From the NCBI GenBank assembly GCA_013298695.1, contig JAAFIS010000004.1, positions 62,001 through 126,000 on the forward strand: a stretch of DNA of 64,000 nucleotides. The letters are read 5' to 3'. The notes beneath the pieces are model-generated. The model saw only the letters and a list, made by a program, of their open reading frames with translations, was not told the origin of the DNA and searched no databases. This document shows, in pieces, positions 1-64,000 of this stretch. Made by a program: the position numbers and the translations under genes. The stretch's first letter is position 1; each line of letters opens with the position of its first letter. Origin of the DNA: Betaproteobacteria bacterium. Its GTDB lineage: Bacteria; Pseudomonadota; Gammaproteobacteria; Burkholderiales; Casimicrobiaceae.

Positions 1-239
1 TCCCACTCTACGAGGCGCTCACCAACCGGATTCTGGCCGCCGTCGTCGGCGGACTGAGCGCAGGAATATCAGCAGAGACCGTTGCCGATCAAATTACGAG
101 TGTTATTGAGCTCGTCAATCCGCCGTCAAGAGTTGTTGTCGGCGGTGCTGCCAAGCGCCTTGCTTTGATGCGACGACTCCTGCCCGCCGGACTATTCTCG
201 AAGGGGCTACGTCGCGAATTTGGCCTCGAAGGCCATTGA
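1..239 (+). CDS. Short-chain dehydrogenase/reductase, 3' end only
   Basis: The reading frame is open from base 3 to a TGA at 237-239 and gives about 78 C-terminal residues. The end of the protein (VVVGGAAKRLALMRRLLPAG, then FSKGLRREFGL) resembles the C-terminal helix-rich tail of NAD(P)-dependent short-chain dehydrogenases. Such enzymes oxidise or reduce alcohols and ketones in the cytoplasm. The Rossmann fold and the catalytic Tyr-x-x-x-Lys lie outside the window, so substrate and activity cannot be judged. The gene is cut by the window edge, not visibly broken. Family assignment is from tail resemblance only. Confidence 0.55.
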   Translation, partial: PLYEALTNRILAAVVGGLSAGISAETVADQITSVIELVNPPSRVVVGGAAKRLALMRRLLPAGLFSKGLRREFGLEGH

Positions 240-524
240 TGATGTTCAGGCATCAAAGCCAGAGATGCCGATTACCCAAATGAGCACCACCGAAACTTAC
301 CCGGGCGCGCCGTCTTGGTAACGTTCGATTTGAGCAGCATGCGGTAGCGGGTTGGCTCAAGAGAGGGGTTAGAGCCCAGCAGCGGGACGCTACAGCGAAA
401 AATTGCTGCGAAGACTTGTTCGGCGGTGCTGCGTACTTGCGAGCCGTGCGCGCCTTGCGAGCAACGCGCCTCGTCTGCGACTCTGCTGCGCCGAACTGCC
501 TTTTCGAAGTTGGCCGCCTGAGGA
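240..524. other. Intergenic stretch, no gene seen
   Basis: This 285-bp stretch separates the convergent dehydrogenase and sigma-factor genes. It contains an imperfect inverted repeat: TAACGTTCGATTTGAGC near 319-335 can pair with GGCTCAAGAGAGGGGTTA near 354-371. That is reminiscent of a degenerate integron attC site, but the core heptamers do not match consensus. No credible protein-coding frame was found. Confidence 0.4.
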
Positions 525-1724
525 TCAGCCGCCTTGAGTGGCGAGGAAGTCGCGCAGCCTCAGGTCTTCTGTCAGACCGATGGCGCGCTGCAGCGCCTCG
601 GCCCTGCCTGGTGCCTGCGCCAAGCGCATCACGTGGGCGCGAGCCACCCAGTAAGGCGCATACGCGGCGACCGCTTCGGGCGGCAGGCCGTCCAGCACGG
701 CCATCGCACTGGCCGAGTCGCCCGTCTCGGCGAGCGCCACGGCATAGCCAGTGCGAGCTCCCAAGCCGGGGTGATGCTGCGCCAGCGAGGCGTACAGCTG
801 GGCGATGGCATGCCACGGTGTCTGACCGGTAGCGCGGCGCTGTGCATGGGCGGACTGGATGGCCGCTTCGATTTGGAACGCGCCGGGCTGGCGTAGCCGG
901 GAGGCCGCCCAGAGTGCAGCTTCGGCCTCGTCGATGAGCGCGGCGTTCCAGACAGCCGGGTCTTGTGCGGCAAGGGGCACGAAGCGACCGCCGCTGTCGA
1001 ACTGCGCCCCGCGGCGCGCCTCGGCATGCAGCAGCAGCGCAAGCAGGCCCTGCGCCTCCGCCTGCGCCGGCAGCAACTGCACAATAAGATGCGCCAGGAA
1101 CAGCGCCTCCTCGCGTAGGTCGCCGGCCGGAGTATCTGGCCCCTGGCGTCCCAAGGTGTAGGCGGCGTAGATGGCTTCCAGCACGGCAGCCAGCCGACCG
1201 GGAAGCTCGCGGGCTTCGGGCGGGTCGAAGCGCAGGCCTGCCTCGCGGATCTTGGCCTTGGCGCGCACTAGGCGCTGCGCCATCGCGGTGGGCGACACGA
1301 GGAAGGCGCTGGCGATGGCCTGCGCATCAAGGCCAAGCACCGCCTGCAGCATCAGCGGCGCGCGCACGTTCTCTGCCAGGGCCGGGTGCGCGCAGACGAA
1401 CATCAGCCGCAGCCGCACGTCGGGCACGGCCTCGGTGGTGGGCGCGGCCGTGTCGTCATCGAACAGCGCCGTGACGTTTGGGTTCCGGGTCAGCCGGGTG
1501 TGCCGGGCCTCGTGCAGCAGCCGGCGTTTGGCTGCGGCCATGAGCCAGGCCTCAGGCGAAGTCGGCAGGCCTTGCACGGGCCAAGTGCGCAGTGCGGCGG
1601 CGAAAGCCTCGCTGAGCGCGTCCTCTGCGGCTGCTAGGTCGCGCCACTGCCAGGCCAGCAGCGCGACGAGCCGGCCGTAGCACTCGCGGGCGACGCGCTC
1701 CGCCGCTTGCGCGGCGTCGCTCAC
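525..1724 (-). CDS. ECF42-type RNA polymerase sigma factor
   Basis: About 399 residues. Sigma region 2 occupies roughly residues 10-80 (YGRLVALLAWQWRDLAAAED), region 4 roughly 105-155, and a long helical C-terminal extension fills the rest (FDSGGRFVPLAAQDPAVWN lies at the start of it). This architecture is that of ECF group 42, which redirects RNA polymerase to few promoters and is usually encoded next to a YCII/DGPF protein, as here. I place the start at the GTG at 1724-1722, whose GTGA overlaps the stop of the upstream YCII gene, rather than further upstream inside that gene; this implies translational coupling. No anti-sigma gene is seen. Base composition is clearly GC-richer than most of the window. 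Confidence 0.85.
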   Translation of the reverse strand: MSDAAQAAERVARECYGRLVALLAWQWRDLAAAEDALSEAFAAALRTWPVQGLPTSPEAWLMAAAKRRLLHEARHTRLTRNPNVTALFDDDTAAPTTEAVPDVRLRLMFVCAHPALAENVRAPLMLQAVLGLDAQAIASAFLVSPTAMAQRLVRAKAKIREAGLRFDPPEARELPGRLAAVLEAIYAAYTLGRQGPDTPAGDLREEALFLAHLIVQLLPAQAEAQGLLALLLHAEARRGAQFDSGGRFVPLAAQDPAVWNAALIDEAEAALWAASRLRQPGAFQIEAAIQSAHAQRRATGQTPWHAIAQLYASLAQHHPGLGARTGYAVALAETGDSASAMAVLDGLPPEAVAAYAPYWVARAHVMRLAQAPGRAEALQRAIGLTEDLRLRDFLATQGG

Positions 1725-2083
1725 TGCGCGGGCGGCGGCGGCAGCACGGGCCGTACCTCCACACTGCCGGCCGAGGCGCAGGGCGCGCGCGCGGCCCACT
1801 CCAGCGCCTCGTCGAGCGACGCGACCTCAACGATGGAGTAGCCAGCGAGGTGCTCGTGAGTGTCGGCAAACGGGCCGTCCTGCACCTGGCGCTTGCCGCC
1901 CGTCATGCGGACTGTGGTGGCCGTGTGCGTCGGCTGCAGGCCGTTGCCGCTGACGAAGACGCCCGCGCCGACGAGGGCACCGATGTAGGCGGTCCAGGCA
2001 CCCCAATAGGCAGGTGCAGTGGCAGGGTCGTCGCGGCGGTCGCGCTCGGCCGCGGTTTCGTAGTTCATAAGCATGAATTGCAT
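1721..2083 (-). CDS. YCII/DGPF-domain protein, partner of the ECF42 sigma factor
   Basis: 120 residues, single YCII-related domain with the hallmark DGPF at about residues 69-72 (QDGPFADTHEHLAGY). Proteins of this family are small alpha-beta-barrel-type cytoplasmic proteins; no enzyme activity is firmly assigned to the DGPF subgroup. They are the standard genomic neighbours of ECF42 sigma factors and are thought to act in or downstream of the same stress response. The ATG at 2083 has a good ribosome site (GGAGAA, 5 nt spacing). The stop overlaps the sigma start by GTGA, so the two genes form an operon. The C-terminal PPPPAQ end is proline-rich. Confidence 0.88.
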   Translation of the reverse strand: MQFMLMNYETAAERDRRDDPATAPAYWGAWTAYIGALVGAGVFVSGNGLQPTHTATTVRMTGGKRQVQDGPFADTHEHLAGYSIVEVASLDEALEWAARAPCASAGSVEVRPVLPPPPAQ

Positions 2084-2131
2084 AGGGTTCTCCGTAGGCG
2101 GCCCGCGCACCGTGCGCGTTCCTGACATGGT

Positions 2132-2158
2132 GATGCGCGGCGGGGCACCCGATCGACA
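2132..2158 (-). promoter_or_regulatory. Possible ECF42-dependent autoregulatory promoter
   Basis: Reading on the minus strand, TGTCGA (2158-2153) is followed 17 bases later by CATC (2135-2132), about 50 bp ahead of the YCII start. From memory, ECF42 promoters carry TGTCGA at -35 and a short C-G-rich -10 core such as CGTC. The -35 is a full match and the -10 is one base off. This is a proposal from motif and position only. Confidence 0.3.
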
Positions 2159-2824
2159 GCGGCGGCAAAAAAATCTTCGCGCCCGGCCGCCTGGTGCTGA
2201 AGGCGCCGCGCCTCACACGCCCGCCAGCGCGTCGCGTTTGGCTCGACGATGAGCAAGTAGTTTAAAGGTCACCCAGACGACCGAACTTGCCGAAGGGCTC
2301 CACCTGCTCGCTGCGCACCAGTGGCTCGTGGACCAGCGGCACTGGCACGACGCACGCTTCTGCCCGCAAGGCGCGTCCGTTGTCTTCCCGGCACACGTCC
2401 GCCGCAATCTGACGGTACTGGCGTTTCCGACGTGTACTGGAGCCTCTCTGGCAAAGTCAGGTGCTGCGGCGCGGAACCGAGGCGCTATTGCTCTACTTTG
2501 TAATGGTGGGCAGTTCCACAAACAGGCGCGGTTTAGCAATCGGCCATTGACCGCTTTGGGTCGTTTGGAACAGTTGCGTGAGAAATTTCGACGGACTCCT
2601 TTCAGCCTGAAGCCGTCGCTTGAAATACCGCCAGCGGATACATCCTGGCCGAGAGTTGTAGCCAGAACCTCCGGTATCTGCGCGTGAAGCGTAGTCGGGC
2701 TATCTCGACCGCAACCTCCTCAAGTATTTCATCCTAAGTCTCCGCAGCCGTTCAAATCCACCCGAGACTCTTTTTTATCGGTGTGCTTCTCCGCCGGGAA
2801 TCTTGCTGCCAGCTTTTCTTGGCT
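2159..2824. other. Non-coding stretch with decayed coding sequence
   Basis: About 670 bp between the GC-rich sigma/YCII block and ppx. The part up to about 2460 is GC-rich like the sigma block; the rest resembles the background. Apart from the reading-frame remnant annotated at 2262-2456, I see no gene, hairpin terminator or recognisable mobile-element end. The composition boundary suggests that one edge of a transferred segment lies here. Confidence 0.35.
2262..2456 (-). pseudogene. Possible remnant of a protein gene (3' end)
   Basis: On the minus strand a frame without start codon runs from an in-frame TGA (2457-2459) to TAA (2262-2264). It encodes about 64 residues containing RRKRQYRQIAADVCREDNGR and ending EPFGKFGRLGDL. 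Third-position G/C preference and amino-acid composition look like real coding sequence of the GC-rich block. No family was recognised. It may be the tail of a gene whose 5' part was lost during insertion or deletion. Confidence 0.25.
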
Positions 2825-4297
2825 CTATCCATCTGCTTTAGTGGTGAGCTCAACGCCCCACTTTGCATGTCGCTCACACTCTTCTTCGAGCAGTGCGAAA
2901 GTGAGTGGGTGCGATTCGTGAAGGGTCGGGGAAATCGCGAGTTGAAAGGCCTTGCCGCGCGACTTGAGTTTCGGTGAATCGGCAATGTCGCTTCGACCGT
3001 GTGCATAAATGGATGCGATGCGAATGCAAAGCAAGCGCTGCAGATCTTCTTCGCTGAATTCATCGCGCACGAGTTTTTTGAGCGATCCCGTATGTCCGAG
3101 TACGAGTTGCGAGATTGTGCTTCGCTCGCGCTCGGAAAATCCCGGAAGGTCGGCGTGGCTCACAACGTATGCAGAGTGACGGTGATAGTCCTCGTGCGAA
3201 ATCGCCATCCCGATTTCGGCGAGCGCAGAAGACCAAGCAAGAATCGAATCGGGAACGTGGTGCCCGAGAGACGCCCAAAGCGATTGCGATAATCCGTTCA
3301 CGCGCTCGGCTTGCGACACGTCGATATCGTATCGGCGCTGCAAGCGCTCAATGGTGCGGCCTCGGGTGTCGGCCGCTTCAGTGATGTTGTTTTTTCCACG
3401 CGCAAGCAAGTCGTAGAGCGCTCCTAAGCGCAGTGCTCCGTCGGCAGGAGCGATGCTCTCAACCGATAGCTCACGCATCAAACCGAGCAGAATCGCGAGA
3501 CCACCGGGCAGCACGGGTGCGCGCGTCGATTTCAGTGCGTTGAGTTCAACCCGATCCATTCGCCCAGCTTCAACTAGCGCGTCTCGAAGTGCGATCAAAG
3601 CGTCTTGAGTAATGCTGTCGCCAAATTGATTTTCGGTCACGATTTCGTGTAGCGCGCGCACCGTGCCGGAAGAGCCATACGCGACATCCCAACCGCGTTT
3701 GTATTCAGCGCGCATCACTTCGAGGCGTGAACGAACATAAACGTCGGCTTTACGAAACGCGGCGGCGGTGACCATGCCATCGGGGAAGAAATTTTGCGAC
3801 AACGTGACCGCGCCTAACAAGAACGATTCCATGGCTGTGGGCTCGTAGCCGCGGCCAATTACAAATTCTGTGGAGCCGCCACCGATGTCAACAATGAGTC
3901 GATCACTGTCGCTCCAGGGCAGCGTGTGGGCGCAACCGACGTAAATCAATCGCGCTTCTTCGTGCCCGGATATCACATCAATCGGCGCGCCAAGCGCGGC
4001 CTCTGACGCTCTCAACAATTGCTTTGCGTTTGAGGCAACGCGGTAGGTGCTGGTTGCCACCGCGCGAATTCGATTTGGCGACACCGCCGACAGGCGCTCA
4101 CGAAATCGAACGAGCGCAGCGCAAGCCTCTTCAATTTTGCTGTCGGAAACAATTGACTGTTCGGTCAATCCACCCGCAAGGCGAACGCCTTCGCGCAACG
4201 TGCTAACCGGCACGATTTGATCTCCGTCGAGCTTGCCGATTAGCAGACGAAAGCTGTTTGAGCCGAGGTCAACCGCGGCAAGTAATTCTTCACTCAT
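2825..4297 (-). CDS. ppx: Exopolyphosphatase / pppGpp phosphohydrolase (Ppx/GppA)
   Basis: 490 residues. Two ASKHA-type actin-like domains fill the N-terminal 300 residues, with phosphate-binding loops AAVDLGSNSFRLLIG (near residue 7) and VDIGGGSTEF (near residue 140). A helical HD-like C-terminal region follows, matching full-length Ppx. The enzyme removes terminal phosphate from polyphosphate or converts pppGpp to ppGpp in the cytoplasm; sequence alone does not separate the two. ATG at 4297 is the natural start, as MSEELLAAVDLGSNS begins the fold directly. It stands alone on the minus strand, downstream of the arsenic operon and separated from it by a paired-palindrome element. Confidence 0.9.
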   Translation of the reverse strand: MSEELLAAVDLGSNSFRLLIGKLDGDQIVPVSTLREGVRLAGGLTEQSIVSDSKIEEACAALVRFRERLSAVSPNRIRAVATSTYRVASNAKQLLRASEAALGAPIDVISGHEEARLIYVGCAHTLPWSDSDRLIVDIGGGSTEFVIGRGYEPTAMESFLLGAVTLSQNFFPDGMVTAAAFRKADVYVRSRLEVMRAEYKRGWDVAYGSSGTVRALHEIVTENQFGDSITQDALIALRDALVEAGRMDRVELNALKSTRAPVLPGGLAILLGLMRELSVESIAPADGALRLGALYDLLARGKNNITEAADTRGRTIERLQRRYDIDVSQAERVNGLSQSLWASLGHHVPDSILAWSSALAEIGMAISHEDYHRHSAYVVSHADLPGFSERERSTISQLVLGHTGSLKKLVRDEFSEEDLQRLLCIRIASIYAHGRSDIADSPKLKSRGKAFQLAISPTLHESHPLTFALLEEECERHAKWGVELTTKADG

Positions 4298-4410
4298 GGA
4301 GCAACTTTATCAGCGCGGCAGAATGCGCGAGTATTGGCGTTGGACAACACGCCCGAGACTACGCCGAGGAAATTACGCCACGGAGACAGTTTTCAACACC
4401 TTTCACAGGT

Positions 4411-4494
4411 AGCCGTTACTATTGGGCTATACGCCAATAAACTGTAGCTTTCGAAATATATATTTTATGGACTACAGGCCCAATAAAATCGGTG
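4411..4494. repeat. Paired-palindrome element, copy 1
   Basis: Left unit AGCCGTTACTATTGGGC at 4411-4427 and right unit GCCCAATAAAATCGGTG at 4478-4494, starts 67 bp apart. Interior is 50 bp, centred on CTTTCGAAAT. Its two halves match as reverse complements at about 14 of 25 positions. Lies between the aquaglyceroporin 3' end and ppx, which are co-directional. Confidence 0.75.
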
Positions 4495-4520
4495 TTAAAT
4501 AGATTAAGTCACCGTGCCAT

Positions 4521-5180
4521 TTAATCGCGCAACATCCATCGAGCGAACACACTTGCGGCGAGCGCACCCAGAACTTGTGCGACGAAAAACATCGGCAAGG
4601 TTTGTGGCGAAACGCCCGAAAAAGTGTCGCTCAATGAGCGTGCAATGCTGATTGCGGGGTTTGCAAAGGACGTTGACGAAGTGAACCAATAGCCCGCCGT
4701 GATTGCCGCAGGCACCGCGAAGACGGGCGCCAGCGACGAGCGCTTTGCTGAAAACAGAATTGCAAACAGCAACCAAAACGTGGCGACGAATTCGCCCACA
4801 CCCTCGCCGAACGAGCTGCGCAGCTTGGAGGACGTTTGCAGCAACGGCAAGCCAAACATTGCATGCGCAAGCGCTGCGCCGACGACCATGGCGATGATTT
4901 GGGTTGGCACGTACACGGCGAAATCGCGCCATGAAAGTTCGCGCCGCAGCGCCATCACCAAACTCACTGCGGGGTTGAAATGCGCACCGGAGAGAGGCCC
5001 TAATGAATAGATCAACACGCCAAGCGCCGCGATCGTTGCCAAGGTGTTGCCGACGAGGGCGACGCCCGCGTTCCCCGCAGCCAAACGTTCGGCCAAGATC
5101 CCGCTGCCTATCACCACGCAGGCGAGCAGCATTGATCCGAGCGCCTCTGCGCTCGCCTTACGAACTAGAGAAGCTTGCAT
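4521..5180 (-). CDS. aqpS: Aquaglyceroporin of the arsenic operon (AqpS-like)
   Basis: 219 residues, six predicted membrane segments and two half-helix NPA signatures (HFNPAVS, NPA at 69-71; FANPAIS, NPA at 174-176), so a member of the MIP channel family in the inner membrane. The Arg that normally follows the second NPA and narrows the pore is replaced by Ile. That is also a feature of AqpS channels, which conduct arsenite or methylarsenicals and are found in ars operons instead of ArsB. It is the last gene of arsR-arsI-arsC-aqpS. I choose ATG at 5180; an in-frame TTG at 5198 would overlap arsC by 8 bp. The symbol is by analogy with the Sinorhizobium gene. Confidence 0.82.
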   Translation of the reverse strand: MQASLVRKASAEALGSMLLACVVIGSGILAERLAAGNAGVALVGNTLATIAALGVLIYSLGPLSGAHFNPAVSLVMALRRELSWRDFAVYVPTQIIAMVVGAALAHAMFGLPLLQTSSKLRSSFGEGVGEFVATFWLLFAILFSAKRSSLAPVFAVPAAITAGYWFTSSTSFANPAISIARSLSDTFSGVSPQTLPMFFVAQVLGALAASVFARWMLRD

Positions 5181-5190
5181 GAGTGTTGTT

Positions 5191-5691
5191 TCAAGCAACC
5201 GGTGAGTTGCCGATTTTCTTCACTTCGCTCTGGATAGCGTTCGCATCGAGTACGTGCAACGGCAAATTTGCGAACACCGACACTCGCTGACCAATTTGAC
5301 GCGCTATCTTGTTGAACGCAGCGCGTTTTTCATCGTCAGAGCCAACCACTGCCGCTGGATCTTCAAATCCCCAGTGCGCAGTTGCGGGATGTCCCGGCCA
5401 AATGGGACACACCTCGCCCGCCGCGTTGTCGCACACGGTGATGATGAAATCCATTTGTGGCGCATCGGCCAGCGCAAATTCGTCCCATGATTTACTGCGC
5501 AAGCGCTCCATCGGATAACCCGTCGCCGCCACTTGTTCGATGGCAAACGGATTCACGCGCCCCGTCGGGTGTGATCCCGCGCTGAATGTATTGAAACGAC
5601 CCTTGCCTGCCGCCCACGTGAAAGCCTCCGCCATCACGCTGCGCGCGGAGTTGCCGGTACAGAGAAAGAGGATGTTGTAAGTTTTTTCCAT
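5191..5691 (-). CDS. arsC: Arsenate reductase, low-molecular-weight phosphatase family
   Basis: 166 residues. The phosphatase-like loop CTGNSARS (residues 11-18) carries the nucleophilic Cys, and VCDNAAGEVCPIWPG further on carries the resolving cysteines of thioredoxin-type ArsC. It reduces arsenate to arsenite in the cytoplasm. Length matches bacterial homologues of this LMW-PTP class. ATG at 5691. It follows arsI by about 66 bp and runs directly into the aquaglyceroporin gene, so the arsenite produced could leave through that channel. No frameshift or missing active-site residue is visible. Confidence 0.92.
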   Translation of the reverse strand: MEKTYNILFLCTGNSARSVMAEAFTWAAGKGRFNTFSAGSHPTGRVNPFAIEQVAATGYPMERLRSKSWDEFALADAPQMDFIITVCDNAAGEVCPIWPGHPATAHWGFEDPAAVVGSDDEKRAAFNKIARQIGQRVSVFANLPLHVLDANAIQSEVKKIGNSPVA

Positions 5692-5757
5692 AGTCGAATG
5701 CTTTTATGTACGTGTGACACGGCTATGACAGAGCCGTGTCATCCGATTGCGGATTCG

Positions 5758-6261
5758 CTAAGCCGCACAAGCCGTGCTGCAAGCTGATTTCGTTGGTTCT
5801 GGTGTGGCGACCGTAACCGGCGTTTTCATCAGAACGGCTGGCGCGCAACACGTGTTTGCGCTTGGCGCGACTGCGCTGTTGCCTTCGCCGTTGTAAGTCT
5901 GCGCCTCGCCCATCGTGTGATACATCTCCCAGGCAATGCCTTGGGGATCGGCAAGCCAGTGCTTAGTGCTCTTTGCGTAGCAGCACGATGTTGCGCCCTC
6001 GTGTTCTAGCGCAAGCTCAGCGGCGGTGTGGTGGCTGCGCATCTGATCGAGCTCGCTCTCACTTTCAACCTGAAAGCCAAGGTGATTCACACCGGGCGCA
6101 TGCCCGCGCGTTGAGATCGCAAAGTTAATGCGAGGATCATCGAGCATCCATTTGGCGTAGTCGGCTTTTTCGACGCTTGGCGAGGCGCCAAACAGCGCGC
6201 TGTAGAAGCGCGTGCTTTGCGCTAGATCTTGTACTGCGACGTGAACGTGAAATCGTTTCAT
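5758..6261 (-). CDS. arsI: ArsI/CadI-type C-As lyase (VOC dioxygenase)
   Basis: 167 residues, vicinal-oxygen-chelate fold. MKRFHVHVAV opens the first beta-alpha-beta module. His60 and Glu112 are likely metal ligands, and the diagnostic vicinal Cys93-Cys94 (GATSCCYAKSTKHWLADPQG) would bind trivalent organoarsenicals. ArsI cleaves the carbon-arsenic bond of methylarsenite or trivalent roxarsone using Fe(II) and oxygen, releasing arsenite. The start at 6261 overlaps the arsR stop (ATGA), so the genes are translationally coupled. The C-terminal tail is unusually rich in cysteine (NTCCAP, SACSTACAA) and may bind additional metalloid. The closest alternative is a cadmium-inducible CadI, which shares the fold. 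Confidence 0.85.
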   Translation of the reverse strand: MKRFHVHVAVQDLAQSTRFYSALFGASPSVEKADYAKWMLDDPRINFAISTRGHAPGVNHLGFQVESESELDQMRSHHTAAELALEHEGATSCCYAKSTKHWLADPQGIAWEMYHTMGEAQTYNGEGNSAVAPSANTCCAPAVLMKTPVTVATPEPTKSACSTACAA

Positions 6262-6641
6262 GATTGGTTTCCTTTTGCAGAGTGTGTTTTCGAGGAGGAG
6301 GAGCCCTGTTTCTTTTTGACCGGCGGACAACAAGCGTCCGCATCGACGTGTTGTGCGGCTCCGGCGCAACAGTTTTCTGTGAGAAATGAAAGCAGCGCGT
6401 TCATCGTGTCAAACCGCGCCCGATAGATGATGTATCGACCCTGTTGTTCGCTATCGATGAGCTGAGCGAAGCGCAACTCCTTCAAGTGAAACGAGAGCGC
6501 TGTCGGCGCCACGCCTAATGCGTCTGCGAGCGCCCCTGCAGGCATGCCCGCTGGCCCCGCAACCACAAGCGCGCGAAATAAATCCAAGCGCGTTGGCTGG
6601 GCCAGTGAGGCAAGAATCGGGGCGGCATCAATCGTTTTCAT
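6258..6641 (-). CDS. arsR: ArsR-family metalloid-responsive repressor
   Basis: 127 residues, winged helix-turn-helix with recognition helix near PTALSFHLKEL (residues 46-56). There is no ELCVCDL-type metal site in the DNA-binding helix. Instead there are C-terminal pairs Cys91-Cys92 (ENCCAG) and Cys104-Cys105 (DACCPP). This resembles the Acidithiobacillus-type ArsR, which senses arsenite through C-terminal cysteines. It should repress its own operon and release on As(III) or MAs(III) binding. An inverted repeat lies immediately before the ATG. The tail is Lys/Ser rich. First gene of the ars operon, divergent from phoX. Confidence 0.9.
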   Translation of the reverse strand: MKTIDAAPILASLAQPTRLDLFRALVVAGPAGMPAGALADALGVAPTALSFHLKELRFAQLIDSEQQGRYIIYRARFDTMNALLSFLTENCCAGAAQHVDADACCPPVKKKQGSSSSKTHSAKGNQS

Positions 6642-6676
6642 AGTTCAACAATAATTGAACTATTAAACAAACGCAA
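6642..6676 (-). promoter_or_regulatory. ars operon promoter and ArsR operator
   Basis: A perfect inverted repeat AGTTCAA-N6-TTGAACT (6642-6661) ends one base before the arsR start codon. On the minus strand, TTGCGT (6676-6671), a 17-bp spacer and TATTGT (6653-6648) form a plausible sigma-70 promoter whose start point would fall at the A of the ATG. The operator overlaps the -10, as expected for repression. There is no Shine-Dalgarno sequence, so the arsR message may be leaderless. Confidence 0.65.
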
Positions 6677-6788
6677 GCTTTTTTCGTTCGACTTTCGAAA
6701 TGTGTAACCTCACTGAAACAAATCAGTCACTTATCAGAAACGCAAGCGCCCGATAGTTCTAGTCTCGTAGCAGTAACAAGGAACCACT

Positions 6789-8888
6789 ATGGCTCAATCG
6801 ATTCTTGATGATGACGGCGTCTCCAATCCGTCGACTCGTCCTACATTCGCTGATTTAGTTGACGGCGTGAACGCGCGCCGCCGCACCCTACTTAAATCCG
6901 GCGCTGGATTGGCAACAATTCCCTTCCTCGGCGGGCTCGCGGCCTGCGGCAGTGATAGTGATGCAGCACCGACGCCGCCCGTGAGCAGCGAAAAAATGCT
7001 CGGATTTGCGAGCGTGCCTATTTCAACGGGTGACGCGATCGTTGTTCCAGCGGGCTATGTTGCAAACGCAATGATTCCTTGGGGTACACCGCTTGTGGCG
7101 GGCGCGCCTGCATGGAAAGCGGACGCAACCAATTCCGCCGCCGACCAAGAAAAACAAGTGGGTGACAATCACGACGGAATGCATTTCTTCCCATTCAATG
7201 CGAATGCGAGCGGACTCGGTGACCGCAGCGATGAAGGCTTACTCGTGCTAAACCACGAATACATCAACCCAGAATACTTTTACGCGCCGGATAGCGATGC
7301 TGCGAACTGGTTGTTGCCTTTCACACTGGAGAAGGCGCGCAAAGGTCAGGCCGCGCACGGCAACACCGTTGTGCATGTGAAGCGCGCTGCTGACGGTAGC
7401 TTCGAAATGGTTGCAGGTTCGCGATTTAATCGCCGCATTACAGGCAACACACCGATGAAGTTGAGCGGCCCAGCCGCGGGCAACGATTTGCTCAAAACCG
7501 AAGCGGATCCAACCGGCACTAACGCGCTTGGAACCCTAAACAATTGTGCCAACGGCTTCACGCCTTGGGGCACGTATCTCACATGCGAAGAAAACTTCAA
7601 CGGCTATTTCGGCTGGAATGGCACTCGCACCGCGAACGCGCTCGAAAATCGTTACGGATTAGCGCAAACGGGCTTTGGTTACCTGTGGCACACCGTTGAC
7701 CCTCGCTTCGATGTCAACGCAACGCCCAATGAACCCAATCGCTTTGGTTGGGTTGTTGAGATTGATCCGTTTGAGCCCAGCTCAACACCAGTGAAGCGCA
7801 CGGCACTCGGCCGGTTCAAACACGAAAACGCTGAGCTGGTGATCGCGCCGAACAATCGTGTCGTCGTGTACATGGGCGACGACGAACGCAACGAATACAT
7901 TTACAAATTCGTTTCGAGCGGCACATTCGATCGCGCCAATCCCACTGCAGCAAGCAATCGTAATTTGCTCGATAGCGGAACGCTTTATGTGGCGAAATTC
8001 GAAGCCGGCGCAACGGTCGGAGATCGCGCGGGTGTGGGTAGCTGGATTCCTCTGGTGTTCGGTCAGAATGGCTTGACTACTGAAAACGGATTTACCAGCC
8101 AAGCTGACGTATTGATTCGCGCACGCCAAGCGGCAGATCGCGTCGGCGCAACGATGATGGATCGACCAGAATGGGTGTCAGCGAACACCAAAAAAGCGGG
8201 TGAAGTATTCGTTACGCTGACCAACAATAATCGCCGCGGCACAACGACCGCGTCATCAAACAAACCTGACGGCACGAGTGCTGCCGGATCTTCGCGCCCA
8301 CCGGTTGACGAGGCAAATCCACGCGACAACAACGTCTGGGGCCATATCGTTCGCTGGAACGAAAACGGCGGCGATGCGACCGCACTCGCATTTACTTGGG
8401 ACGTGTTTGTGATGGCGGGCCAACCGACTGTGACCGGCGCGCGCGCACCAAGCTCCAACGTAACCGCTGACAATTTGTTTAACAGTCCAGATGGATTGGG
8501 TTTCGACAGCTTTGGCCGGATGTGGATCCAGACCGATGGTAGCTTCGCAAACGCGGGCGACTTCGTGAACATGGGCAACAACCAAATGCTCGCCGCTGAT
8601 CCAGCGACCAAGGAAATCCGTCGCTTTCTGGTCGGACCTTCCGGCTGCGAAATCACCGGTCTTGCCTTTACTCCGGATCGCAAAACGATGTTTGTAAACG
8701 TTCAGCATCCAGGCGAGTTAGGCTCACATCCGCGCGCGCCGAAGAGAGCAGACGGTGTCACCACCATCAGCGACAACGAGCTCGCGCGTAACGCGACGCA
8801 GTTTTCGCAATGGCCGACCGCAGGCGCCCGTCCACGCTCGGCGACCGTCGTGATTCGTCGCGCCGATGGTGGCGTGATCGGTGGTTAA
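6789..8888 (+). CDS. phoX: PhoX-type alkaline phosphatase (DUF839), Tat-exported
   Basis: 699 residues. A twin-arginine signal lies at residues 30-45 (ARRRTLLKSGAGLATIP), followed by a lipobox-like GLAAC with Cys53, so it may be a Tat-exported lipoprotein. The rest is the DUF839 beta-propeller of PhoX phosphatases, with NHDGMHFFPF, LVLNHEYINPEYF and TCEENFNGYFGW as conserved blocks. PhoX enzymes hydrolyse phosphomonoesters in the periplasm using Ca and Fe. ATG with AAGGAA 5 nt upstream. A hairpin terminator follows about 60 bp after the stop. No Pho box was identified in the 147-bp divergent region shared with arsR. Confidence 0.85.
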   Translation: MAQSILDDDGVSNPSTRPTFADLVDGVNARRRTLLKSGAGLATIPFLGGLAACGSDSDAAPTPPVSSEKMLGFASVPISTGDAIVVPAGYVANAMIPWGTPLVAGAPAWKADATNSAADQEKQVGDNHDGMHFFPFNANASGLGDRSDEGLLVLNHEYINPEYFYAPDSDAANWLLPFTLEKARKGQAAHGNTVVHVKRAADGSFEMVAGSRFNRRITGNTPMKLSGPAAGNDLLKTEADPTGTNALGTLNNCANGFTPWGTYLTCEENFNGYFGWNGTRTANALENRYGLAQTGFGYLWHTVDPRFDVNATPNEPNRFGWVVEIDPFEPSSTPVKRTALGRFKHENAELVIAPNNRVVVYMGDDERNEYIYKFVSSGTFDRANPTAASNRNLLDSGTLYVAKFEAGATVGDRAGVGSWIPLVFGQNGLTTENGFTSQADVLIRARQAADRVGATMMDRPEWVSANTKKAGEVFVTLTNNNRRGTTTASSNKPDGTSAAGSSRPPVDEANPRDNNVWGHIVRWNENGGDATALAFTWDVFVMAGQPTVTGARAPSSNVTADNLFNSPDGLGFDSFGRMWIQTDGSFANAGDFVNMGNNQMLAADPATKEIRRFLVGPSGCEITGLAFTPDRKTMFVNVQHPGELGSHPRAPKRADGVTTISDNELARNATQFSQWPTAGARPRSATVVIRRADGGVIGG

Positions 8889-8947
8889 TCGGGCTCGTTC
8901 ACGCTCGATATTGCCGGGTTGAGTTCGCTCAATTCGTGGTTAATCGC

Positions 8948-8972
8948 AAAGCCCGCCTCGTGCGGGCTTTTT
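8948..8972 (+). terminator. Intrinsic terminator after phoX
   Basis: AAAGCCCGC-CTCGT-GCGGGCTTT followed by TT: a 9-bp stem with a 5-nt loop and a run of five T in all. It should end the phoX transcript before the sensor-kinase operon. Confidence 0.9.
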
Positions 8973-9036
8973 GCTTTGGTGGATCGTTAGCATTAAACGA
9001 CAAGCGCCAAATCTTCCGATAACTACGTATCTAGAA

Positions 9037-9120
9037 CGCCAATTTAATTGGGTCAAAAGAAGAAAAGTATCTAAACGCAGTAACTAACTAATCTATCTTC
9101 TAAGCCCAATAAAATAGAGC
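9037..9120. repeat. Paired-palindrome element, copy 2
   Basis: Left unit CGCCAATTTAATTGGGT (9037-9053) and right unit GCCCAATAAAATAGAGC (9104-9120), starts 67 bp apart, 50-bp interior. Lies between the phoX terminator and the sensor-kinase gene, ending 19 bp before its TTG start. Confidence 0.8.
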
Positions 9121-9139
9121 GATCACCGCATAAGCCGAA

Positions 9140-10231
9140 TTGAAACCAACACTTCCGATTTCTGTTGAAACGCGTTTGCGCGGATTCCGCTGGCTGTTTC
9201 TATCGCTGCCGCTTGCGCTAATCGGCGCGATTGCCGCCTCATATTTTGTGCAGGACATCGCGTTTTTTGAAGCTTGGCCCGCACTCAATGTTGCGTTTTT
9301 GTTGATCGGTTTTGCCATTATTCCGGTGTTCTCGCCGGCAGCATCGCTCGCTAGGAAACTGGTACACATCGCAATTTTCGCGCCGCTTGCGGCATGGTTC
9401 ATCGCCGTGCTTATCGGCGCAGCGTTTGATCGCTTTTACGGCAACGATCTGCTGCAAACGTTTTATCTTCGCTTCCGCGTTACGCTGGTCGCAGGTCTCT
9501 CGGCGGGCGTGCTCTATGCGGCGATTGTGGGTGTCATCGTCTATCTGCGCGCGCAACACGTGGCGATTGCGAATACGAAGTTAACCGCGGCGAAAAACGA
9601 AAGTGACATTGCGCGCCAACTCACTGAGACAAAGCTTCGACTGCTACAGGCGCAAATTGAGCCGCATTTTTTGTTCAACACACTAGCGTCTGCACAGCAA
9701 CTCGCGAGCAAAGGCGCGCCGGATGCCGCTGCGTTGATCGGGCAACTCGTACGGTTTTTGCGAATATCTGTGCCGTCGATGCGCGATGAACGGGGCGCCT
9801 TGAAACGCGAGTTTGAGCAAATCAACGCGTATCTTTCCATCATGCAAACCCGGATGCGCGAGCGATTGCAATTTAGCGTGACCGCTGCGCCCGAGCTAGA
9901 CGACGTGCCGCTGCCGCCCGCACTCATCATGACGCTGGTTGAAAACGCGGTGAAGCACGGCATTGAGCCCTCGCGTGATGGCGGTCGCATTGACGTCGTT
10001 GCCATCCGCGAGGCGGACGATGTGGTGATCACCGTGGCCGATACCGGCGTGGGTCTGGTGGCCACGGCGCATAAAGAAGTGGGCTCGGGCCTCGGGCTCG
10101 CCAATGTTTCCGAGCGCTTACGAGCCATCTATGCTGACCGCGCTTCCGTGTCTCTAAGTGAGAACAAACCGCACGGCTGTAACGCGGTTGTGCGCTTACC
10201 GTCATTCAACTCGACTGAAAAAACACCATGA
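9140..10231 (+). CDS. algZ: LytS/AlgZ-type sensor histidine kinase
   Basis: 363 residues. Four hydrophobic segments fall within the first ~135 residues. A short coiled region and the His_kinase domain follow, with phospho-acceptor motif QAQIEPHFLFNTL (His near residue 176). The HATPase domain carries N box LVENAVKHGIEP and G boxes VADTGVGL and GSGLGLANV. It should autophosphorylate and pass phosphate to the LytTR regulator encoded next. The start is a TTG at 9140: an in-frame stop lies three codons upstream and there is no ATG nearby. The stop overlaps the regulator start (ATGA). The signal sensed is unknown; the algZ name is by family and synteny only. Confidence 0.85.
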   Translation: MKPTLPISVETRLRGFRWLFLSLPLALIGAIAASYFVQDIAFFEAWPALNVAFLLIGFAIIPVFSPAASLARKLVHIAIFAPLAAWFIAVLIGAAFDRFYGNDLLQTFYLRFRVTLVAGLSAGVLYAAIVGVIVYLRAQHVAIANTKLTAAKNESDIARQLTETKLRLLQAQIEPHFLFNTLASAQQLASKGAPDAAALIGQLVRFLRISVPSMRDERGALKREFEQINAYLSIMQTRMRERLQFSVTAAPELDDVPLPPALIMTLVENAVKHGIEPSRDGGRIDVVAIREADDVVITVADTGVGLVATAHKEVGSGLGLANVSERLRAIYADRASVSLSENKPHGCNAVVRLPSFNSTEKTP

Positions 10232-10980
10232 ATGCACTACGTTGTTTGATTGCTGATGATGAACCGCTAATGCGTGAGCGGATGCGCGAATTGATGGCGC
10301 CGCATGAAGGGCGGTGTGAAATCGTGGCGGAGGCGACCAATGGTGACGACGCCTTGCAGAAGTTCAACGAAACGCGGCCCGACGTGTGTTTCCTTGACAT
10401 TAAGATGCCGGTGCTCACCGGGCTGCAGGTTGCGGCCGAGATCGGAGATGCCGCGAAAATTGTTTTCTGCACGGCCTACGATCAATTTGCCGTTGAAGCC
10501 TTCGAGCGCGGTGCGGTGGACTATTTGTTGAAGCCGATCGAAGCGGATCGGTTAAAGCTCACGGTGGATCGTCTGATCGACCAAATTGCAATTCCGCCGG
10601 ACGACGTCACGCCTGTGTTGCACCTGATCAATTCGCGAGAGCCGCGAACCGCAGAAAAACTTCGTTGGATAAAAGCGCTGGTGGGTCACGACGTGAAAAT
10701 GTTTCCAGTAGACGACGTCATCTTTTTTCAGTCTGACACGAAATACACGCGTGTGGTGACTGAGCATGAAGACGTGTTGATTCGCACATCGCTTAAAGAG
10801 CTCGTCGACGGCCTTGACCCGCAAATTTTTTGGCAAGTGCATCGCGGCGCGGTGGTCAACGTCAATCGCATCACCAAAATCACGCGCGAAGGCGTGGAAA
10901 AACACTCGCTCGTGCTCAAAGGCACCGATGAAAAGATCAGCGTGAGCCGACATTTCTTCCATTTGTTCAAGCAAATGTAA
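10228..10980 (+). CDS. algR: LytTR-family response regulator (AlgR-like)
   Basis: 250 residues. An N-terminal receiver domain has acidic pocket IADDEP near residue 9, phospho-acceptor Asp in CFLDIKMP near 56, and Lys in YLLKPIE. A C-terminal LytTR DNA-binding domain (about 145-250) includes DDVIFFQSDTKYTRV and WQVHRGAVVNVNRI. It is the cytoplasmic partner of the upstream kinase and binds direct-repeat promoters. The 4-bp ATGA overlap with the kinase indicates one operon. Paired-palindrome copies lie close to both ends of this two-gene operon. Confidence 0.9.
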   Translation: MNALRCLIADDEPLMRERMRELMAPHEGRCEIVAEATNGDDALQKFNETRPDVCFLDIKMPVLTGLQVAAEIGDAAKIVFCTAYDQFAVEAFERGAVDYLLKPIEADRLKLTVDRLIDQIAIPPDDVTPVLHLINSREPRTAEKLRWIKALVGHDVKMFPVDDVIFFQSDTKYTRVVTEHEDVLIRTSLKELVDGLDPQIFWQVHRGAVVNVNRITKITREGVEKHSLVLKGTDEKISVSRHFFHLFKQM

Positions 10981-11001
10981 CTAGCAGCTTCTGCAGGTAA
11001 T

Positions 11002-11085
11002 GCCCTAATGCATTGGGCGAATTGATGTACTCGTAGACTTATCAATACGCTACACACAGACCCTGCCCGCCCAATAAAAACGGGA
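11002..11085. repeat. Paired-palindrome element, copy 3
   Basis: Left unit GCCCTAATGCATTGGGC (11002-11018) and right unit GCCCAATAAAAACGGGA (11069-11085), starts 67 bp apart. Interior carries TTATCAATA near its centre. Begins 22 bp after the algR stop. The remaining 105 bp to the next gene hold no clear promoter. Confidence 0.85.
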
Positions 11086-11190
11086 GTTGCAGTCGATAGT
11101 TGTATTGCCATCAATCACCATCCGTCTCACGAAATCGTGATTCGTCACTTGCAAAGTGTTTGATCCAAGGAAGCCGCCGACAATGTACTT

Positions 11191-13296
11191 ATGGCTGGAG
11201 TGTGTCTAACAATATCGATGAAGTCGGCACGCGGATTTTCACTTTTGGGATTCGCATGCGCGCGTCCGCTTCAGACTTTGTTGTGTGTGTTTGCTGCGTT
11301 GTTTGCGAATAGCGTGTTTGCGCAATCGGCCGCTTCTGCCTCCTTGTCAATTACCTCAGCCGCGCTGCTGTTTCGCAATCCCGACGTCCTTGCGCCTTCG
11401 CTCTCCCCCGACGGCACGCATATGGCGGTGCTCGCGCGACGCAGCGACAAACGTGATCGGCTCAACATTGCTGTCATCAATCTAGACACCAATCGATCGA
11501 CATTCGTCACACCATTTGATGATAGTGACGTGGTTGAGATGCACTGGGTAAATTCCACGCGACTCATCTTCACTACCGGCAACATCATCGACGCCGCTGC
11601 AAATAGCGTTCCGTGGCGGCAAGGCGGTATGTTCGCAATTGACCGCGACGGCAGCAATGCGCGTCGCCTGGTGAGCCCGTTGGGCAATGGCGACGCTATC
11701 GTGCTGCGCCCGCGATATTCGATTTTCTTGCAGTCTATCGGTGAAGGCAGCGACGACGTGGTGGTCGCGGCCAACGACAACAATTTCGAAGCGCTCGATG
11801 TCTACCGCCTCAACACGCGCACCGCTCGAAAAACCTTGTTGAGCTTCGAAGCGCCAGGCGATTCACGGCAATGGATTCTCGACAAGTCAGGCGTTCCGCG
11901 TGCAACGATTACGCAGATGCGCTCTCGCGTTGCAGCGTTCTGGCGGCCGCAGGCTGAGAGCAGCAAATGGCAAAAAATGTTCGAGGGCGACATTCTCGAA
12001 GCCGGCAGCGCTGTGCAGGCCATCGATTACGACGGCTCGCTGATCGTATCAACCTATCTCAACAAAGCGCTGCCGCTAGCTGCAGGCGCGTTGGGGGCGA
12101 ACGTAAGCGTAAACATCGCGATTCGAGAAACAGCCGCGCTGGTACGCGCAGACGTGCAAACGGGGCAGTTCCGAGAATTGCTTTTTTCACATTCGCGCGT
12201 CGATCACGCCGATGCCGTGTTCGATCCGTTTCGTAAAAAACTGGTGGGCGTTAGATACGTTGACGAGCGCCTACAAACACACTGGCTCGATGACTATTGG
12301 CGCGGCATCCAGCGCAGCATTGATCAAGCGCTTCCAGGTCAGGTCAACTTCATCTCACCACCGCAACAAAACAAACGCATGCTCGTTGTTAGTGCGAGCG
12401 CAAAAAATCCCGGCAGCGTATTTGAGTTTGATTTTGCCTCTCGGAAACTTAAGTTTTTGTTCGACTTCCGAAGCGGCATGTATGCCGACACCATGGCTGA
12501 CGCGCGCTACGTGAAATTTGCAGCGCGAGATCGTTTGCCGCTTGCCGCAGTAATCACCGCGGCCAACGGCGTACCCGCAAATCGTCCCGCGCCGACCGTT
12601 GTTTTGGTGCCGTCGGGGCCGTGGGTGCACGCGCCGTGTTTGTGTTGGGATGCTGAGACTCAGTATTTTGCGCAGCGTGGCTTCACCGTAATCGTGCCCG
12701 TGTATCGAGGACAGTTTGGGCTCGGGTTCCGTCACTGGACGAGTGGCGCAAAGCAATGGGGCCTGACCATGCAGGACGATGTCGCCGATGCGGTTGATTA
12801 CGCAATTAAACAAGGCATTAGTGATCCTGCGCGCATTGCGATCATGGGTACAGGTTACGGCGGATACGCCGCGCTGCAAGGCGCCGCAAAGACACCGACA
12901 CTCTACAAGGCCGCAATCGCGATGTCTGCACCGACCGATTTACAGCTGTTTCAGTCCATCACCTGGGCCGACTACAGCGACAGCGCATTTCAAAAATACA
13001 TCGCCCCCGTATTGATTGGCGACGAGAGTAAAGACGCAGACCAGCTCCGCACCACGTCACCCCTAAATAACGCGAGCAACATCAGTGCACAAGTGTTTCT
13101 AGCGTATGGCGGCGAAGACCGGCGCATACCGCAACAACACGGAACACGCATGCGAAGCGCTCTCGAGCGCGCCGGCAAGACGGTGGAGTGGATGTTTAAA
13201 GAAGACGAAGGTACTGGCTACGTAAAAGTGGAAAACCGCGTGGAGTTTTACGCGCGCGCCGAAGCGCTAATTCGGCGCGCGTTTGCGGCGCGCTAG
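11191..13296 (+). CDS. S9 prolyl-oligopeptidase-like protein lacking catalytic Ser and His
   Basis: 701 residues, exported: a hydrophobic signal segment (LLCVFAALFANSVFA) ends near residue 44. A WD/Dpp-IV-like propeller follows (LAPSLSPDGTHMAVLARRSD) and then an alpha/beta-hydrolase domain from about 430. The nucleophile elbow reads MGTGYGGYAAL where active S9 enzymes have G-x-S-Y-G-G, putting Gly555 in place of Ser. The His motif reads DEGTGYVKVENR where DEGHG is usual, putting Thr675 in place of His. The triad Asp is kept (GGEDRRIP, Asp643). Both losses in an otherwise intact reading frame suggest a non-catalytic periplasmic protein. Start may instead be the ATG at 11218, which gives a cleaner signal peptide. 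Confidence 0.82.
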   Translation: MAGVCLTISMKSARGFSLLGFACARPLQTLLCVFAALFANSVFAQSAASASLSITSAALLFRNPDVLAPSLSPDGTHMAVLARRSDKRDRLNIAVINLDTNRSTFVTPFDDSDVVEMHWVNSTRLIFTTGNIIDAAANSVPWRQGGMFAIDRDGSNARRLVSPLGNGDAIVLRPRYSIFLQSIGEGSDDVVVAANDNNFEALDVYRLNTRTARKTLLSFEAPGDSRQWILDKSGVPRATITQMRSRVAAFWRPQAESSKWQKMFEGDILEAGSAVQAIDYDGSLIVSTYLNKALPLAAGALGANVSVNIAIRETAALVRADVQTGQFRELLFSHSRVDHADAVFDPFRKKLVGVRYVDERLQTHWLDDYWRGIQRSIDQALPGQVNFISPPQQNKRMLVVSASAKNPGSVFEFDFASRKLKFLFDFRSGMYADTMADARYVKFAARDRLPLAAVITAANGVPANRPAPTVVLVPSGPWVHAPCLCWDAETQYFAQRGFTVIVPVYRGQFGLGFRHWTSGAKQWGLTMQDDVADAVDYAIKQGISDPARIAIMGTGYGGYAALQGAAKTPTLYKAAIAMSAPTDLQLFQSITWADYSDSAFQKYIAPVLIGDESKDADQLRTTSPLNNASNISAQVFLAYGGEDRRIPQQHGTRMRSALERAGKTVEWMFKEDEGTGYVKVENRVEFYARAEALIRRAFAAR

Positions 13297-13298
13297 CG

Positions 13299-14120
13299 CT
13301 ATTTGTTGCGCTGACAGCTCGAGCAATAGAAAACGTTTCGACCGGCAACCGCGCTTCGTGAAATCGTTGTAGCGCACACATGACACGCCGCGCCTTCGCG
13401 GTCAAATACCCAATGACGATATTCTCCGAAGCGCCAGCCGCTCTGCTTCAAGTCGCGCGCGAGCGCAGTGTCGTTGGTGATGCCGCGCGTTCGAAAGCTC
13501 TGGCGGGGCAACGCGATGATTGCGTTTGCAAGTGCGTCGAGCTCAACGTCGCTGCAATTTGCGGGTTTAAGGTGGCCCTGAACCGCACCGAGAAATAAGA
13601 TATCACTGCGCAGATAGTTGCCCAAACCCGCGATAAACGACTGGTCGAGCAACAATGCAGCCAGCGATCGATTGCGAAAACGTGGATGCAGCAGCCGCGC
13701 TAGCACGTCCTCCACAGTGAGCGAATCGTCGAGCGCATCGGGGCCGAGATTTGCGATATACGAATGTTGATCGAACGCGTTTGCGGGCATCCAGTCAATG
13801 TCAGTGGCCGAATAAAGCATGGCGACGCCGCGCTGTGTCTCAAACAGGAGTCGCAGTGCTTTTCGATGCTGCGGGGGCGCGCTCCTTCGAGTAACCCATT
13901 CGCCATAGAGTTGGTTGTGTGTAACGAGCCCGTCGCCCGTTGAGAATGCGAGCGTCATCGCTTTGCCGCGCGGGCGCACTTTCGTGATGCGCGCCGCTTG
14001 GATACGCACTGCGTAGGGAGCAACGCTTGGCCATGCGAACTCAACGCGAAGCAATTTTTCGTTTTCGACAATGCGTGCGAGCGCCTCCGCCTCGCGCCAA
14101 ACTTCAGGGCCTTCTGGCAC
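13299..14120 (-). CDS. nei: Endonuclease VIII-like DNA glycosylase (Fpg/Nei family)
   Basis: 273 residues. Pro2-Glu3 of the N-terminal PEGPE serve as nucleophile and acid. The helix-two-turn-helix is DQSFIAGLGNYLRSDILF. The C-terminal zinc finger has paired cysteines CHVC...CSSC. It excises oxidised bases and nicks the abasic site. The PEGPEVWREAE start and the zinc-finger spacing favour Nei over MutM. The start codon is GTG at 14120, fixed by the need for Pro2, with GGGAGG 8 nt upstream. Convergent with and nearly abutting the S9-like gene; it lies just downstream of uvrA, so two DNA-repair genes are adjacent. Confidence 0.9.
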   Translation of the reverse strand: MPEGPEVWREAEALARIVENEKLLRVEFAWPSVAPYAVRIQAARITKVRPRGKAMTLAFSTGDGLVTHNQLYGEWVTRRSAPPQHRKALRLLFETQRGVAMLYSATDIDWMPANAFDQHSYIANLGPDALDDSLTVEDVLARLLHPRFRNRSLAALLLDQSFIAGLGNYLRSDILFLGAVQGHLKPANCSDVELDALANAIIALPRQSFRTRGITNDTALARDLKQSGWRFGEYRHWVFDREGAACHVCATTISRSAVAGRNVFYCSSCQRNK

Positions 14121-14145
14121 GTAAACCTCCCGTGCTTTTCGTCTG

Positions 14146-17100
14146 TTAATCCAAGAACTCGGCCAACACGCGGCCGGTATGCGAAGTCTCTTTCGCTTTC
14201 AGAAGCGCTGAAATGTCGCCCGCAACAACGACGTTGCCGCCGCCGGTGCCGCCTTCTGGCCCCATGTCGACAATCCAATCAGCTTCTGCGATGAGATCAA
14301 GATTGTGCTCAATCAGGATGACCGTGTTGCCCGCATCGACTAGGCGGTGTAGCACATGAATCAGCCTCTCAACATCGGCCATATGCAAGCCGACAGTTGG
14401 CTCATCGAGCACGTACAGCGTATGTGGATTCAGTGATCGTCTTCCGCCGCCCGCCGCCTTTACAACCACGGCAGGCGCAGGTTTCTTTAAAAGCTTTTGT
14501 GCCTTTTTCGAGAGCTTCGGCGCATCGGCAGGGTTAGTGCTCTCTGTTAACACTATCGGCGCACGCACTTTCGCAAGCTCAGTAACCAACTTAATGCGCT
14601 GCGCTTCACCGCCGGACAAGGTTGGGCTCGCTTGCCCCAGCGTGAGATAGCCCAAACCCACATCGCGCATTAGTTTTAACGGATGATGGATTGATGGCAT
14701 TGACGAGAAGAAATCAGCCGCATCTTCCACGTTCATCGCGAGCACTTCACCAATCGATTTCTCACGCCATTTCACGGCGAGCGTTTCGCTGTTGAAGCGC
14801 GAGCCGCCGCACACATCGCACGGCAGTTTTACATCGGGCAAGAAATTCATCTCAATGGTTTTTACGCCTGCGCCATCACAGGCGTCGCAGCGCCCGCCTT
14901 TAGCGTTAAAAGAGAAGCGCCCCGGCCCGTAACCGCGCATTTTCGATTCGGTGGTGTCGGCGTAGAGCTTTCGAATGTTGTCCCAAAAGCCGATGTAGGT
15001 GGCGGGACACGAGCGCGGCGTTTTACCAATCGGCGTTTGGTCTACCTCGAGAACGCGATCTACATCGTCCCAGCCCTCAAGACTCGCGCAGCCGTTCAGC
15101 GCCGGTGCTTTTTTCCGATTGTTTTTTGCGGACACCAGCGCCGCTAAGTTTTCGTGAATGACTTCGCGCGCGAGCGTTGATTTGCCTGAACCGGAAACTC
15201 CGGTAATCACGCTCAATCTTTTAAGCGGTATCTTTACCGTGACATTACGCAAATTATTGAACGAGGCTTTGGTCACGGTGAACGCGTCGTCACGCTTAGT
15301 CACGGCGACGCGTTCATGGAGCGGATGCGTGAGTGGTTTTCGGAGGAATCGCCCGGTAATGGAATTTGGATTCGCCATTAGCTCGCGTGCGGTGCCTTCG
15401 GCAACGATCTCGCCACCGCGAACGCCCGCACCTGGGCCGAGATCAATGATGTGATGCGCTCGCTTGATGGTGTCTTCATCATGTTCAACGACGATGAGTG
15501 TGTTGCCCTTTGCCTGCAGTTTTTCCAGAACGTCAAGCAGGATCCGATTGTCACGCGCATGTAAACCGATGGTCGGTTCATCAAGGACATACGCTACGCC
15601 CTGTAAATTTGAACCAAGCTGTGCGGCTAGGCGTATACGCTGCGCTTCGCCACCAGACAAAGTTGGCGCGGAACGATCAAGCGTGAGATAGCCGAGCCCG
15701 ACCTCCTGCAAGAAGGACAGACGTGACTTCACCTCCGAAACAATGTCGCGCGCGATTTCTTCTTCACGCACGCCAAGTTTGAGCGTTTGCATGAACTGCT
15801 CAATATCCAACACCGACTGGGCAACTACTTGATGAATGCCTTGCTCTCGGAACCGCACATTTCGCGCGATCGGGTTGAGGCGTGCCCCGTCGCACGTGGC
15901 GCATGCTTCGAATGCTTCTTTTGAGTCAAGAAACGCGTCAAGCTCACGATCAGCAAACTCCTCGCTGGTGCGATCATCGCGGCGATAGCCTTTAACGTTT
16001 TCTCCCGTGCCTTGACAGCTCGAACACCAACCGTGTTTGCTGTTGAACGAGAAGAGCCGCGGATCGAGTTCAGCAAAGCTTGTGCCACACGATGGGCACG
16101 CGCGTTTGGTTGAAAACACCACGAGTTCGGCGTCCTTAGAATTCGGCTTCCAGGCAAGCACATGCACCACGCCTTTTCCATAATCAAGCCCTTGGCCAAG
16201 TGCCGCGCGAATAGTCTTCTCGTTTTTGGCAACCACTTCGCTAGTGCCAATTGGTAGCTCAATGGTGTGCTCGATAAAACGATCTAAGCGCGGCCACGGT
16301 GTAACCGGAATCATTTCGCCATCAACGCGCAAATGTGCGAAGCCTTTGCCCTTCGCCCATTTCGCTAAATCGGTGTAGAGCCCCTTACGGTTGATAACGA
16401 GCGGCGCTAAAACAGTCGCATGCTTACCCTTGAACTCCTTCATGACTCGCGCGACAATCGCACCTTGCGACTGCGGCTCAATTGCGACGTCACAGGTCGG
16501 GCAATACTGCGTGCCAAGTTTCATCCACAGCAAACGCAAGAAGTGATAAATCTCGGTTAGCGTGGCGACAGTTGATTTGCGGCCACCGCGCGATACGCGT
16601 TGTTCGATTGCAACCGTTGGTGGGATTCCATGAATGGCATCGACGTCGGGGCGCGCTGACGGTTGAACAAATTGCCGAGCGTAAGCATTGAGCGACTCAA
16701 GATAGCGGCGCTGACCCTCGTTAAAGATGATGTCGAATGCAAGCGTTGATTTGCCGGAACCTGAAGGGCCGGTAATCACAGTGAACCCTTTCGCGGGAAT
16801 CTCGACGCTCACGTTCTTCAAATTGTGCTCGCGCGCGTGGAGCACGCGAATTGACTTCGCGACAGCTCGCGACAAATAGGGCGCGCGCGGTTCCTCGACT
16901 TTGAACGATGCAGCTTCCCGCCGCAAGCTCGCAATGTCGCGCTCATAGTCGTTGAGTGCTTTTCCAGTGTGCGACGTTTTGTGTTTTCGGATTTCAGCCG
17001 GTGTGCCAGTGAAAATAACTTCGCCGCCAGCGTCACCGCCTTCTGGCCCCAAATCGATTAGCCAGTCGCTCGCTGCGATGATGTCGAGATTGTGCTCGAT

Positions 17101-20085
17101 CACGATCATCGAATGCCCGGCATCTAGAAGCTTGTCGAACGCGCCCAAAAGTTTTGCGATATCTTCAAAGTGAAGCCCCGTTGTAGGTTCGTCGAATACA
17201 AATAGTTTTCCGCGCGGATTTGCGGCATCGGAAGGCTTCACCCGTTTGGGCAGCGCGCCGATAGGTTTGTTGTTGACGCTTTCTGCAAGATGCCCGGCGA
17301 GTTTCAGCCGTTGCGCCTCGCCGCCTGAAAGCGTAGGTACAGGCTGTCCGAGCTTTACGTAGTCAAGGCCAACGTCCGAGAGCGGCTGCAGCGTGCGCAG
17401 CACTTCTTCGCCCCCTTTGATGTCTTTGAAGAAAACAAGCGCTTCGGTAACGGTGAGATCGAGCACATCACTGATGCTTCTATTGTTGACCTTTACTTCA
17501 CGGATCTCGCTGCGGAAACGAGTGCCGTCGCAATCCGGGCACCTGAGATATACATCCGACAGAAACTGCATCTCAACATGTTCGAAGCCAGAGCCTGTAC
17601 ATGTCGCGCAGCGGCCATTTCCTGCATTGAAGCTAAACGTCCCGGCTGTGTATCCGCGTTCAACCGACACGCTGGACTTCGCATAAATCGCTCGTATTGC
17701 ATCCCACGCGCCGACAAAGCTCGCAGGATTAGAACGCGATGATTTACCAATCGGTGATTGATCGACGAACACGACATCGTCAACGTTTTGATGGCCGAAC
17801 AATTGGTCGTAGTGACCGGGTGCGTCGGTCGATTTGCCTTTGGCTTTGTTGAGCGCGGGCACGAGGATGTCTTGGATCAACGTTGATTTTCCAGAACCTG
17901 AAACTCCGGTGACCGTGACTAGCGCATGCAGCGGAATATGGACGTCGATGCGCTTGAGGTTGTTTTCGCGCGCACCCAGCAGTGAGATAGCACTGCCAGC
18001 TTTCTCATTTAAACCCTCATTTAACTGGGCCAATGATTCGAATTTTAGTAACTTGCTTTTTCTATTTATCTGCTTTTGCCCCAATAAATACAGGGCGGTA
18101 GATGAACTGTCTGTCTGCGTAATTCCGCGCGGGGAGCCGTCGTAGACGATGTGGCCGCCGCGCTCGCCCGGGCCGGGTCCGATGTCAAGCAAGCGATCAG
18201 CGGCGAACATGATTTGTGGATCATGCTCCACCACCACAAGCGTGTTGCCCGCGCTTTTCAGCCGCTGCATAACACCAATGATTCGCGTCATGTCGCGCGG
18301 ATGCAAACCGATCGACGGCTCGTCGAGCACGAACAGTGTGTTGGTCAGTGAGGTGCCCAGCGCGGTGGTGAGATTGATCCGTTGAACCTCGCCGCCGGAT
18401 AGCGTGCGTGATTGCCGGTCAAGCGTGAGATAACCTAATCCGACGTCGCAGAGATAGCCCAATCGCGAGCGAATCTCACCAAGGACGAGCTCGCCCGCTT
18501 CATCCATCACCGCACCGCCGTCGGCAAAATCAAGCGCGTTGAAAAACACGCGTAGTTTGTCGATCGACAACAACATCAAATCGTGGATGCTGAGTCCGGG
18601 CAGCGCCTCTAGCACGGACTGTGTGAACGCGAAATGTCGTGGATGAAATCGTTTCGTGGGCGCGAGCACAGCGTCTGAGTTCGTTTTCGATCCCAACCGA
18701 AAATTAAGTGAACCCGGTTTTAATCGTGCGCCTTCGCAGGCGTGGCACGGTGTGTACGCGCGATACTTCGACAGCAGCACGCGGATATGCATTTTGTAGG
18801 CCTTCGATTCCAACCAATCGAAGAATTTGCGAACGCCATACCATCGCTTGTTAGCGTCTTTTTCCCAACTGCGCCACGTCTCGTCGCCATCGATAATAAA
18901 TCGTCGATCATTCGGGCCCAACTGCGCAAACGGCACGTCGAGCGGAATATTTCGCGCTCGGCAATACTTCTCCAAATCGTCCTGACATTCTTTGAAACTC
19001 GGCGTTTGCCACGGCTTAATCGCGCCTTCTTTAAGCGTCTTGTTTTCATCGGGAATAACTAATCCGAGATCAACACCGATCACGCGACCAAATCCGCGGC
19101 AGGTATCGCACGCGCCCATCGGGTTGTTGAACGAAAACGTTGACGGATGCGGATCGCTGTAGGTGATGTTGCACGGCGCGCAGTGAAGATCTGAGGAATA
19201 ACGCCACACTGCTCCCTCCCCTTCAAGGGGAGAGTTGAGGTGGGGATGGGGTTTCTCTGAATCAACGAGCGAGGTTCGTACTTCTGCCGACGACGAGCTT
19301 GTCTGGGTCCCCTTTAAAGAGTTAGAAATACTCTCGGGCGCATCGAGAACGAAAACACTCACCCGCCCTTTCCCGTGGAGTAACGCCGCTTCAATAGCCT
19401 CCATCACTCGTGCTTTTTCGCCGCCGCCGATTCGCATGCGATCCTGGACTACGTTGAGCGTTGCGCCCTCGCGTGAATGCATGCGCGTGTAGCCCTGCGC
19501 AGAAAGAAACTGCTCGATTTCTTGTTCGGTAAAGTTGTCGGGAATCGTGACTGGAAACGTAATCGCAACGCGAGGATCGGCGAGTTTCGCTGCGCGCAAC
19601 TTAAGGTCGATGAAAATCGTTTCCGAACTATCGCGACGCACTGCCTGACCACAGTTGTGGCAATGCAGTGTGGCTAGTCGGGCAAACAAAAGCTTTAGAT
19701 GATCGTTAACCTCGGTCATCGTTCCCACCGTTGAACGCGAGGTGCGCACCGGATTGGTTTGATCAATCGCTATCGCGGGCGGGATGCCGTCGATACGGTC
19801 TACCTGCGGCTTGTCCATGCGTTCGAGAAACTGCCGCGCATACGGGGAAAAAGTTTCAACATAGCGGCGCTGACCTTCCGCATAAAGCGTGTCGAACACG
19901 AGGGAGGATTTGCCCGAACCGGAAACCCCCGTGACGACCGTTAATTCACCCGTGCGAATATCCAGATCGAGATTTTTGAGATTGTTTTGTCGTGCACCGC
20001 GGATGCGGATGTCAGTGATCGTCGGTGCGGGTGGAGTGGGGGCAACGGAAGACTTAGCGAGAGAAGAGCGTTTTTTGGCAAGCAT
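14146..20085 (-). CDS. uvrA: Double-length (tandem-fused) UvrA excinuclease subunit
   Basis: About 1979 residues, twice the usual 940, containing two complete UvrA modules. Four Walker A loops (GVSGSGKSS near 55, GVSGSGKST near 732, GPSGSGKST near 1112, GVSGSGKST near 1632), four LSGGE signatures and four DEP Walker B motifs are intact. Zinc fingers such as CATCTGSGFEH and CDACDGAGVKT are present in both halves. UvrA scans DNA for bulky damage and loads UvrB; dual UvrAs of this length are known, for example in chlamydiae and several betaproteobacteria. ATG at 20085 chosen over TTG at 20094. Two non-coding-type repeats are translated in frame: the paired palindrome at about residues 664-691 (linker between ATPase domains one and two) and a CCCCTTCAAGGGG repeat at about 278-292. 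No convincing LexA box was found upstream. Confidence 0.92.
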   Translation of the reverse strand: MLAKKRSSLAKSSVAPTPPAPTITDIRIRGARQNNLKNLDLDIRTGELTVVTGVSGSGKSSLVFDTLYAEGQRRYVETFSPYARQFLERMDKPQVDRIDGIPPAIAIDQTNPVRTSRSTVGTMTEVNDHLKLLFARLATLHCHNCGQAVRRDSSETIFIDLKLRAAKLADPRVAITFPVTIPDNFTEQEIEQFLSAQGYTRMHSREGATLNVVQDRMRIGGGEKARVMEAIEAALLHGKGRVSVFVLDAPESISNSLKGTQTSSSSAEVRTSLVDSEKPHPHLNSPLEGEGAVWRYSSDLHCAPCNITYSDPHPSTFSFNNPMGACDTCRGFGRVIGVDLGLVIPDENKTLKEGAIKPWQTPSFKECQDDLEKYCRARNIPLDVPFAQLGPNDRRFIIDGDETWRSWEKDANKRWYGVRKFFDWLESKAYKMHIRVLLSKYRAYTPCHACEGARLKPGSLNFRLGSKTNSDAVLAPTKRFHPRHFAFTQSVLEALPGLSIHDLMLLSIDKLRVFFNALDFADGGAVMDEAGELVLGEIRSRLGYLCDVGLGYLTLDRQSRTLSGGEVQRINLTTALGTSLTNTLFVLDEPSIGLHPRDMTRIIGVMQRLKSAGNTLVVVEHDPQIMFAADRLLDIGPGPGERGGHIVYDGSPRGITQTDSSSTALYLLGQKQINRKSKLLKFESLAQLNEGLNEKAGSAISLLGARENNLKRIDVHIPLHALVTVTGVSGSGKSTLIQDILVPALNKAKGKSTDAPGHYDQLFGHQNVDDVVFVDQSPIGKSSRSNPASFVGAWDAIRAIYAKSSVSVERGYTAGTFSFNAGNGRCATCTGSGFEHVEMQFLSDVYLRCPDCDGTRFRSEIREVKVNNRSISDVLDLTVTEALVFFKDIKGGEEVLRTLQPLSDVGLDYVKLGQPVPTLSGGEAQRLKLAGHLAESVNNKPIGALPKRVKPSDAANPRGKLFVFDEPTTGLHFEDIAKLLGAFDKLLDAGHSMIVIEHNLDIIAASDWLIDLGPEGGDAGGEVIFTGTPAEIRKHKTSHTGKALNDYERDIASLRREAASFKVEEPRAPYLSRAVAKSIRVLHAREHNLKNVSVEIPAKGFTVITGPSGSGKSTLAFDIIFNEGQRRYLESLNAYARQFVQPSARPDVDAIHGIPPTVAIEQRVSRGGRKSTVATLTEIYHFLRLLWMKLGTQYCPTCDVAIEPQSQGAIVARVMKEFKGKHATVLAPLVINRKGLYTDLAKWAKGKGFAHLRVDGEMIPVTPWPRLDRFIEHTIELPIGTSEVVAKNEKTIRAALGQGLDYGKGVVHVLAWKPNSKDAELVVFSTKRACPSCGTSFAELDPRLFSFNSKHGWCSSCQGTGENVKGYRRDDRTSEEFADRELDAFLDSKEAFEACATCDGARLNPIARNVRFREQGIHQVVAQSVLDIEQFMQTLKLGVREEEIARDIVSEVKSRLSFLQEVGLGYLTLDRSAPTLSGGEAQRIRLAAQLGSNLQGVAYVLDEPTIGLHARDNRILLDVLEKLQAKGNTLIVVEHDEDTIKRAHHIIDLGPGAGVRGGEIVAEGTARELMANPNSITGRFLRKPLTHPLHERVAVTKRDDAFTVTKASFNNLRNVTVKIPLKRLSVITGVSGSGKSTLAREVIHENLAALVSAKNNRKKAPALNGCASLEGWDDVDRVLEVDQTPIGKTPRSCPATYIGFWDNIRKLYADTTESKMRGYGPGRFSFNAKGGRCDACDGAGVKTIEMNFLPDVKLPCDVCGGSRFNSETLAVKWREKSIGEVLAMNVEDAADFFSSMPSIHHPLKLMRDVGLGYLTLGQASPTLSGGEAQRIKLVTELAKVRAPIVLTESTNPADAPKLSKKAQKLLKKPAPAVVVKAAGGGRRSLNPHTLYVLDEPTVGLHMADVERLIHVLHRLVDAGNTVILIEHNLDLIAEADWIVDMGPEGGTGGGNVVVAGDISALLKAKETSHTGRVLAEFLD
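18014..18095. repeat. Paired-palindrome element, copy 4, inside uvrA
   Basis: Left unit CCCTCATTTAACTGGGC (18014-18030) and right unit CCCCAATAAATACAGGG (18079-18095), starts 65 bp apart instead of 67. It lies wholly within the uvrA reading frame, antisense orientation arbitrary because the element is symmetric. It supplies a Leu/Lys/Gln/Asn-rich linker (LLGQKQINRKSKLLKFESLA) unlike the surrounding UvrA sequence. Confidence 0.75.
19212..19253. repeat. CCCCTTCAAGGGG-type dispersed repeat inside uvrA
   Basis: Contains the hairpin CTCCCC-TTCAA-GGGGAG (19216-19232) followed by GTTGAGGTGGGGATGGGG. From memory, near-identical sequences occur as intergenic repeats in many proteobacteria. Here it is in frame and encodes a Pro/His/Leu-rich stretch (KPHPHLNSPLEGEG) inside the first UvrA module, next to a Ser/Thr-rich low-complexity segment. 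Confidence 0.65.
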
Positions 20086-20321
20086 GTACAGCAATCAGTG
20101 GTTCAATGATGCCGTCCCCTAACGGCTGGACTAGTGTATAGGTTTCCAGTGGTTTTCTTCGCGTAAATTAAAAGCAGATTTGCAATGCCGGGGAGTGTAG
20201 ACCGGTATTATTTGGTTCATATGGCGTTTGAACCTGTCACGGTTGCTCCGGCGTTCAAGGGCGGGCGATCCTCGTTACGCCAAATGCACGTATGTCGCGC
20301 GAATCTTGGAGAAATAAATCA

Positions 20322-21557
20322 ATGAAAGCAGCCATCCTCTTTTTCGTAAGTCTGCTGATTGGGTCGGATCTTGTGTATGCGCAAGGCGGCGCAGCGCCGA
20401 TCTACTTTCAAACCGTGAGCGGTTCCGCAAGCACCTTCCCAGCGACTCAAACGTTGCGATTGAATCGCGGCGGTGCCATCGCAGCCACGACCTGCGGCGC
20501 CCCTTACTCGCCCTCGCTTCTTCAGACGGTCGGAACCTATCTCACAACGGGCAGCACGCTGGGATTTACCAACCCCTTTCCGCAAGCGCTGTGTCACGAG
20601 TTCAAGCTATCTTTGCTCACTGGCTGCACCACAAACAGCTTACTCTATTTCGCGGCGTATTCACCCAGCTACGACCCAGCAAACCCTCTGCTTAACCTCA
20701 TTGGCGAGCCAGGACTTAGCAGTCTCAGCGTCGATAACCAAACCTTCCGATTTACCGCGCCGGTTGCGGCGAACTCGCCCGTGGTCATTGTGGTGAGCAG
20801 TATTACCTCTGGTGCGCCACCAACGCCGTGCACTTTCGCCGTAAGCGCTTCGCCGATCATGGCAACGATTTATCAGGCGGTAAGTGTTTTTACGGGTACT
20901 CCGCAGTCCACGCAACCAAATCGGCTCCAGCTCAGCGCTGATTCCGCGAGCACGACTTGCGCGACCACTGGCGTTAGCCCCGGATTATTTGGCACCGCCG
21001 GAAACTACGGTGCCACGGGCAACCTGCACGCATTCAGAAACTTATCAACTGAGTCGCAGTGCGTTGAATTCACCTTTGGCCTGCTGCCGAACCCCGCTTG
21101 CAGTGGAGGTACGCTCACGCTGGCGGCCTACACCGGTAGCTATTCGGCCGCGAACCCAGAACTAAATCTGCTGGGCGCCATTGGAATGAGTCCCATGGCG
21201 CCTGCGTCAGCCACCTCGTACCAAAACACGACGAACCCCAAACGATTTACCGCCACCATTGCACCCGGTGCGATCATTATTCCTGTCGTCTCTTCCACAA
21301 GCAGCGGCAATCCCGTGTCAGAAACCTGCACTTACATGATTAATGTATCTGCGCCTGTCGCATTCGTGGGCGCGCTTTGTAGCCTTGATGTTGATGGCGA
21401 CGGCACGGTGAGCGCTCTTGTGGATGGACTGCTCATTACTCGCGCGTTGCTGGGATTTACTGGGGCTTCCCTCACAAACGGCGTCACGCTCGCCGGCCCA
21501 AGGAATACGGCCGAAAAGATCTTGCCGCATTTGAAAACGTCATGCCGACTGCCTTGA
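20322..21557 (+). CDS. Exported repeat protein with dockerin-like C-terminal domain
   Basis: 411 residues. Signal peptide MKAAILFFVSLLIGSDLVYAQ. Two tandem homologous domains of about 165 residues follow; each has a conserved Cys-containing block (ATTCGAPYSP / STTCATTGVSP, then CHEFKLSLLTGC / CVEFTFGLLPNPAC) and an AYSPSYDPANP-like loop. The C-terminus CSLDVDGDGTVSALVDGLLI has an EF-hand/dockerin-like calcium loop and is shared with the exported protein at 53867. The domains are not assigned to any family I recognise. The ATG at 20322 is preferred over 20292 because GGAG stands 11 nt upstream and the signal peptide starts there. Probably periplasmic or surface-exposed. Confidence 0.7.
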   Translation: MKAAILFFVSLLIGSDLVYAQGGAAPIYFQTVSGSASTFPATQTLRLNRGGAIAATTCGAPYSPSLLQTVGTYLTTGSTLGFTNPFPQALCHEFKLSLLTGCTTNSLLYFAAYSPSYDPANPLLNLIGEPGLSSLSVDNQTFRFTAPVAANSPVVIVVSSITSGAPPTPCTFAVSASPIMATIYQAVSVFTGTPQSTQPNRLQLSADSASTTCATTGVSPGLFGTAGNYGATGNLHAFRNLSTESQCVEFTFGLLPNPACSGGTLTLAAYTGSYSAANPELNLLGAIGMSPMAPASATSYQNTTNPKRFTATIAPGAIIIPVVSSTSSGNPVSETCTYMINVSAPVAFVGALCSLDVDGDGTVSALVDGLLITRALLGFTGASLTNGVTLAGPRNTAEKILPHLKTSCRLP

Positions 21558-21613
21558 TGGCCTGAAGCTATCCGTGCGCCGATTGCGCAGGCAGGGGTGC
21601 GTACACTTTGCGT

Positions 21614-22336
21614 ATGAAAAATCTGTTGTTGCTCTCCAATTCGCGCATGCCCGGCCGCGAATATCTTGAACATGCCGTGGACGCCATTCGCGAAACGCTG
21701 CGTGACGCGAAGAAAGTCGTTCTGATTCCGTACGCTAGCGTGACGATCGTTTGGGATTCCACTGCGAAGAATGTTCGCAATGGGTTGCAGGTGTTGCGCG
21801 ACGAAGGCGTAGAAATTACCGCGATTCATCATTTCAAAGATCCGGTCGCTGCGTTAAAAGAGGCTGATGCGATTGTGGTCAATGGCGGCAATACATTTAA
21901 TCTGCTGCATCACTTGCGGCGCAAGGAATTGATCGTACCGTTGCGAAATGAGATTCTTAAAGGCAAACCGTACATCGGTTGGAGCGCGGGCAGCGGCATT
22001 TGCGCGCCGACGATTCGCACCACCAACGACATGCCGATCATTGATCCCGCAGGTATGGACGCGCTCGGCGTGATCGATTTTCAACTCAATGCGCACTACA
22101 CGAATGCAGTGCCCGAGGGCTGGATGGGCGAAACGCGCGATCAGCGTCTCGCGGAGTTTTGCCACGTGAATCCGACAATGCCCGTGTTTGGTTTGCCTGA
22201 GGGCGATTGGCTTAGAGTGCGCGGCGACGAAATCACATTGCATGGCGAATTCCCCGGGAAATGGTTTCGCGCAAGCGGCGCGCCGGAGGGCGTGAGCGTT
22301 GCGCCAGGCAGCGTGATTACCGCCGCATCAACATAG
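21614..22336 (+). CDS. pepE: Alpha-aspartyl dipeptidase (peptidase E, S51)
   Basis: 240 residues. The nucleophile elbow GWSAGSGI and the segments VVNGGNTFNLLHHL and QLNAHYTNA match cytoplasmic peptidase E, which releases N-terminal Asp from dipeptides. Length is typical of the family. ATG at 21614 (MKNLLLLSNSR) preferred to TTG at 21608. Its 3' end overlaps the convergent MFS gene by 20 bp. No lesions seen. Confidence 0.9.
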   Translation: MKNLLLLSNSRMPGREYLEHAVDAIRETLRDAKKVVLIPYASVTIVWDSTAKNVRNGLQVLRDEGVEITAIHHFKDPVAALKEADAIVVNGGNTFNLLHHLRRKELIVPLRNEILKGKPYIGWSAGSGICAPTIRTTNDMPIIDPAGMDALGVIDFQLNAHYTNAVPEGWMGETRDQRLAEFCHVNPTMPVFGLPEGDWLRVRGDEITLHGEFPGKWFRASGAPEGVSVAPGSVITAAST

Positions 22337-23471
22337 CGACTGCGAGTGCGGCCACGAGTGCGCTCGCCGAAAACGCAAGCATCGGCGATGTGTGGCTCCA
22401 CAACACGCCAAACGCGGCCGTGCCGGGCAAGATCGCGAGACCGCGCAGCAAGTGAAACCAACCGAACGCGGTGCCGAGCGATTCTTTTGGCGCGAGCTCT
22501 GCGACGACAGCTTTTTCAACGCCTTCGCTCGCGGCGACGAACACGGCCTGAATTGCGAACAGCACGATGATGGATGCGATGGTCGGTGGGATCAAGGCGA
22601 ATCCGAAGGCGATGATGACATAACCGATGCGACCGATGTTCACCCAGCGCAGATGCGAAACTTTGTCACCAAACGCGGAGAGTTTCGGCGAGAGAATCAT
22701 CGCGAGCGCTGAGAACGCCGCCCACAAGAGTGGAATTTGTGCGTCCGTGATACCGCCGTCTTTCGCACGCAAGATCATGAACATATTGCTCACCTGTGCG
22801 AGCGCGAACAACGACGTCGCGATGAGATAGCGCTTCAACGGCTCAGGCAACGTTGCCCATCGCCAATCAATCGCTGACGATTTCGAAGCGAATGAAGCCG
22901 CGCCCTGCTCTTTCACAATGAGCGTGAGCAACACGCAGAGCACGCCGGGGACGAGCGTCGCGATCAACACCTCACGAATGCTCCAACCTGACGCAATCAA
23001 CGCGGCAGCGACGAGCGGCCCAACAACTGCGCCCGCATGATCGGCGCTTCGATGCACGCCGAATGCGTAGCCGTGTTTCTCCGGTGACACGCTTGCAGCG
23101 AGCAGCGCATCGCGCGGCGCAGAACGCAAGCCTTTGCCCACGCGATCGAGCACCCGCAGCGCAAGAATGATCGGCCACAATGAAAATACCGCGAGTAGCG
23201 GGCGTGAGAATGCCGGAAGCGCGTAGCCGATCACCATCCACGGCTTTGCGCGCTGAGTTTTGTCGTAGAGCCGACCGGAGACAAGTTGCATCAAAGCCGC
23301 CGTCGCGTTCGCCGCGCCTTCGATAAGCCCGAGCAATTGAGAGCCGCTGGCGAATGTTGCTGCAAAAAACAACGGCAATAACGGATACACCGCGTCGCTT
23401 GCGGCGTCGTTTAAGAAGCTGATCGCCCCCAAAATAAACACAGTTTGAGGCAGGCCAAAATACGTGCGCAT
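22317..23471 (-). CDS. MFS transporter
   Basis: 384 residues, about eleven to twelve hydrophobic segments. The major-facilitator motif between segments 2 and 3 reads SGRLYDKTQRAKPWMVIGY, and a second-half equivalent lies near SPKLSAFGDKVSHLRW. Members of this subgroup are often annotated as multidrug or metabolite exporters; the substrate cannot be inferred here. ATG at 23471. It lies downstream, co-directional, of the DUF4230 gene but is separated from it by a paired-palindrome element. Confidence 0.82.
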   Translation of the reverse strand: MRTYFGLPQTVFILGAISFLNDAASDAVYPLLPLFFAATFASGSQLLGLIEGAANATAALMQLVSGRLYDKTQRAKPWMVIGYALPAFSRPLLAVFSLWPIILALRVLDRVGKGLRSAPRDALLAASVSPEKHGYAFGVHRSADHAGAVVGPLVAAALIASGWSIREVLIATLVPGVLCVLLTLIVKEQGAASFASKSSAIDWRWATLPEPLKRYLIATSLFALAQVSNMFMILRAKDGGITDAQIPLLWAAFSALAMILSPKLSAFGDKVSHLRWVNIGRIGYVIIAFGFALIPPTIASIIVLFAIQAVFVAASEGVEKAVVAELAPKESLGTAFGWFHLLRGLAILPGTAAFGVLWSHTSPMLAFSASALVAALAVAMLMRR

Positions 23472-23539
23472 CGTGTGACGTTAGCAAATCGAGACGCGCA
23501 GCGTGCTGAATAATTCGCAACGCAAAATTATCAGTGTAG

Positions 23540-23623
23540 TGCCAATTTTACTGGGCGACGACGTAATTTTTAATACGTATCGGAATCTAGACAAAACGCA
23601 TCTATGGCCCACATAAACAGGGG
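23540..23623. repeat. Paired-palindrome element, copy 5
   Basis: Left unit TGCCAATTTTACTGGGC (23540-23556) and right unit GCCCACATAAACAGGGG (23607-23623), starts 67 bp apart. Interior centre GTATCGGAAT. Ends 8 bp from the DUF4230 stop codon. Confidence 0.8.
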
Positions 23624-23631
23624 CTCAAGCG

Positions 23632-24351
23632 TTAAAGTTTTGACGAACCCAAATCACCACTTGACGACGATAATTTGCGCATCTCACTGGTTTTGTCAAC
23701 TTCGATCACGCTCGCGTTAAACGTGAGTTGGGGCTGTTTCGCGCCGAACGATTGCGCGAGCGGCACCAGCGTGGCACGCGCGCTCGCTTCGACCTCACCG
23801 CGCAACTGCTCAATCAGCTGATGCGCGTGTGTTTTTGCGTGCGCGGATGCGCCGTCGAGCAAGCGGTTCTTGTCCTCTTCGCTAAAGCCAGGTCCAAACG
23901 CGCCATTGAGCAAATCGGGCAGCAACCAAGGCATGAACTTGCTGCGTTGCTCATCATAAAAACGCAAGGATCGAACGCTGATTTCCGCTTTCACTGGCGG
24001 CAGTTGAATGCGGGTTTGCGATCCGGTCGTATCGATATGGAACTGCGGCGAGCGCAGGTCGTAGCGAAAGTCGATTTGAAATTCGAAAATCATCGCGAGT
24101 TTCTTCTGGGAAAACGCCCAGCGCAGATACTTGCGGCCGAAATCCCCAAATGAGTAGTCAGTTTCCGTAACAATTTCTTTGGTAATCGCTTTGAAAACCG
24201 ACAACTCACCGACCGCTCGCAAACCTTCAAGTGACACGTGCGAGGTCACCACTGCGGCGCTTGACGCACTGCGACGCGACCACAACCAGCCGCCAATCGC
24301 ACCTATTGCGAGCGCGATTAACAAGGCCGAAAGCGAGAACAGTTGATCCAT
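23632..24351 (-). CDS. DUF4230 family membrane-anchored protein
   Basis: 239 residues. One N-terminal transmembrane segment (FSLSALLIALAIGAIGGWLW) is followed by a soluble domain containing VSLEGLRAVGELSVFKAIT and a conserved beta-rich core, as in DUF4230 proteins. Function is unknown. The domain probably faces the periplasm. The ATG at 24351 begins four bases after the stop of the upstream TPR glycosyltransferase-like gene, so the two are very probably co-translated. The serine-rich C-terminus (KLSSSSGDLGSSKL) looks disordered. Confidence 0.75.
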   Translation of the reverse strand: MDQLFSLSALLIALAIGAIGGWLWSRRSASSAAVVTSHVSLEGLRAVGELSVFKAITKEIVTETDYSFGDFGRKYLRWAFSQKKLAMIFEFQIDFRYDLRSPQFHIDTTGSQTRIQLPPVKAEISVRSLRFYDEQRSKFMPWLLPDLLNGAFGPGFSEEDKNRLLDGASAHAKTHAHQLIEQLRGEVEASARATLVPLAQSFGAKQPQLTFNASVIEVDKTSEMRKLSSSSGDLGSSKL

Positions 24352-24355
24352 AGGG

Positions 24356-26608
24356 TCAGTGTAGAACTTGCGGGGCTGGCTCGCGAACCGCAGCGTTGAT
24401 CGCATGCGTTAGAAGCGCTGAAAAATGAGCCACCGCTCGATCATCCCGATAAATGTCGCCTGCCTTCTCGCGCATTCTTGTCCGCAGCGCCGCTCTTGCC
24501 GAGGCATCGCTTGCAAGCCGGGTAACGATGTTGATGTAGTCGTCTTGAGCGACTGCAATGGTTTCGGTGATTTCGGCGCTTACTAGTGCTGACATTGCAA
24601 AGCGGGAGCGCATAAGCTCACTAGGCAAAGTTACGATGGGAATGCCGGTGATGAGCGCATCCCAGGTGGTGATGCCGCCACCGACTGGAAAAGGATCGAG
24701 CATGATGTCGCATGCGTTGAGTAAATCAACGAACTCTGCGCGAGGGCGCGTCGCGAAAAAAGTCACGCGTTCGATGTGCTTGCCGATTGACGTTTGCAAA
24801 CGTGATTTGAGGGCCGATGTTTGACCGGGCATTTTCGATTCGGGCAGCAAAATCCGCGCGTGTGGAACGCGTTCAAGGATGCCTCTGAGTACCGCATCGA
24901 ATTGCGGCATGAGCTTGAACAAAGATTGCGGGCAAATCATCAAGCAGTCCGTGCTGTTGAATCCAAGCGACGCTCGATTCCGCGATTGGGATTGGGATCG
25001 CGATTGCGATTGGAATCGCGATTGCGATGGCGAGTGCTGTGCAGGGGGTTCGTAGGCAGGATAAATGCTGCCCTCCGGAATGCGAACTAGTGCTTCGCTG
25101 TAGAAGCGCTCGCTTCCGGGCGGCTCCAATGCTGAGAAGCTCAAATAGCCGTCGATCGATGATAAGCCGCTCGTACAAGGATGTCCGAGTGTGGTCCATT
25201 GCACGGGCGCGAGTCGCGCGTGTGCAAGAAGATAGGTGAACGAGTCCATCCCAATCTCAGGAATCACAAGCGCGTCGAGTTGTAGATTCGCAAGCTCATG
25301 TTGCGCTGTTTGCAAGTCGTTGGCGAGATTTAGGCAGGTGGCGTGCTCGTCAATGCGGTTGGCGAGCGTGTCGCGAAAAAACGGTGGCGTACGAATCACA
25401 AACACATCGAACTGATGGCGCGACAAGCCGCGAATGAAGGCCGCCACCGAGCGCCCCACGCTGTGATCAAATAAGAAATGTGACAAAAAGCCAATCCGCC
25501 ACTTCCCGGGCTGCCGCACTTCGTTCAAATGCGGCGCTCGAAAGTTAAGCGACGGCGCACATTTACGCAGCGCTTGCGACAATCCGCTTAGCACTTGGGC
25601 GTCGTCACTGCGCCCGTGATACGAAAGGTAGAAAGGCGAGTGACCAAACTCGTTTAGCGGATCTTCAAGAACAAGCCCCTTGGCAGTCAGGGCCAATACA
25701 TTTTGGTGAAGCGCTTCGCGTGCTCGGTCGATTTCCGCTTCGCTGCTCGGAATGGTCGGCAGCATTGTCGCAAGGCGGAACTCGACGCCCGCAGGCAAGC
25801 GATCAGTCCGCAACGATTCATAAATTTCGCGGGCGCCTGCATCGTTGCAGTTTTCGTGCTCGAGGAAGGCAGCGTTGAGCGCGAGATCGGCTTGCGAAGA
25901 TGATCGACTAAGTCCAGCTGCGTAAGCTTTGCGTGCGGCGTCGATGTTGCCACTGGTTTGCTCGGCTTGCGCAAGTGCGCCCCAAATTTCTACGGAATTC
26001 GGAAGCCGCTTTGCGCTCGCTCGTGCAAGTGTGAGCGCTTCGGTTTGCGCCGCGCTATCTATGAGTGCGTGAATAAGTGCCGCACGCGCTTTTGCGTTGT
26101 CTGGGTCAAGCTTGACGCACTCGCTGAGTTCGGATTGAGCAAGCGCTAGATTTCCCGCTTGATGCGCGTTCACGCCACGGTTGAACCGTGCGTCAAGAAG
26201 TTGCGGATTCGCTGCAATCGCGCGCACAAAATTTTCTTCCGCAGACGGATAATCTCGCGCGACGCGCAGCAGTTCACCGAGATTATTAAGCGCGGGGGCA
26301 AAGTTTGAATTGATCGAGACGGCGCGCTGGTATTCGAGCTTCGCTTCGTCCGGATTTTTCAAACTCGCGAAAACCAATGCCAAGTGGTAGTGCAGCTCGG
26401 CGCGCGGTTCAGGCGCAACGCTAATCGCGCGAACAAGGCGCGCGTGCGCGATCTCTAGTTGTCCGCCACTCCACGCTGCGACTCCGCCGTAGAACAGCGC
26501 TGCGATGTCATTCGGTGCAGCAGCCAGCGCAGCTTCGTAGTGATGCAGCGAACCGGCAATGTCTCCGGCGCGATGCGCTGCAAGCGCAAGCTGAAGTGAT
26601 TCCGCCAT
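24356..26608 (-). CDS. TPR protein with O-GlcNAc-transferase-like (SPINDLY) domain
   Basis: 750 residues. About seven tetratricopeptide repeats occupy the first 260 residues (HYEAALAAAPNDIAALFYGG; NNLGELLRVARDYPSAEENF). A GT41-like glycosyltransferase region follows (GFLSHFLFDHSVGRS; VIPEIGMDSFTYLLAHARLAPVQW; MLDPFPVGGGITTWDAL). Such bacterial proteins are presumed to glycosylate proteins using nucleotide sugars, but targets are rarely known. Near residue 525 a Ser/Gln/Arg low-complexity segment (SRFQSQSRSQSQSRNR) is encoded by a hexamer-like tandem repeat. ATG at 26608; the RNase G stop lies 6 bp upstream of it, so it sits at the end of the rng operon. Confidence 0.85.
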   Translation of the reverse strand: MAESLQLALAAHRAGDIAGSLHHYEAALAAAPNDIAALFYGGVAAWSGGQLEIAHARLVRAISVAPEPRAELHYHLALVFASLKNPDEAKLEYQRAVSINSNFAPALNNLGELLRVARDYPSAEENFVRAIAANPQLLDARFNRGVNAHQAGNLALAQSELSECVKLDPDNAKARAALIHALIDSAAQTEALTLARASAKRLPNSVEIWGALAQAEQTSGNIDAARKAYAAGLSRSSSQADLALNAAFLEHENCNDAGAREIYESLRTDRLPAGVEFRLATMLPTIPSSEAEIDRAREALHQNVLALTAKGLVLEDPLNEFGHSPFYLSYHGRSDDAQVLSGLSQALRKCAPSLNFRAPHLNEVRQPGKWRIGFLSHFLFDHSVGRSVAAFIRGLSRHQFDVFVIRTPPFFRDTLANRIDEHATCLNLANDLQTAQHELANLQLDALVIPEIGMDSFTYLLAHARLAPVQWTTLGHPCTSGLSSIDGYLSFSALEPPGSERFYSEALVRIPEGSIYPAYEPPAQHSPSQSRFQSQSRSQSQSRNRASLGFNSTDCLMICPQSLFKLMPQFDAVLRGILERVPHARILLPESKMPGQTSALKSRLQTSIGKHIERVTFFATRPRAEFVDLLNACDIMLDPFPVGGGITTWDALITGIPIVTLPSELMRSRFAMSALVSAEITETIAVAQDDYINIVTRLASDASARAALRTRMREKAGDIYRDDRAVAHFSALLTHAINAAVREPAPQVLH
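24981..25032. repeat. Imperfect hexanucleotide tandem repeat
   Basis: About eight imperfect units of the type GCGATT/GGGATT/GGAATC lie within the glycosyltransferase gene and encode Ser-Gln-Ser-Arg repeats. The unit length keeps the reading frame, so copy-number change by slippage would alter protein length without truncating it. Confidence 0.7.
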
Positions 26609-26614
26609 TCGCAG

Positions 26615-28096
26615 CTACAGCAGCACGATATCGTACTGTTCCTGCGAATATCCTGGCTCGGGCTGCAACGACACGGGCCGCTGAATATCCTGTGAAATTT
26701 GCGCGAGCGTTGCCGACTCTTCTTCAAGGAACAAATCAGTGACTGACGGCGCGGCCAGAATCCGCATTTCGCGCGGATTAAATTGCTTCGCTTCACGCAC
26801 GATTTCGCGAAGTATTTCGTAGCACATCGTTTGCGCGGTTTTGATTTCGCCACGACCTTGGCACGTCGGACAAGGCTCACAAAGCACATGCGCTAGCGAT
26901 TCGCGTGTGCGTTTTCGCGTCATCTCTACCAATCCGAGTTGCGTGAACCCGTTGATCGTTAAACGCGTGCGATCACTCGAGATTGCGGTTTTTAGCGCAT
27001 CAAGCACGGCATCCCGATGCTCGGCTAAGTCCATATCGATGAAATCGATAATGATAATGCCGCCCAGATTTCGAAGCCGCAATTGGCGCGCAATGGACTG
27101 CGCCGCTTCCAAATTCGTTTTGAAAATGGTGTCGTCAAATGATCTTCCGCCGACAAAGCCGCCGGTGTTTACGTCAATCGTTGTGAGCGCCTCGGTTTGA
27201 TCAAAGATGAGATAGCCGCCACTTTTCAGATCAACGCGTCGGTGCAGTGCGCGCTCAATCTCTTGCTCGGCACCGTACATATCAAACAGCGGTCGCGTGC
27301 CTTGGTGCAGCTGAACCCGCTCAGCAAGCGTGGGCGAGTAGCGCGCCGCGAAATCGAGCAGCGCGTGCTGCACACTTTCCGAATCAACGATCACCCGCTG
27401 CGTGTCTTCATTGGCGAAATCTCGCAGCACGCGCTCCGCAAGCGACAAATCTTGATGCAGCAGCGAGCCGGGCTTCGCCGTTGAGCTGCGCGCTTGGATT
27501 TCAGACCAAAGCTTGGTGAGATATTCCACATCGCGCGCAAGCTCTCGCTCGCTTGCCTTCTCAGCAAGCGTGCGAATAATGAAGCCACCGTGCGGCACGT
27601 CTGGCGGAAGCAGCTTAGTGAGCGAATCCTTGAGCAGCGTTCGCTCAGCTTCATCTTCAATGCGCTGCGAAATGCCGATATGTGAATCTTGTGGCAAATG
27701 TACGAGCAGTCGCCCAGCGAGCGATATCTGTGTGGAAAGCCGAGCGCCTTTAGTGCCGATCGGATCTTTGATGACTTGCACCATGAGCGATTGCCCTTCG
27801 TGCAGCAAAGTCTCGATCGGACGCGCACCGCTTTTACCAACGGCCTCACCCGCGTGAACCGAGTTTTTGTATTCCCAGATATCGGCCACATGCAGAAACG
27901 CCGCGCGATCAAGACCGACCTCGATAAACGCGCTTTGCATACCGGGAAGAACGCGTGCAACGCGACCCAAATAAATATTGCCGACCAGGCCGCGGTGATT
28001 TGCGCGCTCAATGTGTAGCTCTTCAATCACGCCGTGGTCGAGCACCGCGACGCGGCTCTCTTGTGGAGTGACGTTGATCAAAATCTCTTCGGTCAT
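26615..28096 (-). CDS. rng: Ribonuclease G
   Basis: 493 residues. An S1-like RNA-binding domain lies near residues 35-125 (GNIYLGRVARVLPGMQSAFI). The RNase E/G catalytic core contains TIDVNTGGFVGG and IIIDFIDM, with the metal-binding aspartates, and a zinc-link CPTC precedes the dimerisation tail. It endonucleolytically processes 16S rRNA 5' ends and decays some mRNAs. Length fits RNase G, without the long degradosome tail of RNase E. ATG at 28096, with GGAGG 5 nt upstream; it overlaps the stop of a 54-codon upstream frame by ATGA. Co-directional with maf, rlmH, rsfS and nadD. Confidence 0.94.
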   Translation of the reverse strand: MTEEILINVTPQESRVAVLDHGVIEELHIERANHRGLVGNIYLGRVARVLPGMQSAFIEVGLDRAAFLHVADIWEYKNSVHAGEAVGKSGARPIETLLHEGQSLMVQVIKDPIGTKGARLSTQISLAGRLLVHLPQDSHIGISQRIEDEAERTLLKDSLTKLLPPDVPHGGFIIRTLAEKASERELARDVEYLTKLWSEIQARSSTAKPGSLLHQDLSLAERVLRDFANEDTQRVIVDSESVQHALLDFAARYSPTLAERVQLHQGTRPLFDMYGAEQEIERALHRRVDLKSGGYLIFDQTEALTTIDVNTGGFVGGRSFDDTIFKTNLEAAQSIARQLRLRNLGGIIIIDFIDMDLAEHRDAVLDALKTAISSDRTRLTINGFTQLGLVEMTRKRTRESLAHVLCEPCPTCQGRGEIKTAQTMCYEILREIVREAKQFNPREMRILAAPSVTDLFLEEESATLAQISQDIQRPVSLQPEPGYSQEQYDIVLL

Positions 28097-28257
28097 CGTT
28101 GACCTCCGTCAAGCGCCAACGCTACGAGCCTCGCGGCGCGCTCCTCAAACTTTGGGAACAGCGTATGCGAAGGACGCCAGTGGGTGGCGATCTCGAGCGA
28201 AACGACAAATTCGGCACCGCCGAGCAGCGCAGATGGGAGTGAGGAAAGTGCGTGCAT
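28093..28257 (-). CDS. Small hypothetical protein coupled to rng
   Basis: A 54-residue frame (MHALSSLPSALLGGAEFVV ... ALALDGGQR) from ATG at 28257 to a TGA that overlaps the rng start codon by ATGA. An in-frame GTG lies three codons further upstream. The composition is protein-like, with a hydrophobic N-terminal half and an acidic/basic second half, but no family was recognised. It has only a weak ribosome site. The overlap and the otherwise unexplained 290-bp gap between maf and rng argue for translation; it could also be the tail of a decayed gene. Confidence 0.4.
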   Translation of the reverse strand: MHALSSLPSALLGGAEFVVSLEIATHWRPSHTLFPKFEERAARLVALALDGGQR

Positions 28258-28274
28258 ATTGTTCACGTTATTTT

Positions 28275-28390
28275 CTAACGCACCTTGAATGTGTATTGGG
28301 TTTGATCGGCGCTGCGTTCGAAATCAATAAACACTTCATAACTGTCGGCGGTCACAACGCCTACGCGCTGGTGGCCGGAGAAAAAAACTA
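28275..28390 (-). pseudogene. Possible gene remnant between maf and the small ORF
   Basis: A minus-strand frame starting inside the maf 3' end runs without stop to TAG at 28275. It reads FFSGHQRVGVVTADSYEVFI, then DFERSADQTQYTFKVR, which looks like the end of a real protein. There is no ATG; only a GTG at 28355 could start it. Together with the adjacent small ORF it may be the residue of one lost gene. Confidence 0.22.
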
Positions 28391-28996
28391 AAGCAGCTGC
28401 ACTCCGAATCGCGAAAGCAAAATCGCGGTTTCGTAGATTGGCAATCCCATGACCCCCGAATAGGAGCCTTCGATCCGCTCGACAAACACGGCTCCCATGC
28501 CCTGAATCGCATACGACCCCGCTTTGCCAGTGGGCTCACCGCTTGCGATGTAATTCTTGATCTCGCTATCGGTAATGTCGCGAAAGCGGACGCGAGTGAT
28601 CGAAGTGTCATGCAACATTCGGTTACCGTTTGTCACGGCGACGGCGGTCAACACTTCGTGCGTCGTGCCGGAAAGCATTTTTAGCATCCGAACCGCGTCG
28701 TCAGCGTTTTTTGGCTTACCTAGAATCGTGCCGTTGAACACCACCGTGGTGTCGGCACCGATGAGCGGCATTGGCGGCAGTGCGCGCTGTTTCGCGCGGA
28801 GCACGCCGATATCTGCCTTCATTTTCGCCATGCGCTCAACGTAGATGAACGGATTTTCCGAAGTCAATGGATCTTCGTCGATGTCGCGCATCCGGCCACC
28901 GTCTTCGCGCAGCAAAATCATTTTGCACGCAACCCCCATTTGCTGGAGCAATTCCAAGCGGCGGGGGCTTTTTGAGGCAAGATAGATTTCGTTCAT
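28388..28996 (-). CDS. maf: Maf nucleotide pyrophosphatase
   Basis: 202 residues. The Maf signature is LASKSPRRLELLQQMGV at the N-terminus, followed by GADTTVVFNGTILGKPKN and a second conserved block GKAGSYAIQGMGAVFVERIEGSYSGVMGLP cut here only for illustration at its start, GKAGSYAIQG. Maf proteins hydrolyse non-canonical or specific nucleoside triphosphates and were first described as septation inhibitors. ATG at 28996. It lies 15 bp after rlmH, in the common rlmH-maf-rng order of betaproteobacteria. Confidence 0.92.
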   Translation of the reverse strand: MNEIYLASKSPRRLELLQQMGVACKMILLREDGGRMRDIDEDPLTSENPFIYVERMAKMKADIGVLRAKQRALPPMPLIGADTTVVFNGTILGKPKNADDAVRMLKMLSGTTHEVLTAVAVTNGNRMLHDTSITRVRFRDITDSEIKNYIASGEPTGKAGSYAIQGMGAVFVERIEGSYSGVMGLPIYETAILLSRFGVQLL

Positions 28997-29011
28997 ATCG
29001 GCAAAGTGGAT

Positions 29012-29482
29012 TCAGTCGCGATGATAGGGATGATCAACAAGCAAGCTTACCGCACGATAGAGCTGTTCAATCAACAAAACGCGCGCCATTCCATGCGGAA
29101 GCGTTAATTTTGACAGCGCAAGACGATGTTGCGCGGACTTTTTCAGGTCAGCGTCTAGTCCGTCCGCGCTACCGATCAAAAACGTGGCCGCAGGGGATTC
29201 GCGCGACCATTCGGCAAGTCGTGCTGAAAGCTCGCGCGTGGTGAGTTGATCGCCGCGTTCATCGAGCGCGATCACCAGCGTTTGACGGGGCAGTTGTTGC
29301 CGAATCCGCTCCGCCTCGTCGGCGAGTACGCCTGCAATTGATTTACTGGGAGTGCGTTTTTCCGGTTTGAGCTCGATTAATTCGAACGCCCATTCCGGCG
29401 GGAATCGCTTCGCGTATTCCTGAGTACCGTCAACCACCCAACGCGGTTGATTGTGACCCAGCGCGATTAACTTCAATCGCAC
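29012..29482 (-). CDS. rlmH: 23S rRNA (pseudouridine1915-N3)-methyltransferase
   Basis: 156 residues, full length for RlmH. The SPOUT knot motif is FLIGSADGLDADLKKSAQHR, and the C-terminal cofactor-binding end LTLPHGMARVLLIEQLYRA is intact. It methylates pseudouridine 1915 in helix 69 of 23S rRNA using S-adenosylmethionine. GTG start at 29482 with AAGGA about 6 nt upstream. It follows rsfS with a 27-bp gap, the usual rsfS-rlmH pairing. Confidence 0.93.
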   Translation of the reverse strand: MRLKLIALGHNQPRWVVDGTQEYAKRFPPEWAFELIELKPEKRTPSKSIAGVLADEAERIRQQLPRQTLVIALDERGDQLTTRELSARLAEWSRESPAATFLIGSADGLDADLKKSAQHRLALSKLTLPHGMARVLLIEQLYRAVSLLVDHPYHRD

Positions 29483-29509
29483 ATTGTCCTTTCTAACCCA
29501 GCACCCGCA

Positions 29510-30274
29510 CTACGCTTTGCGCTTCGTCGCAGGCTTTCTCGCAGCGCTCTTCTTAGCGGCTGGTTTTTTGACTGCGGCTCGCTTGGTGCTCGGCGTTTTT
29601 GCCGCTGGTTTCTTCGCGGCAACTTTTTTGCTGCTTGGCGCTTTGCTCGACGCGGGCTTTTTAGCGGCTGGACGTTTGGCTGCGGGCTTCTTCGCGGCGG
29701 TTCGCTTAGTAGTGGTGCTTGCGGTGCTTGCAGTGCTTGTAGTGCGCCGTTTCGCCGCCGGTTTGGGCGCATCGCTTTCGCTTACGGCGACGGTCACCGG
29801 CTTGGCTGAACGCTTGACAGGTGCGGGCGCAGATGCGGCCGCACTCGACGTGCCAACTTTTCCAGCTAAACCCCGTGAACCTAGGGCAGCAACCGTGCTT
29901 AATGCGCCTGTCTTATTTGCAGGTTTTCTCGTTCTTGTCCCCGTTGAACTGGCGCTTGGCGTCCAAAGTTCTTCAAGGTTATAGAGCGTTCTGGTTTGCG
30001 GCAGCATGATGTGTGCGATGAGTTCGCCGCAATCGACGAGTACCCACTCGCCGCTGCCTTCACCTTCAATCGCGCGCACCGATCCGCCGGCAGCACGTAC
30101 TTTGTCTTGTACGTTTCGCGCCAGCGCTTTGGTTTGCCGTGGGCTTTCGGCGGTGGCGATAACCACCGCGTCGTAGAGCGACGTCAGCGTTCGCGTGTCA
30201 AGCGTCACGATGTCCGTTGCTTTGATGTCTTCGAGCGCCGTTACGGCGGCCTGTTGAATTTTATTGAGGCGCAA
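29510..30274 (-). CDS. rsfS: Ribosomal silencing factor RsfS with a lysine/alanine-rich tail
   Basis: 254 residues, about twice the usual length. Residues 1-110 form the RsfS domain (SLYDAVVIATAESPRQTKAL; GEWVLVDCGELIAHIMLP), which binds ribosomal protein L14 and blocks subunit joining under starvation. Residues 115-254 are a low-complexity Ala/Lys/Pro/Ser/Thr extension with repeated AAKKPAAKRPA motifs, resembling histone-H1-like or AlgP tails. The tail would be disordered and strongly basic, suited to RNA or DNA contact. The start is TTG at 30274 with AAGGA 5 nt upstream; no ATG is available in frame. Placed 12 bp after nadD. Confidence 0.92.
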   Translation of the reverse strand: MRLNKIQQAAVTALEDIKATDIVTLDTRTLTSLYDAVVIATAESPRQTKALARNVQDKVRAAGGSVRAIEGEGSGEWVLVDCGELIAHIMLPQTRTLYNLEELWTPSASSTGTRTRKPANKTGALSTVAALGSRGLAGKVGTSSAAASAPAPVKRSAKPVTVAVSESDAPKPAAKRRTTSTASTASTTTKRTAAKKPAAKRPAAKKPASSKAPSSKKVAAKKPAAKTPSTKRAAVKKPAAKKSAARKPATKRKA

Positions 30275-30286
30275 TGAAGTCCTTGT

Positions 30287-30979
30287 TCAGTCGAGGTAGA
30301 TCCGATGCGCTCGAATATAGGACAGCACCGCGTTCGGAAGCAACGACGCAAACGCTCCATCCGCTGCGCCCGAGCGAAGCATGTTGCGAATTTCGGTCGC
30401 AGATACGGCTTGCGGCGCAACGGTTTGCAAGTAAATTCGACCGCTAAGCTCGTTTAGCAGCAGCCTCGCATCAGCCGTTGCGCGCCCCTGCCACACCGGC
30501 GCAAGCGCCGCTGAGAACACGTTTGCCGTCGCAAATCCGGGGCGGTTTAACACCACGAAATGCGCAAAATCGAACAATTCACTCGCTCGATGCCACGATT
30601 GGATCTTTAAAAATGCATCGACGCCAATCAGCCAAATCAGCGGCGCAGCAGGATACTTCGCCCGAAACGCCTCGAGCGTGGTGATGGTGTAGCTAGCGGA
30701 TTCCCGACTCAATTCGCAATCATCGACCGCGAGGCCCGGCAGATCGGCCACGGCCAGTTTCAACATGGCGAGTCGTGCGTCGGCACTGGCTCCGGGGCGC
30801 CCACGATGTACCGGCGATTGCGAAGGAACGAAACGAATCTCAGGCAGCTTCAAGGCAGCGGCCGTATCCTGTGCAACGCGTAAATGTCCGAAGTGAACGG
30901 GATCAAAGGTGCCGCCGAACAACGTAATCGGTGGCGGACGCGGGGTTGTTTCGGAATTCGCAGGCGCAGGAGAAGTCAC
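30287..30979 (-). CDS. nadD: Nicotinate-nucleotide adenylyltransferase
   Basis: 230 residues. The nucleotidyltransferase loop FGGTFDPVHFGHLRVAQ and the C-terminal SATEIRNMLRSG are the two hallmark motifs. NadD joins nicotinate mononucleotide and ATP in NAD synthesis. GTG at 30979 is the start, with a Pro-rich N-terminal lead of 15 residues. First gene of the nadD-rsfS-rlmH-maf-(small ORF)-rng unit on the minus strand. Confidence 0.93.
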   Translation of the reverse strand: MTSPAPANSETTPRPPPITLFGGTFDPVHFGHLRVAQDTAAALKLPEIRFVPSQSPVHRGRPGASADARLAMLKLAVADLPGLAVDDCELSRESASYTITTLEAFRAKYPAAPLIWLIGVDAFLKIQSWHRASELFDFAHFVVLNRPGFATANVFSAALAPVWQGRATADARLLLNELSGRIYLQTVAPQAVSATEIRNMLRSGAADGAFASLLPNAVLSYIRAHRIYLD

Positions 30980-31029
30980 GAATCACAGTCTACGCGGGTG
31001 CGCTTTGTATTACAGATTTTTGGAAAATA

Positions 31030-31113
31030 GCCCTAATATATTTGGCTAAATGACTATTTTACTAATTTATCGACAATTAATTTAAATGCGCCTGCTGCCC
31101 AATCAAAATGGGA
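31030..31113. repeat. Paired-palindrome element, copy 6
   Basis: Left unit GCCCTAATATATTTGGC (31030-31046) and right unit GCCCAATCAAAATGGGA (31097-31113), starts 67 bp apart. Interior centre TTTATCGACAA; its halves match as reverse complements at 13 of 25 positions. Upstream of nadD and downstream of the small exported protein. Confidence 0.82.
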
Positions 31114-31149
31114 TAAAGTCGCATTAGTTAATATCGCGCGGCACCAAAG

Positions 31150-31173
31150 AAAAACGCGCCGAAGCGCGTTTTT
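31150..31173 (-). terminator. Intrinsic terminator of the small exported-protein gene
   Basis: AAAAACGCGC-CGAA-GCGCGTTTTT, a 10-bp stem with flanking A and T runs, so it can act in both directions. It lies 27 bp after the stop at 31200 on the minus strand. Confidence 0.85.
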
Positions 31174-31199
31174 CACGAGAAGACCTCGGCCTGACTGGC

Positions 31200-31535
31200 C
31201 TACAGCGCGCCCAGCGTCTGAGCGCGTGCGGCACGTCCTTCAGGCGAGTTGAGCCAAGCGCGCGTTTCTTCGCGGACTTGTGCGCGGGTGCGGCCATCGT
31301 TGGTTGAGCAAACAATCATTGAAGTCGCTTCGCTGTAGGTGTTTCCACAGCTTGCCGATTGCGCATTGCTGCCAGCGCGGGCAGGAGACGCAATGTTGCG
31401 AGCGCCCGTGTTGGCTTGCGCGACACGGACCGCTTCGGTTTGAGCGGGCGCTTGAACCGGTGCTGCGTCCTGAGCGAAGCCGAGGCTGCTTGCGGCAGCA
31501 ATAGCGATAGCGATCAAAGTAGATTTCGTATTCAT
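31200..31535 (-). CDS. Small exported protein of unknown function
   Basis: 111 residues. A clear signal peptide (MNTKSTLIAIAIAAASSLGFA, cleavage before QDAAP) precedes a Gln/Ala-rich segment. A C-terminal part has two cysteines (SASCGNTYSEATSMIVCSTN) that could form a disulphide, and the motif LNSPEGRAARAQ. Start ATG at 31535 with AGGA 6 nt upstream; terminated by a strong hairpin. Monocistronic and probably periplasmic. I could not assign it to a family. Confidence 0.75.
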   Translation of the reverse strand: MNTKSTLIAIAIAAASSLGFAQDAAPVQAPAQTEAVRVAQANTGARNIASPARAGSNAQSASCGNTYSEATSMIVCSTNDGRTRAQVREETRAWLNSPEGRAARAQTLGAL

Positions 31536-31793
31536 GATGTTTTCCTAAAGGAGAAGGATTGAAGAGTCGTGTGGCGGATTGATCCGCTCTATCTCGCTGA
31601 AGCATCGCGTTGTCTTCGAGCGACGCGGGTGAATCCTGCGCAGCTTGAAGACAAATTGCAATGTCTTCGTCGATGGGATGAATGTTAGTTATTGCCTAAA
31701 CAGGAATAAATACCCTGGAACACAAAACATTATTTAGCTTTATGCAACAATCCGCGACTTGAAATCCATCATTTCGATATCAGGCACCGCTCC

Positions 31794-32792
31794 ATGGATC
31801 AACTTCGCGCAATGCGCGCTTTCGCTAAAGTCGTTGAGCTCGGCAGTTTCACTAAGGCGGCCGCTGCTTTCGACATTACGCCCGCGGTGATCACGCGTTT
31901 GATTGCCGAACTTGAAGAGCATCTCAAAGTTCGCTTGCTTAATCGCACCACCCGAAGCCTCACGCTTACCCAGGTTGGTGAGCGCTACTTAGAAAGCGTG
32001 CAGCGCGTGTTGGTAGATGTTGACGACGCGCAAACCGTGGCGATGCTCGAATCGGCAGAGCCCACTGGAACCGTTCGTGTGTTGTGCACGCCTGGCTTCG
32101 CGACACACCAAATCGCTAAACATCTTGCGAGGTTTCGCGAACGTTATCCGAAACTCATCATTGAACTCACCGTGCAAGGCGTTGTGAGCGCAGCAGACGA
32201 CGCGCATGACGTTTCAATCATCACCGTGAGCAAACCGCTCGAAAAAGGAACCTTTGTCGCGCGCTTGCTTGCGCAGAGCGAAATCACGCTGTGTGCGAGC
32301 AAATCCTATCTTGATGCGCGCGGCAGACCACAGCATCCGAACGAGCTCGCAGGTCATGAAATGTTGCTGCCTTTTTCTCCACAAACGCGCAGCGAGACCA
32401 CGTTCATTCCGCGCGACACTCAAGGAAAAAAATCAAAGCCAGTGATCGTGCCGCCCCCAAAAATGGCGCTTTCAACATCGCATTTCGACATGCTGCACGC
32501 CTCGGCCGCCGCAGGCATGGGGATTACAGCGCTTGCCACCTTCGTGTCGCATGACGCCCTGCGCCGCGATGAAATGGAAATCGTGCTGCCTGATTGGCGC
32601 ATTTTTACGCTGCACATTTATGCAGCGATGCCAACCCGAAAATTCGTACCGGCGCGCACCCGAGTGTTTATCGATTTTCTCGTCGAAGCGTTTGGTGGTG
32701 AGGCGCGTGATCCTTGGTTAGATGAAGCGCTCGCGCCGGCCAAAATTCGCGCAAAGAAATCGCGCAAATCGCCGGGTCGAAAACAAAAATGA
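31794..32792 (+). CDS. LysR-family transcriptional regulator
   Basis: 332 residues. N-terminal helix-turn-helix ([35 protein letters not shown]) and a C-terminal periplasmic-binding-like effector domain ([20 protein letters not shown]). The C-terminus is very basic ([13 protein letters not shown]), longer than usual. It is convergent with the phenylalanine hydroxylase gene, 7 bp apart. LysR regulators usually act on divergent genes; the divergent neighbour here is the small exported protein, so the target is unclear. Confidence 0.88.
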
Positions 32793-32799
32793 CGACGCG

Positions 32800-33654
32800 C
32801 TACGCGCCTTCACGTTTCAACTGTTCGTAGTGCGGCGTGAAATCTGGTGCCGTGTCGTCGCGCAGCTGCTGAAACGATTCGAGCACGAAATAGGTCGTTT
32901 GCACATCGTCGATCAAAAACGCGGTGCGCATTGAGGTCATCACGTCAAACGGAACGCGCTTTGGAATCGGTGAATCAAGCGCGTAGATCAACTCTTTAGG
33001 TGATGACAACACGCCTGCGCCGTAGGCTTTTGTTGCACCCTTTTCGCGAATCAAACCAAACTCAATCGTGTACCAATACAGCCGCGCGAGCCAATCGAGT
33101 CCGCCCAATCGCTTTGCCTTCAACGCACCTTCGCCATAAGCCTGCAAATGATCCGCGTAAATCGGCGTAAACAGCATCGGCACATGGCCGAAAAAATCAT
33201 GAAAGATGTCCGGCTCAACGATGTAATCGAATTCGCGCTCCTCACGCAGCCACACCGTCACCGGAAAGCGGCGATTCGCAAGATGCGTAAAAAACACGTC
33301 GTCCGGCAGCAAACCTGGCACTGCCACCAGCGTCCAATTCGTCGCGGCTTTAAGCGCAACATTCACGTCAGCAAAATTAGGTATCCCGCGCCGCATATCA
33401 AGCGCCGTAAGCCCGTTCACCGCATCCAAAAACTCTTTGCAAGCGCGCGAAGGAATCAACGCAAGCTGTCGCTCAACAAGCCGCAGCCAGCGCGCTTGCT
33501 GCTCGCTCGTGTAATCGCTCATTGCCTGCGGCACGGTGTAATCCGCTGCCATGCTCGCGTAATTGCCACGCAAACCGGGATTGCCGTCGCGCGTTTTGAG
33601 GGAAATGTCGAAGCCTGCGGGTAGCGCGGCGTCTGAAAGAGTGGTGGTGTCCAT
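32800..33654 (-). CDS. phhA: Phenylalanine 4-monooxygenase
   Basis: 284 residues, the bacterial monomeric form with catalytic domain only. Iron ligands are the two His in PDIFHDFFGHVPML and the Glu in RLYWYTIEFGLI. It hydroxylates phenylalanine to tyrosine using tetrahydropterin, Fe(II) and oxygen in the cytoplasm. ATG at 33654. No pterin-recycling PhhB gene is adjacent. All catalytic residues are present. Confidence 0.95.
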   Translation of the reverse strand: MDTTTLSDAALPAGFDISLKTRDGNPGLRGNYASMAADYTVPQAMSDYTSEQQARWLRLVERQLALIPSRACKEFLDAVNGLTALDMRRGIPNFADVNVALKAATNWTLVAVPGLLPDDVFFTHLANRRFPVTVWLREEREFDYIVEPDIFHDFFGHVPMLFTPIYADHLQAYGEGALKAKRLGGLDWLARLYWYTIEFGLIREKGATKAYGAGVLSSPKELIYALDSPIPKRVPFDVMTSMRTAFLIDDVQTTYFVLESFQQLRDDTAPDFTPHYEQLKREGA

Positions 33655-33786
33655 GCCGCTATTTTGACGTTTTGTGCAGCAATTTTGTTGCGAGCGCTGG
33701 CTTGGGCTGAAAGGAGTCAGTCGAAACTAATCGCACACACGCTAGAAGCGGACAGTAGCATGCGTTACGCTAACTTTATACCTGAC

Positions 33787-33912
33787 GTTTAACGTTTGAG
33801 CTGAGCGGCCGGAACCGGATTGGTGCTTGGCCCGCGAGACGGATGATGACGCTGGCCGGTTCGCGAGCCAAGCGCCAATCCGGTGGAGGCCCGCTCGAGC
33901 GAAGGATTAGGC
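33787..33912 (-). other. Integron attC recombination site
   Basis: On the minus strand the site opens with GCCTAAT (degenerate RYYYAAC) and closes with a perfect GTTAAAC (GTTRRRY). The ~110 bp between form extended imperfect arms: CCGGATTGGCGCTTGG near 33860-33885 mirrors CCGGATTGGTGCTTGG near 33815-33831, and GAGCGGGCC mirrors GAGCGGCCG nearer the ends. The upstream ORF's TAA lies within the first core, as in gene cassettes. About 126 bp long, typical of the larger chromosomal attC class. Confidence 0.8.
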
Positions 33913-34443
33913 GGCATTCTTTCCGTCGCAATACCAAAAGTTGTACTTGGAGTGGTTGAAGTCTGTCGCAGTGAGGTACTCATTGGCCAGAACGATCGGC
34001 TCGGCGAAGATGTCTTCGCCGTACGATTGCCAGAGCAATTTCCCATCGGGGGTGAAGCGCGAGATTGATAGCTCGCCGTGGGATATGAGTGCGCCTGACA
34101 ATGCATGAAGGTACAGCCCAAAGCAAGTTGCGACATCCACCTGGAGCGACCACAGGAACTGGAACGGAGAGATGCTCATGCATGCGACCGAATCTCCGAC
34201 CGCGACAAAGAGGTGATTGTCGATGAGAAGCGCGGATTGCTCGTGCACTCCGGTGGCCCCACCGGACGCGCCGAGTACGGCCAAAAGCTCACTGGATAGT
34301 AGGACACCGTGAATTGAGCTCGGGCGGTCGGGATGAGCGAGGTTCTTGGCGAACGGGTAGAGCCGAGCGTTGTCGACAGACCCGAAGGTGTACGTAGGCT
34401 CGTCGACGAGGACGATGGCCCGATGGTCCAATGTGAGTTGCAT
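33907..34443 (-). CDS. Integron-cassette hypothetical protein
   Basis: About 178 residues from ATG at 34443 (MQLTLDHRAIVLVDEPTYTF) to a TAA embedded in the attC core. Beta-rich sequence with blocks ALLIDNHLFVAVGDSVACMS, LWSLQVDVATCFGLYLHAL, and GALISHGELSISRF resembles one or two blades of a WD/PQQ-type propeller. From memory, similar proteins are encoded by cassettes of several environmental proteobacteria; none has a known function. No integrase gene is present in the window, so this is a solitary cassette. An in-frame start at 34494 (a non-ATG codon) would add 17 residues. Confidence 0.72.
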   Translation of the reverse strand: MQLTLDHRAIVLVDEPTYTFGSVDNARLYPFAKNLAHPDRPSSIHGVLLSSELLAVLGASGGATGVHEQSALLIDNHLFVAVGDSVACMSISPFQFLWSLQVDVATCFGLYLHALSGALISHGELSISRFTPDGKLLWQSYGEDIFAEPIVLANEYLTATDFNHSKYNFWYCDGKNAA

Positions 34444-34927
34444 GCCGCCAACGTAATGTAAGTTCGTATTGCAACTATATATTTTTATACGCACACATCT
34501 AGGTTTGCGCTAGATCAGTCGCTTTGCTTGTCACAACTCGCTTACGCAATTTAAACTGGTCATAAGGACAGTTTCATTCCAAGTGTGCAGAATTTACAAA
34601 TTTGAATGAAGCCGCGCTCAACCGTCCAGGTTAGCTTTTGCATTCGCCTCTGCATTGCGCGCCATCAACCGAAAGGCTTTATTCGTCCTCGCGAAATTTG
34701 CTTTCAAAATGTGTGCAATATCGCAGCCAAACGATTGACGACCGCTGATTTCCTTGCAAACACTGTCGAGCAACGACGCGTTGCAAAAGGTCGCTTGCGA
34801 CCATTGGCTGCTGTTGAGCGCTCGCTCGCCATAAACTAATGAACAGAGAGCAACCGCGCCAGAGTATGCAACCTCCAAAACTTCGGCTTAACCGTAGCAT
34901 TTACCGCTTTTTTCTGGTTCCGTACGA
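34444..34927. other. Intergenic stretch, no clear gene
   Basis: About 480 bp between the cassette ORF and the DUF2939 gene. It is AT-richer than neighbours near 34455-34610. A minus-strand frame at 34618-34878 (86 residues, TTG start) has protein-like composition but no ribosome site or recognisable family. The outer boundary of the gene cassette should lie near 34450, where GTTGGCG precedes the ATG on the minus strand, but this is only a guess. Confidence 0.35.
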
Positions 34928-35494
34928 ATGAAAAAACTCATTGTCACATCTGTGTTCGTAGTCGTCCTCGCAGCGCTCTTCTACGCAACGCCGTATCTCG
35001 TTTTGTGGCGCATGAAAGCAGCGGCGGACGCTGGCGACTACGATGCTTTGTCGAGCTACGTGGATTACTCAAGCTTGCGAGAGAGCGCGAAGCGAGCCGC
35101 AGCTGAAAGCGGGTTCGCAGGACTCATGTCTGCGCCGAACAGCGGCGGCAAAACCATCAATCGAATCGCGGGTCTGCTTGGCGCGCCCGTGATGGAGGCA
35201 GCCATTGATGCAGCGATCTCTCCGCAAGGCTTAGCGCTGTTGATGCAAGGAAAATCTTGGAGCGCGATGCGGGCTCGCGACCCTGCTCAGGCGCCGGGAT
35301 CAACTGACGAGCCGAGGAAAACCAGCGCACTTTTCTCGGCCCGGTACGATTCGTTCAATGAATTTTCGGTGGCGATCAAGAAGACGGGTTCTGACGAGGC
35401 ATCGGCGCGCGTCGGCCTCACGCGTGATTGGCTCATTTTTTGGAAACTGACCTCAATTCGCTTTTCCGGTTTGAATGTGCCGCCGATTAAGTAA
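34928..35494 (+). CDS. DUF2939 family protein
   Basis: 188 residues. An N-terminal hydrophobic segment (LIVTSVFVVVLAALFYATPYLVLW) anchors or exports the protein. The rest shows the DUF2939 pattern of AAADAGDYDALSSYVDYSSLRES and a conserved C-terminal beta region (GLTRDWLIFWKLTSIRF). Function unknown, probably periplasmic. ATG at 34928. It precedes the DUF3291 gene by 20 bp and may share its transcript. Confidence 0.75.
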   Translation: MKKLIVTSVFVVVLAALFYATPYLVLWRMKAAADAGDYDALSSYVDYSSLRESAKRAAAESGFAGLMSAPNSGGKTINRIAGLLGAPVMEAAIDAAISPQGLALLMQGKSWSAMRARDPAQAPGSTDEPRKTSALFSARYDSFNEFSVAIKKTGSDEASARVGLTRDWLIFWKLTSIRFSGLNVPPIK

Positions 35495-35514
35495 CTTCAT
35501 TTGCAGGAGCCCCT

Positions 35515-36009
35515 ATGTCGCAATACGAACTCGCACAACTCAACATCGCCACGCTCAAGATGCCGCTTGAGGCACCGGGGATGGCTGATTTCGTGAACAA
35601 CCTGGATCGCATCAACGCACTCGCCGAAGCCTCTGAAGGTTTTGTGTGGCGACTCATGGGCGAGGGCAACGACGCCACGTCGCTGCGCCCGTTTGGCGAT
35701 GATGTGATCGTCAATATGTCGGTGTGGAAAGACGTTGCCGCGCTCAACACATTCGTTTTCAAATCGGGGCATGTTGAGATCATGCGTCGGCGCAAAGAAT
35801 GGTTCGAGCGCATGGCGGACGCGTACATGGTGCTCTGGTGGATTCCGCAAGGACATCGCCCGAACGTCGAAGAAGCCAAAGCAAAGCTTGATCACATTCG
35901 CGCGTTTGGCGCTACGCCAGAGGGGTTTAATTTTCGCAACGCGTTCGCTGCGCCCGATTCGAAATCGGCGGGCACGCCGATTGGATTTGGCGACGTGTGT
36001 CCTGTGTAG
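35515..36009 (+). CDS. DUF3291 family protein (dimeric alpha-beta-barrel type)
   Basis: 164 residues. AQLNIATLKMPLEAPGMADF and the aromatic motif MVLWWIPQGHRPNVEEAKAK are characteristic of DUF3291, a family related to heme-degrading and monooxygenase-like dimeric ferredoxin-fold proteins. No catalytic role is established. AGGAG 6 nt before ATG at 35515 is a strong ribosome site. Convergent with the YeeE/YedE gene. Confidence 0.78.
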   Translation: MSQYELAQLNIATLKMPLEAPGMADFVNNLDRINALAEASEGFVWRLMGEGNDATSLRPFGDDVIVNMSVWKDVAALNTFVFKSGHVEIMRRRKEWFERMADAYMVLWWIPQGHRPNVEEAKAKLDHIRAFGATPEGFNFRNAFAAPDSKSAGTPIGFGDVCPV

Positions 36010-36015
36010 CGCTCG

Positions 36016-37116
36016 CTACGCCATTTTTTCCAACCGCCACATCTGATATTTAAGCGCCGCGCGACAGCCGATCACAATGGCTGCGATGGTGACGAATGAT
36101 CCGAGCGCGAGCGTGCTCATGCCGCTCAAGCCTTGGCCGACGGTGCAGCCGAGTGCGAGCACGCCGCCGAAGCCCATCAGCGCTGCGCCAACCAGGTGAT
36201 TGCTCAAATCCTCGGTGTTGGCGAAGCCTTCCCAACGAAATGTTTTTGTCGCCAGCGCCATCGCACCTGCACCCACGATCACGCCGATCACGCTTGCGAT
36301 GCCGAACGTTACGAATTTGCTTTTGTCACTCCAGAATCCAAGCAGCTCCAGCAAGTATGCGGGTGGCGCAGTAAAGGTGAGTGATTCCGGGCGACCGGAG
36401 TTGGTAGCGACCCACGCCGCTTCGAGCGACTCGGGATGCTCTGCGATGAAGCCGACTTTGCCTGTCGCGTACCAACCCGCAATCACGGTCAAACCCACGA
36501 TCACGCCGCCCAGCCAATTCCATTTGTCTGCGCGAAATTCTTTGCCGATGAACGCGAAGACGACGAACGCCGCGCCCACTGCCATTGCAACATAACTCGC
36601 CGTTGCGCCGCTCAATCCAATCAGCGACGGAATGTCTTGCGCGCTTGCAAACGTGATTGCGACTTGATCAAAAGTGTTCACGCGCAAGACGCCCAGAATT
36701 CCGCGCAAAGTGAACCACGCAAAAAGCGCCATCACGAGCAAGGTGACGAGCCCGCGCAAGCTGCCCGCACCGACACGTATCAAAGTTTTACTGCCGCAAC
36801 CAGAGGCGAGCGTCATGCCAAATCCGAACGCGAGACCGCCGACGATGTGTGAAAGCCAAATGAATTTCGGCGCGACGTAAAACGATTTCGCAATGTCAAC
36901 GATGCCGGTCATCTTGAGCAGAGCAACGCCGATGATCGCAACGCCGACTGAGGCGATCGCCATCCGCGCGCGCGTCCAATCGCCGTAGTTGGCGATATCC
37001 GAAATCGCACCCATCGTGCAGTAGTTGCTTCGTTGCGCCACCGCACCGAACACAAACGACAGCGCGAACGCCCACCACGCGGCGGCAGTTTGGAGGGACA
37101 CGATTTCAGCGGGCAT
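36016..37116 (-). CDS. YeeE/YedE-family sulfur-compound transporter
   Basis: 366 residues with about nine to ten membrane segments and an internal two-fold repeat. Conserved cysteines lie in SNYCTMGA, LASGCGSKTLIR and LGCTVGQGLSG, the arrangement seen in the thiosulfate channel TsuA. Such cysteines relay thiosulfate through the inner membrane; other family members carry selenium or other sulfur species. No TusA/YeeD-type partner gene is adjacent. ATG at 37116. Confidence 0.82.
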   Translation of the reverse strand: MPAEIVSLQTAAAWWAFALSFVFGAVAQRSNYCTMGAISDIANYGDWTRARMAIASVGVAIIGVALLKMTGIVDIAKSFYVAPKFIWLSHIVGGLAFGFGMTLASGCGSKTLIRVGAGSLRGLVTLLVMALFAWFTLRGILGVLRVNTFDQVAITFASAQDIPSLIGLSGATASYVAMAVGAAFVVFAFIGKEFRADKWNWLGGVIVGLTVIAGWYATGKVGFIAEHPESLEAAWVATNSGRPESLTFTAPPAYLLELLGFWSDKSKFVTFGIASVIGVIVGAGAMALATKTFRWEGFANTEDLSNHLVGAALMGFGGVLALGCTVGQGLSGMSTLALGSFVTIAAIVIGCRAALKYQMWRLEKMA

Positions 37117-37226
37117 AGCGGTGAGCGATTGAAAAACAGCCCGACATTATCTGCGGGAATCTCGCGAGACAAGACTTTAGTCAGGGAATTAACATATGCA
37201 ACAACCGATATGTGCGAGCCGTCATC

Positions 37227-37607
37227 ATGAATCTCAACACCGTTGAAATCAAAGCCTTCGTGCCAACAAAGGATTACGCACGATCAAAAACTTTTTACGA
37301 AGCGATTGGTTTCACCTGCGCGTTTGCTGACGAGGAAATCGCGTATTTTCACTGTGGCAATTGCAGTTTTCTGCTGCAAAACTTTTACGTGGTTGAACAT
37401 ACAGGCAACTTCATGATGCACTTGGTCGTCGAAAACGTGGACGATTGGCACGCGCAATTGACGAAGGAGAACATTGCCGAGCGCTTTGGCGTAACGATTG
37501 GTGAGCCCGTGGATCAACCGTGGGCGATGCGTGATTTCGAACTCTTTGATCCCAGCGGCGTACTCTGGCGGATCGCGCAAAACACGCAAAAAAAGGTGGA
37601 AAAGTAA
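37227..37607 (+). CDS. Glyoxalase/VOC-fold protein
   Basis: 126 residues from ATG at 37227; an in-frame GTG at 37212 would add five. A single VOC module pair: YARSKTFYEAIGFTCAF at the start and DFELFDPSGVLWRIAQ at the end. A typical small, uncharacterised family member that could bind a metal (Glu of VEIKAF and Cys/His residues of FHCGNC) or act in resistance. Related to bleomycin-resistance proteins by fold only. Confidence 0.8.
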   Translation: MNLNTVEIKAFVPTKDYARSKTFYEAIGFTCAFADEEIAYFHCGNCSFLLQNFYVVEHTGNFMMHLVVENVDDWHAQLTKENIAERFGVTIGEPVDQPWAMRDFELFDPSGVLWRIAQNTQKKVEK

Positions 37608-37627
37608 TACTAACAATAGTTGTATTC

Positions 37628-37711
37628 GCCCAATAATACCGGGCGACCAGACCATTCACTGAAGTAATCACTATTGCCTAATTAGCGGATCACAGCCCAT
37701 ATAAAACAGGC
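37628..37711. repeat. Paired-palindrome element, copy 7
   Basis: Left unit GCCCAATAATACCGGGC (37628-37644) and right unit GCCCATATAAAACAGGC (37695-37711), starts 67 bp apart. Interior centre TAATCACTAT. It fills the space between the convergent VOC and mutY genes. Confidence 0.82.
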
Positions 37712-37738
37712 GATAGAGATCAAAGCTTTATTTATCTT

Positions 37739-38797
37739 TTAACGCGCGATATAGGGCAGCAGCAGCGTTTTGATCGGCTTCGGCAGCGCTGCGTCTGCAA
37801 GATCGGTGAACGAAAACCACATCAAACCGGGCTCGCTCGCTTGCGACGTGAGTTGGCTCACTTCAACGAGCAGCGGGTTCAAGGTGAGCTTGAAATGTGT
37901 GAAGCTGTGATCGAGTGGGTTCATCTTTTCGCGTCGTGTCACGCGCTTGATCGCAAACCGCGCGTTAAGCATTAAATCGTCCACTGCTGCGCTCGAATCG
38001 TTCGATAGTTCCGGCAAACACCAGAGCCCGCCCCAAATTCCGCTCGGCGGGCGTTTGACGAGCAGTACGCTATCCGCATGTACTGCAAGCAAATAACGCT
38101 GCGTTCGATGCGGCAGCGGTTTGCTCGGTTTCGCCGCAGGAATTTCTTCGATGCGACCTTCGATGCGCGCAGCGCAATCGATATTTACCGGGCAAAGCAT
38201 GCAACTTGGCGAGCGCTTCGAACAAATCGTTGCGCCCAAATCCATCAGCCCTTGCGTATAGGCGACCATGTCGCTGGGTTGCGCAGGCAATCGTGATTCC
38301 GCTTCAAGCCACAACTTTTTTTCCACAGCGCTCGTGCCTGGGAATCCTTCAACGCCCGCGTGTCGCGCGAGCACGCGTTTCACATTGCCATCCAGAATTG
38401 GCGCGATGTTGTCGAAGGCAAACGCCGCGATGGCGGCCGCGGTGCTGCGACCGATACCCGGTAGCGCGGCGAGCGCATCAACGTCGTTCGGAAACGCGCC
38501 ATCGTATTGTTCAACGACGATCTTCGCGGCTTTGTGCAAGTTGCGCGCGCGAGTGTAGTAACCCAAGCCCGCCCACAGCGCCATCACCACATCGTCGCTC
38601 GCGGCGGCAAGATCGCGCACTGTCGGACACTTGTTCAGAAAACGCTCGTAGTAGCCGAGCACCGTTGCAACTTGAGTTTGCTGCAACATTATTTCCGACA
38701 GCCAAATGCGATACGGATCGCGCGTGTTCTGCCACGGCAAATCGTGGCGTCCGTGTTCGTGTTGCCAGTCGACAAGACGGGTTGCGAAATCAGTCGC
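37739..38797 (-). CDS. mutY: A/G-specific adenine glycosylase
   Basis: About 352 residues. The helix-hairpin-helix and catalytic loop are ALPGIGRSTAAAIAAFAFD with the LDGNVKRVL helix, and the catalytic Glu lies in WLSEIMLQQTQV. The [4Fe-4S] cluster has cysteines in CSKRSPSCMLCPVNIDC. A Nudix-like C-terminal domain recognises 8-oxoguanine (RPPSGIWGGLWCLPE). It removes adenine mispaired with 8-oxoG, complementing the Fpg/Nei pathway. I prefer GTG at 38797, since the preceding frame up to GTG 38860 is partly made of a REP sequence. Confidence 0.9.
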   Translation of the reverse strand, partial: ATDFATRLVDWQHEHGRHDLPWQNTRDPYRIWLSEIMLQQTQVATVLGYYERFLNKCPTVRDLAAASDDVVMALWAGLGYYTRARNLHKAAKIVVEQYDGAFPNDVDALAALPGIGRSTAAAIAAFAFDNIAPILDGNVKRVLARHAGVEGFPGTSAVEKKLWLEAESRLPAQPSDMVAYTQGLMDLGATICSKRSPSCMLCPVNIDCAARIEGRIEEIPAAKPSKPLPHRTQRYLLAVHADSVLLVKRPPSGIWGGLWCLPELSNDSSAAVDDLMLNARFAIKRVTRREKMNPLDHSFTHFKLTLNPLLVEVSQLTSQASEPGLMWFSFTDLADAALPKPIKTLLLPYIAR

Positions 38798-38812
38798 CAC
38801 AGTCGTCAACTT

Positions 38813-38835
38813 TGTAGGAGCGGCTTGCCGCGACA
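38813..38835 (+). repeat. GTAG-type REP sequence at the mutY 5' end
   Basis: GTAGGAGCGGC-TT-GCCGCGACAG is a stem-loop with the GTAG foot typical of REP elements associated with RAYT transposases in gammaproteobacteria and betaproteobacteria. It lies immediately upstream of the probable mutY start, overlapping the longest possible mutY frame. No RAYT gene is in the window. Confidence 0.65.
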
Positions 38836-38907
38836 GGGTTGATTTCAAACTAAGTGTCACTCGACATCACATGGGTCGCGACAATTCGCTCTAGCAAACC
38901 GCTGTGA

Positions 38908-39795
38908 CTAGCGAATGCCTAACCGCTGCCTAGCCTTTGCGGCAGCCTCCGAGGTCGGGTACTTGGTAGTTACTTCTTGCAAGCTCGCGCGCGCACCCTG
39001 CAAATCGCCCAGCTCAGACTGTGACGACGCAATATTTAGCAGCGCGTCGGGCGCTTTGTTGCTGTCGGGATATTGCGCGATCAACTGCCGTTGCGCAGCG
39101 ATTGCACCGCGAAAATCGCGAGTTGCGTAAAGCGAATTGCCAATCCAATACTGCGCGGAGGACGCCAGCGGATTTCTGGGGAAGTTGCGAATGAAAATCT
39201 GAAATGAAGTCACCGCTTCGCCAAATCGGCCGCCACGAAAGTGATCGAGCCCTTGATCATAGGCGCGTTGCTCCTGCGCTGGATCAGTGACTTGGGCCGC
39301 TTGAAGCGGAGCCACGGGTTGACCGGAAATCGCGGGTGGCGCGCTTCGCGAAGGGTCGGTGGACAGCGGCGGTGTTGGCCCGATAGGTGCGACGACTGGT
39401 GCCGTGTTTTGACGCAGCGCCTCGGCTTGAGCCGCTTCAATTTTTCGCATCCGACCATCAAGATCGACGTACAAATCACGTTGGCGTTTTTGAGAGTTTT
39501 CCACTTCGTTTTGAAGCAGTTCGATCTGGCCACGCAAACGCGCGAGCTCTCCGCGAAGTGTTTCGACCTGATTAAACAAATCGATAATACTGCGATTGCG
39601 CGCCTGCGATTCCAACTCGGCAACGCGTTGGTCTATGACTCTTTGCTGCTCTGTGATTTGGGTGCGCAGCTGAACAATCTGTTTGCGCGCTTCTTCGTCG
39701 TCAAACAATCCCGCGTGTGCGACCGTGAACAGTGTGCTGCTGACGCAACCCAGAGCGATTGCGACAACGGATCGCGCCAAGCTTTTACTCACCAC
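38908..39795 (-). CDS. cpoB: Tol-Pal associated periplasmic protein CpoB/YbgF
   Basis: 295 residues. Signal peptide ends near AHAGLFDD. A coiled-coil trimerisation segment (residues ~35-105: QLRTQITEQQRVIDQRVAEL) and a proline-rich linker follow. C-terminal TPR repeats are YDQGLDHFRGGRFGEAVTSF and YWIGNSLYATRDFRGAIAA. CpoB coordinates peptidoglycan synthesis with outer-membrane constriction during division. GTG start at 39795, GGGAGAG upstream. Last gene of the tolB-pal-cpoB run. Confidence 0.92.
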   Translation of the reverse strand: MVSKSLARSVVAIALGCVSSTLFTVAHAGLFDDEEARKQIVQLRTQITEQQRVIDQRVAELESQARNRSIIDLFNQVETLRGELARLRGQIELLQNEVENSQKRQRDLYVDLDGRMRKIEAAQAEALRQNTAPVVAPIGPTPPLSTDPSRSAPPAISGQPVAPLQAAQVTDPAQEQRAYDQGLDHFRGGRFGEAVTSFQIFIRNFPRNPLASSAQYWIGNSLYATRDFRGAIAAQRQLIAQYPDSNKAPDALLNIASSQSELGDLQGARASLQEVTTKYPTSEAAAKARQRLGIR

Positions 39796-39798
39796 GAA

Positions 39799-40398
39799 TT
39801 ACTCTCCCACGTAGCGAATATCTGCGCGACGATTCTCTGCGAACGCTTGCTCAGTTTGCGTGGCGTTGCGCGGTTTTTCTTCGCCAAAACTCACGCTCTC
39901 AATTTGCGAATCGTTAACCCCGAGCAATGCCATCACGCGCTTAACCGCCTCGGAGCGCTTCTGCCCAAGCGCTAAGTTGTACTCACGGCTGCCGCGTTCG
40001 TCAGTGTTGCCTTCGATCACGATGCGCGCCTTCGGTGTGCGCTTCAAGTACGCGGCGTGCGCTTCAACGAGGCCCTTGTACTCATCTTTAACCGAGAAGC
40101 TGTCGTAATCAAAAAACACGCTGCGCCGCGACAGCGGACTGGCCGGGTCGCGCAGGGCAGGATCAAGGCCGTCGGGATTTGTGTTTTGGCCCACCGTACC
40201 CGCACTCGTGACAGCGCCCGGGGATGTTGAGGTTCCCGTGCCCAAGCCTTGCGTTGACGGAGAAGTCGTTGAAGTTGCGGCGCGATCTTCAACTTTTGCG
40301 GCTTGTTCGGGTGTTGACGAACAAGCCGTGAGCGCGATCGCCGCACTCAACATGAGCGCATGAATCCACACAGGGCGTGACGGCGTTTTGGATTGCAT
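39799..40398 (-). CDS. pal: Peptidoglycan-associated lipoprotein Pal
   Basis: 199 residues. Lipobox LTAC with Cys near residue 26 (ALTACSSTPEQ), a Ser/Thr/Gly-rich linker, then an OmpA-like domain (SVFFDYDSFSVKDEY; GNTDERGSREYNLALGQKRS) that binds diaminopimelate of peptidoglycan. Anchored in the outer membrane and linked to the Tol complex. ATG at 40398 with AAGGAG 7 nt upstream fixes the start. tolQRA are not in this window. Confidence 0.95.
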   Translation of the reverse strand: MQSKTPSRPVWIHALMLSAAIALTACSSTPEQAAKVEDRAATSTTSPSTQGLGTGTSTSPGAVTSAGTVGQNTNPDGLDPALRDPASPLSRRSVFFDYDSFSVKDEYKGLVEAHAAYLKRTPKARIVIEGNTDERGSREYNLALGQKRSEAVKRVMALLGVNDSQIESVSFGEEKPRNATQTEQAFAENRRADIRYVGE

Positions 40399-40430
40399 TA
40401 CTGTCTCCTTCATTAAATTTTCGTGTTCAA

Positions 40431-41738
40431 TTAACGAACAAAAGGTCCCCAAGCGGGCTCTCTTACATCAGCGCCCGAAGACGCCAGTCGTTGTTTCACG
40501 CGGCCATCGGCCGACACTGCGGCGAGCACGCCGCGTCCGTTATACACCGAAGCGTAAACAATGAGCTTGCCGTTCGGTGCGAAGCTGGGTGATTCATCAA
40601 CCGGGCCTTGGGTGAGTGTTTGCACCTGGCGTGATGCGAAATCTTGGATTGCGAGCGCGTAGCGGCTGCCTTCTCGTTTCACAAACACCATCGATTTACC
40701 GTCAGCAGCAACCTTCGGATTCGCATTTTCGCTGCCTTCAAAGGTGACCCGCTCGGCATTACCGCCGCTCGGATCGATGCGATAAATTTGCGGTGAACCG
40801 CCGCGATCACTCATGAAATAAATTTTGCCGTCTACCGCCCAGTGCGGCGCGGTGTCGATCACGCTGGAGTTGGTGGTCAAGCGTCGTGCATTGCTGCCGT
40901 CTGCGCCCGCAATAAAGAGCTGCGTGCCGCCCGCTTGTGATGACGCGAACGCGATGCTGCGGCCGTCGGGCGACCACGCAGGAGCTGATTGATTGCCGCG
41001 CGCAACAATCAGCGCTTGTCGCGAGCCGGTTGAAACGTTTTGCACGAAGATACTGGGCTTGCGATTTTCGAACGACACGTAGGCGAGTCGAGTACCGTCG
41101 GGCGACCATGCGGGCGAAATAATCGGCTCCGCCGACGCCACAATTGAAATGGCATTCATGCCGTCGCTATCGGCAACGATCAGCTGATAGCGAGAACCGC
41201 TTTTTGAAACGTACGCAAGCCGCGTGCTGAATACGCCTTTGTCGCCCGTGAGTTTTTCATAGACAACGTCAGCAATGCGATGCGCAGTGGCGCGCATGTC
41301 AGCCGCCGATACGTTGTAGACCAGCCCTGCAACTTGAGCACGTTTCGGCACATCAATCAGTCGAAACGTCACCTGAAATTGACCGTTCGCCGAGGGCGTT
41401 ACGGAGCCCACAACCGCAGCGTCGGCAGCGCGCGCTGCGTATTGGGCGAGCGCGTCGGCGTTGAGTTCAGAGGTTAGCGGTAGTCCGGAATTTGCGATGT
41501 TTTTGATCACGCCGCTGCGAGCCAGATCTGCCTGAATCACCGTAGTGAGCAGCTCCGAATGCTTGGCGTCACCCACAAACTCAGACGTCACCACCGGAAT
41601 CTGTTGTGAGCCCACGCCTACGATGTCGATCGTGAGCTGTGCTCGTGCGCCCAACGAAGCCACCAGACCACCAAGCATCGCGCCCATGATCCACAGCAGT
41701 CGCAAGGCGGCGAGACAACGTTCGGTCAATGCATTCAT
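40431..41738 (-). CDS. tolB: Tol-Pal system protein TolB
   Basis: 435 residues. Signal peptide ends at LGARAQ. An N-terminal alpha/beta domain precedes a six-bladed beta-propeller with repeated IISPAWSPDGTRLAYVSFE and SAPAWSPDGRSIAFASSQ motifs. TolB binds Pal and colicin-like ligands in the periplasm. ATG at 41738 overlaps the rlpA stop by 4 bp. Full length, no defects. Confidence 0.95.
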   Translation of the reverse strand: MNALTERCLAALRLLWIMGAMLGGLVASLGARAQLTIDIVGVGSQQIPVVTSEFVGDAKHSELLTTVIQADLARSGVIKNIANSGLPLTSELNADALAQYAARAADAAVVGSVTPSANGQFQVTFRLIDVPKRAQVAGLVYNVSAADMRATAHRIADVVYEKLTGDKGVFSTRLAYVSKSGSRYQLIVADSDGMNAISIVASAEPIISPAWSPDGTRLAYVSFENRKPSIFVQNVSTGSRQALIVARGNQSAPAWSPDGRSIAFASSQAGGTQLFIAGADGSNARRLTTNSSVIDTAPHWAVDGKIYFMSDRGGSPQIYRIDPSGGNAERVTFEGSENANPKVAADGKSMVFVKREGSRYALAIQDFASRQVQTLTQGPVDESPSFAPNGKLIVYASVYNGRGVLAAVSADGRVKQRLASSGADVREPAWGPFVR

Positions 41739-42679
41739 GGCGTGGCGTTTTCCGTAAGAAGTGGTAGCGGCGAACCGCTGATATTCAAGCGTTGCTGCGC
41801 GAGCGCTCTCGCCTGCTGTGCGTCTTGCTCGGTGAAGTAAGGCCCTATTTGCACGCGAAACAGCGCGCCGACTTGTTTGACGAGTGGCGAGATGCCAAGT
41901 TCAGTGGATACCCGACCTTGGAACGCTTGGGCGTTCGCAAAGTTTCCGAAAGCACCGAGTTGAATAAAAAATTGCGGTGACGCCCGATTAAATTGGGCGG
42001 TAGTGGGCGCGGCCGTATTCGCGGACACCACGACGTCTGGTTTCAAGCTTGGCGCTGCCGAGGGCGATGATGCGGAGCTTGATGTAGGTAGTGACGATAC
42101 CGTGCTTGAGCGCGCGCTCGCAAACTGAGACGGTGTCAGCAGCTCAAACACGACTTCGCCGCTACCGATCTGCGCGATGCCAATGCGATGCGCGGCAGCA
42201 TACGAGAGATCGACGATGCGCTCGGCGTGGAAAGGCCCGCGATCATTGACGCGAACAATGACGCTGCGCCCCGATTTCACACCCGTGACTCGGGCGAAGC
42301 TCGGCAGCGGAGCGGTAGGATGCGCCGCGCTCATCGCGAACATGTCGTAGGTTTCGCCGATGGCGGTTTTCTGCCCGTGAAATTTTTTGCCGTACCACGA
42401 TGCCGTCCCGCGTTGACTAAACGGCTGCAACAGCATCATTGGCGTGTAATTCACTCCAAACACGTTGTACGGGCGATTGGCGAAGCGATGTAGCGGCTCG
42501 TCGCGCGGCACCGCATCTGCGACTCGATCAAGATCGGCGTTCACTGAATCTGGCGGACCGTCGTCTTTGTAATACGCACCCTGGCGTGCGCTTGCGCTCG
42601 GTTTCACGCTGGGCTTTGATGCACATCCGAGCAGAAAAGCGCTCATCATCAGCGCGCAGCTGACGCCGCGCCACATCAT
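41735..42679 (-). CDS. rlpA: RlpA septal-ring lytic transglycosylase-like lipoprotein
   Basis: 314 residues. Lipobox LLGC (FLLGCASKPSV, Cys near 18), a double-psi beta-barrel (TASWYGKKFHGQKTAIGETY; VRVNDRGPF) and a C-terminal SPOR domain (FFIQLGAFGNFANAQAFQGR) that binds denuded glycan at the septum. RlpA enzymes cut such glycans. ATG at 42679 overlaps the rodA stop. The Ser/Ala linker between the domains contains a single-copy sub-palindrome (41982-41998) like those of the paired element. Confidence 0.92.
   Translation of the reverse strand: MMWRGVSCALMMSAFLLGCASKPSVKPSASARQGAYYKDDGPPDSVNADLDRVADAVPRDEPLHRFANRPYNVFGVNYTPMMLLQPFSQRGTASWYGKKFHGQKTAIGETYDMFAMSAAHPTAPLPSFARVTGVKSGRSVIVRVNDRGPFHAERIVDLSYAAAHRIGIAQIGSGEVVFELLTPSQFASARSSTVSSLPTSSSASSPSAAPSLKPDVVVSANTAAPTTAQFNRASPQFFIQLGAFGNFANAQAFQGRVSTELGISPLVKQVGALFRVQIGPYFTEQDAQQARALAQQRLNISGSPLPLLTENATP
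41982..41998. repeat. Solitary sub-palindrome in rlpA
   Basis: GCCCGATTAAATTGGGC differs at one base from the best paired-element unit, but no second unit lies 67 bp away on either side. In rlpA it encodes AQFNRA just before the SPOR domain. It could be chance, or the residue of an old element. Confidence 0.35.
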
Positions 42680-43779
42680 GAGCCCACCAGTTTTCGATGG
42701 GTGGCGACACTCATCAAAATGCCAACCGCTACAAACAGCGTCATCATCGCGGTGCCGCCGAAGCTTACAAACGGCAGGGGTACGCCCACCACCGGCAGCA
42801 GCCCTGCAACCATGCCGACGTTTACAAACGTGTAGGTAAAAAACATGAGCCCCAACGTGCCAGCGATCAATCGCCCGAATAGCGATTGCGCGCGCATCGC
42901 GATCAGCATGCAACGTCCGATCAGAAGAATGTAGAGTGCAAACAGAAGTAGTGCGCCAATCAATCCGAACTCTTCGCCATACACCGCAACGATGAAGTCA
43001 GTGTGTTTTTCTGGAAGAAATTCAAGGTGGGTTTGCGTGCCTGCGAGCCAGCCTTTGCCTACCAGCCCCCCCGAGCCAATCGCGATGGCTGCTTGAATCG
43101 TGTGCCAACCTGCATCCTGTGAATCGCGGCCGGGGTCAAACGCGGTGAGCACGCGCTCTTTTTGATAGTCGTGCAGCAGATTGAATTCCCACGCTCCTGC
43201 AAATGCAAGCGCGGCGACGACCGCTCCGCCGATCATGATTCGCCAGTCGAGGCCGGCCAGATACAAAATGAAAAATCCGCAGGCGCCCACCAAAAGCGCG
43301 GTGCCCAAGTCGGGCTGACGCACAATTAGCGCGAACGGAATGGCAACGAGCAAGCCAGCCACTAGGAAATTTTTCCAGCTGATCGCGCCTTCGTGTTTGT
43401 CGAAGTACCACGCCAGGATGAGCGGCACCGCAAGTTTCATAATTTCCGACGGCTGAATATTGCCAATGAGGGGCAACTTCAACCACCGACGCGCGCCTTT
43501 AATCACCTCGCCACCGAGCGCCACACCCAGCAGCAAAATGATGCCCGCGATATACATAGGGATCGCAAAACGTGCAATGAACGAGGGCGATAAATTTGCG
43601 ATGACAAACATGATGATGACAGCGATGACGACCTTCTGCGACTGCGAGACCACACGACTCATCGTTTCATTCGCGGCGCTGTAGAGCACTAACAGACCGA
43701 GCACGGTAATGATGGTCACCAGCGCGAACAAAATCGGATCAATGTGATCGGTGAGTTTGTTCCAGATGACTTGAATCAT
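42676..43779 (-). CDS. rodA: Rod-shape peptidoglycan polymerase RodA
   Basis: 367 residues, ten predicted membrane segments, SEDS family. The catalytic-site region WHTIQAAIAIGSGGLVGKGW and the C-terminal GVPLPFVSFGGTAM are conserved. RodA polymerises lipid II into glycan strands with PBP2 in the elongasome. The ATG at 43779 overlaps the mrdA stop (ATGA), matching their obligate partnership. Confidence 0.95.
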   Translation of the reverse strand: MIQVIWNKLTDHIDPILFALVTIITVLGLLVLYSAANETMSRVVSQSQKVVIAVIIMFVIANLSPSFIARFAIPMYIAGIILLLGVALGGEVIKGARRWLKLPLIGNIQPSEIMKLAVPLILAWYFDKHEGAISWKNFLVAGLLVAIPFALIVRQPDLGTALLVGACGFFILYLAGLDWRIMIGGAVVAALAFAGAWEFNLLHDYQKERVLTAFDPGRDSQDAGWHTIQAAIAIGSGGLVGKGWLAGTQTHLEFLPEKHTDFIVAVYGEEFGLIGALLLFALYILLIGRCMLIAMRAQSLFGRLIAGTLGLMFFTYTFVNVGMVAGLLPVVGVPLPFVSFGGTAMMTLFVAVGILMSVATHRKLVGS

Positions 43780-45659
43780 TGCGATACCTTTGCATCTGCA
43801 CGCGTTTTCATTGCAGCATCGAGAAGCGATTTGTCGAAGAACGCGTCCATTACTTTGCGTGCAATCGGAGCGGCTGCCTTGGCGCCAAAGCCGCCGTTTT
43901 CAACGAACACCGCCAACGCAATTTGTGGCGTTTCGAGCGGCGCATACGCCATGTACCACGCATGATCGCGCAGCCGCTCTGATACTTGACTCTCCACATA
44001 CTCACCGCCGCGCAGCCCAAACACTTGCGCGGTTCCGGTTTTGCCGCCGCTGGTGTATTTCGCGCCTTTGAAAACGGTGGCAGCGGTTCCTTCCAGAACG
44101 ACGCCTTGCAAGCCTTCTTTGACGGCGTCTAAGTGGTTTGCTTTGAGTGGAATCGTGTACATCGGCTGCGGCTGTGTCAACCGCCCTTCCCCAGTTTTCA
44201 CGTCTTGAATTCGTTTCACAAGATGCGGCTTGAATGCGACGCCTCGATTCGCCAGTGTCGCCGTGGCAAAGGCGAGCTGTAGCGGGGTGAACGTATTAAA
44301 TCCTTGACCAATCGCGAGCGAGACTTGATCACCAACGTGGAGCTTCGGATCTTTTGGAAACCGTTTTGCTTTCCATTCACGAGTCGGCAAAATGCCAGCG
44401 AGCTCGCCTTCGATATCAATGCCTGTTTTTCGGCCAAACCCAAATTGCGACATGAACTTAGACCATTCGTCGACATCGAGCTCAGCGCCGAGTAGGTAGT
44501 AGTAGGTGTCGCACGAGACCGCGATCGAGCGAGGCAGATTCACAAGGCCGTGACCACCGGCCTTGTCATCGCGCCAGTAACCACCACCGAGTCGAAAAAA
44601 CCCTGGATCAGAAATAGTTTGGCTCGCAGTGCGAATGCCCAACTCTTGCGCCATCAACGCCATGAAGGGTTTGTAGGTCGAGCCCGGAGGATAGGTGCCC
44701 TGAATCGGGCGATTGAGCATGGGTTTGTCGGGTGAGTCTCGAAGCGCTTCCCAGCTCTGCGGATCAATGCCGTCCACAAACAAGTTCGGGTCGTAACCTG
44801 GCTTGCTCACGAAAGCGAGAATGTCGCCGGTTGCAGGCTCGATCGCGATCAGTGCGCCGCGTTTGTCGCCAAACGCTTCTTCCGCAATTTTTTGCAAACG
44901 GATATCAAGCGAGAGCTGCAGGTTGTTGCCCGGAATCGAAGGTTTTCGCGAGAGCTGGCGCATCACGCGTCGCGACGCGTCCACCTCAACTTCAACCGCG
45001 CCCGAGTTGCCGCGCAGCTCTTTCTCGTAGGACAGCTCGATTCCGGATTTGCCAATGTAGTCAGATCCTTTGTATTCAACGGCAAGACCTTGCTCCTCGA
45101 TGCGCTCTTTTTCTTTTTGATTGATGCGTCCGATGTAGCCGATCACGTGCGAAGCCACTTCGCCCATCGGGTACTGGCGAAACAATCGCGCCTTAATTTC
45201 AACGCCGGGTAACTGAAAGCGATTGGCAGCAACGCGCGCCACTTCGTCATCACTGAGTCGTGATTTAAGCGGCAAACTTTCTGCTGAGCGAAACTCTTCC
45301 AGCAAGCGCTTGAAGCGCCGACGATCACGCGCAGTGACGTCAACGAGCGTTGCGAGCCGATCAATTGTCGCGTCAATGTTTTCTATTTTTTGAGGGTTGA
45401 GTTCGAGCGTGTAAGCCGAATAATTCGACACCAACACAATGCCGTTACGATCGGTAATGATGCCGCGGTTGGGTACTTCAGGTTGTACGTCGATGCGGTT
45501 GGCTTCGGCGAGTGCCGCGAAATGCTCGCGTTTTATGACCTGCAGATAAGCGAAGCGCCCGGCGAGTAATACGAAACACGCAAGCATCACCGCTGCTGCG
45601 ATAAACACGCGCCGCTGGAACCAAAAAACTTCTTGTTCGCGATTGCGAAGTTCTGCCAT
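43776..45659 (-). CDS. mrdA: Penicillin-binding protein 2
   Basis: 627 residues. An N-terminal membrane anchor (VFIAAAVMLACFVLLAGRFAY), a pedestal domain and a transpeptidase domain with SxxK motif GSTYKPF, then SCDTYYY (SxN-type position) and KSGT-like SGGKTGTAQ. It cross-links new peptidoglycan during cylindrical growth. ATG at 45659. Situated between mreD and rodA in the standard mre-mrd order. Confidence 0.95.
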   Translation of the reverse strand: MAELRNREQEVFWFQRRVFIAAAVMLACFVLLAGRFAYLQVIKREHFAALAEANRIDVQPEVPNRGIITDRNGIVLVSNYSAYTLELNPQKIENIDATIDRLATLVDVTARDRRRFKRLLEEFRSAESLPLKSRLSDDEVARVAANRFQLPGVEIKARLFRQYPMGEVASHVIGYIGRINQKEKERIEEQGLAVEYKGSDYIGKSGIELSYEKELRGNSGAVEVEVDASRRVMRQLSRKPSIPGNNLQLSLDIRLQKIAEEAFGDKRGALIAIEPATGDILAFVSKPGYDPNLFVDGIDPQSWEALRDSPDKPMLNRPIQGTYPPGSTYKPFMALMAQELGIRTASQTISDPGFFRLGGGYWRDDKAGGHGLVNLPRSIAVSCDTYYYLLGAELDVDEWSKFMSQFGFGRKTGIDIEGELAGILPTREWKAKRFPKDPKLHVGDQVSLAIGQGFNTFTPLQLAFATATLANRGVAFKPHLVKRIQDVKTGEGRLTQPQPMYTIPLKANHLDAVKEGLQGVVLEGTAATVFKGAKYTSGGKTGTAQVFGLRGGEYVESQVSERLRDHAWYMAYAPLETPQIALAVFVENGGFGAKAAAPIARKVMDAFFDKSLLDAAMKTRADAKVSQ

Positions 45660-45666
45660 GGCTACC

Positions 45667-46206
45667 TCAATCCGTGAGCGAGCGCACGCGCTGCGGCCAT
45701 TGCAGGAATACCGACAGCGGTGGCCACAACAAAACGCTGGTCACCGTTGAAAGCAAGAACACGGGACTCGGTGGTGCGGCACCGCTCATGAGCCGCAGCA
45801 CGAGCACGATGATTTGCGTAAACACTAAAAGCGCAAACACGTGAAGCGATTGCTGCCAAAGCGGGAAGCGCAAAACGCGGCGATGAAAATACTCCGCTGA
45901 AAACGCGAGAATGGCGTAGGCAAGCGCATGTTGGCCAAACAAATTGGCCTCGACCACATCGGTGACTAAGCCGCATATCCAGCCCGCGCCGACGCCGATC
46001 CAGCGCGGCTGATGAATCGCCCAATAGAGCAGCACTAAAGCGAAAAAATCGGGACGCAGCGCGAGCAATACGCCGGAAAGGGGCAGCAGGTTTGCCACAA
46101 ACGCAACGAACAAGGTCACCACTACGAACCAGACTTTTGGCGGCAGCAAAATGTCTTCGGGGCGCGCCACTCTCATCAGCGGCGAATCGGGCAGTCCCAA
46201 TCGCAT
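45667..46206 (-). CDS. mreD: Rod-shape determining protein MreD
   Basis: 179 residues, five hydrophobic segments (VWFVVVTLFVAFVANLLPL; FFALVLLYWAIHQPRWIG). MreD is an inner-membrane component of the elongasome bridging MreC to PBP2/RodA. The IHQPRWIGVGAGWICGLVTD block is family-typical. ATG at 46206, two bases after the mreC stop. Confidence 0.92.
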   Translation of the reverse strand: MRLGLPDSPLMRVARPEDILLPPKVWFVVVTLFVAFVANLLPLSGVLLALRPDFFALVLLYWAIHQPRWIGVGAGWICGLVTDVVEANLFGQHALAYAILAFSAEYFHRRVLRFPLWQQSLHVFALLVFTQIIVLVLRLMSGAAPPSPVFLLSTVTSVLLWPPLSVFLQWPQRVRSLTD

Positions 46207-46208
46207 CG

Positions 46209-47126
46209 TCAGCTGCCCTTTCGCTTCACTGAAGTTTTCCCAGCCACTTCCTCGGTCGGACGAGGCGGAAGTGGCGTTGGTCGATCTAGAACAAGCACAT
46301 CATCCGCGCTGGTCACACCCGCAAACGGCAGACACTCGATCTTTGCGAAATCGTTCTCACGTTCGCGCACGATCTTTGACACTCGACACACACGAACGTT
46401 CGCTGGAAATAAGCCGTCAATACTTGATGTCAGCGCGATATCGCCTTCAACGATGTCGGCATTGCCCGCGACAAAACTGAGCTCAGGTACCTGTCGCGCG
46501 CCGCGCCCACGCATGATTGCTCGAATTCCGTTGCGCTCAATTCGAATAGGCACCACGGCTTCTTTGTCAGTGATCAATGTCACTTCCGCAAGCAGCGGAT
46601 GCACCCGCGTGAGCTGGCCGAGCAGTCCGAGTCCGTCAATCACGGCAGCGCCAGCTTCGAATGATTGCGAGCCGCCGCGCTCAATAAAGAATTTTTGTGA
46701 GTAAGGATCGCGCCCCAGATACAGCACGCGAGACGGTTGTGATTTCACAGTAAGCGTTTGCGACGCGCCTGCGATTGCGCGCCAGCGCTGCGCATCCAGC
46801 TGAGCGGCGCGGCTTGCTTGCTCTACTTGCGCGTTGTCTAAGAGCTGTTTTTTGAGTACTGCGTTTTCTTCGCGAAGTGCCGCGCGCGATTCGAAAAATT
46901 CGCCAGCGCTTGCGATCGCAGCGCCCGGCAACAGCGCGAGCTGCTGAATCGGGTACACGACCGTTGCAATTCCCTTTCGAACCGCCTCAAGCGTCTGGAA
47001 TTTGGCATCAACAAACATCAGCGCAAATGAGGCGACGCCGAAGAAAGTGAGCCGCGCAAGCGCAGAAGGGCCGCGATTGAAAAAACGCGGCGGCTCTTTG
47101 GGCAGTGAAGTGACGTTACCGATCAT
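46209..47126 (-). CDS. mreC: Rod-shape determining protein MreC
   Basis: 305 residues. One N-terminal membrane segment (LTFFGVASFALMFVDAKF), a coiled coil (FFESRAALREENAVLKKQLL) and the beta-rich periplasmic MreC domain (GAAVIDGLGLLGQLTRVHP; GNADIVEGDIALTSSIDGLF). It scaffolds PBP2. ATG at 47126 is preferred to a TTG two codons upstream. Follows mreB by 74 bp. Confidence 0.94.
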   Translation of the reverse strand: MIGNVTSLPKEPPRFFNRGPSALARLTFFGVASFALMFVDAKFQTLEAVRKGIATVVYPIQQLALLPGAAIASAGEFFESRAALREENAVLKKQLLDNAQVEQASRAAQLDAQRWRAIAGASQTLTVKSQPSRVLYLGRDPYSQKFFIERGGSQSFEAGAAVIDGLGLLGQLTRVHPLLAEVTLITDKEAVVPIRIERNGIRAIMRGRGARQVPELSFVAGNADIVEGDIALTSSIDGLFPANVRVCRVSKIVRERENDFAKIECLPFAGVTSADDVLVLDRPTPLPPRPTEEVAGKTSVKRKGS

Positions 47127-47200
47127 TCGCAAACACCGATGGCGATGGCGCGCTGACGCTCGAAGATGGCGAGGCGTGGCGCGAGGTCAGTCACAAATAA

Positions 47201-48406
<1,206 letters not shown>

Positions 48407-48488
48407 TTACCCTACGCCCCTTGATTCTCTTGGCTCCGGACGCCTCTGTTCCTGCCAAGTCGCACAACAAAAACCCCCTCCTCGTGTC

Positions 48489-48776
48489 ATGAGCTTATCC
48501 GCACAAGATATCGAGCGGATCGCGCACCTCGCCCGCATCCGCGTGAGCCCTGATGAAGTGGCTCAAGTCCAAGCCAAACTCGAAGGCATTTTCAAACTCA
48601 TCGATGACATGCAGTCGGTCAACACTCAAGGTGTCGAGCCGATGTCGCACGGGCTCGACATGGTGCTTCGTCTTCGTGACGACGCGGTGACTGAAGTCAA
48701 TCAACGCGAAAAATTCCAGAGCAATGCGCCAGCCGCCGCTGACGGTTATTTCCTCGTGCCGAAGGTGATCGAATGA
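48489..48776 (+). CDS. gatC: Aspartyl/glutamyl-tRNA amidotransferase subunit C
   Basis: 95 residues, full length: [20 protein letters not shown] and the conserved C-terminal RDDAVTE...FLVPKVIE. GatC wraps around GatA and stabilises GatCAB, which amidates Glu-tRNA(Gln) and/or Asp-tRNA(Asn). ATG at 48489; the divergent region with mreB is 244 bp. gatA starts about 110 bp later, the gap being filled by an inverted REP pair. Confidence 0.94.
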
Positions 48777-48790
48777 GCGCCCGCCACGCT

Positions 48791-48873
48791 GCAGGAGCGG
48801 CTCTGCCGCGACCAACGCCCGCACGATCGCCGCTTGTCATGGTTGCATCCAATCGCGGCAAAGCCGCTCCTAC
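48791..48873. repeat. Inverted pair of REP sequences between gatC and gatA
   Basis: GCAGGAGCGGCTCTGCCGCGA (48791-48811) and its inverted partner TCGCGGCAAAGCCGCTCCTAC (48853-48873), 41 bp apart. Each is itself a stem-loop, and the pair can form a larger cruciform or RNA hairpin inside the gatCAB transcript. This is the BIME layout of REP elements. Confidence 0.75.
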
Positions 48874-48885
48874 AGGGAGTCGCGC

Positions 48886-50349
48886 ATGAGCTGGAACACC
48901 TTCGCTACCGTCGCAGAAACGAAAAAAGCGCTCGATGCCAAGCAGGTGAGTGCGGTTGAGCTTGCGAAGCATTACCTTTCTCGCGTATCGTCCATAAATC
49001 CAGCGCTCAACGCTTTTATTACGATTGATCCGGAAAAAACGCTTTCAGAAGCGCTCGCCCAAGATAATCGGCGCGCAAAGGGCGAAGCTGCTCCGTTACT
49101 CGGCGTACCGATTGCGCACAAAGATATCTACCTGATCGACGGTTGGCGCACCACTTGCGGCTCGAAGATGCTCGAAAACTTCGTCGCGCCGTACAGCTCC
49201 ACCGTGGTGAAGAACATGGCCGACGCCGGCATGGTGACGCTCGGCAAATTGAATATGGACGAGTTCGCGATGGGCTCGTCGAACGAAACCTCGTATTTCG
49301 GCACGGTGAAAAACCCGTGGGATTTATCGCGCGTGCCCGGCGGCTCGTCCGGCGGTTCAGCAGCCAGCGTCGCCGCGGGGCTTACGCCCGCTAGCACTGG
49401 CACCGACACCGGCGGCTCAATCCGCCAGCCCGCGATGTTTTGCAACTTAACGGGCTTGAAGCCAACCTACGGCGTGTGTTCGCGCTACGGCATCATTGCG
49501 TTCGCCTCGTCGCTTGATCAAGCCGGTCCGTTCGCGCAAACCGCAGAAGACTGTGCGCTGTTGCTCTCCGCGATGGCAGGCTTCGATCCACATGACGCGA
49601 CCTCGCTTGATCGTCCGAAAGAAGATTACTCGCGCGATCTTTCAAAGCCGCTCAAGGGGTTGCGCATCGGGTTGCCGAAAGAATTTTTTGGTGACGGTGT
49701 TGCGCCTGGCATCGCCAAAGCGGTTGACGAAGCGCTCGATGTGTATCGCAAACTGGGTGCAACGACTGTCGAAGTGTCGTTGCCGAACGTGAAGTATTCG
49801 GTGCCCGCGTATTACGTGGTCGCGCCCGCCGAGGCATCGAGCAATTTGTCGCGCTTCGATGGCGCGCGCTTCGGTCATCGTGCGAAGGACTACACCGATA
49901 TCGTTGATATGTACAAACGCTCGCGCGCCGAAGGCTTTGGTGCGGAGGTGAAGCGCCGCATTCTGATCGGCACGTATGTTTTGTCGCACGGGTATTACGA
50001 TGCGTATTACCTGCAAGCGGGCAAGCTGCGCCGCCTGATCGCGGAGGATTTCAAGAAAGCCTACGAAGTCTGCGACGTCGTAATGGGCCCGACCGCCCCC
50101 GAAGGTGCTTTCCAATTCGGCGCAAAAAGCGACGATCCGGTGAAGATGTATTTGAACGACATTTTCACGATTTGCGCGAACTTAACCGGGCAGCCCGCGA
50201 TGAGTCATCCGTGTGGCGTCGACAAAGACACCGGGCAGTTTGTGGGCATGCACATTATCGGCAACTATCTCGACGAAGCGCGCATGTTGAATGTGGCGCA
50301 TCAGTATCAACTTGCCACTGAGTGGCACAAGAAGCATCCAGCGCTGTAG
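48886..50349 (+). CDS. gatA: Aspartyl/glutamyl-tRNA amidotransferase subunit A
   Basis: 487 residues, amidase-signature family. Catalytic Lys in [13 protein letters not shown], the cis-Ser in GGSSGGSAA and the nucleophilic Ser in [13 protein letters not shown] are all present. GatA releases ammonia from glutamine for the amidation on GatB. ATG at 48886 with GGGAG 6 nt upstream. Full length. Confidence 0.96.
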
Positions 50350-50360
50350 CGCTGGATGCA

Positions 50361-50593
50361 GGACGACGCGCTTCGCGCTAGGACGACACTCACTGCGTTC
50401 GTTATGACGACGCACCTTCGGCGCTACGACGCAAAGCTTTGCAAGTAGCGGCGGAAATCTAAACACAACACTTACGATAGAAAATTGAATGGAGATAACG
50501 AACGCACTTTGCATAGCTTGCGTCATAGCGAGCGGCGCGAGCGACGTCTTAGCTTGCAAAGCAAGCGTCGTCCTAGCGCGAAGTGCGTCGTCC
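50361..50593. repeat. Hairpin cluster between gatA and gatB
   Basis: GGACGACGCGCTTCGCGCTAGGACGAC-type sequence at 50361-50387 recurs inverted at 50566-50593 with one or two mismatches. Shorter related hairpins (CGACGCAAAGCTTTGCAAG; AGCTTGCAAAGCAAGCGTCG) lie between them. The arrangement is a composite palindrome about 230 bp long within the gatCAB operon. No ORF is seen in it. Confidence 0.7.
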
Positions 50594-50616
50594 TTCATTT
50601 CGCGGAGTGAAATGAA

Positions 50617-52131
50617 ATGAACTGGGAAGTGGTTATCGGTCTTGAAACACACGTGCAGCTGACCACTGCATCAAAGATTTTTTCGGGCTCATCGACCGCG
50701 TTCGGCGCAGCGCCGAACACGCAGGCCTCGGTCGTTGATCTGGCGATGCCCGGCGCATTGCCGGTGATGAACAAAGGCGCGGCGGAGCGTGCGGTGAAGT
50801 TCGGCCTTGCAATTGGCGCGAACATCAATCGTCGCTCAATCTTTGCGCGCAAAAATTATTTCTACCCGGATTTGCCAAAGGGTTACCAGATTTCGCAGTT
50901 CGAGACGCCGATTGTGCAAGGCGGCGGGCTCACCATCACGCTTGACGACGGCTCGACGAAGTTCATCGAACTCACCCGCGCGCATCTCGAAGAAGACGCC
51001 GGAAAAAGCGTGCATGAACAGTTCGATCACGAGTCCGGTGTTGATTTAAATCGCGCAGGCACACCGCTCCTGGAAATCGTGACCGAACCGGTGATGCGCT
51101 CTGGCAAAGAAGCGATTGCGTATGCGAAAGCGCTGCACAATCTCGTGCGCTATTTGGACATTTGCGACGGCAACATGCAAGAAGGCTCGTTCCGCTGCGA
51201 CGTGAACGTGTCGGTGCGCCCGATGGGGCAAAAAGAGTTCGGCACGCGCCGTGAAATCAAAAACTTGAACAGTTTCAAGTTCATGCAACAAGCGATTGAT
51301 TACGAAGTACGCTGGCAGATTGAGCAGATTGAAGACGGCAAAAAAATCGTGCAAGCGACGGTGCTGTTTAACCCCGACACGGGAGAGACCCGCGCGATGC
51401 GCACCAAGGAAGATGCGATGGACTATCGCTACTTCCCGGATCCTGATTTGCCGCCGTTGGTGATTGATGATGCCATGTTTGATCGCATTAAAGCGTCGAT
51501 GCCGGAATTGCCGGAATCGAAGTGCGCGCGTTACATGAACGAGTTCAAACTCTCTGAATACGACGCGCGGTTGTTGTCGCAAGATCGCGCAACGTCGGAG
51601 TTCTTCGAGACGGCAGTGAATGCAAAGGCTGATCCGAAGCTCGTCGCGAACTGGATGCTCGGTGAACTCTCGGCGTCACTCAATCGCGAAGAGAAAACAA
51701 TCGAACAGAGCCCAATACGACCGTCACAGTTGGCGAAATTGGTCATCCGAGTGGCTGACGGCACGCTTAACAATAAAAAAGCAAAAGAGCTTTTGGATCA
51801 TCTTTGGACCGCACCTCCCATAGCTGCCACGTTTAACATGACGCTCCCCGCGCCAACTTTCGGTCTGGCTGCGACGGTTGCTCCGCGCCAAACAGAAGAG
51901 ACAGATATTGACGACGTAATCGAAGCCAAAGGCTTGAAACAAATCAGCGACGTCGGCGCAATCGAAAAAATCGTCGATGAAGTCCTCGCGAAAAGCTCCG
52001 CGCAAATCGCTGATTACAAGTCCGGTAAAGAAAAAGCGCTGATGAGCATCGTCGGCATGGTGATGAAGGCATCGGCCGGCAAAGCAAATCCTGCGCAGGT
52101 CAACGAATTGGTGAAAAAGAAGCTATCGTAA
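50617..52131 (+). CDS. gatB: Aspartyl/glutamyl-tRNA amidotransferase subunit B
   Basis: 504 residues. N-terminal kinase-like domain ([40 protein letters not shown]) that activates the mischarged tRNA, and a C-terminal YqeY-like helical tail ([20 protein letters not shown]). Works with GatC and GatA. ATG at 50617. A ~27-residue stretch near 405-430 ([20 protein letters not shown]) appears to be a lineage-specific insertion in the tail domain. Confidence 0.95.
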
Positions 52132-52155
52132 TTCGTTCAAACTATGCTTCATTTT

Positions 52156-52239
52156 GCCCAATTTAATTGGGCTAAGAGGCGAATTTTAATGTCTATCGAA
52201 AGTATCATTAATTCTGGTCAATGCCCAATTTAATTGGGC
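52156..52239. repeat. Paired-palindrome element, copy 8 (best preserved)
   Basis: Both units read GCCCAATTTAATTGGGC exactly (52156-52172 and 52223-52239), starts 67 bp apart. Each has perfect 8-bp arms around a single T. Interior centre TCTATCGAAAG. It lies in the 137 bp between gatB and the truncated haemoglobin gene. Confidence 0.92.
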
Positions 52240-52268
52240 GATGTGACAGTAAGCTGGCTTAGATCCTG

Positions 52269-52658
52269 ATGAACCCAATTCAGCGTCCTTTCGATCTCTT
52301 CGGTGGAGAAGCCGGCGTTAGAAAACTCGTTGATGCGTTCTATGACCGCATGGAGTTCGAGCCGGAATTCGAGGGCATCCGTAAGTTGCATCCGACCACG
52401 CTCGACGGCTCGCGCGACAAACTCTTTTGGTTTTTCTGCGGCTGGCTCGGTGGCCCAAATCATTATGTTGAGCGCTTCGGTCATCCGCGACTTCGCGCGC
52501 GGCACCTGCCGTTTTCGATTGGCGAGCCCGAGCGCGACGCTTGGATGGCCTGCATGAAGCAAGCGCTCACTGATTGCGACACGCCCAGCGAAGTGTCGGA
52601 TTGGCTGCTCAAGCAGCTCTCCGGCACCGCCGACTGGATGCGCAATCGCGAAAGTTAG
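52269..52658 (+). CDS. Group II truncated haemoglobin
   Basis: 129 residues. FDLFGGEAGVRKLVDAFYDR opens the 2-on-2 globin fold. FFCGWLGGPNHYVERFGHPRLRARH is cut here as FFCGWLGGPNHYVERFGHP and RLRARHLPF, the latter holding the likely proximal His. The G8 Trp of DAWMACMKQAL marks group II. Such globins bind oxygen or NO and may detoxify reactive nitrogen. ATG at 52269. The stop codon TAG abuts the terminal inverted repeat of a MITE-like element. Contains the expected aromatic distal residues. Confidence 0.93.
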   Translation: MNPIQRPFDLFGGEAGVRKLVDAFYDRMEFEPEFEGIRKLHPTTLDGSRDKLFWFFCGWLGGPNHYVERFGHPRLRARHLPFSIGEPERDAWMACMKQALTDCDTPSEVSDWLLKQLSGTADWMRNRES

Positions 52659-52818
52659 GGAAACGCTGAACAATTCGACGCGTTGCAGCGCGCCTTGATT
52701 CGCGATGAAGCGCGCGACGAACAGCACAGCAATAGCGGGTTATTGCTGGCACTTTCGGCAAAGTGCTTCACCCGAATCAAAAATTCCATGAGCGTGGCGA
52801 ATTATTCAGCGCGTCCCT
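52658..52818. mobile_element. MITE-like element with terminal inverted repeats
   Basis: GGGAAACGCTGAACAATTCG at the left end matches CGAATTATTCAGCGCGTCCC at the right end as an inverted repeat with three mismatches. The element is about 161 bp, contains no ORF and is flanked on both sides by TA. The left end begins at the last base of the haemoglobin stop codon. Ends and size suggest a non-autonomous derivative of a TA-targeting DDE transposon; the right boundary may be off by a base. Confidence 0.6.
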
Positions 52819-53048
52819 AGCGCTCCCGAACGCAGCTCATTTCGCCAGTTTCTCGTGCTGCGCTGGTGATCGCAACACCGGGGGACACAAAAACATCGCA
52901 TTTTTCGTCTTTAAGGATAAGAATTATCTCTACGAGGATCGCTGACTTGGCGCGGCGCGCTATGCAGTCAACGCTACGCGAGTAGATTTGCATTTCCTTG
53001 GACCGCTGATCGCGTGAGATCGAACAACTCTGAATGGGGAGAATTTTT
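52819..53048. other. Intergenic stretch upstream of the exported protein
   Basis: About 230 bp with no credible gene. It must contain the promoter of the following exported-protein gene. I see only the strong ribosome site GGGGAGAA just before 53049. Confidence 0.35.
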
Positions 53049-53849
53049 ATGAATTGCTTTGTTCGCTGTGGTCTAGCGATTTCTTCGATGTTTTTTTATT
53101 GCGCAGCGAATGCGCTTGCAGCGGGCGACGCCCCCGGACGAGTGATTCCCGCGCCGACTGTAACCCCGCAAAAGTTCGGCGACTTGACTCAGGATCTTGT
53201 CTACACGCCGGTCGCCCCCTGCCGAATCATCGACACTCGGAACACAGCCGCGGGAGCGATCTCCGCAGGCGCGACTCGAAACTTTGTTGCCATCAGCACG
53301 ACCAACTTCGCATTTCAAGGGGGGAGCGCGACCAATTGCGGCACGTTGAACTTGAGTGCAACCGCAGTCTCAGTCGTGGTGACCGCCATCACGCCCTCAC
53401 TTCCTGGGCATGCGGTTGTGTGGCCATACGGCACGCCGCAGCCAACAGCCTTCAGCATGACTTACGCCGCCGGTGCCGTGATTTCAAACAGTATGACGGT
53501 GCAGATTCCGAATCCTCTATCGAGCTTCGATTTCACCATTTACAGCGTTGCGCAAGCGCACTACACCGTGGATATCGTCGGCTATCTCGCGCCGCCACTC
53601 GCCACTGCGCTAGAGTGCGTTGAAACGGCGAACACCGACCTTGGTATCGCAGCAAACGGCGGCACAGGAAATGCCGTTGCTCCGAATTGTGCAGCGGGCT
53701 ACACGCAAACGGCGACCAATTGCGAAACAACATCGTGGTTGATGCCCATCGTCTATTTCCAGTCGGGCACCTGCTCGGCGAGAAACACCGACACCACCGC
53801 CCAAACGCTTCGAGCCTCGCGCACTTGCTGTCGTGTGCCGGGCCGCTAG
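53049..53849 (+). CDS. Exported protein of unknown function
   Basis: 266 residues. Signal peptide MNCFVRCGLAISSMFFYCAA with cleavage near ALAAGD. The mature part is Thr/Ser/Ala-rich and beta-predicted, with a block PVAPCRIIDTRNTAAGAISA that resembles domains found at the start of many secreted bacterial proteins (N-acetylmuramoyl or adhesin-like contexts). The Cys-rich C-terminus includes ECVETANTDLG, NCAAGYTQTATNCETTSW and RTCCRVPGR. No enzyme motif is visible. ATG at 53049 with GGGGAGAA 6 nt upstream. Likely co-transcribed with the propeller protein 17 bp downstream. Confidence 0.68.
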   Translation: MNCFVRCGLAISSMFFYCAANALAAGDAPGRVIPAPTVTPQKFGDLTQDLVYTPVAPCRIIDTRNTAAGAISAGATRNFVAISTTNFAFQGGSATNCGTLNLSATAVSVVVTAITPSLPGHAVVWPYGTPQPTAFSMTYAAGAVISNSMTVQIPNPLSSFDFTIYSVAQAHYTVDIVGYLAPPLATALECVETANTDLGIAANGGTGNAVAPNCAAGYTQTATNCETTSWLMPIVYFQSGTCSARNTDTTAQTLRASRTCCRVPGR

Positions 53850-53866
53850 GGAATCAGGCGTTCCCA

Positions 53867-55192
53867 ATGAAATTCTCTTTGTTTGTCCCACCTGTGCAGG
53901 CATTCATCGCGGTTGCATTGACCGGCACGATTGCCACTACCACCCTCGCTTTTCCTTTTGCTTACGTTACTAACCACGGTTCGAATACCGTAACGGTCAT
54001 TGATACGGCGACTGGCTCAGCGGGAGGCACGATTACCGTTGGCGCAGCACCGTTAGGCGTTGCCACGTCGCCGAGCGGCGCTCTTGTGTATGTAACGGAT
54101 CACCGGGGGAATTCCGTTTCAGTTATCAATGCGGTCACGAATGTGCTTGTCGCTACGATCCCGGTTGGCAGTCGACCCAGCGGCGTCGCCGTTAATCCTA
54201 GCGGTAGTCGTATCTACGTCGCCAATTCTGGTGCAGACACGCTCTCGATCGTGAACACAGCAACAAAGCTGCAAGTCAGTGCAATCAATGTTGGCTCGCT
54301 ACCGAGTGGGGTCGCGGTGACGCCTGACGGGGCATTCGCCTATGTCGTGAATGCTGGCAATCGAAGTGTGTCGGTGGTTGACCTCGCCGCCAATGCCGTT
54401 ACCCATACCGTTAACGTTGAAAACAATCCGGTAGGCGTCGCGATTTCTCCCAACGGAGCCCGCGCCTACGTCGCCAATAGCGGCAGCGCAAGCTTGAGCG
54501 TGATCGACACCGCAAGTAACGCGGTGCTGGCAAACGTTCGAGTTGGCGGGTTCGCCACCGGTGTTGCGGTCAGCCCAGACGGGTCGAAGGTTTACGTGAC
54601 CAATTTGTTTGACAAAACCGTGTCTGTAGTTCGTACGTCCGACAACGTGGTGACCAACACCATTGCGATCGGCAGTACGCCGGTGGGCGTTGCGGTGACT
54701 CGAACTGGCGCGCAGGTGGTCGTCGCAAACATCGAAGGCGACAACGCGACTCGCATTGATGCGGTGGCCAATAGCGTGACTGGAAGCACGAGCGTTGGCA
54801 ACGCGCCGACCAGTCTAGGAAATTTTGTTGCGTATCCACCGTTTTGCTCGCTCGACGTTGATGTCAACGGCGCGCTCGACGCTGCGACCGATGGCGTGCT
54901 GATCTTGCGCTATCTGCTCGGGTTTCGTGGCGCAACGCTAGTCGGTAGCGCGGTGGGCCCGAGCGCAACGCTCTCAACCGCGCAAATCGAAGGCAATATC
55001 GCATCGCTCAATCTAAACATTGACGGTGATCTGGCGCTTACGGGCGCGACCGACGGCCTGTTGTTGCTCCGTGCGATGCTGCAAATACCCACCAACACCT
55101 GGACTAACGGCGCGAGCAACGGCGCACTCACCACCGCCCAAGCGCTCGCCTGGATTGCTACGAATCACGGGTCAAGCTGTTTGCCACTCTGA
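53867..55192 (+). CDS. Exported YVTN beta-propeller protein with dockerin-like tail
   Basis: 441 residues from ATG at 53867. Signal peptide ends near TLAFPF. Seven YVTN-type repeats of about 42 residues (GVAVNPSGSRIYVANSGADT; GVAISPNGARAYVANSGSAS) would form a seven-bladed propeller for surface or periplasmic binding. The C-terminus has two EF-hand/dockerin-like segments (CSLDVDVNGALDAATDGVLI and NIDGDLALTGATDGLLLLRA) homologous to the tail of the protein at 20322. Longer upstream in-frame extensions overlap the previous gene and lack a signal peptide, so they are rejected. Confidence 0.8.
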   Translation: MKFSLFVPPVQAFIAVALTGTIATTTLAFPFAYVTNHGSNTVTVIDTATGSAGGTITVGAAPLGVATSPSGALVYVTDHRGNSVSVINAVTNVLVATIPVGSRPSGVAVNPSGSRIYVANSGADTLSIVNTATKLQVSAINVGSLPSGVAVTPDGAFAYVVNAGNRSVSVVDLAANAVTHTVNVENNPVGVAISPNGARAYVANSGSASLSVIDTASNAVLANVRVGGFATGVAVSPDGSKVYVTNLFDKTVSVVRTSDNVVTNTIAIGSTPVGVAVTRTGAQVVVANIEGDNATRIDAVANSVTGSTSVGNAPTSLGNFVAYPPFCSLDVDVNGALDAATDGVLILRYLLGFRGATLVGSAVGPSATLSTAQIEGNIASLNLNIDGDLALTGATDGLLLLRAMLQIPTNTWTNGASNGALTTAQALAWIATNHGSSCLPL

Positions 55193-55215
55193 CCCGTCGG
55201 ACTATCATCCGCCTG

Positions 55216-55758
55216 GTGAAAACCGCGCAAGACATCATCAACTTTTGGTTCCGCGAGATCGACCCCAAACAATGGTGGACGAAAGACGCCGCGTTCGACC
55301 AAGCCATCCGCGATCGTTTTGGTGAGCTTCATGCCCAGGCCACTCGTTGTGAGTTATTCGCTTGGCGCGCAACCGCCGAGGGGCGGCTCGCGGAAATCAT
55401 TGTGCTCGACCAGTTTTCGCGCAATCTCTTTCGTGGAGCGCCGGCGTCATTTGCAAGCGATGCTTTGGCGCTGGCACTTGCGCAAGAAGCGGTTGCGGTC
55501 GGTGCCGATCTCGAAGTACGGGCGTCGTATCGATCTTTTATGTACATGCCTTACATGCACAGCGAATCGCTAACAATTCACGATTCGGCGGTCGACTTAT
55601 TTGCTCGCTGCGAGCGCGAAGAAACGCGCGAGTCAGAGCTTCGCCATCGCGCGATCATTGAGCGCTTCGGTCGCTATCCGCATCGCAACGCAATACTTGG
55701 GCGCGAATCGAGTGCCGCAGAAATCGCGTTTTTGGCGGAGCCCGGATCTAGTTTTTAG
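55216..55758 (+). CDS. DUF924 family protein
   Basis: 180 residues. The DUF924 pattern DIINFWFREIDPKQWWTKD, IIVLDQFSRNLFRGAPASFA and YMPYMHSESLTIHDSAV is complete. The family is all-helical with a TPR-like fold and no proven activity; cytoplasmic. Start GTG at 55216, giving MKTAQDIINFWF as usual for the family. Confidence 0.85.
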   Translation: MKTAQDIINFWFREIDPKQWWTKDAAFDQAIRDRFGELHAQATRCELFAWRATAEGRLAEIIVLDQFSRNLFRGAPASFASDALALALAQEAVAVGADLEVRASYRSFMYMPYMHSESLTIHDSAVDLFARCEREETRESELRHRAIIERFGRYPHRNAILGRESSAAEIAFLAEPGSSF

Positions 55759-55809
55759 CGAGGTGGTGGGACGGCGGAGGGGCTTTTCACGCTAACTTAC
55801 TATCAACTT

Positions 55810-55893
55810 TGCCTATTTTAATGGGCTAGTAGAGCATTTATATTACTTACCGAGTTGTCAAGTTTTTAGCTTTGTCGACTAATTAAAATTGAA
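55810..55893. repeat. Paired-palindrome element, copy 9
   Basis: Left unit TGCCTATTTTAATGGGC (55810-55826) and right unit GACTAATTAAAATTGAA (55877-55893), starts 67 bp apart. The right unit is the most degraded of the set. Interior centre TTACCGAGTT. Between DUF924 and clsB, co-directional. Confidence 0.65.
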
Positions 55894-55977
55894 GCCAACG
55901 GCTCGCGCTGTTTCCTCAAAACGCAAAGTTGAAAATCCTGTGTTGTCAACATCTAGTTTGCCCATGAAAATGTCGTA

Positions 55978-57141
55978 ATGCACACGTACAGTAGCGGCAA
56001 TCATGTAGCGCTGCTCCGAAACGGCGCGGAGTATTTTCCCGCGCTGATCACAGCAATTGATGGCGCCAAACACTCGATTTACGTCGAGGCCTATATCTTC
56101 GCCGACGACGCTTCAGGCGCGGTCGTTGCCGATGCGCTCGCGGCTGCGGCCGAGCGCGGCGTCGAAGTGCGCGTGATCGTCGATGGCTTCGGCACTAAAA
56201 CGTATTTGACTAAGCGGTTGCATGAATCGCTGAAGCGCGCGGGCGTGTGGATCGTGCTCTACCGCGCCGACGTGTTTCCGACCACCTTTCGCCTGTCGCG
56301 ACTGCGCCGCCTACATCGAAAGTTAGTGATCGTCGACGGGATGATCGCGTTTGTGGGCGGGATCAATTTGATCGACGACATGAATACGCCTGGTCACACG
56401 CCGCCGCGCATTGACTTTGCGGTTCGCGTGGAAGGCCCCGTTTTGCTGCCAATCGTGGCAGCGGCGCATCGTTTGTGGCGCGTGCTTCGCGTGGTCAATT
56501 TAGATCCGCGCAGCTTGCCGCAGCTCTCGCTGACGCCGCACGTCCGACCGGCAGGCGACATCACCGCGAAGTTTTTAGTGCGCGACAATTTTCGCTATCG
56601 GCGGCACATTGAGCGGGCGTATCTGGCGGCGATTCGCTCCGCAAAAGAAGACGTGATCATCGCGTGCGCTTACTTTTTTCCGGGAATACGTTTTCGCCAC
56701 GAATTGATTGCGGCGGTGAAGCGCGGCGTCCGAGTCACGCTTTTGTTGCAGGGGCGCGTTGAATTCGCATGGTTGCGTCACGCTTCAAACGCGCTCTATG
56801 ATCAGCTTCTTACAGGCGGTGTCGACATCGTGGAGTACGAACCGAGTTTTCTGCATGCAAAAGTTGCTGTGATCGACGCGCGATGGGCAACCGTCGGCTC
56901 ATCAAATATTGATCCCTTCAGCCTGCTTCTAGCTCGCGAAGCCAACGTGTTTGTTCGTGAAGCCGGTTTTGCGGGCGAATTGCGCTTGGCGCTCACCACG
57001 CTCATCGAAACCGGAGGAACGCGCGTCGTTCGGGAAGATTGGCGTCGCCGTGCATGGTTGTGGCGAATGACCGACAAACTCGCGTACGGCGCGTTGCGTG
57101 GCCTGATCGGTGTAATCGGCGCGCAAGGCGCACGTTGGTAA
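55978..57141 (+). CDS. clsB: Cardiolipin synthase B (phospholipase D family)
   Basis: 387 residues. Two HKD catalytic motifs, LHRKLVIVDGMIAFVGG (near residue 118) and FLHAKVAVIDARWATVGSSN (near 292). No N-terminal membrane domain, as in ClsB rather than ClsA. It condenses phosphatidylglycerol molecules, or PG with other alcohol donors, into cardiolipin at the inner membrane. ATG at 55978. Full length. Confidence 0.9.
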   Translation: MHTYSSGNHVALLRNGAEYFPALITAIDGAKHSIYVEAYIFADDASGAVVADALAAAAERGVEVRVIVDGFGTKTYLTKRLHESLKRAGVWIVLYRADVFPTTFRLSRLRRLHRKLVIVDGMIAFVGGINLIDDMNTPGHTPPRIDFAVRVEGPVLLPIVAAAHRLWRVLRVVNLDPRSLPQLSLTPHVRPAGDITAKFLVRDNFRYRRHIERAYLAAIRSAKEDVIIACAYFFPGIRFRHELIAAVKRGVRVTLLLQGRVEFAWLRHASNALYDQLLTGGVDIVEYEPSFLHAKVAVIDARWATVGSSNIDPFSLLLAREANVFVREAGFAGELRLALTTLIETGGTRVVREDWRRRAWLWRMTDKLAYGALRGLIGVIGAQGARW

Positions 57142-57278
57142 GACCACAACAAGCCGCGCCAACCCGTTTCAACGAAATTTCCTACTGAACATCGGCGTTA
57201 AGTCGATTTTTTGCCACATCGCGAGCGTGCGGCAGTGAACGCTGGTCGGCAATGCAAAGCCTGTCGGGATGCGCTTCC

Positions 57279-57284
57279 TATAAT
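57279..57284 (+). promoter_or_regulatory. Consensus -10 box abutting the response-regulator start
   Basis: TATAAT lies six bases before the ATG at 57291, so transcription would start at or very near the start codon, suggesting a leaderless mRNA. The -35 region at the usual spacing is poor, so the promoter assignment is tentative. Confidence 0.4.
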
Positions 57285-57290
57285 GAAGTA

Positions 57291-58223
57291 ATGACCGAGA
57301 TCGCCACCTCTTCGACCGAGCCCACGCAAGACGCGGGCGTTGCAATTGCGTCGGTGCGGTTGGCGGGCTTCAGCCCTCGCGATACAGAGTTGCTGCGGTT
57401 ATTTTTAAAGCGGCCCACGCCCACAGGCGCGACGATGCACCTGGTTGACGAAGAGCCGGCTGATTTGTTGATCGCGAACATGACGCAACCGGAAGCTGTG
57501 ATGGCGGTGCGCCGCCGCAAGCAACCCGGCCGCACCATTGGACTCGTTACCCAGTTCGCAACGGATGCGCCGTATTATCAGGTGCAGCAAAACGCGCAGC
57601 TTTTGTATTCACTCGCTCAGGGCATAAACCGAATTCGTGAGGGCTGGATGCCGCCGCATCTGGCAGCGGTAGCCGAAGTGTCGCCGCCTGAGGCGACCGA
57701 CGCACCTGCCGCCACCGACATCGCGCAGCGAGTAAACGGCGCGTTGCCGCAGGCCGCGACGCGCGCTGAAGCCGCCGAGCCCGCAGGTGAAGTGAGCGCG
57801 CCCAGTGCCCGCGATCAGCAAGCGCTGCCGTGGCAACGCTCGTTGTCGATTTTGGTTGTTGACGATTCGAAGTTCTCGCGCGTTGCGATTCAAGATGCGC
57901 TCGGTAAAGTTGGCTTCTCGGTTGACACTGCGATTGACGGTGAAGAAGGTTTGCGCATGGCCGCCACAAAAATTTACGACGTGGCGCTCGTTGATTTCGA
58001 AATGCCGGGCATTAAAGGTCCCGAAGTGTTGCGTCGACTTCGCGCACTCGGTGCGCACACGCCGCAGTTACTCATCATGCTGACCTCTCGCACCGGCGCG
58101 GTGGATCGCCTTCGCGCAAAAATAGCGGGCTGCGACGCCTATCTCACCAAGCCTACGAAAATGAGTGAGTTTGTTTCGGTTCTGACGCAGTTTGCGCAGC
58201 AGGGCCGCCTAAAGCGCGGTTGA
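57291..58223 (+). CDS. Response regulator with divergent N-terminal domain
   Basis: 310 residues. The C-terminal receiver domain (about 190-305) has acidic residues in ILVVDDSKFSR, phospho-acceptor Asp in VALVDFEMPGIKG, Thr in LTSRTG and Lys in YLTKPTKM. The N-terminal 115 residues (LLRLFLKRPTPTGATMHLVD; ADLLIANMTQPEAV) look like a degenerate receiver or other alpha/beta domain. A Pro/Ala-rich linker separates the two. There is no output DNA-binding domain, so it probably acts through protein contacts. No kinase is adjacent. ATG at 57291. Confidence 0.8.
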   Translation: MTEIATSSTEPTQDAGVAIASVRLAGFSPRDTELLRLFLKRPTPTGATMHLVDEEPADLLIANMTQPEAVMAVRRRKQPGRTIGLVTQFATDAPYYQVQQNAQLLYSLAQGINRIREGWMPPHLAAVAEVSPPEATDAPAATDIAQRVNGALPQAATRAEAAEPAGEVSAPSARDQQALPWQRSLSILVVDDSKFSRVAIQDALGKVGFSVDTAIDGEEGLRMAATKIYDVALVDFEMPGIKGPEVLRRLRALGAHTPQLLIMLTSRTGAVDRLRAKIAGCDAYLTKPTKMSEFVSVLTQFAQQGRLKRG

Positions 58224-58281
58224 TTCCCACACGTTGCCGCGGCAGCATTTGCGCAACGCGCAGACCCATAGAAGTATTTCA

Positions 58282-60075
58282 ATGAACGCCTCTACCCGAG
58301 ACGCCGCCTCTCCGATTCGATTGTTGCTGCCGTACCTCGCGCAACACAAAGCGCGCATTGCGTTTGCGCTCTCGTGCTTGCTTGTGGCAAAGATCGCAAA
58401 CGTAATGATTCCGGTCACGCTCAAGTGGATCGTGGATCGCATGAGCACTGAGAAAGCGTTGCTAGCGGTGCCGTTTGCACTATTGATTGCGTACGGTTTT
58501 GCGCGACTGTCAGTGACGTTTTTTACCGAACTGCGCGAATTTTTCTTCGCGAAAGTCACACAGCGTTCGGTGCGCCGCGTGGCGTTGGAAACATTCGAAC
58601 ACCTACATCGGCTATCGCTGCGCTTTCATCTCGCGCGACAAACGGGCGGCCTCACGCGCGACATTGAACGCGGCACTCGCGGTATTTCTTCATTGCTGTC
58701 TTACACGTTGTTTTCGATCCTGCCCACGTTGATCGAGCTCAGTTTGGTGGCCGCCATTCTGGCGTGGAATTACGACTGGAGTTTTGTCGTGATCACCTTG
58801 GTCACGCTCATCATCTATATCGGCTACACCATCTTCGTGACCGAATGGCGCACCGCGTTTCGTAAGGAGATGAACGAGCTCGACTCGAAAGCCAATGCAA
58901 AAGCGATTGATAGCTTGTTGAACTACGAAACGGTGAAGTATTTTGGCAACGAGCGGTTCGAAGCCGAGCGCTACGACCAAAGCCTTCAGCGCTGGGAGCG
59001 CGCGGCGGTGCGCTCACAAACATCGCTTTCGCTGCTAAACCTCGGACAAAGTTTCTTCATCGCCGCGGGCGCGACCCTCGTCATGTGGCGTGCTATTGAT
59101 GGCGTCATTACCGGCAAGATGACGATCGGCGACTTGGTCATGGTGAACGCGTTTTTGATTCAGCTCTACGCGCCGCTTAATTTTCTTGGGGTGATCTATC
59201 GCGAAATTCGCCAGGCCGTCACCGACATGGGAAAAATGTTTGGTTTGCTGCGCGAGCATCAGGAAGTGGCTGATCGCCCTGACGCCCGAGATTATTGGGC
59301 GAACAGCGGTGAAAAGGGCCATGTCACTTTTGATCGAGTTGACTTCCACTACGACGCGAATCGTGCGATTCTTCACGAAGTTAGCTTCGAGATTCCCGCT
59401 GGAAACACGTTGGCTGTGGTCGGCGCAAGTGGCGGCGGAAAAAGCACACTCGCACGACTGCTATTTCGGTTTTACGACGTAACGGGTGGCGCAATTCGGA
59501 TTGACGGAATCGATATTCGCGACATGTCGCAAACCTCGCTGCGGCGTGCAATTGGCATCGTTCCGCAAGACACGGTGCTGTTCAACGACACGCTCGAATA
59601 CAACTTGCGCTACGGCCGCCCAGAGGCCACCGATGACGAACTCGCGCAGGCCATTCGCCAGGCGCGGCTCGATCAATTCATCGCTAAACTGCCCGAAGGT
59701 TTGCAAACCCCGGTCGGCGAGCGTGGCTTAAAACTCTCTGGCGGCGAAAAGCAGCGCGTGGCCATCGCTCGCGCGCTCATCAAGAATCCAACCATTCTGG
59801 TGTTCGATGAGGCCACCTCCGCGCTCGATAGTGAAAGCGAAAAGGCGATTCAAGCTGAAATTGCTGCCGTTAGCCGTGAACGCACCACAATGATCATCGC
59901 GCATCGTCTATCAACGATTGTCGACGCCGATCAGATCATCGTGATGGATTCTGGACGCGTCGTTGAGCGCGGCACACACGTAAGCTTGCTCGCGCTGGGC
60001 GGCGTTTACGCGCGCCTCTGGTCGCTGCAGGCCGATGCGACGAACGACGACGCAGCGATCGCGCAACACAACTAA
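58282..60075 (+). CDS. Atm1-type ABC exporter (fused permease-ATPase)
   Basis: 597 residues. Six membrane segments in the first 320 residues, then an ATPase with Walker A GASGGGKSTLA, signature LSGGEKQRVAIARALI and Walker B ILVFDEATSALD. The motif block LNYETVKYFGNERFEAERYD is characteristic of the Atm1/HMT1 group, which exports glutathione-linked sulfur or metal conjugates from the cytoplasm. ATG at 58282. It lies 58 bp after the response-regulator gene and overlaps no neighbour. Confidence 0.9.
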   Translation: MNASTRDAASPIRLLLPYLAQHKARIAFALSCLLVAKIANVMIPVTLKWIVDRMSTEKALLAVPFALLIAYGFARLSVTFFTELREFFFAKVTQRSVRRVALETFEHLHRLSLRFHLARQTGGLTRDIERGTRGISSLLSYTLFSILPTLIELSLVAAILAWNYDWSFVVITLVTLIIYIGYTIFVTEWRTAFRKEMNELDSKANAKAIDSLLNYETVKYFGNERFEAERYDQSLQRWERAAVRSQTSLSLLNLGQSFFIAAGATLVMWRAIDGVITGKMTIGDLVMVNAFLIQLYAPLNFLGVIYREIRQAVTDMGKMFGLLREHQEVADRPDARDYWANSGEKGHVTFDRVDFHYDANRAILHEVSFEIPAGNTLAVVGASGGGKSTLARLLFRFYDVTGGAIRIDGIDIRDMSQTSLRRAIGIVPQDTVLFNDTLEYNLRYGRPEATDDELAQAIRQARLDQFIAKLPEGLQTPVGERGLKLSGGEKQRVAIARALIKNPTILVFDEATSALDSESEKAIQAEIAAVSRERTTMIIAHRLSTIVDADQIIVMDSGRVVERGTHVSLLALGGVYARLWSLQADATNDDAAIAQHN

Positions 60076-60130
60076 ACTCAATCCACCTTGTCCAACGCGG
60101 CTCGCTTGCTGCTTCTATACATTTTTCGCC

Positions 60131-62938
60131 ATGATTTCTCCACGCCGTTTTGCGTTGCTGCCCGTCTCCCTAGCACCGCTTGCCCTAGCAACGCTCGCCC
60201 TCACCACGCTCACGCTTGCAGCCTCGTTCGCCTCCGCGCAGCCGGTCACTACATCCCCCGCGCCGAATGCCTTGCCCAGCGCTGCGAAAGCAGTTGATGC
60301 GGCGTTTGAAATCGGCCCGAGCGTTGCCGGACTTACCGAATACACGCTGAAGGCCAACGGCCTAAAAGTGCTGCTGTTTCCCGACGCGTCGGCACCGAAA
60401 ACCACCGTCAATATCACCTATCTCGTGGGTTCGCGGCACGAGGGCTACGGTGAAACAGGGATGGCGCATCTGCTTGAGCACATGCTGTTCAAAGCGACCG
60501 AAAAGTATCCAAACTTGTGGAAAGACATGAACGATCGCGGCTTTTTGAGCAACGGCACCACCTGGACGGATCGTACCAATTACTTCGAAACGTTTAACGC
60601 CACCGACGACAACCTCCGCTGGGCCATTGGCATGGAAGCCGAGCGCATGGTCAACGCCAAAATTTTGCGCGAAGAGCTCGACACTGAAATGACCGTCGTG
60701 CGCAACGAGTTTGAGCGCGGCGAAAACAATCCGCAATGGGCGCTCTCAGAAAAAACTCGAGCCGCGCAATTCATGTGGCACAACTACGGCAACTCAACGA
60801 TCGGCAATAGAAGCGATATTGAGAATGTGGGCATCGAAAATCTGCGTGCGTTCTACCGGCGCTATTACCAACCGGATAACGCTGTTTTGCTAGTGGCCGG
60901 AAAATTTGATAGTGCCAAAACGCTAGCGTGGATTGAGCAATCGTTCGCGCCCATCGCCAAGCCGGACCGCGTGTTGCCGAAACTCTGGACCGTTGAACCG
61001 ACCCAAGACGGTGAGCGCGAAGTGACCGTGCGCCGCGTCGGTGATTCGCAAATGCTCTACGCAACTTACCGAGCGCCCGCGGCCTTACACGCCGACAATG
61101 CGGCACTCGCCGTGCTGTCACGATTGATGACGATTGAGCCTTCTGGCCGCTTGTATAAAGCGATGGTGGAAGGCAAGTTTGCGGTGTCAGTTGAAGGCGA
61201 TCACGATGTGATGTTTGATTCAGCCGCCACTGGGTTTTGGGCAACACTTAACAAAACCCAATCCATCGACAAAGCACGCGACGCGTTTTTGATCGCCGTA
61301 GAGACTGCGATCACTAAGCCGTTTACTCCCGCTGAACTCACTCGGGTGAAACTGCAGCTCGAAAAAGAAACCGAGCAAACGCTCGCCAACTCGGGCCGCT
61401 TTGCGGTGGCGCTGTCGGAAGCGATTGCGCTCGGCGATTGGCGCAGCTATTTTTTGCTACGCGAACGCGAGCAAGCGGTGACACTGGTTGACATCGAGCG
61501 GGTTGCCCGAACCTATTTCAAGCCGCAAAACCGAACCTTAGGTCGCTTTATTCCAACCGACAAGCCCAATCGCGCCGAAATGCCGGTGACGCCCGCTGTT
61601 GTTGATGCGCTCAAAGGGTTTTCTGGCAGCGCGGCGCTGGGTGACGGCGAGCAATTTGAACCCACGCCAAAAAATATCGAACAGCGCGTCGAGCGATTCA
61701 CGCTCGCCAACGGGATGCGTGTGAATTTATTGCCGAAGAAGACGCGTGGCAACACCGTGAATTTAGCGCTAACGATCGGCTACGGAAGTGAGGCGTCTCG
61801 TCAAGGCATGCAAGCCGTTGAAACGCTCGCCAACGCAACGATGATGCGCGGCGCCAAAGGAATGGATCGGCAAGCTATTCGCGATAAGTTAGATCAACTC
61901 CGCGCCAGCGGTGGAATCAGTTTGGGTGGCGGAAGTTTTCAAACCAAGCGCGCGCACGTCCCCGACTTAATAGAGCTCATCTCCACGATTTACAGCGCGC
62001 CGACGTTCCCAGCGAGCGAAATCGAGCTCGTTCGTAAAGAGATCATCACCGGCATTGAAGAGGCCGCTAAAGATCCGGAAAGCGTGGTTTTCAATGCGAT
62101 AGATCGCTATTTCACGCCGTTCCCCAAAGGCGACGTGCGCTACGTTGAAACACCTGCTGAGAGAGTTGCGGCGCTCAAAGTCGCAACCCGCGAGCAAATT
62201 GTTCGATTCGCGACACAAATGCGTGGCCTGTCCGCAGCGGAAATCTCTATCGTCGGTGATTTCGATGCGGTGGCGACCAAAGCCGCGTTGCAAAAGCACT
62301 TCTCGGCGCTAAAACTGGCAGCACCTTACCAGCGTGTCACGACGCCGCACAAACCGATTCCAGTCAAAACGGAAAAACTGCAAACGCCAGACAAGGAAAA
62401 CGCCACTTTCGTCGCACGCATCGCTTTCCCGCTGCAAGACAAAGCCGAGGACTACCCGACATTGCTGCTCGCCGATTACATCCTTGGTGGCTCGGCGGGC
62501 GCTCGCTTGTTTACCCGCGTTCGTGAAAAAGAAGGCCTGTCGTACGACGTGTTCAGCACTCTGTCCGTCCCTACCTTTTCGACCAACGCAACGTGGTCGT
62601 TCGGTTTCATCGCCAATCCGCAGAACGCAGCTAAGGCAGAAGCATCGCTGCGCGATGAGTTGAAACAATTGCTGGGCGGCGCGCTCACCACCGCTGAATT
62701 TGAACTGCAGCGCTCGGCGTTTTTGGATCAACGCTTGGTGCGACGCGGCACCGACGCGACCTTGGCAGCACAACTGACGTTCCTTACCGATACGGATCGC
62801 ACTTTCGGCTTCGTCGAGAGCCTCGAAACCCGCATCCGTGCGTTGACTAAAGCGGATTTAGACGCAGTGCTCAAAAAATACCTTGATCCGAGCGCACTGT
62901 CAGCGTTTGTTGCGGGCGATTTCAGCAAAGTGAAATGA
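60131..62938 (+). CDS. M16-family zinc peptidase, periplasmic
   Basis: 935 residues, two tandem M16 units. A signal peptide of about 35 residues ends at ASFASAQ. The inverted zinc motif HLLEH is in GMAHLLEHMLFK, with the distal Glu in EMTVVRNEFERGENNP. The second unit lacks a zinc site, as usual for the pitrilysin-type pair, and contains the substrate-binding RVREKEGLSYDVFSTLS. It degrades peptides in the periplasm. ATG at 60131; longer starts overlap the ABC gene. A strong terminator follows. Confidence 0.92.
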   Translation: MISPRRFALLPVSLAPLALATLALTTLTLAASFASAQPVTTSPAPNALPSAAKAVDAAFEIGPSVAGLTEYTLKANGLKVLLFPDASAPKTTVNITYLVGSRHEGYGETGMAHLLEHMLFKATEKYPNLWKDMNDRGFLSNGTTWTDRTNYFETFNATDDNLRWAIGMEAERMVNAKILREELDTEMTVVRNEFERGENNPQWALSEKTRAAQFMWHNYGNSTIGNRSDIENVGIENLRAFYRRYYQPDNAVLLVAGKFDSAKTLAWIEQSFAPIAKPDRVLPKLWTVEPTQDGEREVTVRRVGDSQMLYATYRAPAALHADNAALAVLSRLMTIEPSGRLYKAMVEGKFAVSVEGDHDVMFDSAATGFWATLNKTQSIDKARDAFLIAVETAITKPFTPAELTRVKLQLEKETEQTLANSGRFAVALSEAIALGDWRSYFLLREREQAVTLVDIERVARTYFKPQNRTLGRFIPTDKPNRAEMPVTPAVVDALKGFSGSAALGDGEQFEPTPKNIEQRVERFTLANGMRVNLLPKKTRGNTVNLALTIGYGSEASRQGMQAVETLANATMMRGAKGMDRQAIRDKLDQLRASGGISLGGGSFQTKRAHVPDLIELISTIYSAPTFPASEIELVRKEIITGIEEAAKDPESVVFNAIDRYFTPFPKGDVRYVETPAERVAALKVATREQIVRFATQMRGLSAAEISIVGDFDAVATKAALQKHFSALKLAAPYQRVTTPHKPIPVKTEKLQTPDKENATFVARIAFPLQDKAEDYPTLLLADYILGGSAGARLFTRVREKEGLSYDVFSTLSVPTFSTNATWSFGFIANPQNAAKAEASLRDELKQLLGGALTTAEFELQRSAFLDQRLVRRGTDATLAAQLTFLTDTDRTFGFVESLETRIRALTKADLDAVLKKYLDPSALSAFVAGDFSKVK

Positions 62939-62991
62939 GTTCTAACTCACACTAAAATCGTGTTGCGCCCGGAGCCCAGCGCGACGATTTC

Positions 62992-63015
62992 AAAAGGGGC
63001 GTTAAGCCCCTTTTT
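62992..63015 (+). terminator. Intrinsic terminator after the M16 peptidase gene
   Basis: AAAAGGGGC-GTTAA-GCCCCTTTTT, a 9-bp stem with flanking A/T runs. The T run ends two bases before the ATG of the next gene, so the hairpin occupies the region where that gene's ribosome site would be. Confidence 0.88.
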
Positions 63016-63016
63016 C

Positions 63017-64000
63017 ATGCCCAGCTCTACGCTTCCTATTCCTGCCGTTTCCGATGACGCACGCACCGAAAGGTCATGGCTCATTCTGCTAGCGGCGATG
63101 AGCTTTACCAACATCGTGGACTTCATGGTGATGATGCCGCTGGCATCGTTCCTGATGCGCGAATTCAAGATCACGACGACAGAGTTCAGTCTGCTGGTCT
63201 CGGCGTACGCCATTGCGGCGTCGGTATCGAGCCTGGTGATGGCCTCAATTGCTGATCGTTTTGATCGAAAAATCGCCCTGTTGGTGTCCTATGGCGGAAT
63301 GATTGTGGGCACCATCGCGTGTGCGCTCGCGCCCACCTACGCCACGCTGCTGCTCGCGCGTGTCGTCGCTGGTTTGTTTGGCGGCGTCACCGGTTCGATC
63401 ATGTTTGCAATGATCGGCGATCGCGTGGCCGATACCCGACGCGGTCGCGCGATGGGACTGGTGATGATGGGCTTTTCGTTCTCGGCGGTCGTCGGCATTC
63501 CGCTCTCGCTCTATGTCGCGGCCCAAACGAGCTGGCGTTGGCCGTTTGCGGGTTTGTCGCTTGTTTGCATCGTGCTTTTTTTCGTTGCGCAGCGGCGCAT
63601 TCCGTCGATGCGCGGCCACATTCGCAACGAAAAACCAAAGGGAGTGCTGCGCGGTTATATCGACCTCGTCAAAGCGCCGAACCATGCGTGGGCGATGCTC
63701 GCGTCGTCGCTGATCGTGCTCTCTGGCATGATCGTGATCCCATTTATCGCACCGACGCGAATTACCAATGAAGGCATGACTGAAGCGCAGCTCTCGCTCT
63801 TCTATATCGTTGGCGGAGCGGTTACGCTTTTCACGCGTCCCTTGTTCGGCGGCATGTCTGATCGCTACCGGCGCTCGAACGTGTTTTATTGGTTAGTCTT
63901 GGGCTCCGCTATTCCGATTCTGCTCATCACCCATCGATTGGGCGCGGGGCTCGCCTCACAAATCGCGATCTCGGTGCTCTTCTTCATTTTTGTGAGCGGC
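63017..64000 (+). CDS. MFS transporter, 5' part (runs off window)
   Basis: 328 residues visible of a probable 400. First segment LILLAAMSFTNIVDFMVMMP, MFS motif A ADRFDRKIALLVSYGG and ADTRRGRAMGLVMMG match DHA1-type drug/sugar exporters (AraJ-like). No stop before the window end. ATG at 63017 is required to include the first membrane segment, yet it lies two bases after a terminator T run with no ribosome site, so its expression signals are unusual. Substrate unknown. Confidence 0.85.
   Translation, partial: MPSSTLPIPAVSDDARTERSWLILLAAMSFTNIVDFMVMMPLASFLMREFKITTTEFSLLVSAYAIAASVSSLVMASIADRFDRKIALLVSYGGMIVGTIACALAPTYATLLLARVVAGLFGGVTGSIMFAMIGDRVADTRRGRAMGLVMMGFSFSAVVGIPLSLYVAAQTSWRWPFAGLSLVCIVLFFVAQRRIPSMRGHIRNEKPKGVLRGYIDLVKAPNHAWAMLASSLIVLSGMIVIPFIAPTRITNEGMTEAQLSLFYIVGGAVTLFTRPLFGGMSDRYRRSNVFYWLVLGSAIPILLITHRLGAGLASQIAISVLFFIFVSG

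Follow-up and report, generated by a model that had tools for sequence, protein, structure and literature searches.

A dispersed, dyad-symmetric DNA element of about 118 bp that evolves in place within one bacterial genus: a putative chromosome-organizing site

The window analyzed in this study, a stretch of 64,000 nucleotides from genome G000, carries gatA, gatB, a double UvrA-like gene, and eleven copies of a dispersed symmetric element. Nine of these copies (31-77 bits each in a matrix scan) had been listed in an initial annotation, and the scan added two more (dyads 29912 and 49031, both coding, 35-36 bits). The coordinates of the nine listed copies were all correct, with the starts of paired 17-mers 67 bp apart in eight copies and 65 bp apart in copy 18014, and the second interior base was A in nine of nine. 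The annotation had described an 84-bp paired palindrome spanning the outer edges of both 17-mers; this is a real repeat, but the unit is the middle of a larger dyad-symmetric element of ~118 bp. The features are as follows.

52139..52256, no strand: element copy, main site of the initial annotation, 73.6 bits; 3' of gatB, dyad between 52197 and 52198
52139..52145, + strand: left outer box AAACTAT, a degenerate CARCTTT, matrix position -59 to -53
52156..52172, + strand: left 17-mer sub-palindrome GCCCAATTTAATTGGGC, the species-specific module
52196..52199, no strand: central TCGA of the TATCGA centre, with the dyad between TC and GA
52223..52239, + strand: right 17-mer sub-palindrome
52251..52256, + strand: right outer box AAGCTG
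4394..4511, no strand: element copy, 57.9 bits, intergenic
9020..9137, no strand: element copy, 60.0 bits, intergenic
10985..11102, no strand: element copy, 55.4 bits, intergenic
17997..18114, no strand: element copy, 30.9 bits, within the double UvrA-like gene, linker region
23523..23640, no strand: element copy, 61.8 bits, intergenic
29854..29971, no strand: element copy added here, 35.2 bits, within a predicted ORF
31013..31130, no strand: element copy, 76.5 bits, divergent gap
37611..37728, no strand: element copy, 56.5 bits, occupying a 131-bp convergent gap
48973..49090, no strand: element copy added here, 35.9 bits, inside gatA without insertion; also in sisters G009 and, weaker, G002
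55793..55910, no strand: element copy, 44.6 bits, intergenic

Two observations concern the genes themselves. The 1982-aa gene at 14146-20094 (- strand) apparently consists of two UvrA-like halves in a single frame, and gatB (window 51814-51900) has ~27 additional in-frame residues (about aa 400-428) that are missing from the sister genomes.

For the exact pattern TGGGC-N50-GCCCA (67-bp spacing, 50-bp spacer), the window has four occurrences where 0.05 would be expected, a count reached by 0 of 100 shuffles. Across all 4.08 Mb of the genome the pattern has 175 sites, and its reversed control has 6. Within 464 kb (the window plus L009-L028), the 50-bp spacer stood alone in the spacing spectrum, with 17 occurrences versus a mean of 0.55 at other spacings. 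These 17 exact sites, chosen by TGGGC/GCCCA alone, seeded an orientation-symmetric matrix that was then iterated; CARCTTT flanking boxes and the TATCGA centre were visible in the seeds before iteration. The converged matrix gave 131 raw hits in the 464 kb, 109 once register shifts were merged and 86 above 25 bits, with thresholds calibrated on Markov random sequence, which peaks at ~10-11 bits. Eighty-six copies per 464 kb correspond to ~750 copies in the whole genome. The sampling covered 40-464 kb per genome, and gene calls were home-made.

The element is symmetric about its dyad, measures ~118 bp from the outer edge of one CARCTTT box to that of the other, and carries weak signal to ~140 bp. 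Outward from the dyad lie an AT block at 12-15 bp, the 17-mer at 26-42 bp, AA at 44-45 bp, and CARCTTT at 53-59 bp, and a weak AT signal reaches ~70 bp. The AT content peaks at ~3.5, 13.5, 23.5, 33.5, 44.5, and 53.5 bp from the dyad, with a best period of ~9.9 bp. For this phasing, 90% of the G000 copies exceed the 95th percentile of random sites, a statistic that is partly circular because the matrix includes the phased positions. Free drift of the interior, as described earlier, is partly right, except that the AT block at 12-15 bp and the TCGA centre are constrained.

The copies do not behave as duplicates. Nearest-neighbor identity among them is 0.508 versus 0.494 in column-permuted copies, with a maximum of 57%, which speaks against the earlier proposal of a replication mechanism copying the whole unit, and exact 17-mer copies number at most six in 464 kb. 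Half-elements standing alone are rare (12 of 184), which is further counter-evidence to copied-unit and mobile readings, and no facing half-elements 1-2 kb apart were found among the 12 unpaired halves in the 464 kb. A mobile repeat of the MITE or REPIN type, either decayed or still active, with a drifted interior would account for two inverted palindromes at fixed spacing, a layout that resembles REPINs, in which GI 16-mers lie 71 bp apart (PMC3116915), and Y1 transposase genes are present in 15 of the 17 congeneric genomes. We nevertheless regard such an origin as highly improbable: near-identical copies are absent, conserved and unconserved positions alternate in a way unlike neutral decay, the elements are evenly spaced, unlike REPINs, whose extragenic distribution is close to random, and genome G008 has elements yet no RAYT match. 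The single RAYT-like Y1 transposase of G000 (L016:153-674, - strand) is flanked by different, classical GTAG REPs GTAGGGTGGGCACCCCGTGCCCACC at about 68-92 and 733-758, and the nearest elements are about 1.8 kb or more away.

Like REPINs, which are REP doublets mobilized by RAYTs, the element has two inverted palindromic ends, fixed spacing, a variable interior, and hundreds of copies per genome; unlike them, it is without conserved 16-mers or stem pairing, has no RAYT link, and is not inserted. A RAYT-driven REPIN was rejected on the grounds that the RAYT has its own REPs and that the element shows neither a near-identical short core nor a long paired-arm hairpin. In the RIB/RIP layout of enterobacterial BIME/REP sequences, inverted palindromes surround a central protein site. 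The element shares with RIB/RIP and other BIME/REP sequences the ~100-bp scale, the inverted palindromes, and the location at 3' ends of transcription units, but its copies are not duplicates, its dyad is a strict ~118 bp, its spacing is regular, and it also lies in essential coding sequence. Integron attC sites, suggested by the layout, were set aside, since the copies are scattered over the whole genome instead of forming a cassette array. Viral contig L239 was rejected as an element carrier, its score being at background. Separately, an ordinary REP/RAYT pair coexists with the new element system in G000, and another repeat family of this genome, GTTCGACARGCTCACCACGAAC, with a 12-mer core occurring 13 times in 464 kb and identical 25-mers (e.g., C1:31404, 82667, 86409, and 359612-359946), seems to be an ordinary repeat that was copied recently.

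A function at the RNA level, through hairpins in 3' UTRs, appears just as improbable as a mobile origin. The 17-mers can form 7-bp stems, and in three of five species (G000, G002, and G005) complementary pairs were weakly in excess across the whole mirror (z about 2). Set against this, stem covariation at the 17-mers was absent in all five (z -0.4 to 1.4 versus reshuffled copies), which argues against an RNA hairpin, and arm pairing equalled or hardly exceeded what shuffling predicts. Rfam gave no window match at gathering score, with matches otherwise far below it, and copies lie within genes.

The element is confined to one genus and differs in its letters between species. The genus may, as a tentative placement, belong to Casimicrobiaceae. 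With a pooled profile (A1, R1), elements were detected in every congeneric genome except G016 (16 of 17) and in 0 of 63 other genomes of the family or order, where stricter filters applied and weak matches could be lost. Matrices refined separately in four sister genomes (200 kb each) yielded between 19 and 41 hits apiece; the anchors were unchanged and the 17-mers differed, for example, CGACcgccggCGGTCG in G012 and GCC-tatgAAAtaaGG in G010. When 84,980 species genomes were scanned for AAGTCGACTT-N46-AAAAGCTG, the matches listed were almost only contigs of Burkholderiales, Betaproteobacteria, and Proteobacteria MAGs, together with a few single matches in Pseudoalteromonas, Rickettsia, Rhodoferax, and one Oligoflexia MAG that were within chance range. 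A literature search on the genus or the element found nothing relevant.

Positions are retained between species while the sequence turns over. Past the 3' end of gatB, genomes G000, G005, G009, G010, G011, G012, and G013 each show a dyad element whose centre falls on or close to TCGA, with almost no common sequence, and it persists although the adjacent gene varies between species; it is doubtful in G004 and G014, and the gap is too short in some congeners. At orthologous 3' ends, elements were present in both genomes versus in G000 only in the ratios 4/0 (G002), 5/2 (G010), 2/0 (G005), and 2/1 (G012), all small numbers. In this comparison of fetched orthologues, sharing of elements past orthologous stops was far above chance, and orthologous copies were no more alike than non-orthologous pairs.

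The copies within genes are the strongest evidence for evolution in place. With the matrix trained on intergenic copies only, 17 genes reach at least 15 bits versus 1.6 after synonymous shuffling. When the products of gatA, rpoC, and an MmeI-like gene are aligned to solved homologues, no gap falls within the element; the amylase and UvrA alignments show just small differences, of 4 and 13 residues. The rpoC copy occupies identical codon positions in G000, G002, and G010, and the gatA copy occupies the same codons in G000 and G009 and is weaker in G002; both are missing from some sisters with nearly as similar proteins. The lack of insertion, the scores above the synonymous-shuffle null, and the shared codons in sisters indicate that the gatA and rpoC copies evolved in place by substitution. 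These coding copies, which are not insertions, contradict the suggestion of a DNA-only MITE and, together with the GTAG-type REPs around the RAYT, that of a REP/BIME or RPE relative, whereas the selection on geometry proposed in the initial annotation is supported. The recognition sequences matS, KOPS, and Chi and the DNA uptake sequences are dispersed, evolve in place, may lie in genes, form species dialects, and measure ~8-13 bp. The element resembles them in the first four respects and differs in being a ~118-bp multi-box dyad with ~5-kb spacing.

Neighboring elements are about 5 kb apart, and most follow closely on the end of a gene. They were found in 45 of 81 convergent, 85 of 360 tandem, and 19 of 111 divergent gaps (convergent versus divergent, p=3e-8), and in tandem gaps the median distances were 69-140 bp from the stop to the dyad and 125-285 bp from the dyad to the next start. 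The coefficient of variation of the spacing was 0.49-0.68 in G000, G002, G010, and G012, against 0.83-0.95 for a random choice of gaps of the same kinds (p 0.03 or less); in G005, the fifth of the five species tested, regular spacing was not found (p=0.51). Coding copies keep a greater distance from intergenic ones than do coding positions drawn at random (C1, p=0.006; C17, p=0.05), as if filling long gaps. Because G005 is irregular, G008 has only ~13 copies in 2.5 Mb, and G016 has none, the 5-kb spacing cannot be essential, and at least G016 among the congeners can dispense with the element's role.

This placement just past stop codons and in convergent gaps would also suit a role in transcription, with the element marking gene ends as a terminator or as a roadblock made of protein. 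When G000 was considered by itself, convergent gaps with an element seemed to hold a strong intrinsic terminator less often (2 of 16) than those without (8 of 18). The deficit vanished in the five-species pool (convergent, p=0.25; tandem, p=0.40), and terminator substitution was rejected as a hint from G000 that did not replicate. Since copies also lie in divergent gaps, in the middle of rpoC and gatA, and in other genes, we consider a transcriptional role unlikely, slightly more so than the role in gyrase binding discussed below.

The elements might instead be strong DNA gyrase sites, with ~130 bp wrapped and the dyad at the cut, optimized where transcription piles up positive supercoils. The E. 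coli gyrase motif spans 130 bp, with 47-bp periodic arms around a 36-bp centre, and the length, dyad symmetry, and ~10-bp AT/GC phasing of the element match it (PMC6379681, PMC12393610). The enzyme works downstream of transcribed regions and at BIME-2, and the elements, which favor convergent gaps, similarly lie near the ends of transcribed regions. The letters of the cleavage core differ, however: the gyrase preferences -4G, -2A, and +1G in topoisomerase numbering (PMC12324340) map to dyad positions -6, -4, and -2, where the element has A/T at -6 and T at -2, the single match being A at -4 (topoisomerase -2A) in some species. In addition, tens of bits of information and a species-specific 17-mer module far exceed the degenerate gyrase motif, and gyrase is near-universal whereas the element is restricted to one genus. 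Gyrase binding is therefore an unlikely explanation, if the least unlikely of the alternatives.

The reading that we favor, with a probability of about 0.5, is that the element is a selected double-stranded site at which a putative protein complex would bend or wrap DNA and organize the chromosome. The dyad symmetry, the 10-bp phasing, the lack of pairing, the evolution in place, and the spacing point to such a complex, which would act on chromosome structure through ~120-140 bp of bent or wrapped DNA; for wrapping, it is the base composition alone that is suggestive. The initial annotation had named a DNA-bending or protein-bridging site among its possibilities, a reading that is supported here, with a putative binding protein. 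Each element would be a double-stranded DNA site that has evolved in place and is held by selection. A sequence-specific, two-fold symmetric, multi-subunit complex would bind ~118-140 bp and bend or wrap the DNA; the middle 17-mer would be its fast-evolving contact, with the outer boxes and centre kept between species. With sites at ~5-kb intervals, most of them right behind gene ends, the complex probably serves to partition or anchor the chromosome or the supercoils in it. The retention of the same positions while the sequence changes between species suggests an undescribed chromosome-organizing system, and the element class may be new and its function of a known kind.

A more specific version, which we put forward tentatively and hold to be less probable than the general reading, is that a dedicated, rapidly co-evolving complex wraps ~120-140 bp at about one site per 5 kb, forming a sequence-programmed, nucleosome-like scaffold strong enough to shape synonymous codons of rpoC and gatA. 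A histone-type nucleosome was rejected, as the histone fold PF00808, the only histone family searched, was found in 0 of 30 genomes.

If a protein does wrap these sites, a bacterial chromosome-organizing code would be legible straight from sequence. Natural variation exists in its letters (the species dialects), in its density (0, ~13, or ~750 copies per genome), and in its position, so that what determines how far apart bacterial chromosomal domains lie could be tested directly. G008 and G016, both small congeners (2.5-2.6 Mb) with few or zero elements and no Y1 transposase match, provide natural low-copy and zero-copy comparisons.
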